This document shows, one piece after another, positions 1 to 37,014 of a stretch of 37,014 nucleotides of DNA. The notes below the pieces were generated by a model, which saw only the letters and a list, made by a program, of their open reading frames with translations, was not told where the DNA came from and made no database searches. Numbering within the stretch: position 1 is the stretch's first letter; every line of letters begins with the position of its first letter. The DNA is from a virus, in IMG/VR virus record IMGVR_UViG_3300032267_001213, positions 1-37,014 of that record. One strand, given 5' to 3'. The position numbers were made by a program, and so were the translations under genes.

Positions 1-1140
1 AGCGTTAATGCGATACCAGTGAATCCATTATTAACGACCGATGGTCGCTTAAATAATCTTGATACAAGAATCTCCAGCAGGGCTTCTGAGAGTACAGCGA
101 GAGCTATACCGACTAATCCAGTTTTAGCAACAGATGCGAGGCTGAATAACTTGGATGCGGCTGTGTCTAGCAGGCTTTCTACGGCTAGTTATACAGCTCC
201 TGATAATGCAGGGGTTACGTCTCTCAACTCTAAGCTAACTACTGGCAGAGCAAATAAGCTAGATAATTTAGATGCAACGATAAGTTCTAGAAGCACGTTT
301 GATAACGAAGCAGAGCTAGTAAGATTAGCAAATGACACCGTTTTAGTTATAGCTGAGGCAGTTGAAAGCAGATTACTAAATGAAGCCGATGGCGGGGCTA
401 TCATCGCGGCTATAGCGAATGCGGTCGACAACATTGTATTTGACGCCTCGAATATGCCGATCACGGCAATCGTTGATGCGGTATGGAACAGGCTTGATTC
501 TGATTTTTCGATTCCTAATTCAATAGGTAAGAGGATTAAGGATAATCTTAACGCGACAATCTCTAGCAGATTAGCTTCTGCAAGTTATACGGCTCCAGAT
601 AACGCAGGAATCGGCACAGCTAATACAAAAATAGATGCCCTGAATGATTTTGATCCGAACAACGATAGCGTAATAGTAAGAGATTTCACGACTGGAGCTA
701 TAGATGCGGACGCAGTTGGAGCCTCGGCTGTAAGTGAGCTTCAAGCTGGCTTAGCTAGAATTACGGATATAGATGCCTTAAATGATCTTTCAGCCAGCGA
801 CATTCAAGCTCAGCTAGCAAGCTTCGGCACGGCTAAAGAGTCTTCAGTCTTAGCAAGACCGACTAATCCACTCTTAACGAATGATTCAAGACTAAATAAT
901 CTCGATGCGGCTGTAAGCTCTAGAAGCACGTTTAACCAAGCTGTTCAGACGGTTAAGGCGGATATCGTGTCAGTGCAAGCGACTGCGGTAACTAATATCA
1001 ACGACTTCAAAACTACGGCTTTAGACATTGATTTAAATGATTTTGCGGATGCGGTCGCTGTGCAGCTTGAAGATCCTCAAGGATTACTGAAAAAGGCTTC
1101 AGATCAAGCAGCCATAGCCGCACTGAATACCCAGAAGTGA
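1..1140 (+). CDS. Repeat-rich phage structural protein, 5' truncated
   Basis: The frame is open from base 1 and its repeat motif is already under way there (S-V-N-A-I-P-V-N-P), so the gene begins upstream of the window; the GTG at 19 is only the first possible start inside it. The visible 379 residues contain about five degenerate copies of a unit built on NPxLxTDxRLNNLDAAVSSR, two of them followed by the linker SASYTAPDNAG. Similar LDxxxSSR repeats occur in phage tail and fibre-like proteins and suggest an elongated or trimeric helical structure; that is inference. It lies directly before the tail sheath gene, where Mu carries small tail-completion genes. No enzymatic motif is visible. Tail-associated structural role likely, exact role unknown. 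Confidence 0.7.
   Translation, partial: SVNAIPVNPLLTTDGRLNNLDTRISSRASESTARAIPTNPVLATDARLNNLDAAVSSRLSTASYTAPDNAGVTSLNSKLTTGRANKLDNLDATISSRSTFDNEAELVRLANDTVLVIAEAVESRLLNEADGGAIIAAIANAVDNIVFDASNMPITAIVDAVWNRLDSDFSIPNSIGKRIKDNLNATISSRLASASYTAPDNAGIGTANTKIDALNDFDPNNDSVIVRDFTTGAIDADAVGASAVSELQAGLARITDIDALNDLSASDIQAQLASFGTAKESSVLARPTNPLLTNDSRLNNLDAAVSSRSTFNQAVQTVKADIVSVQATAVTNINDFKTTALDIDLNDFADAVAVQLEDPQGLLKKASDQAAIAALNTQK
22..933 (+). repeat. Degenerate LDxxxSSR coding repeats
   Basis: Repeat units lie near 22-87, 115-180, 247-297, 535-612 and 865-933. The copies near 115 and 865 share the DNA words gactaatcca and gatgcggctgt but differ at many third positions, so they are old, diverged duplications under protein-level selection. 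Confidence 0.7.
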
Positions 1141-1142
1141 CC

Positions 1143-1171
1143 TTGACATAACAGCTTGCGGAGATCAAGAT
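1143..1171 (+). promoter_or_regulatory. Candidate sigma70-like promoter before tail sheath
   Basis: A perfect TTGACA (1143-1148) is followed after 17 nt by CAAGAT (1166-1171, three of six consensus -10 bases). The predicted transcription start falls at about 1178, immediately before the ATG at 1179, so a transcript would be leaderless. A GGAG at 1160-1163 is too far (15 nt) to be a convincing ribosome site. The -10 is poor and this is only a candidate. Confidence 0.35.
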
Positions 1172-1178
1172 TTAGATT

Positions 1179-2633
1179 ATGAGTACCATCCTGCCGACAA
1201 CGAGAATACCTAATATTTATGTAGAAGGCTTTAAAGAGACCGCAAATTTTAAGGCAGGGCTTCAGCCGTATAAGTCTTTAATACTTGGCTTTAAGCTTAA
1301 TGCTGGAACGGCAAGCTTAAACACTCCAGCAAAAATAGCTTCTGAGTCTCAAGCTAAAGCTTTATTTGGTGAAGGTTCCATTCTTCATAAAATGGCTAAA
1401 AAATATTTTTCTTTCAAGAGAGGAGCTCCAGCTCTCTATGCTATCGCTGTAACTGAGCCAGTTGGAGCTAAGGCGACTGCCGCGATTAACGTAACTGGCA
1501 CGGCGACGGCATCTGGCAGTCTTAATATTTTTATCGCAGGTTCTTTCCGCTCAATTCCTGTTAATAGCGGCGAGGCAGATACAGTAATCGCAACTCGCAT
1601 TGTTAGCGAGTTTAATAAAATTCTTGATAATAATTTCACTCTAGTGGTGGATGGAGTCGATCCATCCCTTGTAAACATCACTGCTAGACATAATGGCATT
1701 TATGGAAATGAAATGAATGTAAGGGTAAATTATCTTCAAGGAGAATCAAATCCAGCAGGAATCACGACCGCGATAACAGCGTTTGCGAACGGGACTGGTA
1801 ACGCGGATCTATCGACCATTAATGATATATTGGGAGAAGATTATTATAATTTTATCGCATTCACTGATCCAGTAAAGGCGGTGATCGATTATATCGGTAA
1901 TGAGCTAACAGCTAGGGCATCTGCTACTTATATGCAGCACTCTATAGCTATAGTCGGGAAGACATCGACAGCAGGTAATTTTACGACGTTTATGTCGAAT
2001 ATAAATCAGCCAAGAATCGCCGTAAGAGCAAACGACGGCAAAGTAATGCCTAATTTCGAACGAGCGGCTTATGATATGGCGTTCTTGGCTTATTCTGCAC
2101 AAATTAAGCCAGCACTTGGAACTAGCGAAGAGCTAATTCCTGATGATCTTCCAGCTCCAGCAGTAGACAGGTATTCAAGAGCTGAGAGAGAAAGTATTTT
2201 AGCAGATGGCGGCAGCGTTGATAAGATAATGAACGAGCAGGTTTTCATTGATCGCTATAGAACATCGGCTACGACTGAGGATGGTCAAGAAACTACTAAG
2301 TTCGATGATTTTAGTTTCTTACTGGGACAGAGTTATGCGGTATGGTATTTTCAAAAAGCTTTAAAACAGTTTCAAAATGCTGTTAGTTATGATGAAGATT
2401 TACCTCAGCCAGCTAATTCATCTGTGCCACTGGTAAACACTAATATTTTAAAGGCAGCAATGTCTCAAGCTGGTTTAGAGCTTGCTCAAGGAGCGTATAT
2501 CGAAAACTTAGCAGAGTTTAAAAGCACTCTCCAAGTGACTAGGGCTTCAGCTGATAGGTTTGATATATTGGCTAAAGTAAATTATTCTAATAGTGTATAT
2601 ATTTTAGCTCTAGGTCTGGAGCTGGTTCTTTAA
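1179..2633 (+). CDS. Contractile tail sheath protein (Mu gpL-like)
   Basis: At 484 residues it is close to Mu gpL (about 495). The N-terminus has the sheath-type opening (R-I-P-N-I-Y-V-E then LQPYKSLILGF), and a later segment (about 205-300) covers the domain where gpL-like sheaths have NDILGEDYYNFIAFTDP. Sheath subunits stack in hexameric rings around the tail tube and contract on adsorption. It is followed 12 nt later by the tube gene, the universal sheath-tube order, and by the rest of a Mu-ordered tail cluster. The ATG at 1179 has no good Shine-Dalgarno; see the candidate promoter just upstream. Family assignment is from pattern and context. Confidence 0.9.
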   Translation: MSTILPTTRIPNIYVEGFKETANFKAGLQPYKSLILGFKLNAGTASLNTPAKIASESQAKALFGEGSILHKMAKKYFSFKRGAPALYAIAVTEPVGAKATAAINVTGTATASGSLNIFIAGSFRSIPVNSGEADTVIATRIVSEFNKILDNNFTLVVDGVDPSLVNITARHNGIYGNEMNVRVNYLQGESNPAGITTAITAFANGTGNADLSTINDILGEDYYNFIAFTDPVKAVIDYIGNELTARASATYMQHSIAIVGKTSTAGNFTTFMSNINQPRIAVRANDGKVMPNFERAAYDMAFLAYSAQIKPALGTSEELIPDDLPAPAVDRYSRAERESILADGGSVDKIMNEQVFIDRYRTSATTEDGQETTKFDDFSFLLGQSYAVWYFQKALKQFQNAVSYDEDLPQPANSSVPLVNTNILKAAMSQAGLELAQGAYIENLAEFKSTLQVTRASADRFDILAKVNYSNSVYILALGLELVL

Positions 2634-2645
2634 GGAGTTTTAATT

Positions 2646-3035
2646 ATGGAAATCGCAGGTATAATTTACGAGGCAACAGTAAACGGAAAGCCGTTTGATG
2701 TCGGCGAGGGCGTTGAGTATATGCCTGCTGGCATTAGGTTCGAGGAAACGAATTTAGCAACTCGCAAAACGGTCGCTATAAGCCGCTGGCAGAATGGTGA
2801 ACTTACGCTCCCGATTCTAGCAACTGAGAATCAAAGTGCTTTAAATATAATCAATGAATTTAAATCTAAAATGACTTCGGGCGGTTCTACGGTGGTTTTA
2901 AGAACGGCGACTAAGGTCGTTAGAGCTTTAAAATGTTTTCTGAAGGGCGATTTACCGAGAGAAAATCTAAGCACTGGCGAAATCGCTAATGTAAGTTTAT
3001 CAGTGGGAGAAATTGAAGTTGAATCAGCTAATTAA
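2646..3035 (+). CDS. Tail tube protein (Mu gpM-like)
   Basis: A 129-residue protein directly after the sheath, with a good AAGGAG ribosome site (about 2633-2638). Size and pattern (I-A-G-I near the start, a central RWQNGELTLP, and a C-terminal beta-rich half ending VSLSVGEIEVES) fit the Mu gpM / P2 FII group of tube subunits that form the inner channel for DNA. Its 3' end overlaps the following chaperone gene, suggesting translational coupling. Confidence 0.85.
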   Translation: MEIAGIIYEATVNGKPFDVGEGVEYMPAGIRFEETNLATRKTVAISRWQNGELTLPILATENQSALNIINEFKSKMTSGGSTVVLRTATKVVRALKCFLKGDLPRENLSTGEIANVSLSVGEIEVESAN

Positions 3036-3429
3036 ACTATCGCAAGAATATATATATAGTGATAAGCCAATCACTGAGCTAAATGTAAGAGAGCCGCTCG
3101 GCGAAGACTTAAGCAAAGTCGATATCTTAGATTTCGTAAGAGCATTAGATTTTGAAAAGCTTTCTAAGATTAACTTTAAAGCGGTCGAGTCGGACGCAAA
3201 TCAAGAAGTCTATATTAATCTTACTGGTGAATTTATAAACGCTCTTAAAATCAATTATGCGACTAGGCTGGCATTGTGCGTAGTCGCTGGAAAGCTTACA
3301 GGCACCAGTGCTGAATTTATTGAGAAATTAAAACTGGCGGATAATCTGAAGGTTCTTTCAGTGGTGGGAAAGCTGTTAGCAGTCGGGTTTTTTGCGGCAT
3401 TTCGAGATTTTACAGTGACCTCAGCTTAA
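3019..3429 (+). CDS. Tail assembly chaperone (P2 gpE / Mu gp41-like)
   Basis: A small protein between tube and tape measure, the usual place of the tail assembly chaperone that coats the tape measure during tail polymerisation. The segment DKPITELNVREPLGEDLSKV resembles the gpE/gp41 opening (I-xx-L-x-x-R-x-P-x-x-x-D-L). The start is TTG in either case. TTG 3019 lies 8 nt after GGGAGA (3005-3010) and is preferred over TTG 3013, which would be only 2 nt away. The last codons contain GTC GGG TTT TTT GCG, a candidate -1 frameshift site leading into the small ORF that follows. Confidence 0.75.
   Translation: MNQLIKLSQEYIYSDKPITELNVREPLGEDLSKVDILDFVRALDFEKLSKINFKAVESDANQEVYINLTGEFINALKINYATRLALCVVAGKLTGTSAEFIEKLKLADNLKVLSVVGKLLAVGFFAAFRDFTVTSA
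3387..3393 (+). promoter_or_regulatory. Candidate -1 programmed frameshift site
   Basis: G-TTT-TTT lies near the 3' end of the chaperone gene. Frame 3 (the -1 frame) is open from before this point through 3542. Slippage here would fuse the chaperone to the 37-codon ORF plus about 12 newly read codons. The heptamer is not a perfect X-XXY-YYZ (G instead of T at the first base), so the exact site is uncertain, but tail chaperones of this class are routinely frameshifted. Confidence 0.5.
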
Positions 3430-3542
3430 TGGCTTGGGATCTGGTAAAGCTTGATTTAGCAAGGATTACGGATGAGGAGGCATTATATTTTCTTGAAGTT
3501 AAAAACATGATCGAGAAAATAAGAGCTAAAAATCATGGCTGA
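3429..3542 (+). CDS. Small ORF, tail chaperone extension (gpE'/GpE-like)
   Basis: A 37-codon ORF whose ATG shares its first base with the chaperone stop, ending inside the tape measure start region (overlap 3535-3542). Read from the -1 frame it continues upstream without a stop, giving a C-terminal extension with a W-D-L and E-E-A-L-Y-F-L-E helix pattern like the short P2 gpE' product. It has no ribosome site of its own, so it is more likely made as the frameshifted tail of the chaperone (about 174 residues in all) than alone. Supported by position and open frame; no search was run. Confidence 0.6.
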   Translation: MAWDLVKLDLARITDEEALYFLEVKNMIEKIRAKNHG

Positions 3543-4956
3543 ATCGTTCCCTTTAAAAATAATATTTGATGCAATAAATCGCACAGGGCCAGCGTTTAAG
3601 GACGTAAATAAAGGCTTGAGCGATTTAAAAAATGTTGCTGCTGTAGCTGGTGCGGCTATTGGTGCGGCTTTGGCTGGGATCGGCGTTGCTGCTTTAAAAA
3701 ACGCTGCAGATTTTGAAACACTTGAAGTTAAGTTTAAAGGCTTGTTAGGCTCAGCAGAAAAGGGCAAGGCTCTAGCTAAGACCCTTGCAGATTTTGCAGC
3801 GGCTACGCCGTTTAGTTTGAAAGGCTTAAGCGAAAATGCAGTTCAGTTATTAGCATTCGGAAGCTCAGTCGATGAGCTGATTCCCCAGCTTACGCTTCTT
3901 GGAGATTTATCTGCTGGCGTTGGTGTCGATGTTGCGGAGCTTGTAACTCCATTCGGACGTATAAAGAACGCTAATAAAGCTACTTTAATCGAGCTTGATA
4001 AGTTTGAAGATCGAGGTATTCCAGTAATCAAGAGAATCGCAGAGATGACAGGTAAATCTTACGGCGATATCCGCAAAGCCGTAAGCGATGGGGCTGTAGA
4101 TTTTAAGCTGTTCAATGCAGCAATTAATTCGATTAGGACGGGCAGTTTTAACAATGCAATGGCAGAGCTTTCTAAGACACTTGACGGTAAGTGGGCTAAT
4201 ATCTTAGATTCGGTTGATCTTGCTTTAGCTTCATTAGGGCGTGTCTTGGCTGATGTCTTCGATGTTAAAGACATAGCTGATAGCTTTATCCTAGCGATGG
4301 GAGATCTGAAAAAAGCACTTGATAATATAGATCCTGAAACTTTAGAAAATTTAAAAGCAACATTGAAAGTAATTTACGAGCTGGCTTTAATATTGGCTCA
4401 AGGCGTGGCGTTTGCGGCTAAGGATATTTACGGCTTCGTGAAGCCAATCTGGGATTTACTTTCATTGATCGTTAAAGTCATATGGGAGATATATGCGGCA
4501 TGGCTTTCAGTAACTTCGCGAGTTAAGGTTAATGATCTAAGCTCCGCTACTCAGGCATGGGCTTTGATCTTAAAATCAGTAAACCAGCTTCTAGAAGATA
4601 TGCTAGGGCCAATCGGCAAGGTAATCGACTTTATTACTCAGCGACATAGTTTTGTTGTTGATGCAAAGTTTAACGGCTTTGATAAACAGCTTCCCGATAT
4701 GATTAAAGCTGTTCAAAATAGCTCTATAGCTTTAGTTCCAAAATTGCAAAAAATAATGCCGCCTGAAATACTCTCGGGAACTCAATCGTTTGCTAATTCG
4801 CCACTAAGTAAACCATCTGCACCAGCTCAGCAAGCTAATCTAGCCATAACTGTAGATGTCAAAAATGGCACGAGTGAGACTAAAGTCAAATCCTCTCAAG
4901 GGTTTAAGATCGACAAAAATAATATTAAGACTGGGAGGATTGCTCAAAGCTCTTAG
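3535..4956 (+). CDS. Tail tape measure protein
   Basis: A 473-residue protein following the chaperone pair. The N-terminal third is Ala/Gly-rich with a hydrophobic stretch (about 33-58), then the pattern KFKGLLGSAEKGKAL and GFGRIKNAN-like segments typical of tape measures (ATPFSLKGL, then a GDLS-A-GVGVD element). A second long hydrophobic region lies at about 270-320. The tape measure sets tail length; at the usual rough 0.15 nm per residue this predicts a short tail near 70 nm, and it is clearly shorter than many myovirus tape measures. The ATG overlaps the preceding small ORF by 8 nt. The C-terminus is Pro/Ser-rich. Confidence 0.85.
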   Translation: MAESFPLKIIFDAINRTGPAFKDVNKGLSDLKNVAAVAGAAIGAALAGIGVAALKNAADFETLEVKFKGLLGSAEKGKALAKTLADFAAATPFSLKGLSENAVQLLAFGSSVDELIPQLTLLGDLSAGVGVDVAELVTPFGRIKNANKATLIELDKFEDRGIPVIKRIAEMTGKSYGDIRKAVSDGAVDFKLFNAAINSIRTGSFNNAMAELSKTLDGKWANILDSVDLALASLGRVLADVFDVKDIADSFILAMGDLKKALDNIDPETLENLKATLKVIYELALILAQGVAFAAKDIYGFVKPIWDLLSLIVKVIWEIYAAWLSVTSRVKVNDLSSATQAWALILKSVNQLLEDMLGPIGKVIDFITQRHSFVVDAKFNGFDKQLPDMIKAVQNSSIALVPKLQKIMPPEILSGTQSFANSPLSKPSAPAQQANLAITVDVKNGTSETKVKSSQGFKIDKNNIKTGRIAQSS

Positions 4957-4961
4957 GTATC

Positions 4962-6170
4962 ATGGCTTGGGAAGGTTACAACGCTAGTTTTAGAGGCATA
5001 CCATTTGAAGTCGTTTCATTTAGTGATGAGGATATCGGGCGAGTCTTAGTAACTAAGCGGATAGCTGGCTCTGATGATTATGCCGTTGAGGAAGTTTCTG
5101 TCCTTCAAAATAGATTTACTATCGATGGCTTGCTTCTTGGGAATACAGCTCAACAGCAGTGGGCAAGACTTAAAAAAGCTTGTGAGCAGAAAGGCTCGGG
5201 CGATTATCAGCATCCATATTACGCAGGCAGAATTAAGGTTCACGTCGAGAACAGCTCGGTTACAGTCGATGAAGCTTATCAAGACACTATTAAATTTAGA
5301 ATTTCGTTTTTAAAAGCAGGGCTGCCTATATTTGAAAAGCCGAGAAGCTCTGCTATTCAAGATTTTGGAAATCTAAGCACGAGGCTAAGAACTTCAGCTA
5401 GCGGCATTTTAGAAAAAAACACAGTTCTGAAGCGAGTTTCAGAGTTTGCTAGAGATGGAGCCAGAAAGCCAGTTCTTGGGCTTAATGGCTTTTTAAATGG
5501 CATGCTGTCTAGTGCTAGGTTTGTTGAGAATTTAGTCGCAGGCACTGGAAATACAGTCTATTCTAATAACTTAACTTTACTGAATGGCGTCCTCTCAAGC
5601 GTTCCAAGTGTTAATACGGCATCTAGTATTTTTAGTTCATTGACTACGACGTTTAGCTACATGTCGCAAATCTCAACAAATGAAAAAGTCTATGTCTCTG
5701 AGCTTAAGCCAGCAATTTTAAAAAAGCCTAAAAAAATAAATACTAATACTAAAGACGGTGCTAATCATAATCAGAATGTAATAGCAGTCGATACTGCTAT
5801 TAAGATATTAATAGTCGCCGAGATCAGTGATTCAATCCCAGACATTACATTTGAGTCATACGAAGAAGCGATTTTGTTTAAGGACGATGTAATTAAAACC
5901 GTTTCTGAAATGCAGGAGCCAGATCAAGAACTGGAATATGAACCGAGTTTGATTATCAGCGATTTTATAAACAAGGTTTCATTCCATATCCCTTTAGTAG
6001 CCGAGGATTTACCGAATTTGGGTTTAATTGAAAATGTTAAAAATAAGAATATAGTAGATGTACTATATAGCAATAATATTACTAAAGATGATTTCGAGTC
6101 GGTCGTAAAACGCAATGCTATAACCAATCCCATGAGGATAGAGAAGGAAGTAATTCAGGTGCTTGTATGA
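4962..6170 (+). CDS. DNA circularisation / tail hub protein (Mu gpN-like)
   Basis: A 402-residue protein. Residues 1-110 match the DNA-circulation N-terminal domain pattern: W-x-x-Y-x-A-x-FRGIPFEV, then GR near 25, a central D-x-Y-AVEEV, an F-x-IDGLLLG strand, and a G-S-GDYQHPYYAG motif (about 78-90) for the usual G-x-L-x-HP-x-G. In Mu, gpN is needed for tail formation and sits at the tube-baseplate junction. It is shorter than Mu gpN (about 490). Next in order is the P/gp44-like gene, overlapping by 4 nt, exactly as in Mu. Confidence 0.8.
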   Translation: MAWEGYNASFRGIPFEVVSFSDEDIGRVLVTKRIAGSDDYAVEEVSVLQNRFTIDGLLLGNTAQQQWARLKKACEQKGSGDYQHPYYAGRIKVHVENSSVTVDEAYQDTIKFRISFLKAGLPIFEKPRSSAIQDFGNLSTRLRTSASGILEKNTVLKRVSEFARDGARKPVLGLNGFLNGMLSSARFVENLVAGTGNTVYSNNLTLLNGVLSSVPSVNTASSIFSSLTTTFSYMSQISTNEKVYVSELKPAILKKPKKINTNTKDGANHNQNVIAVDTAIKILIVAEISDSIPDITFESYEEAILFKDDVIKTVSEMQEPDQELEYEPSLIISDFINKVSFHIPLVAEDLPNLGLIENVKNKNIVDVLYSNNITKDDFESVVKRNAITNPMRIEKEVIQVLV

Positions 6171-7210
6171 GTTTTTTATTAAGATCATCTTCTGGCGGCG
6201 AATACAATAAGCTAAGAAATGTTTCGCTAACTAGATCCATAGACGAATTAGTAAGTGTTGTTGATGTGGAGATGATCTTAGCTGCTGGCTCCTCTATTGA
6301 CCTAAGCGGTCAGGTTCAGCTATATCACGAGAACAGGCTAGTCTTCACGGGTTCGTGCTTTGCAGATAACAGAGTCCAAGCGGATGAAACTCAGATCCAG
6401 TTCCAGTTCAGAAGTAAAACCTTCAATCTTGCAAGATGCATGCATCTTGGCGTAAAGACTTTTAATAAAGCAAAATTAAGTTCTATTGTAGAAGCGTTAT
6501 TAAAGCCATTTGGCATAAAGGTTTCAAGTATATCCAAGAATCCGCAGATTGCGAAATTCTCTATAGATAGCACGGAGACGGTATTTGACGCCTTAGATAA
6601 ACTTATTAAGGATAATGGGCTATTAATGATAGACACGCCTAGCGGCGATATCGCTATTATAGACAGAAATCTATCGGGCAGTAGTTTTAAGCTTGATCTT
6701 GGAAAGAACGTTGAGAGCATAGAATATTCAAGAGAAATGCAGGACGTGTTTTCTGAGATACAAGTTATTTCAGAAACAGAAAAAAGCTTTCAGCGAGCGG
6801 TCGCTAAAGATCCTAATGCGATAGGATACTCGCCTTTAGTTATCAAATCGCAAAAGAAATCCACGCTAGCAGAGCTTCAAGCGATAGCTAATTTTGAAGT
6901 AGCTGTAAGGGCAGCGAGATCTGCATCTCTTAAGGTGGCTATACCTGCGGCTTCGTGGATCTTTGAAAATCAGATCGTTGATATTAATAAACAAGTAAAT
7001 TTAAATTATCCTGATTCTCCTGATCTGAGCGGCATTTACATGGTTAAGTCGGTTAAGCTTAATTATGCAGAAGGTCAAGGACACTCTATTGAATTAGCTT
7101 TATCAGAGCCGAACGAGTTCTTAGCAAAACCAGAAATCGCTAAAAAACCAAAAACAAAAAAAACAGGAAAAGCTTCAAAGGCAGGCAGCCTTAAGATCAT
7201 AAACCCATGA
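6167..7210 (+). CDS. Baseplate hub protein (Mu gpP / gp27-like)
   Basis: A 347-residue protein whose start overlaps the previous stop (ATGA). The N-terminal beta-rich region, the mid segment FNKAKLSSIVEALLKPFGI, then a FDALDKLIKDNGLLMIDTPSGDIAI strand-helix pattern, are characteristic of Mu gpP and the wider gp27/gpD baseplate hub family that forms the trimeric ring holding the spike. The C-terminus is Lys-rich (about 325-340). Order N-P-gp45 is the Mu arrangement. It ends 4 nt inside the spike gene. Confidence 0.82.
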   Translation: MSFLLRSSSGGEYNKLRNVSLTRSIDELVSVVDVEMILAAGSSIDLSGQVQLYHENRLVFTGSCFADNRVQADETQIQFQFRSKTFNLARCMHLGVKTFNKAKLSSIVEALLKPFGIKVSSISKNPQIAKFSIDSTETVFDALDKLIKDNGLLMIDTPSGDIAIIDRNLSGSSFKLDLGKNVESIEYSREMQDVFSEIQVISETEKSFQRAVAKDPNAIGYSPLVIKSQKKSTLAELQAIANFEVAVRAARSASLKVAIPAASWIFENQIVDINKQVNLNYPDSPDLSGIYMVKSVKLNYAEGQGHSIELALSEPNEFLAKPEIAKKPKTKKTGKASKAGSLKIINP

Positions 7211-7656
7211 GTGTTTCAGCAAGATTAATAGAGTTTTGTACGGTTCTTAAGCAAAAGATAGATCAGTTGCAGATCTCGCTCGAAGGCGTGGCACGGAGCG
7301 GCGTTTCTAAGATTGAACCGTACGGAGTTAGGTCTAATATTCCATTGGAGACTAGAGGCTTAGTTTTAGCTCCGAATGGTCAAGCGAATGATCTTATTTT
7401 TTTAGGCGTTTTCACTAAGTTTTTTGAGCGAGGCACGCTTCTTGAAGGTGAATTAGAGCTTTACACAGTCTACGGCAATTCTATAACATTAAAGCAAGAT
7501 GGCTCGATTGCAATCGCTGGCAATGTTGCCATTCAGGGCAATTTAACAGTGACGGGTAATGTTTCGGACGCTAATGGCTCTATGGCTGAGATGAGAAGCC
7601 AGTATAACGGACACACTCACGGAGGTGGCCCGACGCCTTCCCCTGCAATGAGTTAA
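7207..7656 (+). CDS. Baseplate spike protein (Mu gp45-like)
   Basis: A 149-residue protein with an OB-like N-terminal half (YGVRSNIPLETRGLVLAP) and a C-terminal beta-repeat region (IAIAGNVAIQGNLTVTGNV) typical of the trimeric needle of gpV/gp45 spikes. It ends in H-T-H-G-G-G (H136 and H138), the HxH motif that binds an apical iron ion in P2 gpV and Mu gp45-type tips. It would pierce the outer membrane on tail contraction. Strong assignment from motif and position. Confidence 0.88.
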   Translation: MSVSARLIEFCTVLKQKIDQLQISLEGVARSGVSKIEPYGVRSNIPLETRGLVLAPNGQANDLIFLGVFTKFFERGTLLEGELELYTVYGNSITLKQDGSIAIAGNVAIQGNLTVTGNVSDANGSMAEMRSQYNGHTHGGGPTPSPAMS

Positions 7657-7672
7657 AACAATACAAAGCTAG

Positions 7673-7678
7673 TATAAT
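7673..7678 (+). promoter_or_regulatory. TATAAT box 6 nt before an ATG
   Basis: A consensus TATAAT sits in the only small gap of the baseplate cluster (7657-7684); exactly six bases separate it from the ATG at 7685. There is no Shine-Dalgarno before that ATG and no convincing -35. It fits the leaderless pattern seen at other operon starts in this window. Confidence 0.45.
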
Positions 7679-7684
7679 GACCTT

Positions 7685-8152
7685 ATGGATATTTTTTCCT
7701 TTAAGCTGCCGCCTAATATCACGGAATTAGCTCTAAGATTGCGTTCTGGCAACTTTACACTGGGAGAGATCATTCACAGAGTGGTGGACGTTTCTCTTGG
7801 GATCTTATTAATCGGCTGCTATCGCATGGGCTACGCTCAAGCCTTTTCGGATTATCTAGTAATGAGGACTGGAAGGCGTGTTCGTTTGAAAATTACATCT
7901 GGGTGGCGTTCTAGAGAATATAATGCAACGATTGACGGTGCTTCGCCTAACTCGCTGCATATATGGAGAACTGTTCTTCAAGGTTTATTTGATAGGATTA
8001 TTTCAGCGAATGATTTTACTAGCCCAGATATGACGAAGGAAGAGCTGCACAGCTTCTTCTCCGATTTCGTTCAGGGGGAAACTTATTTACATAGAAGATT
8101 GGGCTTTAATCACGTCGGTGATGGCGTTCCCGATGAGGACTTCACTGTATGA
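7685..8152 (+). CDS. Peptidase M15-like protein, probably tail-associated
   Basis: A 155-residue protein. Residues 68-92 (ITSGWRSREYN, then GASPNSLH) match the M15 D-Ala-D-Ala carboxypeptidase pattern SGYRS-x-x-N-x-x-x-x-G-x-x-x-SxH. The second part is altered: the usual H-x6-D zinc spacing after SxH is here H92 to D103, and no G-x-A-x-D is seen. A candidate third ligand is H143 (GFNHVG). Active members cut peptidoglycan peptides. Inserted between the spike and gp46 genes, it may be a tail lysin or a degenerate structural derivative. It is preceded by a TATAAT box rather than a ribosome site. Confidence 0.6.
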   Translation: MDIFSFKLPPNITELALRLRSGNFTLGEIIHRVVDVSLGILLIGCYRMGYAQAFSDYLVMRTGRRVRLKITSGWRSREYNATIDGASPNSLHIWRTVLQGLFDRIISANDFTSPDMTKEELHSFFSDFVQGETYLHRRLGFNHVGDGVPDEDFTV

Positions 8153-8592
8153 GCGATCTGCTTAAAAAATACGATCAGAATTTAAATTTTGACTTTGAAA
8201 AGTTCCTTACAGGAAGTGGACTTGCTTCTATGGTTCTTGTTAGTTTGCTTACGAATAAAGAAGTCGAAGGGCAGACTAGAAATAATGCAGGCTCTAGGAC
8301 TGGGCTTGACATGGGTTCAAGTCTTTGGGCTTATAAAAACCAGCCAAAAACGCAAGAGACTTTAGCTGAAATGAAACTATCAGCAGAAGAGGCTTTAGAG
8401 TGGATGATTAATGAAGGCATCGCTTCTGATGTAGAAGTTCAGGCTTATGATGCCTCTGATGATAAGGCTAAGCTTGCAATTAAGATTTTCAAATCGGCAG
8501 ATAATCGCTTTAAAAGCTTGTGGGATGAGGCAACTGGCGATAATATTAAAATAAACCCATACGGGAACGAACTGGAGATTCAATTTATTTAG
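8149..8592 (+). CDS. Baseplate wedge protein (Mu gp46-like)
   Basis: A 147-residue protein, ATG overlapping the previous stop. The pattern SMVLVSLLTNKE, then GSSLWAYKNQPKTQETL and an alternating helix EEALEWMINEGIASDV, matches the gp46 family (L-x-T-A-V-x-ISLFTD, then GSRLWLL and EALAWL). In Mu this small protein joins gp47 in the baseplate wedge, corresponding to T4 gp25/gpW. It is directly followed by the gp47-like gene with no spacer. Confidence 0.82.
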   Translation: MSDLLKKYDQNLNFDFEKFLTGSGLASMVLVSLLTNKEVEGQTRNNAGSRTGLDMGSSLWAYKNQPKTQETLAEMKLSAEEALEWMINEGIASDVEVQAYDASDDKAKLAIKIFKSADNRFKSLWDEATGDNIKINPYGNELEIQFI

Positions 8593-9696
8593 ATGCCAAT
8601 CGAAAAACCAAGCAAAGAAACATTTAGAGATTTAGGTATTAATACATTTAGATCCCTTACAGGCTCATCGTTTACGGCTAAATATCAGCAGTCGTTTATT
8701 TATCCTTTTTTCTCAGCTATCGCGGAAATGCTAAATCTGATTGTCTTATACGTTCAGCGAACCTATTTAGATAGATGGATATTTTCAGCATCGGAAGAAG
8801 CTCTTTATGAAAGACATTTACCGACCTATAAGGTCGATCGAGTGCAGGCAGCGTTTGCTTCTGGCTCAGTGACTTTTACTGGAACGAATGGTTCTACTAT
8901 AGCGGCTGATACTTTTGTCGTCTCTAATACTGGATTGCGTTTTAAGACTACAGCTTCAGGAGTCATCGCCGCTGGAACGGCTACTATAGCCGTAATCGCC
9001 GAGAATGTAGGCGTTGATTATAATACTGCGGCGACAGCCGAGCTGTTTCTGGAGACTGATATCGCTGGCGTAGATGAATCGGCAACGGTCGCAGTTGGTG
9101 GTCTTATTGGCGGCAGAGACTTGGAAGATATAGAGTCTTGGAGATATCGGATGCGTGATTCGGTGTCTAATAGTTTTGGAACTGGCTCTGTAACAGATAT
9201 TCAAAGATGGATAACCGAAGAGTTGGGCGACGTCAGAGCTTTTGTATTTCCACGCCAGCCAGCGAACGGCGAGATCACTATATCTTATGTAGCTCAAGAT
9301 CCTGCGGAGATAAGCCCTGAAACTGGAAAGCTTGGAGCTGCTCAAGTCGCGGTCGCCGCAAGGATTGAAGCTGGCGTTATAGTTAATTACTTAGATCCTG
9401 TAAGTTACTATTTAGATTTCATAATTAAAATAGATCCTAATAGTTTAGCTATTCAGCAAGCTATAGAAGCTGGACTGCGTGAATATTTCATGTTAAATTC
9501 AAGCCCAAGCTTAACGGCTTATCCTTACGCTATGCCTGTTTCGCAAATTAGAGAAGCTATAAGTATTTCAGCTGGCGAGACTAAGCACCAGCTGATTCAA
9601 ATAGCGAATGCTGGCACGCCTCTAACTGGTGAATCAATCGCAGTGCCGAATAATAAGCTAGCAACAGTCGGGAGCATAACGTGGCAAAGTTATTAG
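8593..9696 (+). CDS. Baseplate J-like wedge protein (Mu gp47-like)
   Basis: A 367-residue protein in the Mu gp47 / P2 gpJ baseplate family. Typical features in order: an N-terminal helix region with RTYLDRWIF, a central beta domain (TGTNGSTIAADTFVVSNTGLRF, here shortened in citation) with the hallmark GVDYN, then GGRDLEDIESWRYRMRD (the E-x-x-E-x-x-R-x-R signature), and a C-terminal domain with PAEISPETG. Forms wedges around the hub and triggers sheath contraction. The ATG immediately follows the gp46 stop; its end overlaps the next start by 16 nt. Confidence 0.9.
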   Translation: MPIEKPSKETFRDLGINTFRSLTGSSFTAKYQQSFIYPFFSAIAEMLNLIVLYVQRTYLDRWIFSASEEALYERHLPTYKVDRVQAAFASGSVTFTGTNGSTIAADTFVVSNTGLRFKTTASGVIAAGTATIAVIAENVGVDYNTAATAELFLETDIAGVDESATVAVGGLIGGRDLEDIESWRYRMRDSVSNSFGTGSVTDIQRWITEELGDVRAFVFPRQPANGEITISYVAQDPAEISPETGKLGAAQVAVAARIEAGVIVNYLDPVSYYLDFIIKIDPNSLAIQQAIEAGLREYFMLNSSPSLTAYPYAMPVSQIREAISISAGETKHQLIQIANAGTPLTGESIAVPNNKLATVGSITWQSY

Positions 9697-10280
9697 ATTC
9701 ATTTATATCCCTGCTTGAACGAGGGCCAATTTGGGAGGCTGATAAGGACAGCAATACAGCTAAGCTTTATGAATCGATAGCTACGGTTTTAACTGAGCTT
9801 GAGGATTACGCCTTGAGAGTCGGAGAAGATTCTGATCCGATAAACACCACGAATAGCCTTGATTTGTGGCAAGAAGATTTTTTTCTTCCCCGTTGTGGCG
9901 AGCCTAATACTATTGAAGCCGCAAGGGCAGAGGTTTTAGCTTTATTTACAGCAAAAAAACCTTTCAAGCAAGAGCTTATCCAAGAAATCGCTAATTTATT
10001 TGATGTTGGTACGGTTCTTTTAACTCGTAAAGCGGCATGGCATTTAGGTTTGCGGCTTTTAGATTATGAGGCTGTAACTTACGCCGAGTGCGGCGAAGCC
10101 GAATGCGGCGAGACTAGCTTAACCACTCAGTTAGTCCCTTATGGCTCATTAACAGCCGAGTGCGGCGAAGCTGAATGCGGCGAGAGCCTGTTGTATACAT
10201 CAACGCTGCCGTTTGGTTTTTTTTGTTTGCTTAACAGGATGGTGCCTGCTTGGGTTTTATTGGATTTCGATTTAATATAA
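9681..10280 (+). CDS. Tail protein of the gp48 / YmfQ (DUF2313) family
   Basis: A 199-residue protein after the gp47-like gene, the place of Mu gp48. N-terminal LLDSFISLLERGPIWEAD, a central helical part with NTTNSLDLWQEDFFLP, and a C-terminal LLNRMVPAWVLLDFDL fit the DUF2313 layout (GxxW, LxxWExxxGLP, PAHxxxxF). The protein links the baseplate to the tail fibres. Odd: it contains two near-identical blocks A-E-C-G-E-A-E-C-G-E (about 135-144 and 159-168), giving four Cys in two C-x4-C pairs, not a feature I know as standard for the family. Confidence 0.8.
   Translation: MAKLLDSFISLLERGPIWEADKDSNTAKLYESIATVLTELEDYALRVGEDSDPINTTNSLDLWQEDFFLPRCGEPNTIEAARAEVLALFTAKKPFKQELIQEIANLFDVGTVLLTRKAAWHLGLRLLDYEAVTYAECGEAECGETSLTTQLVPYGSLTAECGEAECGESLLYTSTLPFGFFCLLNRMVPAWVLLDFDLI
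10083..10184 (+). repeat. Two 30-nt near-identical Cys-coding repeats
   Basis: Bases 10083-10112 and 10155-10184 differ at one position and are offset by 72 nt; each itself holds two copies of the word ga(g/a)tgcggcga. They encode AECGEAECGE twice and are GC-rich compared with the surroundings. Confidence 0.85.
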
Positions 10281-10289
10281 GGAGAAAAT

Positions 10290-10682
10290 ATGAACGACGA
10301 AAACGAAAAATTAGAAAAAGACTTAGCTGTAATAGATTCGCTAGAAGCTGAGAATAGAAGCCTCGCAAGGGATATAGAAGAGCTTGATGAGAGGCTTGAG
10401 GCTCTTTCTGAATTTAAACTTGAAGATAAACTTAACGAGCTAGCTGTAATTAAGGCAGAAATGGACGAGATCGTTTCTCGCGAGAACTACACCACTGAAT
10501 TTTATGCGAAATTCGATGAGTTTGAAAAGTTAAAATCTGAGATTGAAAAGATTGAAGGAGAAACGCCAGAAACGCTAGTGGGTGATTTAATTACACTCAA
10601 GCAAGAAAAAAAACAGCAAATTAAACTCAATCAGGAAGAGATATCTAGAATTAATGATGAGGTGAACTCGAATGGTAATTAA
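10290..10682 (+). CDS. Coiled-coil protein of unknown function
   Basis: A 130-residue, highly charged protein that looks almost entirely alpha-helical, with heptad-like L/I spacing (about 5-65 and 75-125) and very few aromatics. An excellent ribosome site (TAAGGAGAAAAT) precedes the ATG. It sits between the gp48-like gene and a putative fibre or decoration gene, so a fibre connector, fibre chaperone or rod-like structural role is possible. No family recognised. Confidence 0.75.
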   Translation: MNDENEKLEKDLAVIDSLEAENRSLARDIEELDERLEALSEFKLEDKLNELAVIKAEMDEIVSRENYTTEFYAKFDEFEKLKSEIEKIEGETPETLVGDLITLKQEKKQQIKLNQEEISRINDEVNSNGN

Positions 10683-11331
10683 GAATATATCGAATTTAAA
10701 TAATTCAGGCGGCAAGTTTGTAGATAAGATCACAGGCGTGAGCAATGGTACTAAGATCGAAGCTCTGCACCTGAATGTCAACAGCATAGAAGAACTGGTG
10801 AACTTGGTTGAGGGCGGCGGCGTGGTCTGTGATAATACTGGAACGAATAAAACCCAGCTATTAACAGCTATTACCAACTTAATTAATAATAGAGGGCGTA
10901 AATTTATCGGCGTTGCAGCAAAGGATAATACTGCTTTTACGCCTTCTGGTGCTATTGGTTATGAGGCAGTTCCAGCGTTTACCTTAACAGATGGGAGCAG
11001 CGACACTGGGAATTTCGACTATTTTGTCGAAATGGAATTAAAAATTACATCTCAGCGAAATGTTGGAGGCTCAAGCTATCCGCAGATTCGCTGGAAATGT
11101 TCAGCGGTCAGCGTGACGACTGGGCTTGCGTTCCCTTATGGCTTAGGACTAAATACTGGAAGTGGTGTTCTTACGTCAGTTCTGCCAGTGTTTGGCGTTT
11201 TTAAGTTTCCTAATATAGCCAAAAACGCAAGCCCTGCCACGATTTCGCTAGAACTCAATAATAACAATGAGTCCATATCCTTAGACGCATTTTCTGTTTT
11301 CAGAGTTTACCGCAGACCAGTCGAATCATAA
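10672..11331 (+). CDS. Putative tail fibre or receptor-contact protein, unknown family
   Basis: A 219-residue protein overlapping the coiled-coil gene by 11 nt. The first ~70 residues are polar with a short helix; the rest (about 80-219) is beta-rich with many Gly, Ser, Thr and Asn, as in jelly-roll fibre tips. The final part (VFRVYRRPVES) ends in a strand. It occupies the position where Mu-like phages have their fibre genes after gp48, and no other fibre candidate is in the window. Function is from context only. Confidence 0.55.
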   Translation: MVIKNISNLNNSGGKFVDKITGVSNGTKIEALHLNVNSIEELVNLVEGGGVVCDNTGTNKTQLLTAITNLINNRGRKFIGVAAKDNTAFTPSGAIGYEAVPAFTLTDGSSDTGNFDYFVEMELKITSQRNVGGSSYPQIRWKCSAVSVTTGLAFPYGLGLNTGSGVLTSVLPVFGVFKFPNIAKNASPATISLELNNNNESISLDAFSVFRVYRRPVES

Positions 11332-11332
11332 A

Positions 11333-11761
11333 ATGATCCAATTATCGAAACGATTAAGAAAATTCAATGCTCAAAATTATTGTTATTTTTTCTTTTCGGA
11401 AAATAAGCTAAGGGTCGCACTTAAGAAAAATTTATACGTGACTATGAGGCACTTCGCTAAGCCTCACGTCGTTAAGGTTCCAATGGATTATATCTCTGAT
11501 GGAATGAGCATCCCTTCACTGGTGCAGCCTTTAATCGGTGAGCCATTCGAGGGAAACACGTTGCGAGCGGCTCTGGTGCATGATTATCTGTGCTGCAAAA
11601 AGAAAGCTAATCAGCTGTTCACTCATGGACTATTCAGGTGCTTGCTGGTCGCTGATGGTGTAAATCCTGTCAAAGCTTGGGCTTGCTGGCTCGGTGTCGT
11701 TTCGTTTAATGTTTTGAAAAATTATATCCTTACGCATCCTTCTCAAAGATGGATGCTCTAG
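11333..11761 (+). CDS. DUF1353 family phage protein
   Basis: A 142-residue protein. VPMDYISDGMSIPSLVQPLIG followed by RAALVHDYL (H83-D84) is the DUF1353 signature (VPxGFxTDxASIPR, then AAxxHDxLY). These are common phage proteins near tail or lysis genes, without a settled function. Last gene of the rightward tail operon, convergent with the metzincin gene 90 bp away; the gap holds only a weak AT hairpin (11819-11839), so no strong terminator is visible. Confidence 0.8.
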   Translation: MIQLSKRLRKFNAQNYCYFFFSENKLRVALKKNLYVTMRHFAKPHVVKVPMDYISDGMSIPSLVQPLIGEPFEGNTLRAALVHDYLCCKKKANQLFTHGLFRCLLVADGVNPVKAWACWLGVVSFNVLKNYILTHPSQRWML

Positions 11762-11850
11762 CTTTGCGTTTGTGCGGTGAATGTTTACGTTTAGTAAGAA
11801 ATCACACCACTCGCGATTAATTCTTTGCTTTTGAGAATTTAGCTCATTAT

Positions 11851-12789
11851 TCAAATTCGCACCTGCGGATTTATAATTAAATTATCTCCAGCAGCAAGCT
11901 CTATAATTCCCTTGCGTTCTTCTTCTCTGAAGAACTTTAAGTTTTTGGTTAAAAAAAGCGGCTCAGTCAAATCCTTGATCTGAGAATCGGCTAAAGACCA
12001 AGTACCGTGAGTCGGACGACTATAGTTGTCTATCGGCACAAGCATGATCCAGTATTTACCTTTAGGTACGTGAATTTTAAAGCTGCCATCGCCAGCTCCA
12101 AGCATATCTATTATCGCGGCGTGTCTTATTGGTAGTGGTTTTGGCGTTGAATTGAATTTTTTTTCAACGTCTATAAAAATCAAATTAGCACCTTTAAGAA
12201 ACTCAGTGCCGATCTTGATCTGTCCCGATACAGTGGCAGCAGGAAAGGAAGGATTTAATAATTTTTTGATCGCGAAATCATCTGATGGATTAAATTCTTT
12301 ACCGCCGTAAGCCATGAAGCCGCCGCCTGAGATATTTCCGTAAAAATAGGACTGTTCACTTCGCCATATTCTTTTAAAATTGATCCAGCGATAGGCGTTA
12401 TCCTCGTGTCCTAGTCCTATGCCATGTCCCCATTCGTGAATGATGACTTTATCGATGGCTGGCTGAACAGCTACGAAGGCTGGATATAGTGTCGTCTGTG
12501 GATCTGAAGCGTCTTGCTGTCCTACGCCGATAAAGTATGTATATCCAGCTATAGGACGGTCGCCTAGTGAGCTAGCAAGCTGAAAGAAGCCTATGCCATT
12601 CTGAATCGTTGCGTTGCCAAGTTCTGGGATCTCTGTAAGATCCATTTCGATATATTCATAGTTCTTATATTGGCTCAGGAATGTCTTAACCGAGTTTCTT
12701 AGATCCAGTGGATATCTGGAATCTAGAACTATAGTGCTGGCTAGCGTTTTAGCATAGCTTCCAGTAAGATAAGGTTGTTTATTGGCCAT
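11851..12789 (-). CDS. Metzincin-type zinc metalloprotease with C-terminal beta-sandwich
   Basis: A 312-residue protein. H118-E-W-G-H-G-I-G-L-G-H128 is a complete metzincin HExxHxxGxxH zinc site, and GGGFM159AYGG is a good Met-turn candidate. The region from about 187 (SGQIKIGTEFLKGANL, then DGSFKIHVPKGKYWIMLVP) resembles a carboxypeptidase-regulatory/transthyretin-like fold. There is no signal peptide, so it works in the host cytoplasm, is released on lysis, or is packaged. Good ribosome site AAGGAG. It is the last gene of the leftward recombination operon, an unexpected place. Catalytic fold confident, substrate unknown. Confidence 0.8.
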   Translation of the reverse strand: MANKQPYLTGSYAKTLASTIVLDSRYPLDLRNSVKTFLSQYKNYEYIEMDLTEIPELGNATIQNGIGFFQLASSLGDRPIAGYTYFIGVGQQDASDPQTTLYPAFVAVQPAIDKVIIHEWGHGIGLGHEDNAYRWINFKRIWRSEQSYFYGNISGGGFMAYGGKEFNPSDDFAIKKLLNPSFPAATVSGQIKIGTEFLKGANLIFIDVEKKFNSTPKPLPIRHAAIIDMLGAGDGSFKIHVPKGKYWIMLVPIDNYSRPTHGTWSLADSQIKDLTEPLFLTKNLKFFREEERKGIIELAAGDNLIINPQVRI

Positions 12790-12791
12790 GG

Positions 12792-12983
12792 CTACTCCTT
12801 AAGTTTATTTAAAACCTTATCAACATCAGGCTTTGCAATTATTAATTTACCGCCGATCTTTTTAAACTTTAGATCAGGAAAATTGTTTTTTCTTATCCAG
12901 CCGTAAACAGTGGAAGGCGGCACATCTAGTCGATATGCCGCTTCTTTTACCGTTAGGAAGCTTTTTTCAGCGTCTCCAGTCAT
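12792..12983 (-). CDS. Small helix-turn-helix protein (excisionase/AlpA-like)
   Basis: A 63-residue protein. FLTVKEAAYRLDVPPSTVYGWIRKNNFP, then a GKLIIAKPDVDKVL wing, is the HTH_17 / excisionase-type winged helix (residues 9-57). Members bind DNA as transcription regulators or recombination directionality factors. It sits between RecT-like and metzincin genes with 0-2 nt spacing, so it is cotranscribed. No integrase is in the window, so a regulator role is more likely than excision. Confidence 0.8.
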   Translation of the reverse strand: MTGDAEKSFLTVKEAAYRLDVPPSTVYGWIRKNNFPDLKFKKIGGKLIIAKPDVDKVLNKLKE

Positions 12984-13847
12984 TTAAATTACTCCTTCGA
13001 AGTCTATTTTCTCATCATCTTCGGCAGTTTGCTCTGATTCAATCTCTTGAGGCTCAGATATTTCAACTTCCTCGATCGCCGCAGCTGGCTCATCTTCATC
13101 CAGCAATAAATCAGCTGATGAAGCTATAGCTGGCACTGGTTTTGAAACTTGAGCTTCAATCGCCTCGCGAAGCTCTATTTCGTCGGCAAATTGAGCATTC
13201 CCGATAACTTCAGGAAAATAAGTTCTAATGACCGATCTCAAAGCCATATCAGAGAGTACTCCTCGCTTATCATGCTTGTTAAAGCCATTATATCTATCCC
13301 AGAATACTTTTAAGCCTTTATATTGTAATGTCTGCCCAGCAAAGCCGCTAAATATGCCAGTGGCTTTAGTGCCGACCATAGCAGTCACGGTGCAGCTTGC
13401 TGAGTCGATTATATTTTTATCGGTAGTTTGCTCGCCAGAAGCACCATAGAATGTAATCTCGTAATTTATTACTGCTCCGCTCTGCTGGAAAACCCTGTTA
13501 GTTAGCTTGAGCAGGGCAGGCTTCGTAAGTGCTGGCTTGTTGCTAATAATACAGACTTCGTTCGCCTCTACGCCTCTAATCAAGCTTAGTTTTGCGGCTT
13601 CGACTGCTGCCTCGATGGTCGTGTCATCTTTACCGTCGCTGTTCACGATAGTTCTAATTCGTGAAACGAGCTGCGGCAGCGTGACTTGTATGTTAAGCGA
13701 TCTTGCATCATCCGCAAATGCTTGAAAGTGAGTTTGCAGGATTTCACTCTCGTTGGTGTTTTCAGCGAAGAAATTTTTAGCTAAAGTCGCTTTCTGGGCT
13801 GGTTTAGTAATCGCTGTGCCTTTAGGCTGGTTGTAATTTTGATTCAT
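12984..13847 (-). CDS. RecT-like single-strand annealing protein
   Basis: A 287-residue protein. Central TLQYKGLKVFWDRYNGFNKHDKRG, then LSDMALRSVIRTYFPEVI fits the RecT family end region (W-x-x-x-F-x-x-M-x-x-KTVxRR), and the upstream RecE-like nuclease gene supports it. Pairing gives phage homologous recombination (double-strand end resection, then annealing). The C-terminal ~50 residues are acidic and low in complexity, as in many RecT proteins that contact SSB. Overlaps the previous gene by 26 nt. The family match is moderate: the N-terminal half is divergent. Confidence 0.75.
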   Translation of the reverse strand: MNQNYNQPKGTAITKPAQKATLAKNFFAENTNESEILQTHFQAFADDARSLNIQVTLPQLVSRIRTIVNSDGKDDTTIEAAVEAAKLSLIRGVEANEVCIISNKPALTKPALLKLTNRVFQQSGAVINYEITFYGASGEQTTDKNIIDSASCTVTAMVGTKATGIFSGFAGQTLQYKGLKVFWDRYNGFNKHDKRGVLSDMALRSVIRTYFPEVIGNAQFADEIELREAIEAQVSKPVPAIASSADLLLDEDEPAAAIEEVEISEPQEIESEQTAEDDEKIDFEGVI

Positions 13848-14133
13848 TATTTGTATTTTCCTTTTGTATTTTCTTTACGATTAAATCGCAGTGTATGTTT
13901 TTATGATCGAACTGAAATCTCATAAGTTCCCAGTCGTCCTCGGTGGTATTGCCACACGCCAGAAGCGTTAATTCATTAGCAAAATGAATTAAAGAGCAGG
14001 GAATATTACCGATAGATTCCTTTAGTTTTGGGAGAAAGTCTTCCTCGCTGGATTCCTTCATTCTCTCAAGCAAATACGAATTTATATCGTTCTTAAACTC
14101 TATAACTTTTTTCTCCAGCTCTTGAAAACCCAT
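13822..14133 (-). CDS. Hypothetical protein in recombination operon
   Basis: A 103-residue helical, charged protein between RecE-like and RecT-like genes, with its ATG sharing one base with the previous stop and its end inside RecT. It has one CxxxTTEDDWE segment but no recognised motif. Probably an accessory recombination or DNA-metabolism factor by position only. Confidence 0.65.
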   Translation of the reverse strand: MGFQELEKKVIEFKNDINSYLLERMKESSEEDFLPKLKESIGNIPCSLIHFANELTLLACGNTTEDDWELMRFQFDHKNIHCDLIVKKIQKENTNNESKLQPA

Positions 14134-14426
14134 TAAGCGACCTCCCCCGCAAAATCAATAGCCGCAAGAGTTTGATTAATAAACGCTGCAAGCTCAGGAT
14201 TCTTAATTTTCACTTCTTCCTTATTGATCGGTGCTATCAGCCTCTCCATGAACCTTTTAAGGCTTCTGATGGAAGACTGTGCCTCGCTTTCATTGATTGC
14301 ATCTGGCAGCATTTCAAGTCCTAGCTTTTCTAGATCAGATTTTAGCTTTTGATTTTCATTCTTTAATCTAGCGATCTGGCCCTTGTATCCATTCTCTTTA
14401 TTCATTTCGGTTGTGCGTATTGTCAT
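14133..14426 (-). CDS. Hypothetical coiled-coil protein
   Basis: A 97-residue protein with a predicted coiled coil at about 15-40 (QIARLKNENQKLKSDLEKLG) followed by a helical second half. The start at 14426 lies directly after the upstream stop and behind AAAGGAG; M8 (14405) is an alternative. No family recognised; cotranscribed with the recombination genes. Confidence 0.65.
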   Translation of the reverse strand: MTIRTTEMNKENGYKGQIARLKNENQKLKSDLEKLGLEMLPDAINESEAQSSIRSLKRFMERLIAPINKEEVKIKNPELAAFINQTLAAIDFAGEVA

Positions 14427-14684
14427 TTATTTGTTTTCTCCTTTTGTTTTTAGAAAATTTTTCATTCGCTCGGTGGTACTTTCAAAAGAATATAGAGCAT
14501 CTGATAATGTTTCACAAATATCATTAGCTTCGTCTATTAATGAACCAAGTTCATCTGCCCTTGACTTGATGCCTTCTTTATAAAAAAAATATGTTAATTC
14601 TTTATCCAGCACCCACTTATCGATTTTAAATTCAGCAGAAATTAGATTTTTTAATCGTTCAAAATATTCGGGCATTTCGCTCAT
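14427..14684 (-). CDS. Hypothetical small helical protein
   Basis: An 85-residue acidic, helical protein whose ATG overlaps the RecE-like stop by 4 nt. Ends in KTKGENK, whose codons also carry the ribosome site of the next gene. No known motif; role inferred only from the operon. Confidence 0.65.
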   Translation of the reverse strand: MSEMPEYFERLKNLISAEFKIDKWVLDKELTYFFYKEGIKSRADELGSLIDEANDICETLSDALYSFESTTERMKNFLKTKGENK

Positions 14685-15862
14685 GATCTTAAGTTCTCCA
14701 TTTTCTTAATAGCTCTCTCAGTGGGCTTAATTAAAAAGCTAATTCCATCCTTTATAAACTCCCAGTCGCCTAGATCTTCGTTCCACTGAAGTTGGTCAAT
14801 CTTGGGGTAAAAACCAGTCTCTAAGCACTTTTTATAAAGCTTGTGAAGTTTTATAACTTTAAACTCTCCAAGTCTGATCCAATCTGGGTCAATCCTGATC
14901 TCGAAAACCTCATAGGGATATTTATCGGTTTGAACGGCTATTATTATGAAATGCGTAGCTGGTGAGCCTTTCATCGCTTTGTGCAGCAAATTATAGAACG
15001 CTAAGCTCATATCATAGCCAAGATCTTCAAAAACCAGTCGGAGCTTATTCTCTGTGGCTTCTCTAGTATTGGCGGACATTAGCTCTAATTTCATGTGAGA
15101 ATCGCGTCCAAGTGTTTTTAAGTCGAGGATCATGTTAATCTCCTCTCCTTGACTGGTTTTAGTCGAAATATAATAATCAAGCTTCCCCTTGCAAAGCTCA
15201 TTATTAAACTCGGGAACCTGAGCGAAGAAAGCCAGTTCAGGCTTCCCAGCTTTGTGCCATAAAAGCTTTCTAGCATTTTTATGTTTTTTAATGGATCTAA
15301 AAATCCATAAAGCTTTAGCATAGCTAGGTCTGTCAAGGATAGCGATTCCCTTAACGGCTTGCTCATACTCCCAAGCATTAACAAGGTGTTTGTAATTACC
15401 GATAATAGTCGCTCCGATTTCTCTAGCACGCTCTATCAGTAAGTCTAAAGCTTGTTTCTCTGAATGAATAAAAATGGCGTTCGGATGAGTATCGCACCAG
15501 CTCTGGTATTGAGCTTGTTTTTTAACGGCTACAGTGCCGCTAGTCGTAATAAATTCGCTAGGAACTATTACCGTTCCTTCTATCAGAAGCACTTCTTCTA
15601 GTGGCTTCTGTATTACTACATGCTCTGGCAAAGTTAGCATTTCGGGCGTAACTTTTTTAGGCTCAGCCACGTATCTTTTAACAACTTGATCTGCTTCGAA
15701 AACTAAACAGTGAACAAGGCTGCCTAGCAGTGTTGCTTTAGAGCCTTTGAACTCATCATAGATGGCCCGAGCTGGGCTATTAATGTATTTTTTTAACTTT
15801 GATGCGTTTAAAGCCGCATGAGCAAAGTATTCTGTATCTGATATAGATTTAATTTCGTCCAT
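14681..15862 (-). CDS. RecE-like PD-(D/E)XK exonuclease (DUF3799 type)
   Basis: A 393-residue protein from ATG 15862; an upstream GTG at 15880 would add six residues. Features of exodeoxyribonuclease-VIII-like PDDEXK proteins in order: YFAHAALNASKLKKYINSP (the AxSxSxLK...SP motif), GSLVHCLVFE (the GTxxHxxxLE helix), then ELCKGKLDYY and INMILDLKTL, giving the metal-binding D and D-x-K of the PDDEXK core, and QxxYxxL-like LAFYNLLHKA. It would degrade double-strand ends 5' to 3' and hand ssDNA to RecT. First gene of the leftward operon. No Shine-Dalgarno; TAATTT lies 8 nt before the ATG. Confidence 0.82.
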   Translation of the reverse strand: MDEIKSISDTEYFAHAALNASKLKKYINSPARAIYDEFKGSKATLLGSLVHCLVFEADQVVKRYVAEPKKVTPEMLTLPEHVVIQKPLEEVLLIEGTVIVPSEFITTSGTVAVKKQAQYQSWCDTHPNAIFIHSEKQALDLLIERAREIGATIIGNYKHLVNAWEYEQAVKGIAILDRPSYAKALWIFRSIKKHKNARKLLWHKAGKPELAFFAQVPEFNNELCKGKLDYYISTKTSQGEEINMILDLKTLGRDSHMKLELMSANTREATENKLRLVFEDLGYDMSLAFYNLLHKAMKGSPATHFIIIAVQTDKYPYEVFEIRIDPDWIRLGEFKVIKLHKLYKKCLETGFYPKIDQLQWNEDLGDWEFIKDGISFLIKPTERAIKKMENLRS

Positions 15863-15952
15863 GTTTAATAAAATTAACACGAAAATAAAATGCGTAAATT
15901 AAATAAATTTAACAAATTTAAAAACGTAAAGCTCGGGTAAACTAGATTAAAC
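15863..15952. promoter_or_regulatory. Divergent promoter region, recombination versus replication operons
   Basis: A 90-bp AT-rich gap between the RecE-like and helicase genes, which face away from each other. Leftward candidates: TTGTTA, 17 nt, CATTTT, or TTTACG with TAATTT close to the ATG. Rightward: TAAACT (15938-15943) 9 nt before the ATG at 15953. Neither gene has a Shine-Dalgarno. Contains one copy of the shared 14-bp motif. Confidence 0.6.
15894..15907 (+). promoter_or_regulatory. Shared 14-bp motif GTAAATTAAATAAA, copy 1
   Basis: Identical 14-mer also at 27009-27022 (plus) and 30151-30164 (minus), each inside the promoter of a transcription unit. In this copy it extends into AAATT-N5-AATTT, a perfect inverted repeat (15896-15910). 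Candidate operator or activator site of a phage regulator. Confidence 0.55.
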
Positions 15953-17425
15953 ATGAGTCTGTACGACTATCAGTCAAAAATGCTAGAAGAGCTGCAAGCC
16001 GTTATAGGTGAAGGCTTCAAAAGAATCTGCTGCGTATCCCCTACTGGATCAGGTAAGACGATAATGATTCGCGAGTTTGTAAGAAGACTCGAAAACAGAT
16101 ATAAGACCTGCTTTTTACTTCCTAGCAAGGTTCTTCTAGATCAGAGCATTCAAGCTTATCGCTCAATAGGTTTACAGTTCGGCAGGCTTCACGGACACAA
16201 TCACTATTCAGAAGCGGTCGCTAACTGGCTAACTACGGTGCAGACATTAATCTTGAGAACTTCAGATCCAGCTATGAGCTTTCAGTTCTTTATTATCGAC
16301 GAGTGTCATCACGTGAGAAGCCGCACCTATACTGAATTGATGGCTAGAATTTTCCCAGATGCTTATTTTATCGGCTTCACAGCCACGCCAGTAAGGACGG
16401 ATGGATTAGGACTTGGAGCTGAGATCGACGGTTTTAAATGTTTTCAGAAAATTATTTTCGGGCCATCGGTGGGGGACTTAATCGCGGCGAAGAGGCTCAG
16501 CGATTACACTATATTAAGGCCAAGAAATCCGATAGTAGATCAAGCCGCTCAGAAGGCATTAAAGGAACATAAATTTGATACGCTAGAAGAAGCTGTAAGT
16601 GGCGGTGCGATTATCGGCGACATGATTAACCTGTTTAAGAAGCACGCTGGTAACGATAGAGGCTTAGTCTTTGCTAGAAATATTAATCAAAGTCAGTTTT
16701 TTCAGCAGAAGTATTTAGAGGCTGGAATTAAAACGGCTCATATAGATGGCACCATGAATCAATCACAGAGGCGTTCAATAATTAAAGACTATGAACAGAA
16801 TAGGCTCCAAGTCTTGACCTCCTGCAATACGATAAGCGAGGGCTTCGATGTACCATCTTGCAGAGTGGTTCAGTTGGCAAGGTTTACCCAGTCGCTGAGC
16901 CTTTACTGTCAGCAGAAGGGCAGAGGAATCAGATATCAAGAGGGCAAAGAAAAAGCCATAATCATAGATCACGCAAGAAACTTTGCGGTTCACGGCGATA
17001 TGAGATGGATAACGAACGAGGACTGGCGTTCAATGTTTTATGGCGAAGATCGGCTTAGGGACGTTAATGTCTATGAATGCGATAAATGTTTTGCGGCCCT
17101 TGAACGTGGTAAAACCGTATGCCCAGAATGCGGTCACGATCATAAAGACGAAAAGACAGGACGCAATCAGGAGCAGATCAAGGATTTTAGTGGCGTTAAT
17201 CCAGCCATGATCGATATTGAATTTGAGGCGGTTAATTCTGAACTGATCGAACAAACGAAGAAGCTAACTCCTGATGAGGCTTTCAGGCTTTATAAAAATG
17301 ATTTCATGAGATGTTCTTCAATGATAGAGGTTAAAACTCAGCTGCGAATACATGGCTTGCAGCTAGGACTGGCTAAGCTGTTTTATGACAAGGTTCTAGA
17401 TGCGAAAATGGAGGTATTTTTATGA
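15953..17425 (+). CDS. SF2 DEAD/H-box helicase with C-terminal zinc motif
   Basis: A 490-residue protein. Motifs in order: Walker A SPTGSGKT (G32-T36), motif Ia-like LLPSKVLLDQS, DECH box (D116-H119), motif III GFTATP, helicase C LVFARN, ISEGFDVPS (motif V) and QQKGRGIR (motif VI). Then a C-x2-C ... CPEC zinc-type site at about 368-388. Resembles RadD/SSL2-like SF2 helicases found in phage replication modules, unwinding DNA or remodelling forks. First gene of the rightward DNA-metabolism operon. Start ATG 15953 lacks a ribosome site; a TAAACT box lies 9 nt upstream. Confidence 0.88.
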   Translation: MSLYDYQSKMLEELQAVIGEGFKRICCVSPTGSGKTIMIREFVRRLENRYKTCFLLPSKVLLDQSIQAYRSIGLQFGRLHGHNHYSEAVANWLTTVQTLILRTSDPAMSFQFFIIDECHHVRSRTYTELMARIFPDAYFIGFTATPVRTDGLGLGAEIDGFKCFQKIIFGPSVGDLIAAKRLSDYTILRPRNPIVDQAAQKALKEHKFDTLEEAVSGGAIIGDMINLFKKHAGNDRGLVFARNINQSQFFQQKYLEAGIKTAHIDGTMNQSQRRSIIKDYEQNRLQVLTSCNTISEGFDVPSCRVVQLARFTQSLSLYCQQKGRGIRYQEGKEKAIIIDHARNFAVHGDMRWITNEDWRSMFYGEDRLRDVNVYECDKCFAALERGKTVCPECGHDHKDEKTGRNQEQIKDFSGVNPAMIDIEFEAVNSELIEQTKKLTPDEAFRLYKNDFMRCSSMIEVKTQLRIHGLQLGLAKLFYDKVLDAKMEVFL

Positions 17426-17625
17426 GAGATATAATTCAGAACTGGGATAGAATGAAGGCAAAGATGCAAAGGATGAAGCAAGAAACGCCAAGTCCGCCCA
17501 AGATAAGAGAAGACGGAGTTAGCAGCTATACACCGATTCACGAGAAGTATTACTGGAAGCATAGAGACGAGATTTTAAGAAAGGCTAGAGAAAAACATGC
17601 GAAACGAAGAAACAAATATAGTTAA
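17422..17625 (+). CDS. Small basic protein, unknown
   Basis: A 67-residue very basic protein whose ATG overlaps the helicase stop by 4 nt behind GGAGG. It has an N-terminal amphipathic helix and a C-terminal YYWKHRDEILRKAREKHAKRR helix resembling HNH-adjacent or nucleic-acid-binding peptides, but no full motif. It overlaps the nuclease gene by 29 nt, so it is probably coupled to it. Confidence 0.6.
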   Translation: MRDIIQNWDRMKAKMQRMKQETPSPPKIREDGVSSYTPIHEKYYWKHRDEILRKAREKHAKRRNKYS

Positions 17626-18025
17626 TTCTATTAGAAGAGACTGTTCTAAAGGCTCAGTGAGGCTATTTAGGAATAGTACAGGACAGGCTTATCAAGGTGA
17701 GATTCGCTCCCCAAGTGGCGGCACTGGACGATTTTCTAAAGATTTTATTTGCTTGAGATCGCCGAGAACTATCAAGTATGGATTATCAGAAGGTTCTAGT
17801 GATCTAATCGGATGGCGTTCGATAGAGATTACGCCTGAGATGGTAGGCAAGAAAATCGCTCAGTTTGTGGCCCTTGAGGTCAAGACCGAGCGAGGCAAGC
17901 CAAGCGAAAAGCAAAGGGCTTTCATACAGCAAGTGAACCAAGCTGGTGGAGTGGGTTCTGTGGTCAAGGCGGTAAATGAAGCCGAGGCTGCATTAGAAAC
18001 AAAAAACGGAGGACAAAATGACTAA
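17597..18025 (+). CDS. VRR-NUC domain nuclease
   Basis: A 142-residue protein. GSSDLIGW, then FVALEVKTERGKPSEKQRAFIQ and AGG-V match the VRR-NUC core: the SDxIG aspartate, E-V-K and Q-xxF, a PD-(D/E)XK fold associated with structure-specific cleavage such as Holliday junctions. It fills the size of single-domain phage members. Between helicase and primase-helicase genes, so probably a recombination or replication endonuclease. Confidence 0.87.
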   Translation: MRNEETNIVNSIRRDCSKGSVRLFRNSTGQAYQGEIRSPSGGTGRFSKDFICLRSPRTIKYGLSEGSSDLIGWRSIEITPEMVGKKIAQFVALEVKTERGKPSEKQRAFIQQVNQAGGVGSVVKAVNEAEAALETKNGGQND

Positions 18026-18209
18026 TAAAAAAATAGGTGAAAAAATAGCTTGCAAAAAGCCATTCGGAAAAAAGATCAAGCTTGACTATAAAGAAGCTAA
18101 TGAAGCACTTGAAGCGTTAGGTTTTAACGTTCAAGGCTATATGTTGGTAGGTGCAGTATGGGAACATGAGGAGCTAGTTCTAGAACTAGAGCTGGAGGAT
18201 CAGGAATGA
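18018..18209 (+). CDS. Small hypothetical protein
   Basis: A 63-residue protein, ATG 18018 behind GGAGGACAAA, overlapping the nuclease end by 8 nt. Basic N-terminus, acidic C-terminus. No recognised motif; operon position suggests a DNA-metabolism accessory. Confidence 0.6.
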   Translation: MTNKKIGEKIACKKPFGKKIKLDYKEANEALEALGFNVQGYMLVGAVWEHEELVLELELEDQE

Positions 18210-18391
18210 TCGAGACCTTAAAACACTTACTATTAGCTTATTTCGTGGGCTTGTTAATCATCTTAGTAATCAGCAAGCTTATTACAGTTTCTTTTTTATC
18301 TGTGATCGTTATAGCTTATGCGACTGTGGCGATAGGAGTTGGAACGATTCAGTTAGTGCTTAGTTTGCTTGGAGCAATGAATAGGGATTAA
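18206..18391 (+). CDS. Small two-helix membrane protein
   Basis: A 61-residue protein with two probable transmembrane segments (about 5-26 and 29-55) and short polar ends. Overlaps its neighbours by 4 and 1 nt, so is made within the replication operon. Could be a holin-like or replication-membrane tether protein; position in the early-type operon argues against a simple lysis role. No family recognised. Confidence 0.6.
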   Translation: MIETLKHLLLAYFVGLLIILVISKLITVSFLSVIVIAYATVAIGVGTIQLVLSLLGAMNRD

Positions 18392-21210
18392 TGGTTTATT
18401 CATATAAGCAAGTAAACGAAGCGGCTAAAGGCAGATGGGCTGATATTCTTTCGAGGATAGGCTTTTCTAGTATTCATTTAAACGGCAAATCTGGAGTCTG
18501 CCCTAATTGCTCGACTACTGATGGCAATCGATTCCAGTTTACGGATATCTGTAAAGCACAAAAGACCGAGGGTCTTATCGGCTGGGCTTACTGCCGCGGA
18601 TGTGAGTCTGGGTCTGGCTGGCATTGGCTAGAGAAAATGACAAATCTCAAAGGGCAAGATGCTTACAAGTTCGTAGCTGATATATTAGGAGTTCCTGAGC
18701 TTCACGCTAAAGGCTCAGGCGGCGGCTTTAATGAGTATATTCCGAGCGAGATCATATCGCCAGCTCCGAAGCAAGCATTTGACTGGGTAGATCAGAAAAA
18801 TAAGAAAATAAACTTCTATAATAAAAAACTTAAATCAGAGTACCCGAGCAGGTTTTATGAACGTCAATTCGTTTACGTTCTGCCGTATTATGATGATAAG
18901 GGCAAGGTAATCGGGCTAGCTAGCAGGTTTGAGCTTAGAGATGGAAGCAAGACAACGCCTATGCTTGCATGGCAGCAGTTTGAGAATGGCGACTGCGGCT
19001 GGAGTCAGCATGCGTTTGCGGAACCTAAATTTCTATTTGGTTTGCAAACGCTGCAAGCCGCTCCAGATAATGCAGTCGTTTATATAGTCGAGGGAGAAAA
19101 GTGTCAAAAACGCCTATCCGACCTAATTAAAGAGCCTGTAATTACTTGGACGTGTGGAGCCAAGTCTTGGAAAACTCACGACTGGAGCATACTTCAGGAC
19201 AAGGAGTTGGTATTTATTCCCGACCTAGATCAAAGATCAAAGATCAGCAAAGGGAAATTAGGCTATGAAGTAATGCTAGATATAGCTAAGCATCTAGGGA
19301 AGCCATTTAGAGCCATAATTTTCAAAAATATGGATCGCAGGCATGGCTATGATGTAGCCGATGCGATAGATGATGGACTTACAGCAGATCAGTTCAAGGT
19401 TCTTGTTAAGCGTTCAGAAGTTTATAATCCAGATGATGAGAGGCTCCGAGCTACAGCTTATCCGCTAACCGAAGATGATGAGCCGATAATCAGGCCCGAA
19501 CCTATAATCTTTGCTGAAAAACATTTAGCGGATCTAGAGCCAAGCAATGGGCATTATCGTGAACTTGGCTTCGATGGGGAGTTCTTTTATTTCTATATAG
19601 CAGCCTTCAGGGGCGTGAAATGGTTTAAGCGTGAGGGCTTAACCGATGGGGCTATTCTTCAAATGGCTCCCTTAGAATACTGGCAGGCGGTCTTCCCTAA
19701 GCGAAGTTCGACAGGCTTTGATTTAACATCAATTAAGAACGACATAATTCAAGGCTGTGCGAGGCGTGGCAATTTTGATATGTCTCGCATTCGCAGGCGT
19801 GGCGTGTATTTTGATAAGAATCGCGTAATAGTGAATCTAGGAGATCGCTTGGTCGTCGATGGCATAACGACTGATTATTTAAGCCTTGATTCTAATTATG
19901 TTTACATTTCAGCACCAGCTATAAAATTAGACCTTACAGCGATGGCGACCGAAAAAGAAGCAGATCTTTTACTTAAGTGCTTACTTGATCTTAATCTCGG
20001 GTCAGAGTCTGAAGCGTACCTATTACTGGGCTGGCTTACGCTTGCAGGTGTAGGTGCAGCATTAAACTGGCGTCCGCATATGTGGTTGAACGCCTCGTTT
20101 CAATCTGGGAAGTCTTGGTTACTTAATCACGTGGTGGTGCCGATCTTGGGCGATTTTTGCATTAAGATACTTGGCGGCACGACGGAAGCGTTTATCAGAC
20201 AGCAACAAGGCGATAATCTTGCGATTATCTTCGACGAATCTGAGGCTAAGACACCATCAAGTAAATTACGGATGGATGGGATTTTTGAATTAATGAGGAA
20301 TTCCTCCACGGACTCGCCGTTTATCGTCGGGAAAGGTTCTAAAGATAATCGGGCCGTATCATTCACGATTAAATCAATGTTTTTATTTTCGTCTATTTCG
20401 TTTGCTCCATCTGGGGCAGCAGATAGATCAAGAATTACTAATATTAATTTAAAGCCGAAAGAGGCTAAGACTCAAGCGGAGATAGAAGCTAAGGCAGCCC
20501 ATTTTAAAGAGCTTAAAAAGAAAATTTCAGAACTTAAGCTAGAAGAGAGAGGGCAGAGATTTTTGGCCCGAGCAATTTATAACATTAGACTAATAAACTA
20601 CAACAAAGCCGTTATGATTCAAGCGATTGAAAAGCTTTCTGGACATAGAAGATTAGCGGATCAATATGGCAGCTTGCTAGCTGGAGCATGGACTATGCTT
20701 TACGAGAGAGAACTAGATCTCGAAATGGCTGAAGCGTGGATAGTTAATACAGATCTTCATATTACAGATTATGAGCAGACTGTAACCGAATCGGATGAGT
20801 TAGATATCCTTCAGGTTCTACTGCAGCATGAGGTCTTCATAAACAGAGATCATGGAAGCATGGAGAGACTCACAGTTGGTCAGTGTTTAGAGCGAATTAA
20901 AAATGCTGATTTATCGAGCGATTCAATGCTTCCGATTAAAGAAACGCTCGCGGCTAAGGGGATTAAGTATCAGCCGCACCCAATGGAAACAGCTAACAAG
21001 GTGTATGTAGCAAGAAGATCGCCAGCATTAAGCTCTATATTTCAATATACGGCGGCACAGAATAACTGGGAAGTTTATCTAAAGCGTTTACCCTTTGCAG
21101 AAAAGTCTCTAAGCGATCCAGTGCATTTCAGTACATCGCTTGGCGGCTCTCAGAGAGCCATAGTTCTAAATGATAGTTTCATAGCAGATAAGAGGATACA
21201 AGATAGTTAA
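18391..21210 (+). CDS. Primase-helicase (zinc finger, Toprim, AAA-like helicase)
   Basis: A 939-residue protein. N-terminal zinc site C37/C40/C68/C71 (CPNC ... CRGC) for primase template recognition; a Toprim domain with E234-G-E and D278-L-D; a C-terminal helicase with Q-S-G573-K574-S Walker A (the first Gly is replaced by Ala in N-A-S-F-Q-S-G-K-S), Walker B IIFD615-E616, and an ADRSRI arginine segment. Resembles the primase-helicase organisation of P4/D5 and DUF927-like phage proteins, which initiate and unwind at origins. The Walker A variant is the only oddity. Central replication gene. Confidence 0.85.
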   Translation: MVYSYKQVNEAAKGRWADILSRIGFSSIHLNGKSGVCPNCSTTDGNRFQFTDICKAQKTEGLIGWAYCRGCESGSGWHWLEKMTNLKGQDAYKFVADILGVPELHAKGSGGGFNEYIPSEIISPAPKQAFDWVDQKNKKINFYNKKLKSEYPSRFYERQFVYVLPYYDDKGKVIGLASRFELRDGSKTTPMLAWQQFENGDCGWSQHAFAEPKFLFGLQTLQAAPDNAVVYIVEGEKCQKRLSDLIKEPVITWTCGAKSWKTHDWSILQDKELVFIPDLDQRSKISKGKLGYEVMLDIAKHLGKPFRAIIFKNMDRRHGYDVADAIDDGLTADQFKVLVKRSEVYNPDDERLRATAYPLTEDDEPIIRPEPIIFAEKHLADLEPSNGHYRELGFDGEFFYFYIAAFRGVKWFKREGLTDGAILQMAPLEYWQAVFPKRSSTGFDLTSIKNDIIQGCARRGNFDMSRIRRRGVYFDKNRVIVNLGDRLVVDGITTDYLSLDSNYVYISAPAIKLDLTAMATEKEADLLLKCLLDLNLGSESEAYLLLGWLTLAGVGAALNWRPHMWLNASFQSGKSWLLNHVVVPILGDFCIKILGGTTEAFIRQQQGDNLAIIFDESEAKTPSSKLRMDGIFELMRNSSTDSPFIVGKGSKDNRAVSFTIKSMFLFSSISFAPSGAADRSRITNINLKPKEAKTQAEIEAKAAHFKELKKKISELKLEERGQRFLARAIYNIRLINYNKAVMIQAIEKLSGHRRLADQYGSLLAGAWTMLYERELDLEMAEAWIVNTDLHITDYEQTVTESDELDILQVLLQHEVFINRDHGSMERLTVGQCLERIKNADLSSDSMLPIKETLAAKGIKYQPHPMETANKVYVARRSPALSSIFQYTAAQNNWEVYLKRLPFAEKSLSDPVHFSTSLGGSQRAIVLNDSFIADKRIQDS

Positions 21211-21211
21211 T

Positions 21212-21847
21212 ATGGAAGAGTTTATTTTTTTAAGTGAATGGGAAGAGGAGATCGAGGACGAATACGGAGCTGGCTTTATTAAAGGGATTCGCAGCTATTA
21301 TGATACAGGCGTATCATCTAAATACGTGGCTAAGATGTTCGGCACGCATGAGAGAAGCGTTCTTAAGATATGGTTCCCGACTAATACTATATTTGAGCCG
21401 TTTACAAAGCTTTTAAAGCTCTCATTAAAAGCAAAGGCGACCAAGTCTAGACCTTCGCCCAATATTGATAAAGGCTTGCGAGGTAAAGATGATCCTGCTG
21501 GCTCAGAAATTGAAAGGCTTTTACTGGCTGGATTTGGCGAGCATTATATCGCCGAGGCTTTAGATATAGCAAGATCACGAATCCAAGTCTGGAAAGTGGC
21601 TATTTACGGAGCGATTAACACCAGCAAAAGAAAAGATTTTGAAAGTAAAATAGATGAGGCTAAGCTTCTGAGATCAATTAAAATTTACGATGAATGGAAG
21701 AGCGGCATTCCAGCTGAGACACTGCTCCAAAAATATCAAATTAACTTTTTATCGCTGTCTAAAATCTTGAGATCCGCGGAAAGGAATTACCGCAAGCATA
21801 AGATTAAGTCAGATGGCTTTAATTCAAGAAAAGGAGAAAATAAATAA
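21212..21847 (+). CDS. Protein with three helix-turn-helix-like segments
   Basis: A 211-residue protein right after the primase-helicase. Three segments look like HTH units: about 28-55 (YYDTGVSSKYVAKMFGTHER), 102-131 (LLLAGFGEHYIAEALDIARS) and 157-189. A basic stretch separates 1 and 2. The pattern resembles resolvase-type or sigma-like HTH domains and suggests DNA binding as regulator or origin-binding protein. No exact family assigned. Start ATG follows the previous stop by one base. Confidence 0.65.
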   Translation: MEEFIFLSEWEEEIEDEYGAGFIKGIRSYYDTGVSSKYVAKMFGTHERSVLKIWFPTNTIFEPFTKLLKLSLKAKATKSRPSPNIDKGLRGKDDPAGSEIERLLLAGFGEHYIAEALDIARSRIQVWKVAIYGAINTSKRKDFESKIDEAKLLRSIKIYDEWKSGIPAETLLQKYQINFLSLSKILRSAERNYRKHKIKSDGFNSRKGENK

Positions 21848-22150
21848 ATGAATGAAAACATACATTACCTTACGATGCCAGATGGCTTAACTGTTTACAA
21901 GCATCCAAGCTTTTCAAGGCAGGCTTTTATTGGCATCGCTGAAGATATCTTTATTGTTTGCGATGATGGAAGGCTTTTGAAAGCTATGCCGCCCGAGATA
22001 GCAGTAATAATCAAGGTTACGGTTACAGACAGGCATCTAAATGTCATCAATGGTGATATTCGAAACTGCTCTAAGCTTTCAGATGAATCCTTGAATTATC
22101 TGAAAGGCTTAGTTGTTGAGGAAAAGAAAGGAGAGATGAATGATAACTAA
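21848..22150 (+). CDS. Hypothetical protein
   Basis: A 100-residue protein, start behind AAAAGGAGAAAATAA. Mixed alpha-beta, no recognised motif. Overlaps the next start by 11 nt. Part of the accessory half of the DNA-metabolism operon. Confidence 0.65.
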   Translation: MNENIHYLTMPDGLTVYKHPSFSRQAFIGIAEDIFIVCDDGRLLKAMPPEIAVIIKVTVTDRHLNVINGDIRNCSKLSDESLNYLKGLVVEEKKGEMNDN

Positions 22151-22517
22151 AGAAGAATTTACAAAAGAGTTCAATAAAAAGAGTTGGGAGTTTTGCTTTA
22201 ATTCTAATGAGTTTAAGCAAGGCTGCGACGTAGTCTTTATACGCCCAGAAAATCTGCTCGGTTACGTTTCAAAGTCTATATCACTGGCTGGCGTTGAATT
22301 TTATATGGGGTACGATAATTATTTCGGACTGGGTGCTTGGTATGATGATACTGAAGCAGATGATCCAGTCCTTGATCTTGCGTATTTCATTGTCGAAACG
22401 GATATTAAATTATGGAGTTTAAGAGAAGCATTAAATATAGTTAGAGAATCAGCTAAATCAGCCGTCAAAGAATCTTGGCTTAAATCTTTAAAGTGGTTAA
22501 TCAGTGAAGCCATTTAA
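22140..22517 (+). CDS. Hypothetical acidic protein
   Basis: A 125-residue protein with an acidic aromatic centre (FGLGAWYDDTEADDP) and a helical C-terminus. The start lies behind AAAGGAGAG. Not recognised; its neighbours are phage accessory genes. Confidence 0.65.
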   Translation: MITKEEFTKEFNKKSWEFCFNSNEFKQGCDVVFIRPENLLGYVSKSISLAGVEFYMGYDNYFGLGAWYDDTEADDPVLDLAYFIVETDIKLWSLREALNIVRESAKSAVKESWLKSLKWLISEAI

Positions 22518-22737
22518 TATAGATGAGCTGAAGCTTAGATTTGGTGCGGACTGTAAGGAATTAGACCGTAACGGAGAAAGACTTATAGCCACTAAAGAGG
22601 GCTTATATTTTGAATCTGGCTATTTCTACAGCAAAGAGCTATTAGCTGAGATCAGGAAAGACCCTCTGAGCTTAAATGCAGCAGTCATTCACTTAAATAA
22701 AATATTCGGAAACACAGTACAGGAGATAAAAACATGA
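22504..22737 (+). CDS. Small hypothetical protein
   Basis: A 77-residue protein from GTG 22504, overlapping the previous gene by 14 nt and the methyltransferase by 4 nt. No clear ribosome site and no motif. Coupled translation with the methyltransferase is likely. Confidence 0.55.
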   Translation: MKPFNIDELKLRFGADCKELDRNGERLIATKEGLYFESGYFYSKELLAEIRKDPLSLNAAVIHLNKIFGNTVQEIKT

Positions 22738-23370
22738 TTAAATTAATTCACGGCAAATGGCAAGATCATATTGATTTAATAGGGGAGGTCGATCTGATCT
22801 TAACAGACCCTCCTTATGGTATAGCCGCAGATTCGATAATGGCTAAAGACTCTGATCGCCTGAAATCTAAAAACTCAAAAGCAAAAACAAGGGTATATCA
22901 GAACTATAACTGGGACAAGATCGTAAGCGATGAGGAAATGAAAACCATCATTAGTAAAGGGAAGCGTGCGGTTATATGGGGGGGGGAACTATTACAAGCT
23001 AGATCCCAGTGCGGCTTGGATAGTCTGGAATAAGTTGAATGGCGGAATGGGTTATGCAGATTGCGAGCTAGCTTGGAGTAATATGGACATGGCTTGCAGA
23101 TATATAGAACATCGCTGGAATGGCTTTCTTAGAGAAGGCAGCGAGCCAAGATTTCATCCAACGCAGAAGCCTTTAGCTGTGATGGGCTTCTGTCTTGATC
23201 TCTATATTAAGAAGTACGGCAAGCCGAAATTAGTCTTCGATCCATTTGCAGGCTCAGCAACTACATTAAAGGCGTGCCAAGATCGAGGCATTGACTGTGT
23301 AGGGACTGAAATGATTGAAGAGTATTACTTAAAAGCTAATCAGAGATTAGCACAGCAAAGTTTATTTTAA
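22734..23370 (+). CDS. DNA methyltransferase (beta-class), split by a G9 frameshift
   Basis: Two overlapping frames together encode one methyltransferase of about 212 residues. The first (22734-23033) has motif IV D25-P-P-Y-G; the second (to 23370) carries W-I-V-W, FHPTQKP and the AdoMet site FDPFAGSATT near 180. Order IV before I is that of beta-class N6-adenine or N4-cytosine enzymes. The frame changes at nine consecutive G (22978-22986): with eight G the reading is V-I-W-G-G-N-Y-Y, restoring the protein. As written the gene would be off. It is either a phase-variable ON/OFF tract or an assembly error. Small size and lack of a clear TRD point to a short recognition site. Confidence 0.8.
22978..22986 (+). 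repeat. G9 homopolymer inside methyltransferase gene
   Basis: Nine G in a row in an AT-rich coding region, at the exact point where the methyltransferase frame breaks. Reading resumes with one G fewer. I noticed no comparable G run in another gene of the window. Confidence 0.85.
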
Positions 23371-23389
23371 TAAGAAAAAGGAGAAAACA

Positions 23390-24511
23390 ATGAATAAAGA
23401 TGAAGCACTAACTGAAGTAGAAAAAATATTAAAGCTGAGATCGGCTGTGGGTAGGGATTTGTCCGAAACACTTCGCGAATTAAAGAATGAAGTTGTTATT
23501 TGCGTAAAAAACTTAGCGATAACTAATTACGATCGACATCCTGATGTTATTTCGGTAGTTTATTCTTCGACGGGATCTCATAACTCTAATACTGTATGGT
23601 GGGCTATATATGCCGATATTGAGCTTTACTGTAAAAATAGAAAAATCGAAGGATCTAAGACTTTTTATGAGTATATTAAAAAAGCTTACGACGTGGGCTT
23701 TGTTGAGCTGCTTTTAAATCCTGAGACTGGAGAAAAAACTAATCGCTGGGATATTGTTGAGATTGCGATCTTTAATTGGATGGTAGAGGAGGCTAAGCTT
23801 TTTAACTGGGAAGTCAAGATTAAAGAAGAGCCAGTGCTGGAAACTAAGCTAGAAGAGATAGAGAAAGCGGAGGAGCAAAATATCGCAGATTTAATTAAAA
23901 AAATTCACAAGAAAAAAGAAGAATATGTACTTAATGAATTATCATTCTGTGAAAAGCCTTTATACGGCATATTTCATGTTCTTGCTAGTCGAGGTTCTTT
24001 TCTTGACGACTTACAGCTGAGCATCCGTCAAAACAATGAGAATCATTCCGTGATTATATTTAAGGATACTCTTAGCGAGTATTTTGGAAGGGTGGAGCCT
24101 GAGCTAGTGAAGGATGGGCTTGGAATGAAGGCTTTAGTCGCGATTGAAAGCTATCATCCGCTTGACCATTGGGTTAAGGATTTTATTCGTCGGTTTAAGG
24201 CTGAGCAGGGTCGAGAACTGCCTAAACTGGAAGTTTTAAGCCCAAGCCATTACACTGAAGCAAGCTTCGATATAGAGGCGGTAATGCTTGCGGTTCAATC
24301 TAATATATTTTTTGCAGAGCTGCCTGCTGATTTAGCTTCTAAGCTCAAGGAAGAACCAGCGATAAAAAACGCTTTAGCTAAATCGTTATGGGCGACTGTA
24401 GCCATGAAACACTTATGCAGAGCAGGAACTAAAGCTAATAATCCAGTGGATCAAGAGCTTTGCAAAGTTGAAAATTACAGTCACAGAGCAAGAACGGGAG
24501 AATGGAAATAA
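23390..24511 (+). CDS. Hypothetical 373-residue protein
   Basis: A sizeable protein behind AAGGAGAAAACA. The centre (about 150-185) is a Lys/Glu-rich helix; the C-terminal half has PLDHWVKDFIRRF and several ALAKSLWAT-like helices. It has no signal peptide, membrane segment or motif I recognise. It may combine two domains separated by the charged helix. Neighbours are a methyltransferase and small unknowns, so accessory or defence-evasion roles are possible but unproven. Confidence 0.7.
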   Translation: MNKDEALTEVEKILKLRSAVGRDLSETLRELKNEVVICVKNLAITNYDRHPDVISVVYSSTGSHNSNTVWWAIYADIELYCKNRKIEGSKTFYEYIKKAYDVGFVELLLNPETGEKTNRWDIVEIAIFNWMVEEAKLFNWEVKIKEEPVLETKLEEIEKAEEQNIADLIKKIHKKKEEYVLNELSFCEKPLYGIFHVLASRGSFLDDLQLSIRQNNENHSVIIFKDTLSEYFGRVEPELVKDGLGMKALVAIESYHPLDHWVKDFIRRFKAEQGRELPKLEVLSPSHYTEASFDIEAVMLAVQSNIFFAELPADLASKLKEEPAIKNALAKSLWATVAMKHLCRAGTKANNPVDQELCKVENYSHRARTGEWK

Positions 24512-24801
24512 TGAAAAAAGTTTATGTTGAAATTTATGAAGTGGTCTGGCGTGAAGCTACTCGCATAGGAGATAAAGTCTGGTGCAGTAAACAGTTTCAG
24601 AGAATTTTCTTTACCAGCAAAGCAGCTCAGGAATTCAGAAAAAAGCTTTTAGATGAAGGATTGAACCCTGATTATATAAGACTAGATATTCATAAGCTGC
24701 CAGTGCTGAGCGAGGAGATTATTTTCAGAGAAGATCAGCCGCCAAAAAATCCTAATTCAAAAACGCCTAGATCGTTAATGACTGGAGGAGATAATGCCTA
24801 A
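24511..24801 (+). CDS. Hypothetical small protein
   Basis: A 96-residue protein. ATG 24511 overlaps the previous stop and lies 10 nt after GGGAG; ATG 24502 is too close to that site. Aromatic- and charge-rich first half with VYVEIYEVVWREATRIG; Pro-rich C-terminus. Not recognised. Confidence 0.6.
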   Translation: MKKVYVEIYEVVWREATRIGDKVWCSKQFQRIFFTSKAAQEFRKKLLDEGLNPDYIRLDIHKLPVLSEEIIFREDQPPKNPNSKTPRSLMTGGDNA

Positions 24802-25072
24802 AATACCCGAATACAAAGTCTTAGCAAACGAACTTAGGCGTGATCTTACTGGTTTTTTCTCTAGCTTAGGGCTGGAGAAGGCTAGAATCGAGCGGATCGG
24901 CAAGAAATACGGCTACGTGTTTCACTTAGCGACATCTGATGATTACTGCGATTATACGCTGGTTAAGAGCCTCAAGAGCAGTAAGACCTTGATCAAGATT
25001 AATCTAGTATGTGATCATACTGGTAAAATTAATAACGTACTCTTAAAATCAATTCAGGAGATAAATCTATGA
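24794..25072 (+). CDS. Hypothetical small protein
   Basis: A 92-residue protein behind GGAGGAGATA, overlapping both neighbours. Basic N-terminal helix, then alternating beta-type strands. No family recognised. Confidence 0.6.
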   Translation: MPKIPEYKVLANELRRDLTGFFSSLGLEKARIERIGKKYGYVFHLATSDDYCDYTLVKSLKSSKTLIKINLVCDHTGKINNVLLKSIQEINL

Positions 25073-25440
25073 GTTTTAACGAATTAGATGAGATTATAGC
25101 TGATAGACTCAAAGCTAAATTAAACAAGGAAACATCGGACTCCTACTTGGAGTATAGATATCACGGCATAGACATTCCGACTATAGTGGCTAGGCTATGG
25201 AAACTTGAAAAAAAATATAACTGGACGGATTTTCATCCAGAAACAAATACTCCAAGCACCGAGATCTTACTTGGCTTGCAATCGGCGAGGCAATCTAGCA
25301 AAGTCCCCGAAGATCTGAAGGCTCTAGCTAAGCTTATGTTTACCTCTCTCAATGATTTAAAAAAATCAAAAACACTAGATCGATTACTTGAGGAGTTCGA
25401 TATTATCCATTTAGACACTGGATCGCAAGATGGAAATTAA
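25069..25440 (+). CDS. Hypothetical protein
   Basis: A 123-residue charged, helical protein starting with ATGA overlap. No motif recognised. It immediately precedes the gpZ-like gene with an 11-nt overlap, so they are translated together and might share a virion role. Confidence 0.6.
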   Translation: MSFNELDEIIADRLKAKLNKETSDSYLEYRYHGIDIPTIVARLWKLEKKYNWTDFHPETNTPSTEILLGLQSARQSSKVPEDLKALAKLMFTSLNDLKKSKTLDRLLEEFDIIHLDTGSQDGN

Positions 25441-26062
25441 GCTAAATATTGACACCGAGAGCCTTTCTAAGAAGCTTAACCAGCTTCAGAAAAAGCAGCT
25501 TCCCTTTGCTTCGGCTAAGGCCATAACCGACACACTTAAAAACAACGTAAAACCTGCTGCCCTAAACGAAGCTAAGAAAACATTTAAAATTAAAACAGGC
25601 TGGATATTGAAGGGCATCAGAATAATCCCAGCAAAGAAAGCCCAATTTCCTAATTTTAAAGCTGGAATAGGAACGAAGGACGATGTTGTTAGACAGAACG
25701 CACTCGGCGAGACTAGAACTTCGCAAATCAGCAAGCCATTTACTGGCAATAAGCTAGCAGTGCCGACCAGATTTGCACGTAAAAAGTTCGGTAATAGGCT
25801 TTCAAATCCCAGCATGTGGGCTAGCAGTCTAGCCAGTAAAAAAACGAAAAAGACCAGATACTTCATAGAGACAGAGAATGGTCAGGACGTGGGTTTAAGC
25901 ATGGTATCGGGCCGCAATATCTGGCGGCTATATACACTGCGAGACTCGCTCAAGGTTAAAAAGAAGTTTCAGTTTGAGCGAGTCGCTCATGTTACGTTTC
26001 GCAGGCATATCCGTGCTAATTTCAATCAGGCTTTATCTTACGCTTTAAGCACAGCGAGATAA
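25430..26062 (+). CDS. Minor tail / head-completion protein (gpZ-like)
   Basis: A 210-residue basic protein. The layout FASAKAITDTL, KTGWILKGIRI, then ISKPFTGNKLAVP, and a C-terminal QFERVAHVTFRRH with an F-x-x-A-LSYAL helix matches the phage minor tail protein Z family (PF06763-like), which terminates the tail or joins it to the head. In lambda-like phages this gene follows the head-tail joining genes; here it closes the DNA-metabolism operon, far from them. Family assignment is moderately sure. Confidence 0.65.
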   Translation: MEIKLNIDTESLSKKLNQLQKKQLPFASAKAITDTLKNNVKPAALNEAKKTFKIKTGWILKGIRIIPAKKAQFPNFKAGIGTKDDVVRQNALGETRTSQISKPFTGNKLAVPTRFARKKFGNRLSNPSMWASSLASKKTKKTRYFIETENGQDVGLSMVSGRNIWRLYTLRDSLKVKKKFQFERVAHVTFRRHIRANFNQALSYALSTAR

Positions 26063-26159
26063 GTTTAGCTAATTTAGTTTTTACTGGTGAGCTTAAAACT
26101 TGCTTAGATAACTGTTCTCGCTGGTCTTTAAGTTTATCCGTGGTTTCATTAATAGTCAT
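26022..26159 (-). CDS. Possible small ORF after the endolysin
   Basis: A 45-codon ORF that overlaps the endolysin end by 11 nt and the gpZ-like gene (antisense) by 41 nt. The peptide is polar and helical (TDKLKDQREQLSKQV) with codon use not obviously random. No ribosome site is clear. It may be a real small gene that completes the leftward lysis operon. Confidence 0.35.
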   Translation of the reverse strand: MTINETTDKLKDQREQLSKQVLSSPVKTKLAKLISLCLKRKIKPD

Positions 26160-26631
26160 AGCCACTTATGATCCATTCGGTGAAGCTTGGCTTTTCTGCT
26201 GCCTCTAGAAGCAGGGCTGTTTCTTTAGCTCGCCTGATGGTAAGTCCTTCTTCGTAGCCTGAGCCTTTCTTAATTTCTTTTCGCATTACCCAGCTTGCGG
26301 CCCGATGTTCGTCATTCGCGGCAAGCTGAACAGCCTTCTTGCAGCCGTTGTGACCCATGTTATAGCAATAGCTAGCGAGTCCGATGATCTCTGTCTCCTC
26401 GGGCTTACTATTTTTGGCTGAGAATACGCTTTTTATAAATTTAATATCGCCTTGCAAGTGGTTAATTAGTCTAGATTTACCTGCGTTTTTATCGATACAT
26501 TCATACTTGCTATTAGCTCTAGTGCCGTAGCCTATTGAATATTGAGAGACGTCCCAGTAAGCACAGGCTGAAAAGCCTTCTAGGGTGATTAGCAAAGCGA
26601 TTAGCTTGCTCATGGCAGCATAACTTAACAT
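26149..26631 (-). CDS. Phage endolysin, GH24 lysozyme
   Basis: A 160-residue T4-type muramidase. E18 (LEGFSACAYW), D27 and S32 (YSIGYGT) occupy the E-x8-D-x4-T/S catalytic positions, with Ser for the usual Thr. Later YCYNMGHNGCKK and GLTIRRAKETALL match the fold. Four Cys (C23, C44, C88, C97) could pair. The short hydrophobic N-terminal helix includes the catalytic Glu, so it is not a classic detachable signal; a holin or export helper is needed. Start ATG shares one base with the upstream stop. The gene runs opposite to its neighbours. Confidence 0.88.
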   Translation of the reverse strand: MLSYAAMSKLIALLITLEGFSACAYWDVSQYSIGYGTRANSKYECIDKNAGKSRLINHLQGDIKFIKSVFSAKNSKPEETEIIGLASYCYNMGHNGCKKAVQLAANDEHRAASWVMRKEIKKGSGYEEGLTIRRAKETALLLEAAEKPSFTEWIISGYDY

Positions 26632-26963
26632 TATTTAGCACTCCCATAATAAGTTATTCCAGCTCTGCGAGACCCCTCGGCAATGTATTCGGTCGGGTGA
26701 TACAGTTTAAAATCGATAGTCGTATCGCTGGCCCTATTCTCTGATCTGTCTGCTCTTTTGGCCGCACTTATGCTTTTCTCTAAGTCGCTGATAGCGTGGC
26801 AGATATCCCTGTGCGAATTTATGGCCTTTTCTTTTGCTAATTTATATTTTGGCTCCAGCATTGTAAGCTGGTTTAGTTTGTTTTGTGAATCCTGAATCTG
26901 GTACATATCAGCCGAAACGCTGTTACAGACTAATAAGCTTGCTACAATTATTATTTTTTTCAT
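26631..26963 (-). CDS. Exported lysis-type protein, spanin candidate
   Basis: A 110-residue protein starting at ATG 26963 (the longer TTG start at 26996 is also open). MKKIIIVASLLVCNSVSA is a signal peptide with a V-S-A cleavage site, and the mature part (about 20-80) is helical and highly charged, as in periplasmic spanin or Rz-like subunits. LLVC is a poor lipobox. It directly precedes the endolysin. Spanin function is inferred from the neighbour and topology only. Confidence 0.55.
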   Translation of the reverse strand: MKKIIIVASLLVCNSVSADMYQIQDSQNKLNQLTMLEPKYKLAKEKAINSHRDICHAISDLEKSISAAKRADRSENRASDTTIDFKLYHPTEYIAEGSRRAGITYYGSAK

Positions 26964-27002
26964 TTGTTTATTTCTCCCAAGTTCTTTTAAGCCCAATTAT
27001 CA

Positions 27003-27022
27003 ATTTTAGTAAATTAAATAAA
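27003..27022 (-). promoter_or_regulatory. Shared 14-bp motif copy 2 with abutting -10 (leftward)
   Basis: On the minus strand the 14-mer (27009-27022) is immediately followed by TAAAAT (complement of 27003-27008), the same geometry as at terminase (30151-30170). Six bases after that -10 lies a TTG (26996) in the exported-protein frame, so a leaderless TTG start is conceivable, although ATG 26963 fits a signal peptide. Confidence 0.55.
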
Positions 27023-27032
27023 ATTAATAAAT

Positions 27033-27054
27033 AGTGCATGCAGGTGTATGCACT
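27033..27054. promoter_or_regulatory. Perfect 7-bp inverted repeat AGTGCAT-N8-ATGCACT
   Basis: AGTGCAT (27033-27039) and ATGCACT (27048-27054) form a perfect dyad within the intergenic space between leftward lysis and rightward small-gene operons, just before the extended -10 TGG-TATATT (27059-27067). A two-fold-symmetric protein could bind here and block the rightward promoter; a 22-nt hairpin is the alternative. Confidence 0.55.
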
Positions 27055-27058
27055 GTTT

Positions 27059-27067
27059 TGGTATATT
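27059..27067 (+). promoter_or_regulatory. Extended -10 promoter, TGG-TATATT
   Basis: An extended -10 with the TG and one-base spacer, followed by exactly 6 nt and ATG 27074. No Shine-Dalgarno and no obvious -35, as expected for extended -10 promoters. This supports the shorter start at 27074. Confidence 0.5.
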
Positions 27068-27073
27068 AATTAC

Positions 27074-27277
27074 ATGAGAGAACAAGCACTAATCAATACA
27101 CTAAATAAAAACTTAAATATAAACATCATAGGCTGCACTTTTCTATTTGGTGAAGTTTTGCTACAGCTGGAAACTAAAGAAGAAGCTGATAAGCTTTTTT
27201 CTGCGGTTTTGCAAGCTGAGAAAAAAGCTCAGATCGAAAAAGAAGGTAATTATTATTTTGTTTGCATGAACGACTAA
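27074..27277 (+). CDS. Small hypothetical protein
   Basis: A 67-residue protein from ATG 27074; a longer TTG/ATG reading from 27038 would put the -10 inside the gene. Helical and strand pattern: NINIIGCTFLFGEVLLQLE, then EEADKLFSAVLQ, resembling small regulators or antirestriction-like peptides, but no family recognised. First gene of the rightward small-gene operon; probably leaderless. Confidence 0.6.
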   Translation: MREQALINTLNKNLNINIIGCTFLFGEVLLQLETKEEADKLFSAVLQAEKKAQIEKEGNYYFVCMND

Positions 27278-27288
27278 GGAGAAAACAA

Positions 27289-27639
27289 ATGCCAAAATGG
27301 AGACCAAGTAAAGAGAAAGCCGCTGAATATGCGGCAAAAATTAAAGAGCTAGAATATTTTTTAGCGGATCATCCTGAGATTAAAAGCTCAAATTCTAGAG
27401 AGTCGTTTTACTTTGAAATTAAAGGTAAAACGGTTAGAGTTAGCAATCATACGATCGCCAGATCTGATTCTGGGTGCTTTGATGAATTTGGAAACGAGAT
27501 CCGCAGCTCTTATCATCAAGAAAGTTACGATATTAGAATCACGGCTAGCCCAGTAAGGCTGCCGCAAATCTGGGCAGATCTGAATGCTGGATTTGATTTA
27601 AATAAAAGAGGAGTAAAAATTGAGAAAACCAACATCTAA
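27289..27639 (+). CDS. Hypothetical protein
   Basis: A 116-residue protein; ATG 27289 sits 7 nt after TAAGGAG, so the in-frame ATG at 27262 is rejected. Mixed fold, with FYFEIKGKTVRVSNHTIARSDSG as a beta-rich middle part. No motif recognised. Its end overlaps the RHH gene by 20 nt. Confidence 0.65.
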   Translation: MPKWRPSKEKAAEYAAKIKELEYFLADHPEIKSSNSRESFYFEIKGKTVRVSNHTIARSDSGCFDEFGNEIRSSYHQESYDIRITASPVRLPQIWADLNAGFDLNKRGVKIEKTNI

Positions 27640-27787
27640 TATTAGATTAAAGCCAGCAACGGTCGAGCTTCTAAATAGAATTAGAGGGCCAGTGACCCAA
27701 GATTATTTTATAGCAGCTCTGATTATGAACTTTATTAGAGCTGGCCACACGGTCAGCGACTTGATTAAGGAGCCAGAAGATGACTAG
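27620..27787 (+). CDS. Ribbon-helix-helix (CopG/Arc-like) protein
   Basis: A 55-codon gene starting with TTG 27620, with AGAGGAG (27607-27613) 6 nt upstream. The peptide reads S-N-I-R-L-K-P (beta ribbon), ATVELLNRIRG (helix A), TQDYFIAALIMNFIRAG (helix B), the RHH layout of small DNA-binding proteins. It overlaps the genes on both sides. Such a dimer could bind one of the palindromes nearby. Confidence 0.6.
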   Translation: MRKPTSNIRLKPATVELLNRIRGPVTQDYFIAALIMNFIRAGHTVSDLIKEPEDD

Positions 27788-27839
27788 ACTAGATTTTCAT
27801 AAAAAGAAGAGATTAAAAACTGGAGAGAGGAGGTCGAAC

Positions 27840-27995
27840 GTGCGAGAAATTATTAAAAAAGCTTTGAAAAATTTATTAGCTGGCCCTGAGCTTGGCGACG
27901 AAAAACTGTTTTTAGCAACGGTGGCGTTTATGTCTGTGCTTGGACTTTTGTTTCTGATCTCAGGACTGGCAGCGGTGGAGGGATGTTTATGGTAG
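27840..27995 (+). CDS. Small single-pass membrane protein
   Basis: Start GTG 27840 has a textbook AGGAGGT (27828-27834) 5 nt upstream, giving 51 residues; ATG 27780 (71 residues) is an alternative without a good site. N-terminal basic helix (REIIKKALKNLL), then one transmembrane segment (LFLATVAFMSVLGLLFLISGLAAV). Could be a holin, antiholin or lysis modulator; no homolog recognised. Confidence 0.55.
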   Translation: MREIIKKALKNLLAGPELGDEKLFLATVAFMSVLGLLFLISGLAAVEGCLW

Positions 27996-28333
27996 TTCAA
28001 GAGAAAATAGAAAAAATAGAGCAGGAGCTTTTTAAGGCTAAGGCTTGGCTTAAGGGGCATCGTGCATTTGCGAGGCGTGCTGTTCCTGAGCTTCATGCTG
28101 AAATGTTTAAAAACATAGTTTTTATTTTTTATCAGATTAAGGGAGCCGAAAAAGCTTTTAAGCGATTAAAAGAGCAGTTCGCTGAAAACGAGAATGCTGT
28201 TCAATTACAGAGAATGCAGGAGGGTACTGGCTTTCAATATCTTGGGGCTTATCCGCTCGAATATACCGACGAAATAAACCATTACCTTGACGGCTTAGCA
28301 GATCGGATTCTTGATAGACTGAAAATCTGGTAA
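27989..28333 (+). CDS. Hypothetical helical protein
   Basis: A 114-residue protein from ATG 27989, 7 nt after GGAGG; ATG 27983 is too close to it. Very basic and helical with an amphipathic core (AEMFKNIVFIFYQIKGAEKAFKRL). Last gene before the strong terminator at 28357. Not recognised. Confidence 0.6.
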   Translation: MVVQEKIEKIEQELFKAKAWLKGHRAFARRAVPELHAEMFKNIVFIFYQIKGAEKAFKRLKEQFAENENAVQLQRMQEGTGFQYLGAYPLEYTDEINHYLDGLADRILDRLKIW

Positions 28334-28356
28334 AATCTTAAAAGTACAGAAACCTT

Positions 28357-28396
28357 AGCACTTAGATCGCCTCACATGATCTAAGTGCTTTTTTTT
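28357..28396 (+). terminator. Strong rho-independent terminator
   Basis: Perfect 12-bp stem AGCACTTAGATC (28357-28368) with GATCTAAGTGCT (28378-28389), 9-nt loop, then eight T (28389-28396). It ends the rightward small-gene operon. Confidence 0.92.
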
Positions 28397-28401
28397 GCTG
28401 C

Positions 28402-28407
28402 TAAAAT
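28402..28407 (+). promoter_or_regulatory. TAAAAT -10 box directly after a terminator
   Basis: TAAAAT lies 5 nt after the terminator T-run and 6 nt before ATG 28414. Only 17 bases separate the T-run from the ATG, and they contain no Shine-Dalgarno, so a start for this gene here would be leaderless. No clear -35 is seen, because the preceding DNA is the terminator. Confidence 0.5.
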
Positions 28408-28413
28408 AAAATA

Positions 28414-28737
28414 ATGGATTTAACTTTCTTCTTGCAGGGCGTGACAGCGTGGGAACTAATCAGGACTGGAGCTATTTCTGGGCTTGTTTTTTGGACTCTG
28501 CACCAGCTGATAATTAAGCGAGACATTCAGCAGTTAGTCGACTCAAATGAGGAAATAAAAAGCCAGCTAACCGAAATGAATCGCGATTTTGAAGACCAGA
28601 TTGAAAAAGAACTTAGACCATTTAGAGAGTTGCCTTCTGAAGTGAAGCTCTTTAAACAAGAAATATCACATTTAAAAGAAGTCATTTGCGTGGCTTACAA
28701 CATTAAAAGAGATTTACCACTAGAAATTAAGCCATAA
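28414..28737 (+). CDS. Membrane-anchored coiled-coil protein (holin or i-spanin candidate)
   Basis: A 107-residue protein: a single hydrophobic segment (about 11-33, TAWELIRTGAISGLVFWTLHQLI) followed by a charged coiled coil (33-85). This topology suits an inner-membrane spanin (Rz-like) or holin-related protein. It is a monocistronic unit bounded by terminators. Translation probably starts without a leader. Function is inferred from topology only. Confidence 0.55.
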   Translation: MDLTFFLQGVTAWELIRTGAISGLVFWTLHQLIIKRDIQQLVDSNEEIKSQLTEMNRDFEDQIEKELRPFRELPSEVKLFKQEISHLKEVICVAYNIKRDLPLEIKP

Positions 28738-28767
28738 AAAAACCCCAGAATCTCGGAAGATCTGGGG
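28736..28767 (-). terminator. Hairpin with minus-strand T-tract
   Basis: CCCCAGA (28743-28749) pairs with TCTGGGG (28761-28767); seven A precede it on plus, giving a T-run on minus. It terminates leftward transcription from the RHH gene at 29170-28913. Confidence 0.7.
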
Positions 28768-28873
28768 CAATTAAGGGACATCGTAAATTAGAAAAAGGCT
28801 CCAGCTGGTTTTTAATTAGCTGGCAAGTTACATTTTACCAGAACTTAATAATTATCGGGTAAAAAATAATCAG

Positions 28874-28914
28874 AAAGACCTGCATTGCTCCCCAGCCTCG
28901 CAGGTCTTTTTTTT
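28874..28914 (+). terminator. Rho-independent terminator, rightward
   Basis: AAAGACCTGC (28874-28883) pairs with GCAGGTCTTT (28900-28909), loop 16 nt, followed by T through 28914. It overlaps the stop of the RHH gene and terminates the 28414 transcript. Between it and the earlier hairpin lies one more inverted repeat, CCAGCT/AGCTGG with an 11-nt loop. Confidence 0.85.
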
Positions 28915-29170
28915 ACATTACGCCTTCAAATTCGGCATCAAGATCAAATATTTTCTTTTGTGCTGGGTAATCAGCCTCCGCGGAGTCGACTTCTGCTACA
29001 AAATTAGCTAATAACATGTTTGTCAAGGCAGTCGCCGACAGTCCCTGCGTAGAACCGATAGCACTAAGACGATCAAAAAGATCTCCCTTGATACGCACTG
29101 CCTTGTGAATGTCGGTTTTACCAAAAAGTTGTCCCTTTGAACTCTTAAAACTTTCGACTATTGATTTCAT
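28913..29170 (-). CDS. Ribbon-helix-helix regulator (orphan antitoxin-like)
   Basis: An 85-residue protein. HKAVRIKGDLFDRLSAIGSTQGLSATALTNMLLANFV (cited in parts: strand HKAVRIKG, helix LFDRLSAIGS, helix ALTNMLLANF) fits the RHH_1/CopG fold, followed by an acidic tail. Good ribosome site AAAGGAGATAAG. It stands alone, with no toxin-like partner beside it, and faces a perfect palindrome over its own promoter, so autoregulation is likely. A phage repressor is a good candidate role. Confidence 0.75.
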   Translation of the reverse strand: MKSIVESFKSSKGQLFGKTDIHKAVRIKGDLFDRLSAIGSTQGLSATALTNMLLANFVAEVDSAEADYPAQKKIFDLDAEFEGVM

Positions 29171-29190
29171 ACTTATCTCCTTTTTTTTAA

Positions 29191-29205
29191 CTATCAGTAT
29201 GATAG
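29191..29205. promoter_or_regulatory. Palindromic operator CTATCA-N3-TGATAG
   Basis: Perfect 6-bp arms (29191-29196 and 29200-29205) separated by gta. On the minus strand it covers the TGC-TATCAT extended -10 of the RHH gene, 20 nt before its ATG. Binding would block the promoter. Likely the RHH operator. Confidence 0.65.
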
Positions 29206-29499
29206 CAGAAAAAAGTTCAACAGAGCTTATAGTTTTTAATTTTTATCAATTGTACTAAGTGGCGTTTATCTAATCGACTGATAAATTTTTCAAACGACAT
29301 TCTTAGCTTATCAAGTGTAGCTAAATAACATTTAACAGTTAGAGCCTCCCAGTTAGGCAATTAAAAGAACCAACTGTTAGGTAAAAAAATAATTAGATTG
29401 AAAGTGTTAATTTACGACTACCTAGGAAGGTGTATTTTTGCAAAATAATGCAAATAAAATCATCATTTACATTCACGCTTCAAGATAAATACTAGCCGT

Positions 29500-29586
29500 G
29501 TAAGATCCGTAAGATTTTTGTAAGATGATAAAAACCTAATCAGGGAGATCAACACAAAAGAAATCTTACAATCTTACGCATCTTAC
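29500..29586. repeat. Six iterons, three GTAAGAT then three ATCTTAC
   Basis: GTAAGAT at 29500, 29509 and 29520; ATCTTAC at 29563, 29571 and 29580. The two groups face each other, so 27 nt on the left can pair with 24 nt on the right around a 36-nt spacer. Further copies: GTAAGAA 29682, ATCTTAC 29724, TCTTAC 29737. Such clusters are typical of origins or regulatory protein binding. Confidence 0.8.
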
Positions 29587-29589
29587 GCG

Positions 29590-29685
29590 AAAACACTTAT
29601 ATATAAACAATTGAAGAGGTAATTATCATTATATATCTCTCTTATTATTATTATTATTATATAGATATATATATGTAATATGTAA
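29590..29685. other. AT-rich tract next to iterons (unwinding element candidate)
   Basis: Nearly all A/T, with TTATTATTATTA and TATATATAT runs, flanked by iterons on both sides. The arrangement is that of an origin with a DNA-unwinding element; it could equally be a flexible regulatory spacer. Confidence 0.55.
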
Positions 29686-29779
29686 GAAAGAGCCTTCTAT
29701 CTGGCTTCCCGTGCAGGTCTTTAATCTTACGTTTTCTCTTACAGATATTACAAACGTCAGACCCAATCAGGGACAGGGT

Positions 29780-29822
29780 TTCACAAAGCCAACCTAGGTG
29801 CAGGTTGTAGGCGTTTTGTGAA
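29780..29822. other. Long imperfect hairpin
   Basis: TTCACAAA-GCC-AACCT (29780-29795) pairs with AGGTT (29802-29806), GGC (29810-29812) and TTTGTGAA (29815-29822): 16 paired bases with a 6-nt loop and two small bulges on the right arm. Could be an RNA element, primer/primosome site, or packaging structure. Confidence 0.6.
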
Positions 29823-29978
29823 CTTTCTTGATTTTAAAACCCAGTGCCAGTGCAGGTATTGAATGAATTGATGTTTTATTAAACAATAAAACCCGCTTAG
29901 GCATTGGGCCTTGAGCTGTATCACAATGTAATTACCCCCTACCCCCCCCTAATAGGTTCTACTTGAGGGTAAAAAGCA

Positions 29979-30001
29979 GGCGGGTTCCGCCGCCTTGCGG
30001 C
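29979..30001. other. GC-rich double palindrome, cos site candidate
   Basis: GGCGG-GTT-CCGCC (29979-29991) and GCCGC-CTT-GCGGC (29989-30001) overlap, so two hairpins compete. The island stands out in AT-rich surroundings and lies about 180 bp upstream of the terminase genes, where lambda- and P2-type cos sites are found. GpA-type terminases cut at cos. No cut was seen in the data, so this remains a candidate. Confidence 0.4.
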
Positions 30002-30141
30002 ATTTCTATTGTAAAAAGTTTTATAAAACCGTTTTACCTACAGGGTTTCAAGAAATCGAGATACCTTAAACGGTCTAACCGAAAGGGTTTCAAGTATAAA
30101 ATAGAATTAAAAGCTCATAGATAAAGGGCTTTGAAATCGAC

Positions 30142-30170
30142 TTGCTAAACTTTATTTAATTTACTAATAT
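30142..30170 (+). promoter_or_regulatory. Terminase promoter TTGCTA-N17-TAATAT with shared motif copy 3
   Basis: TTGCTA (30142-30147), a 17-nt spacer, and TAATAT (30165-30170) form a good sigma70-like promoter. The 14-mer (30151-30164, minus orientation) fills the spacer and abuts the -10. The predicted start at about 30177 lies 2 nt before ATG 30179, so the message would be leaderless. Confidence 0.65.
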
Positions 30171-30178
30171 TATTAAAA

Positions 30179-30793
30179 ATGGGTCAAAAATCTAAGCAAG
30201 CTAAATGGCTAACACTTGAAGAGGCGTGCAAGCTTGTAGATATCAGTCGTGCTGCTTGCTCTAGATGGATCGATAAGATGAATCTAGTCCCAGATCACCT
30301 AAAGAGAGTTGAGCCGAGAGCTTCAGGGGGGAAGGTTACCTATCTCAAGCATCCAGATTGGGCTATAGATGTCAGCACTAAACTTGATCGCAGCAATCCA
30401 GCTACTAAGCTTTATTCTGAATCGACTGGAAAATTTTTAGATCAAAAATCTTACTTGAAAATTGAAGGGCTGCTGAGTGTTAGGTCAGAAGCAAAGCAAG
30501 AAGCTAACATTGCAATGATAGCCATAAGCCGCAAGGAGGCTCTAGAGGCTGAGAAATTAGAGCTGGCTAACCAGAAGGCAAGGGTCGACTTAGCTCAGGC
30601 TCTTGGCGAGCTTGTTAAGATTGAGGATATACAGCAAGAGTTCAAAGAGAAAGTAACTGGCATAGCTCAACTGCTAGATGATCTGCCGTTCAAGATTGCA
30701 GAAAAATGTCAAAGCCAAAATTACGACCAGCTTCTAGATACAGCAAGTTTAATAGTCGAAAAACTCAAGGAGAAAATGATTGAAACGTTCTGA
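30179..30793 (+). CDS. Terminase small subunit (Nu1-like)
   Basis: A 204-residue protein. An N-terminal winged HTH (WLTLEEACKLVDISRAACSRWI, about 10-33) and a C-terminal helix with EKLELANQKARVDLAQALGELV, then VTGIAQLLDDLPFKIAEK, match Nu1/DUF1441-type small terminases (the ExxR...GELV and LDxLPxxLA patterns). It recognises the packaging site and recruits the large subunit, encoded with a 14-nt overlap. No ribosome site; ATG follows a promoter at leaderless distance. Confidence 0.85.
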   Translation: MGQKSKQAKWLTLEEACKLVDISRAACSRWIDKMNLVPDHLKRVEPRASGGKVTYLKHPDWAIDVSTKLDRSNPATKLYSESTGKFLDQKSYLKIEGLLSVRSEAKQEANIAMIAISRKEALEAEKLELANQKARVDLAQALGELVKIEDIQQEFKEKVTGIAQLLDDLPFKIAEKCQSQNYDQLLDTASLIVEKLKEKMIETF

Positions 30794-32744
30794 GTTTATA
30801 GATGTTAATCCTGATCTGGATTACCATAAACGTTCAAAAGCAAATGCTCGCAAAGTCGCAAGCAAGATTTTTAAAAACTCTATAAAACTGTCTCGCTATA
30901 AAATGTCCTTGATTGAATGGGCTGAATCTAATGTTCGGCTCAGGGGGGCAAGGGCTGGCCCTCTTGATCTAAGCTTAACGCCGCACATGATAGAGCCGTA
31001 TCGCTCAGCTGATTTCAATTCTAAGGTTACGGATATAGTTTTAATGTTCGGCTCTCAGATGGGAAAGTCGACCTTCTGTGAGATTGCGACTGGATTCTAT
31101 ATGGTCATAGGAACTGGGAATATAGGCTATGCCGTTGCGAATGATGAGCTGCTAGAAAGGATTAGAGAGGTCAGGGTAAACAAGATATTAGAGCAGGTGC
31201 CTGAGCTAGTCGGCATGATTAGCGAGGTTAAGGAAGAGAAAGGTGCTAAGAAGGCTAAAGATACTATCAAGCTTCTGAATTTTGGTAAAGCGTATTTATG
31301 TTTCATGTCGATGCAGTCTGTGACCGCGATGTCTAATATTGACTGCCAGATCCTAGTGCTGGAGGAAGTTAGGGACGCACCTATCAATATTAAAAATCAA
31401 GGCTGCCCAGTAAAGCTAGTCGAAAAAAGAAGATCCACTTATGATAAACGTTCTAAGAGGCTTATTCCCAGCACGCCTTCAGTAAAATCAGAGGATAAAG
31501 AAGTCGAGTGCAAAGTCTGGAGAGAGTTCCAGCTAGGCTCGCAGGAATACTGGAGCGTTCCATGTCCGCACTGTAATCATTACCATCAACTTGAACCAAA
31601 AAATGCAATCATGGATCACGTTCAAGGATTTTATGCGTTTGCGTGTCCTAGCTGTGGCGGCGTGATTGAGGAGACAGACAGAGATTTTATAGTTAAGGCT
31701 GGAAAATATATTTGCAAGAATCCCAGTCGGATAGATAAGTTTAGATCATTTCATAATAACCAGTTTATGACGGTGCAGGGCATAGGCTCAAGCTGGGAAA
31801 AGCTTTTGAGAGATTGGGAGCAAGCTCAGAGCAAAGAGGCAGAATTAATCACTTATACTAATACTGTTTTAGGTTTACCTTACAGCAAAATAGTAATAGA
31901 GGCTGATATCGAAATGCTTAAACTAAATAAAACAGAGTATCTTCCAAGTCGCCTCCCGACTGAAATTACTCACATTACCGCAGGGTACGACTTTCAAAAA
32001 ACGTGGGCAGAATGCACGGTCTGGGGCTGGGATAGACACGGTAAGCAGTATTTTGTTGAGCGTAATAAAGTCATGGGCGTTAATTGGGAGGATGTTCAAG
32101 GCACCTTAGTTCCATTTCTAGCAGAGAGTTTTAACAAGGTCTATCAAGTAGCTTTCAGGATGATGCATATCTCCGCAGGTTTTTTGGACGTTGGCTATCA
32201 GGCTGAGAAAATCGCACATGCTTGGTTCTTGGCTGGCTCTAACCAAAATTTTCAGTTCATCAAGGGTGAGTCTAAACACGATGATCCTAGAACCTATCTC
32301 GGGAAGACATTTGTTGAGAATGGATCTTTGAAACTGCCAGTTCATCGCTTAAATACGTTTAAAGCAAAAGAAAATTTATATTCACGTTATGAATTAGCTG
32401 TCTGTGAGAAGGGTTCGCTAGTATTCCCTTTTGATATTGACGACGAAGTCTTCATTCAATTAACAAGTGAAATTAAAGTTCATTCAAAAAATTCAGGCAG
32501 ACCAATCTGGGAAAAGAAAAACGGCTTTATCAGAAATGAAGTTCTTGATTGCACTGTTTATGCAGTGTTAGCTCATGATATTTTAATCTCGGATTTCAAG
32601 CACCTACATGAAGAGCCAGCAGAAGAGGCAGCCCAGAAAGCTCCAGCTTCGCCAGAAGTAAAGGTAAATGACATAACAGAACAGAAGGCTTATAATGAGC
32701 CTGTAAGGAGTCAGAGCCGCATTCCTAGTGCGTTCGATGATTAA
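30780..32744 (+). CDS. Terminase large subunit (GpA-like)
   Basis: A 654-residue packaging ATPase-nuclease, close to lambda gpA (about 640). Start TTG 30780 lies behind AAGGAG (30767-30772). ATPase: G91-S-Q-M-G-K96-S-T Walker A and L-V-L-E195-E196 Walker B. A zinc pair C262/C265 and C289/C292 follows, then a nuclease region with ITAGYDFQKTWAE (a D for metal binding) and EVLDCTVYA near the end. It translocates DNA into the procapsid and cuts at cos. Classic gpA arrangement with a small subunit upstream and gpW downstream. Confidence 0.92.
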   Translation: MKRSEFIDVNPDLDYHKRSKANARKVASKIFKNSIKLSRYKMSLIEWAESNVRLRGARAGPLDLSLTPHMIEPYRSADFNSKVTDIVLMFGSQMGKSTFCEIATGFYMVIGTGNIGYAVANDELLERIREVRVNKILEQVPELVGMISEVKEEKGAKKAKDTIKLLNFGKAYLCFMSMQSVTAMSNIDCQILVLEEVRDAPINIKNQGCPVKLVEKRRSTYDKRSKRLIPSTPSVKSEDKEVECKVWREFQLGSQEYWSVPCPHCNHYHQLEPKNAIMDHVQGFYAFACPSCGGVIEETDRDFIVKAGKYICKNPSRIDKFRSFHNNQFMTVQGIGSSWEKLLRDWEQAQSKEAELITYTNTVLGLPYSKIVIEADIEMLKLNKTEYLPSRLPTEITHITAGYDFQKTWAECTVWGWDRHGKQYFVERNKVMGVNWEDVQGTLVPFLAESFNKVYQVAFRMMHISAGFLDVGYQAEKIAHAWFLAGSNQNFQFIKGESKHDDPRTYLGKTFVENGSLKLPVHRLNTFKAKENLYSRYELAVCEKGSLVFPFDIDDEVFIQLTSEIKVHSKNSGRPIWEKKNGFIRNEVLDCTVYAVLAHDILISDFKHLHEEPAEEAAQKAPASPEVKVNDITEQKAYNEPVRSQSRIPSAFDD

Positions 32745-32746
32745 TC

Positions 32747-32959
32747 ATGCCAGACATAGACGGTAATTTTACCAACGCGGATGTTTCTCAGCTTAAAACC
32801 CAGATGCTAAGCGGCAAAAGAGTTAAGCACGGAGATAAGGAAGTCGAGAATTACGGCGTTGATGAGGCTATCAAGCTTGCTAATTGGATGAGTCAGGAAG
32901 CTAATCAATCGAATGGTGTCGCTGTCTTTAATCCAGCAATCGATACAGGCTATTTCTAG
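32747..32959 (+). CDS. Head-tail connector (lambda gpW-like)
   Basis: A 70-residue protein between terminase and portal, like lambda W (68). SQLKTQMLSGKRVKHGDKEVENYG followed by a helix ending NWMSQE matches the gpW shape (L-x-x-L-x-x-G-K-x-V ... a strand pair, then helix). It would stabilise packaged heads before tail joining. Assignment depends on size, position and pattern. Confidence 0.8.
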   Translation: MPDIDGNFTNADVSQLKTQMLSGKRVKHGDKEVENYGVDEAIKLANWMSQEANQSNGVAVFNPAIDTGYF

Positions 32960-34408
32960 ATGTTCAAAACCCTTAAAAAACTTTTTAATCTGCGTTATGA
33001 GGGCGGCTCCGCTAGTTATAAGCACGGCATTTCAACGCAGTACAATGTAAACGTAAGTCCTAATGCTGAATACGGCTTCAGCAGGCAGAGTTTAATCGCT
33101 AGATCAAGATATTTAGCGGAGAATAACGAGCTTGCAACCAATGCCTTGACTCTGTATTGTGATTACACCATCGGGAGCTATATTACTCTAGATTTTTCTA
33201 AGTTAGAAGCCTCTGATAAGGACAGAGAAACACTCTCTGAGATTTTCAGCGAGGCTAGAGAAGAAACAGCGATTGATTTTTACAATAAATTTAATTTTGA
33301 TGAGTTTATTTGGAACTGTTTATATTTAATGCTCAAGGATGGTGATGTTTTCATTCGCAAGCGTGTAGATTACAGATCGCCGTTCGGATGCACGTTTCAG
33401 ATCATAGAGTATGACCAACTCGCAAGAGATAATATTTTCACTCAGCAAAGCAAGGATGGAAGCTATATAGATAAAGGGATTCGCTATGATGTTCAAGGGC
33501 GAATAGTAAGCTATTTCTTTTATAAGGCTCATCCGAATGGCGAAAACCTAATCAATCAAATGGAAGTTATTGAAATACCAACTTCGCAGATTCATCATTT
33601 AAGTTATTCGCTAAAAAATAGACCAGCACAGGGCTTGGCAATGCCTTTATTAACGCCTGTAATCGTAAGGCTTGACCAGTTGAACCAATACGACAGGAGC
33701 CAGCTTAGAAAGCAGACGCTTAGCGGCATGTTTGCAATGGTTTTAAAGAAGGCTGGATTTGGCTCTATTTTTGGGAATGCACCTAACTCGGGCAAGCCAG
33801 ATATAATGCCCTTAAATCCTCAACGGACACGCATTGACACGGCAACAGATGGAACAGTTCTAGAGCTTGGCGAGGGATTTGAAGCTTCGTTCCCATCTCA
33901 GCCGAAAACCGATGAATATCAGTCTTATCACGAGGTCAATGGGCGTTTAATAGCAGTCGGAACTCACGTCCCCGAGCCATTATTAACTAATAACTTTGCT
34001 CGCGTTAATTTTAGTTCGCTTAGGGGAGCGATGTTGCCATTTTTAAAAAGGACTAAGATGTTAAGAAACGGCGTAGTATATAGGCTTCTGCGATATATTT
34101 TCAAGGAAATAATCAAGCACGCAAGCGTGAAATATGATTTAAAAATAGGTAAACTTCCAAGACCAAGATTTGAAGCGATGTTTATGTTTGATCCAGTGAA
34201 GGAATCCGAAGCTCTCAAGAAAATGATGAGGCTCGGGATCTTAAGCTACAAAGATGCGGTCGCTGAATATAGTAATTCTACTTATGAAGAGCTTATGAAA
34301 GAGCGAGAAGATTATAAACGAGACAAAACAGCTAAAGGACTCTACGATGATGGAGATCCAGCTGATGATCTTGGCAGAGACAAAAACCAATCAGGAACAG
34401 GAGAATAA
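32960..34408 (+). CDS. Portal protein (lambda gpB-like)
   Basis: A 482-residue portal. NNELATNALTLYCDYTIGSY, DGDVFIRKRVD and the C-terminal ALKKMMRLGILSYKDAVAEY are typical of the lambda-type portal family, including the alpha helices of the stem (LLTPVIVRLDQLNQYDRSQL). Twelve copies form the DNA-entry vertex. ATG immediately follows the gpW-like stop. C-terminal GTGE tail is charged and disordered. Confidence 0.88.
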   Translation: MFKTLKKLFNLRYEGGSASYKHGISTQYNVNVSPNAEYGFSRQSLIARSRYLAENNELATNALTLYCDYTIGSYITLDFSKLEASDKDRETLSEIFSEAREETAIDFYNKFNFDEFIWNCLYLMLKDGDVFIRKRVDYRSPFGCTFQIIEYDQLARDNIFTQQSKDGSYIDKGIRYDVQGRIVSYFFYKAHPNGENLINQMEVIEIPTSQIHHLSYSLKNRPAQGLAMPLLTPVIVRLDQLNQYDRSQLRKQTLSGMFAMVLKKAGFGSIFGNAPNSGKPDIMPLNPQRTRIDTATDGTVLELGEGFEASFPSQPKTDEYQSYHEVNGRLIAVGTHVPEPLLTNNFARVNFSSLRGAMLPFLKRTKMLRNGVVYRLLRYIFKEIIKHASVKYDLKIGKLPRPRFEAMFMFDPVKESEALKKMMRLGILSYKDAVAEYSNSTYEELMKEREDYKRDKTAKGLYDDGDPADDLGRDKNQSGTGE

Positions 34409-34414
34409 AAAACT

Positions 34415-36385
34415 ATGTCGAAAATTAATTTAAGCTTTAGTTTCAAAAAGGGCGAAAACCTAGCAGCCGAGATGTTTCTAGCTGGCAAGGAATTAGCAGA
34501 TAATGAAGTCTTAGTCGAATACATGACTAGTGAAACTATCCTTCGTTATGATCGCGAGAATTCAAGTTACAGCAAGGATGCATATAAGTTTTTAAAATTC
34601 AATCCGCAGTCCCAGATTGACTATTCAAGGCTAGGGAACGGCATCCCAGTATTAAGAGACCATGCTTCATTTACTATAGATGCAATAATCGGCAGCGTGG
34701 TTAGGGCAGATGCTCAGTTTATGCTCCTGAAGATTGATTCAGGCAGCGAAGATGGCCAAGAGAATTTAAGAAAGATTAAAGATGGCTACTGGAACAGTGT
34801 TTCAGTAGGTACGGAGATATTAGAGTCTGAAGAAATCGGAACGATGTCTTATGAGGATGAGGAATGGCCAGTATATGAAGTTACTAAGCATAAGCCTTAC
34901 GAATTAAGCTTCGTTGCGGTGCCAGCACTTGCAGGGGCTAAGGTTGTGTCGCTGAGCGACTTTGAAAAAAACTATAAAAAAACTTTACTTAACAGCTTAG
35001 AGCCAGTAATCTCAGAAGTAAAGCCTAATGACGAGGAATTAAAAAAAATGACTGAAGAAGAACTAAGATTATTAAAACTAGAAGCTGAAAATGCAGCTAA
35101 TATAAAGTTGCAGGGAGAACTGCAAAGACAGAAAACCATAAGAGGTTATGCGACTGAATTAGGTTTCAGTGATAACACTAAATTAGAAACTTTATTAGAT
35201 AACGCAGAAGTCACGCCTGAAAAGGCTAAGCTTGAAATGTTTGAGACTTTAAGAAAAGCTGAACCGATAATCTCTGGTGCGGCGGCTCCTGCTGTAGCAT
35301 TAAACCTGCAAGAAAGAAACAAAAACGAGAAGCTCGCAAAAGCAATCGAGGACAGACTAGCGACTAATGTTTGCGACCGTGAACTATTTGGCTATTCATT
35401 TGCTGAATTGCTCAATGATTTCTTGAGAAGTGCAGGAATTAATAAATTTGGCGTTGCAAGAGGCAACGAGTTTGAAATCTTAAAAACGGCTTACGCAGCA
35501 AACAAAGAACAGTTAGCTCATGTAAGTTCAGACTTCAACTCATTACTCGTGAGCAGCTCTAATAGATTGCTGGAGAATGCTTTAGTGGCGGCTAATCCTA
35601 CTTATCAGTTAATCGGCAAGATGGATGAGCAGGCGACTTTAAAAACAAAAACTTATACAGGTACTGATCTGATAGGTAACTTGATTCAGAGAAATGAAGG
35701 CGGACAATTTGTTAGAACTACATTAACGGAAAGCTCTAAGACTATGAGACCGAGAGGCTATGGTCAAGCAATCGCTATCACTAAAGAGATGTTAATTAAT
35801 GATGATCTCGGTGCGTTTGTTGAGGTTTTAACTGAGTTTACTAATGCTTTACAGAGAACGAGAAACAACGTGTTTTATGGAAAATTAAATACTGAGACGT
35901 TTGCTGCAACGCGTAAAACAGCAGCCACTGCAGATGAATCTGGCTTAGCTACTTTAAGAACATTCTTTAAAAAATATACTATTACGACCGCAGATCAAAA
36001 AGTGGTTACTTTAAGTCCGCGTCTAGACATAATCTTGGCTCCTGTAGCTTTAGAAGCGGCTTTAGCGAAGGTCATCTATGGTCAATTACTTGCTAATCAG
36101 GCTAGTTCTGTTAATAGCTTCCAGTTACTTAATACGCTAAATGGATTAAGCACTAAGCTCGTGACTGATCCCGAGCTTGATTCAGGTTCGGCAGTTGACT
36201 ACTATGGGCTTCAATCTCCATTAGCAGGGAAGCCAGCTATGAGATATCTAGTATATTCTGGTGCAGTGAATGGTCAGGTTAGAAACTATCTAGAAGAAGC
36301 GACTGAATCGATAGTATTCCAAGTTAGCGATTACTTTGATGCGATCGTAAATACTCAGGACACAATCGTTAAGGCTGATAACTAA
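34415..36385 (+). CDS. Prohead protease fused to major capsid protein
   Basis: A 656-residue fusion. Residues 1-180 are an HK97-type prohead protease (IPVLRDHASF with H83, WNSVSVG with Ser 128/130, FVAVPALAGAKVV). A scaffold-like coiled coil follows (about 205-270), then an HK97-fold capsid (about 330-656: FEILKTAYAAN, MDEQATLKTKTYTGTDLIGN, RRNEGGQFVRTTLTES-like segments). Self-cleavage would free the capsid. M212 (35048) could start an internal, protease-less product, although its ribosome site is only fair. Such fusions are known in several phage groups; the exact boundary is estimated. Confidence 0.85.
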   Translation: MSKINLSFSFKKGENLAAEMFLAGKELADNEVLVEYMTSETILRYDRENSSYSKDAYKFLKFNPQSQIDYSRLGNGIPVLRDHASFTIDAIIGSVVRADAQFMLLKIDSGSEDGQENLRKIKDGYWNSVSVGTEILESEEIGTMSYEDEEWPVYEVTKHKPYELSFVAVPALAGAKVVSLSDFEKNYKKTLLNSLEPVISEVKPNDEELKKMTEEELRLLKLEAENAANIKLQGELQRQKTIRGYATELGFSDNTKLETLLDNAEVTPEKAKLEMFETLRKAEPIISGAAAPAVALNLQERNKNEKLAKAIEDRLATNVCDRELFGYSFAELLNDFLRSAGINKFGVARGNEFEILKTAYAANKEQLAHVSSDFNSLLVSSSNRLLENALVAANPTYQLIGKMDEQATLKTKTYTGTDLIGNLIQRNEGGQFVRTTLTESSKTMRPRGYGQAIAITKEMLINDDLGAFVEVLTEFTNALQRTRNNVFYGKLNTETFAATRKTAATADESGLATLRTFFKKYTITTADQKVVTLSPRLDIILAPVALEAALAKVIYGQLLANQASSVNSFQLLNTLNGLSTKLVTDPELDSGSAVDYYGLQSPLAGKPAMRYLVYSGAVNGQVRNYLEEATESIVFQVSDYFDAIVNTQDTIVKADN

Positions 36386-36394
36386 GGAGAAATA

Positions 36395-36757
36395 ATGAAA
36401 AATAATAGATATCAATTTGAAAAAACAACAACAGAGGTCGCAACAGCAACTATCGCTGCGGAGCAGCTCGTATTCTACGGAAGAGAGATTGGAGTCGCGA
36501 TGAATGCTGCGGTAAGTGGTGAGCTTTTAACGGTTGGCTATGGCGGCGAAATCGCCATGACTAAAGAGGGAGCTGGATCTGGTCAAGCCTTTGCGGTTGG
36601 TGATCCTGTTTACTGGGATGTAGCTCAGAATAGAGCCACTAAGACAGTTTCAACAAATCCAAGAATCGGCGTAGCTAAAGAGGCTGCGATCACGACGGCG
36701 ACTTATCTTCCTAGAGTTTCATTATTAAGATTTACGGACGATATAGGTGTCAGCTAA
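36395..36757 (+). CDS. Head decoration protein (DUF2190-like)
   Basis: A 120-residue protein with a good AAGGAG site. GREIGVAMNAAVSGELLTVGYGG, VYWDVAQNRATK, then IGVAKEAA matches DUF2190/gpD-like capsid cement proteins. It would bind the capsid surface after expansion. Follows the capsid gene, the usual order. Confidence 0.82.
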   Translation: MKNNRYQFEKTTTEVATATIAAEQLVFYGREIGVAMNAAVSGELLTVGYGGEIAMTKEGAGSGQAFAVGDPVYWDVAQNRATKTVSTNPRIGVAKEAAITTATYLPRVSLLRFTDDIGVS

Positions 36758-36774
36758 TATCTGAAGGAGATCTT

Positions 36775-37014
36775 GTGAGTATTTTCAAGAACTTAAATTT
36801 AAAGAGATCACTTGAACAGCAATTTAGTCAAGTGATCTCTTTGATTATTGACGGCAACACAGTTTCAAGCAAGGCAATAATCGACGATATCGAGATAGTC
36901 GTTTTTAAAAACGAGACAGAGGTAATCGAAAGGCAGAAGGTAGCGAGTATATTCACTTCAGAATTAGCTCGCAAGCCACGTTCTGGAGATTTGCTTACTT
37001 GGGGCGGTATAGAT
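36775..37014 (+). CDS. Head-tail joining protein, 3' truncated
   Basis: GTG 36775 follows CTGAAGGAGATCTT, and the frame runs through the window edge (80 codons). The sequence after the first 40 residues (D-I-E-I-V-V-F-K, then R-K-P-R-S-G-D-L-L-T-W-G-G-I-D) resembles the gpFII-type head-tail connector pattern (PxxGDxLxxxG). Continues outside the window. Confidence 0.55.
   Translation, partial: MSIFKNLNLKRSLEQQFSQVISLIIDGNTVSSKAIIDDIEIVVFKNETEVIERQKVASIFTSELARKPRSGDLLTWGGID

Follow-up and report, generated by a model that had tools for sequence, protein, structure and literature searches.

Iterons around an A/T-rich tract form a candidate initiator-dependent replication origin in a freshwater myovirus

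The DNA analyzed here (the window) is an entire IMG/VR record of 37,014 bp, a linear fragment of a virus described as a freshwater phage, which is a myovirus with a terminase of the GpA family. A nucleotide search of INPHARED with positions 28000-34000 gave no DNA relative, and no host was inferred because a terminase-profile scan of genomes found no prophage relative. At the site of interest, the gene order is a lysis gene, small genes, a leftward ribbon-helix-helix (RHH)-like gene (28913-29170), a gap, terS and terL, and rightward genes predominate on both sides. The gap (29171-30178) measures 1,008 bp and is by far the longest gene-free region of the window, as the initial annotation had stated, the runner-up being 175 bp. 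No DnaA box was found in 29170-30178, so the gap lacks the boxes that mark a DnaA-dependent oriC, and an Rfam search returned nothing credible. GC skew, which had been suggested as a check, showed no sign switch in the window attributable to the site and hence gives no support either way. Elsewhere in the window, a DNA methyltransferase gene (22734-23370) is apparently split into overlapping frames, 22734-23033 and 22966-23370, and the split is apparently a frameshift or a sequencing error.

Within the gap, nine copies of GTAAGA are clustered in 243 bp on both sides of an A/T-rich tract, with starts at 29500, 29509, 29520 and 29682 on the + strand and at 29564, 29572, 29581, 29725 and 29737 on the - strand. 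The remaining 36.8 kb holds 20 copies, and the number expected in 243 bp is 0.13 (Poisson P ~3e-14). Among 6-mers, no cluster in the record is stronger, with 9 copies per 250 bp here against at most 6 for any 6-mer in 60 Markov shuffles, and a second comparable cluster was not found in the window. To the left of the tract, three direct copies of GTAAGAT (29500-29526, + strand; at 29500, 29509 and 29520, spaced by 9 and 11 bp) are opposed by three inverted ones (29563-29586, - strand; ATCTTAC on the + strand at 29563, 29571 and 29580), the inverted trio being spaced by 8 and 9 bp. The initial description of nine TAAGA(T)-type sites, three direct facing three inverted, was thus borne out. To the right there is a forward group (29675-29687, + strand) of a degenerate GTAATA at 29675-29680 and a GTAAGA at 29682-29687, and an inverted group (29724-29751, - strand) of ATCTTAC at 29724-29730, TCTTAC at 29737-29742 and a degenerate TATTAC at 29746-29751. 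The two degenerate GTAATA copies, at 29675 on the + and 29746 on the - strand, were added by a weight matrix and complete a second, near-symmetrical iteron group. The full layout is therefore three forward iterons, about 38 bp and three reverse ones, then the A/T tract, then two forward, about 37 bp and three reverse.

The tract itself (29591-29681), a candidate DNA-unwinding element, has the lowest GC content of any 90-bp window in the record. The initial annotation had described about 95 bp of nearly pure A/T DNA here; the tract stands, but its A+T content is 84% over the 100 bp of 29591-29690 and is not nearly pure.

Only one close relative, contig L005, spans the region, and it aligns with the window rightward from 29479 at 96%. 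In the conserved candidate origin segment as a whole (29479-29750), the two differ by 5 substitutions in 272 bp (1.8%) with zero indels and with every iteron core unchanged; the direct and inverted trios are identical and the A/T tract diverges by 1%. By comparison, divergence reaches 13.3% at fourfold sites in the adjacent genes (Fisher P 1e-9 against the 1.8% of the region) and 9.1% in the spacer at 29751-29980. All nine GTAAGA sites are kept, so the conservation of the repeats in close relatives, on which the initial annotation had let its reading depend, is seen in this one relative. The base-level conservation of the A/T tract exceeds the needs of melting alone, and a second function, such as a promoter, may be superimposed on it. 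Leftward of 29479 the homology ends, and L005 has a divergent version in place of the RHH-like gene and the DNA upstream of it. This swapped module ends exactly at the left edge of the origin segment and brings new A/T-rich repeats upstream of the RHH-like gene. As RNA, the facing iterons also fold well for either strand (z -4.0 and -3.6). An RNA hairpin reading was nevertheless dropped, because inverted binding sites fold so by construction, and inverted sites are also present in the P4 and phage-inducible chromosomal island (PICI) origins; with five substitutions between the window and L005, a covariation test of the hairpin is impossible.

The right part of the gap holds further repeats and a candidate DNA end. 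Three direct copies of GTGCAGGT lie at 29711, 29798 and 29850, between origin and cos, and their core TGCAGGT is kept in L005 despite the divergence of the surrounding spacer. A candidate cosN is located at 29976-30001, where contig L003 ends exactly at window position 29983 (GGTTCCGCCGCC), and the starts of more than 10 distant GpA contigs likewise fall at GGT... a short distance upstream of terS. Matches to the cosN pattern in L087, L089 and L090 were discarded as unrelated. Ahead of terS, three cosB-like repeats are found in 30043-30136, namely GGGTTTCAAG at 30043 and 30085 and GGGCTTTGAAA at 30126.

The protein proposed as initiator is a 939-aa primase-helicase (18391-21210, + strand; PHROGs 35358/21086/510), whose gene lies 8.3 kb from the origin segment. 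It has a CHC2-like zinc motif, a TOPRIM primase (residues 212-360), a Walker A/B ATPase (about 566-619) and a winged-helix-like C-terminal domain (800-885). The full-length model was mostly of low confidence (pLDDT 41.8) and the TOPRIM part alone was used, which matched the fold of Twinkle, T7 gp4 and DnaG with Z of 11-12 (best 11.8, rmsd 2.6, 118 aligned). The C-terminal domain model (pLDDT 76.7) has the element order helix, two strands, two helices, two strands. Its best match by VIA-align was weak (Z 5.7, range 5.5-5.7; rmsd 3.8, 96 aligned) and is the pCW3 relaxosome accessory protein, which has also been solved with oriT DNA; PriRep1 with dsDNA gave a weak match (Z 2.9), and Foldseek against the PDB found no significant match for this model. 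The primase half is homologous to the TOPRIM part of P4 alpha (hhalign 97.6%, E 3.7e-12). In the helicase half, Walker A/B motifs are present and homology to P4 alpha, VapE, DUF5906 or PICI helicases was undetected at the sensitivity used, the hhalign probability against EcCICFT073 being 14.7%. The best PHROG is 2249 for P4 and 35358 for the window protein, and the helicase half looks like a member of another family than those of P4 and PICIs.

A tblastn search for relatives with the 939-aa protein yielded 26 phage records, with identities of about 25-33%, and each fetched complete genome was scanned for its strongest short-repeat cluster with no iteron sequence presupposed. In nearly all phages whose primase-helicase is 25-32% identical to that of the window, one intergenic cluster of related iterons (mostly GTAA[C/G]) dominates and often abuts the primase-helicase gene. 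GGTAACA occurs 11 times starting 10 bp after the gene in phi1422, and TGTAACA 8-11 times just upstream of it in Acjo_20. The TGTAAGC cluster of KLER1-1 lies between the gene and the cos/genome end and, since terS is at the opposite end of the record, adjoins cos as in the window. More distant positions are those of GGTAAC in MQ-4, 1.7 kb downstream of the gene, of CGTAAC in PY223, in the gap preceding the terS region, and of GGTAAC in Touem01 (12 copies), near the genome end, at 12 kb from the gene. CTAACG is the repeat of S-H1 and ZRG1, seen in the latter only after repeats within genes had been excluded and the intergenic gaps read; Mwe-JY13 has a weak cluster of five GGTAAT, and the partial record MT835534 has ten copies of a different core, AGAACC, right after the primase match. 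The cluster is directly 3' of the proposed initiator gene in phi1422, S-H1, KLER1-1, L040 and L134, and a 60-bp stretch of 10-17% GC is enclosed or adjoined by it in the window, PY223, KLER1-1, MQ-4, phi1422 and Acjo_20. GTAA is part of the iteron core in 6 of 9 complete genomes against 2.6% of 6-mers, a proportion that is indicative only, the genomes being related via the gene; in PY223 and KLER1-1 another 6-mer is as dense as the one with GTAA or denser. Of the six relatives of the 90-kb class, five were inspected only within 4 kb of the primase, and no cluster was seen in that span. As far as can be judged from these sequences, the iteron is still recognizable between proteins only a quarter identical.

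The association was also seen in a blind set of 77 loci (548 kb) picked by terminase alone. A dense GTAA[C/G] cluster was present in L040 alone (11 in 260 bp; at most 5 in the other loci), a homologue of the primase-helicase was present in L040 alone (32%, E 2e-62), and the cluster begins where the gene of this homologue ends. As positive controls, the same kind of scan ranked the annotated crr and ori of P4 at the top (GGTGAACA, in mixed orientation), and in E. coli CFT073 it gave 11 copies of GGTAGA directly after pri-rep, which is the EcCICFT073 origin, proven functional by plasmid assay (PMC6092414).

Phages of the VapE type (L095, L108, L109, L111 and others) share the layout, placed right after the primase gene. 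Since they were selected by the GTAAGAT pattern itself and homology of their initiator to that of the window was undetected, they speak for the layout being that of an origin and not for common descent of the motif. Freshwater contigs with GGGTAAGATGG iterons (L095, L106, L107, L108, L109, L111, L115, L118, L121, L124, L131, L133, L135 and L136) have these around a TATA-rich tract, in most cases directly after a VapE/BT4734-type primase-helicase gene, and are likely another origin family. The 69-kb record IMGVR_UViG_3300020048_000119 has two GTAAGA arrays, at L104 4915-5199 and L117 9279-9657, more than 25 kb apart, each of six direct and then six inverted copies with 8-9 bp spacing; judging from this arrangement, it possibly has two origins.

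Because relatives of the primase-helicase travel with the same kind of iteron, we consider this protein the likely initiator, and on the sequence comparisons it is probably the direct binder of the iterons. The initial annotation had connected the origin with proteins of the phage itself, which is supported for the primase-helicase and is not supported for the protein it had suggested for a gel shift, a multi-HTH protein of 211 aa (21212-21847). An origin at which the iterons are bound by this protein, by another phage protein or by a host factor that then recruits the primase-helicase seems unlikely to us. The HTH gene starts 1 bp after the primase gene and is 99% conserved in L086, and the sequence of its product, judged by eye, plausibly contains helix-turn-helix repeats. 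However, tblastn with this protein against the 50,697 phage records of INPHARED gave no match at E<=1, yet phages there bear related iterons, and these phages were found by means of the primase-helicase; the gap also lacks DnaA boxes. The RHH-like protein would bring a different function, the iterons being the operator or partition site of its small, divergent and adjacent gene. Its ribbon-helix-helix look was judged by eye (family searches gave no match), and it is an unlikely iteron binder because the gene and upstream DNA are replaced in L005 while the iterons are identical, which leaves this explanation very little probability.

A transcription control region, with a late promoter for the terS-head operon and operators for a phage activator or repressor, is also improbable, although the terS operon would seem to need a promoter between 29170 and 30179, given a hairpin and T run that resemble a terminator at about 28876-28912 (by eye), and the strong conservation of the A/T tract would suit one. 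Promoter-like matches are no more frequent than chance (6 vs 4.7), and the clusters of the relatives adjoin the primase gene and are not consistently upstream of terS. The cos end only about 230 bp to the right of the iterons, as defined by the end of L003, raises the question of terminase-binding, cosB-like repeats of a packaging site. Against this, the expected place of cosB, between cosN and terS, is taken by the separate GGGTTTCAAG-type repeats, the iterons lie to the left of the inferred cosN, and in the stretches of other GpA phage contigs that were available, with a cos-like end there, no such cluster was seen except in L040; we hold a packaging role to be highly improbable.

Taken together, sequence constraint, the co-occurrence of iteron and primase-helicase, and the same layout at the proven P4 and PICI origins support the initial proposal of a replication origin, and we regard 29479-29750 as the initiator-dependent origin of this phage with a probability of roughly 0.87. 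The primase-helicase would recognize the GTAAGA iterons, most likely via its winged-helix-like C-terminal domain, and initiator rings would assemble on both iteron groups flanking the A/T tract. The tract would then melt, two helicase rings would load in opposite directions, and the attached TOPRIM half would prime DNA synthesis.

With more reserve, we favor the view that a large tailed-phage family of diverse bacteria shares a previously undescribed, co-evolving origin-initiator pair, in which the initiator is a self-loading TOPRIM primase-helicase fusion (PHROGs 35358/21086) reading iterons with a [G/C]TAA[C/G] core on either side of an A/T tract, and in which the origin can move from the gene to the cos end. 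If true, this would refute the published claim that no replicon except PICIs shares the layout of two iteron sets. Phage origins are mostly unmapped, and one rule, a cluster of STAA-core iterons, would predict the origin and the likely initiator in about 10 phages that differ widely in other respects, namely phages of Pseudomonas, Bordetella, Serratia, Acinetobacter, Bdellovibrio, Synechococcus and Microcystis, and in freshwater virus contigs.

In PICI origins (SaPI, EcCICFT073), an A/T-rich stretch at which melting is presumed lies between two sets of short iterons, and the primase/helicase is encoded by the replicon (PMC6092414). The window likewise has two iteron groups around an A/T tract, and its own primase-helicase, the presumed initiator, is encoded at 18391-21210 of the same replicon. 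In contrast, the PICI origin is immediately 3' of rep, whereas that of the window is 8.3 kb off and next to cos; the helicase half of the window protein has no detectable sequence relation to that of PICIs, and the replicon is a tailed phage and not a satellite. By this analysis the window origin would work like a PICI origin, but it is not classed as one, as it is not immediately 3' of the gene. P4 also has type-1 iterons of 8 bp (GGTGAACA), often 9-11 bp apart and in both orientations, its alpha protein shares a homologous TOPRIM primase half with the window protein, and its ori is separated from the alpha gene as well. It differs in the iteron sequence, in having two separate annotated sites (ori and crr) instead of one cluster, and in the lack of detected homology across the helicase half.

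For SaPI Rep and SCCmec Cch2, the iterons are reported to be bound by the C-terminal domain (PMC7581432). The C-terminal domain of the Cch2 helicase binds direct repeats (AAGTG iterons) outside its own gene, which resembles the arrangement proposed here, but the iteron is another one, the helicase is of the Primase_Cterm/D5 type and just three iterons are reported (PMC7581432). In lambda-type origins, the iterons are inside the initiator gene, unlike the intergenic ones of the window at 8.3 kb from the primase gene. The window thus appears to combine an origin layout of the satellite type (P4/PICI) in a tailed phage with a helicase half from a different family and a separation of the origin from its gene, and would extend the satellite-style layout of PICIs and P4 to full phages.
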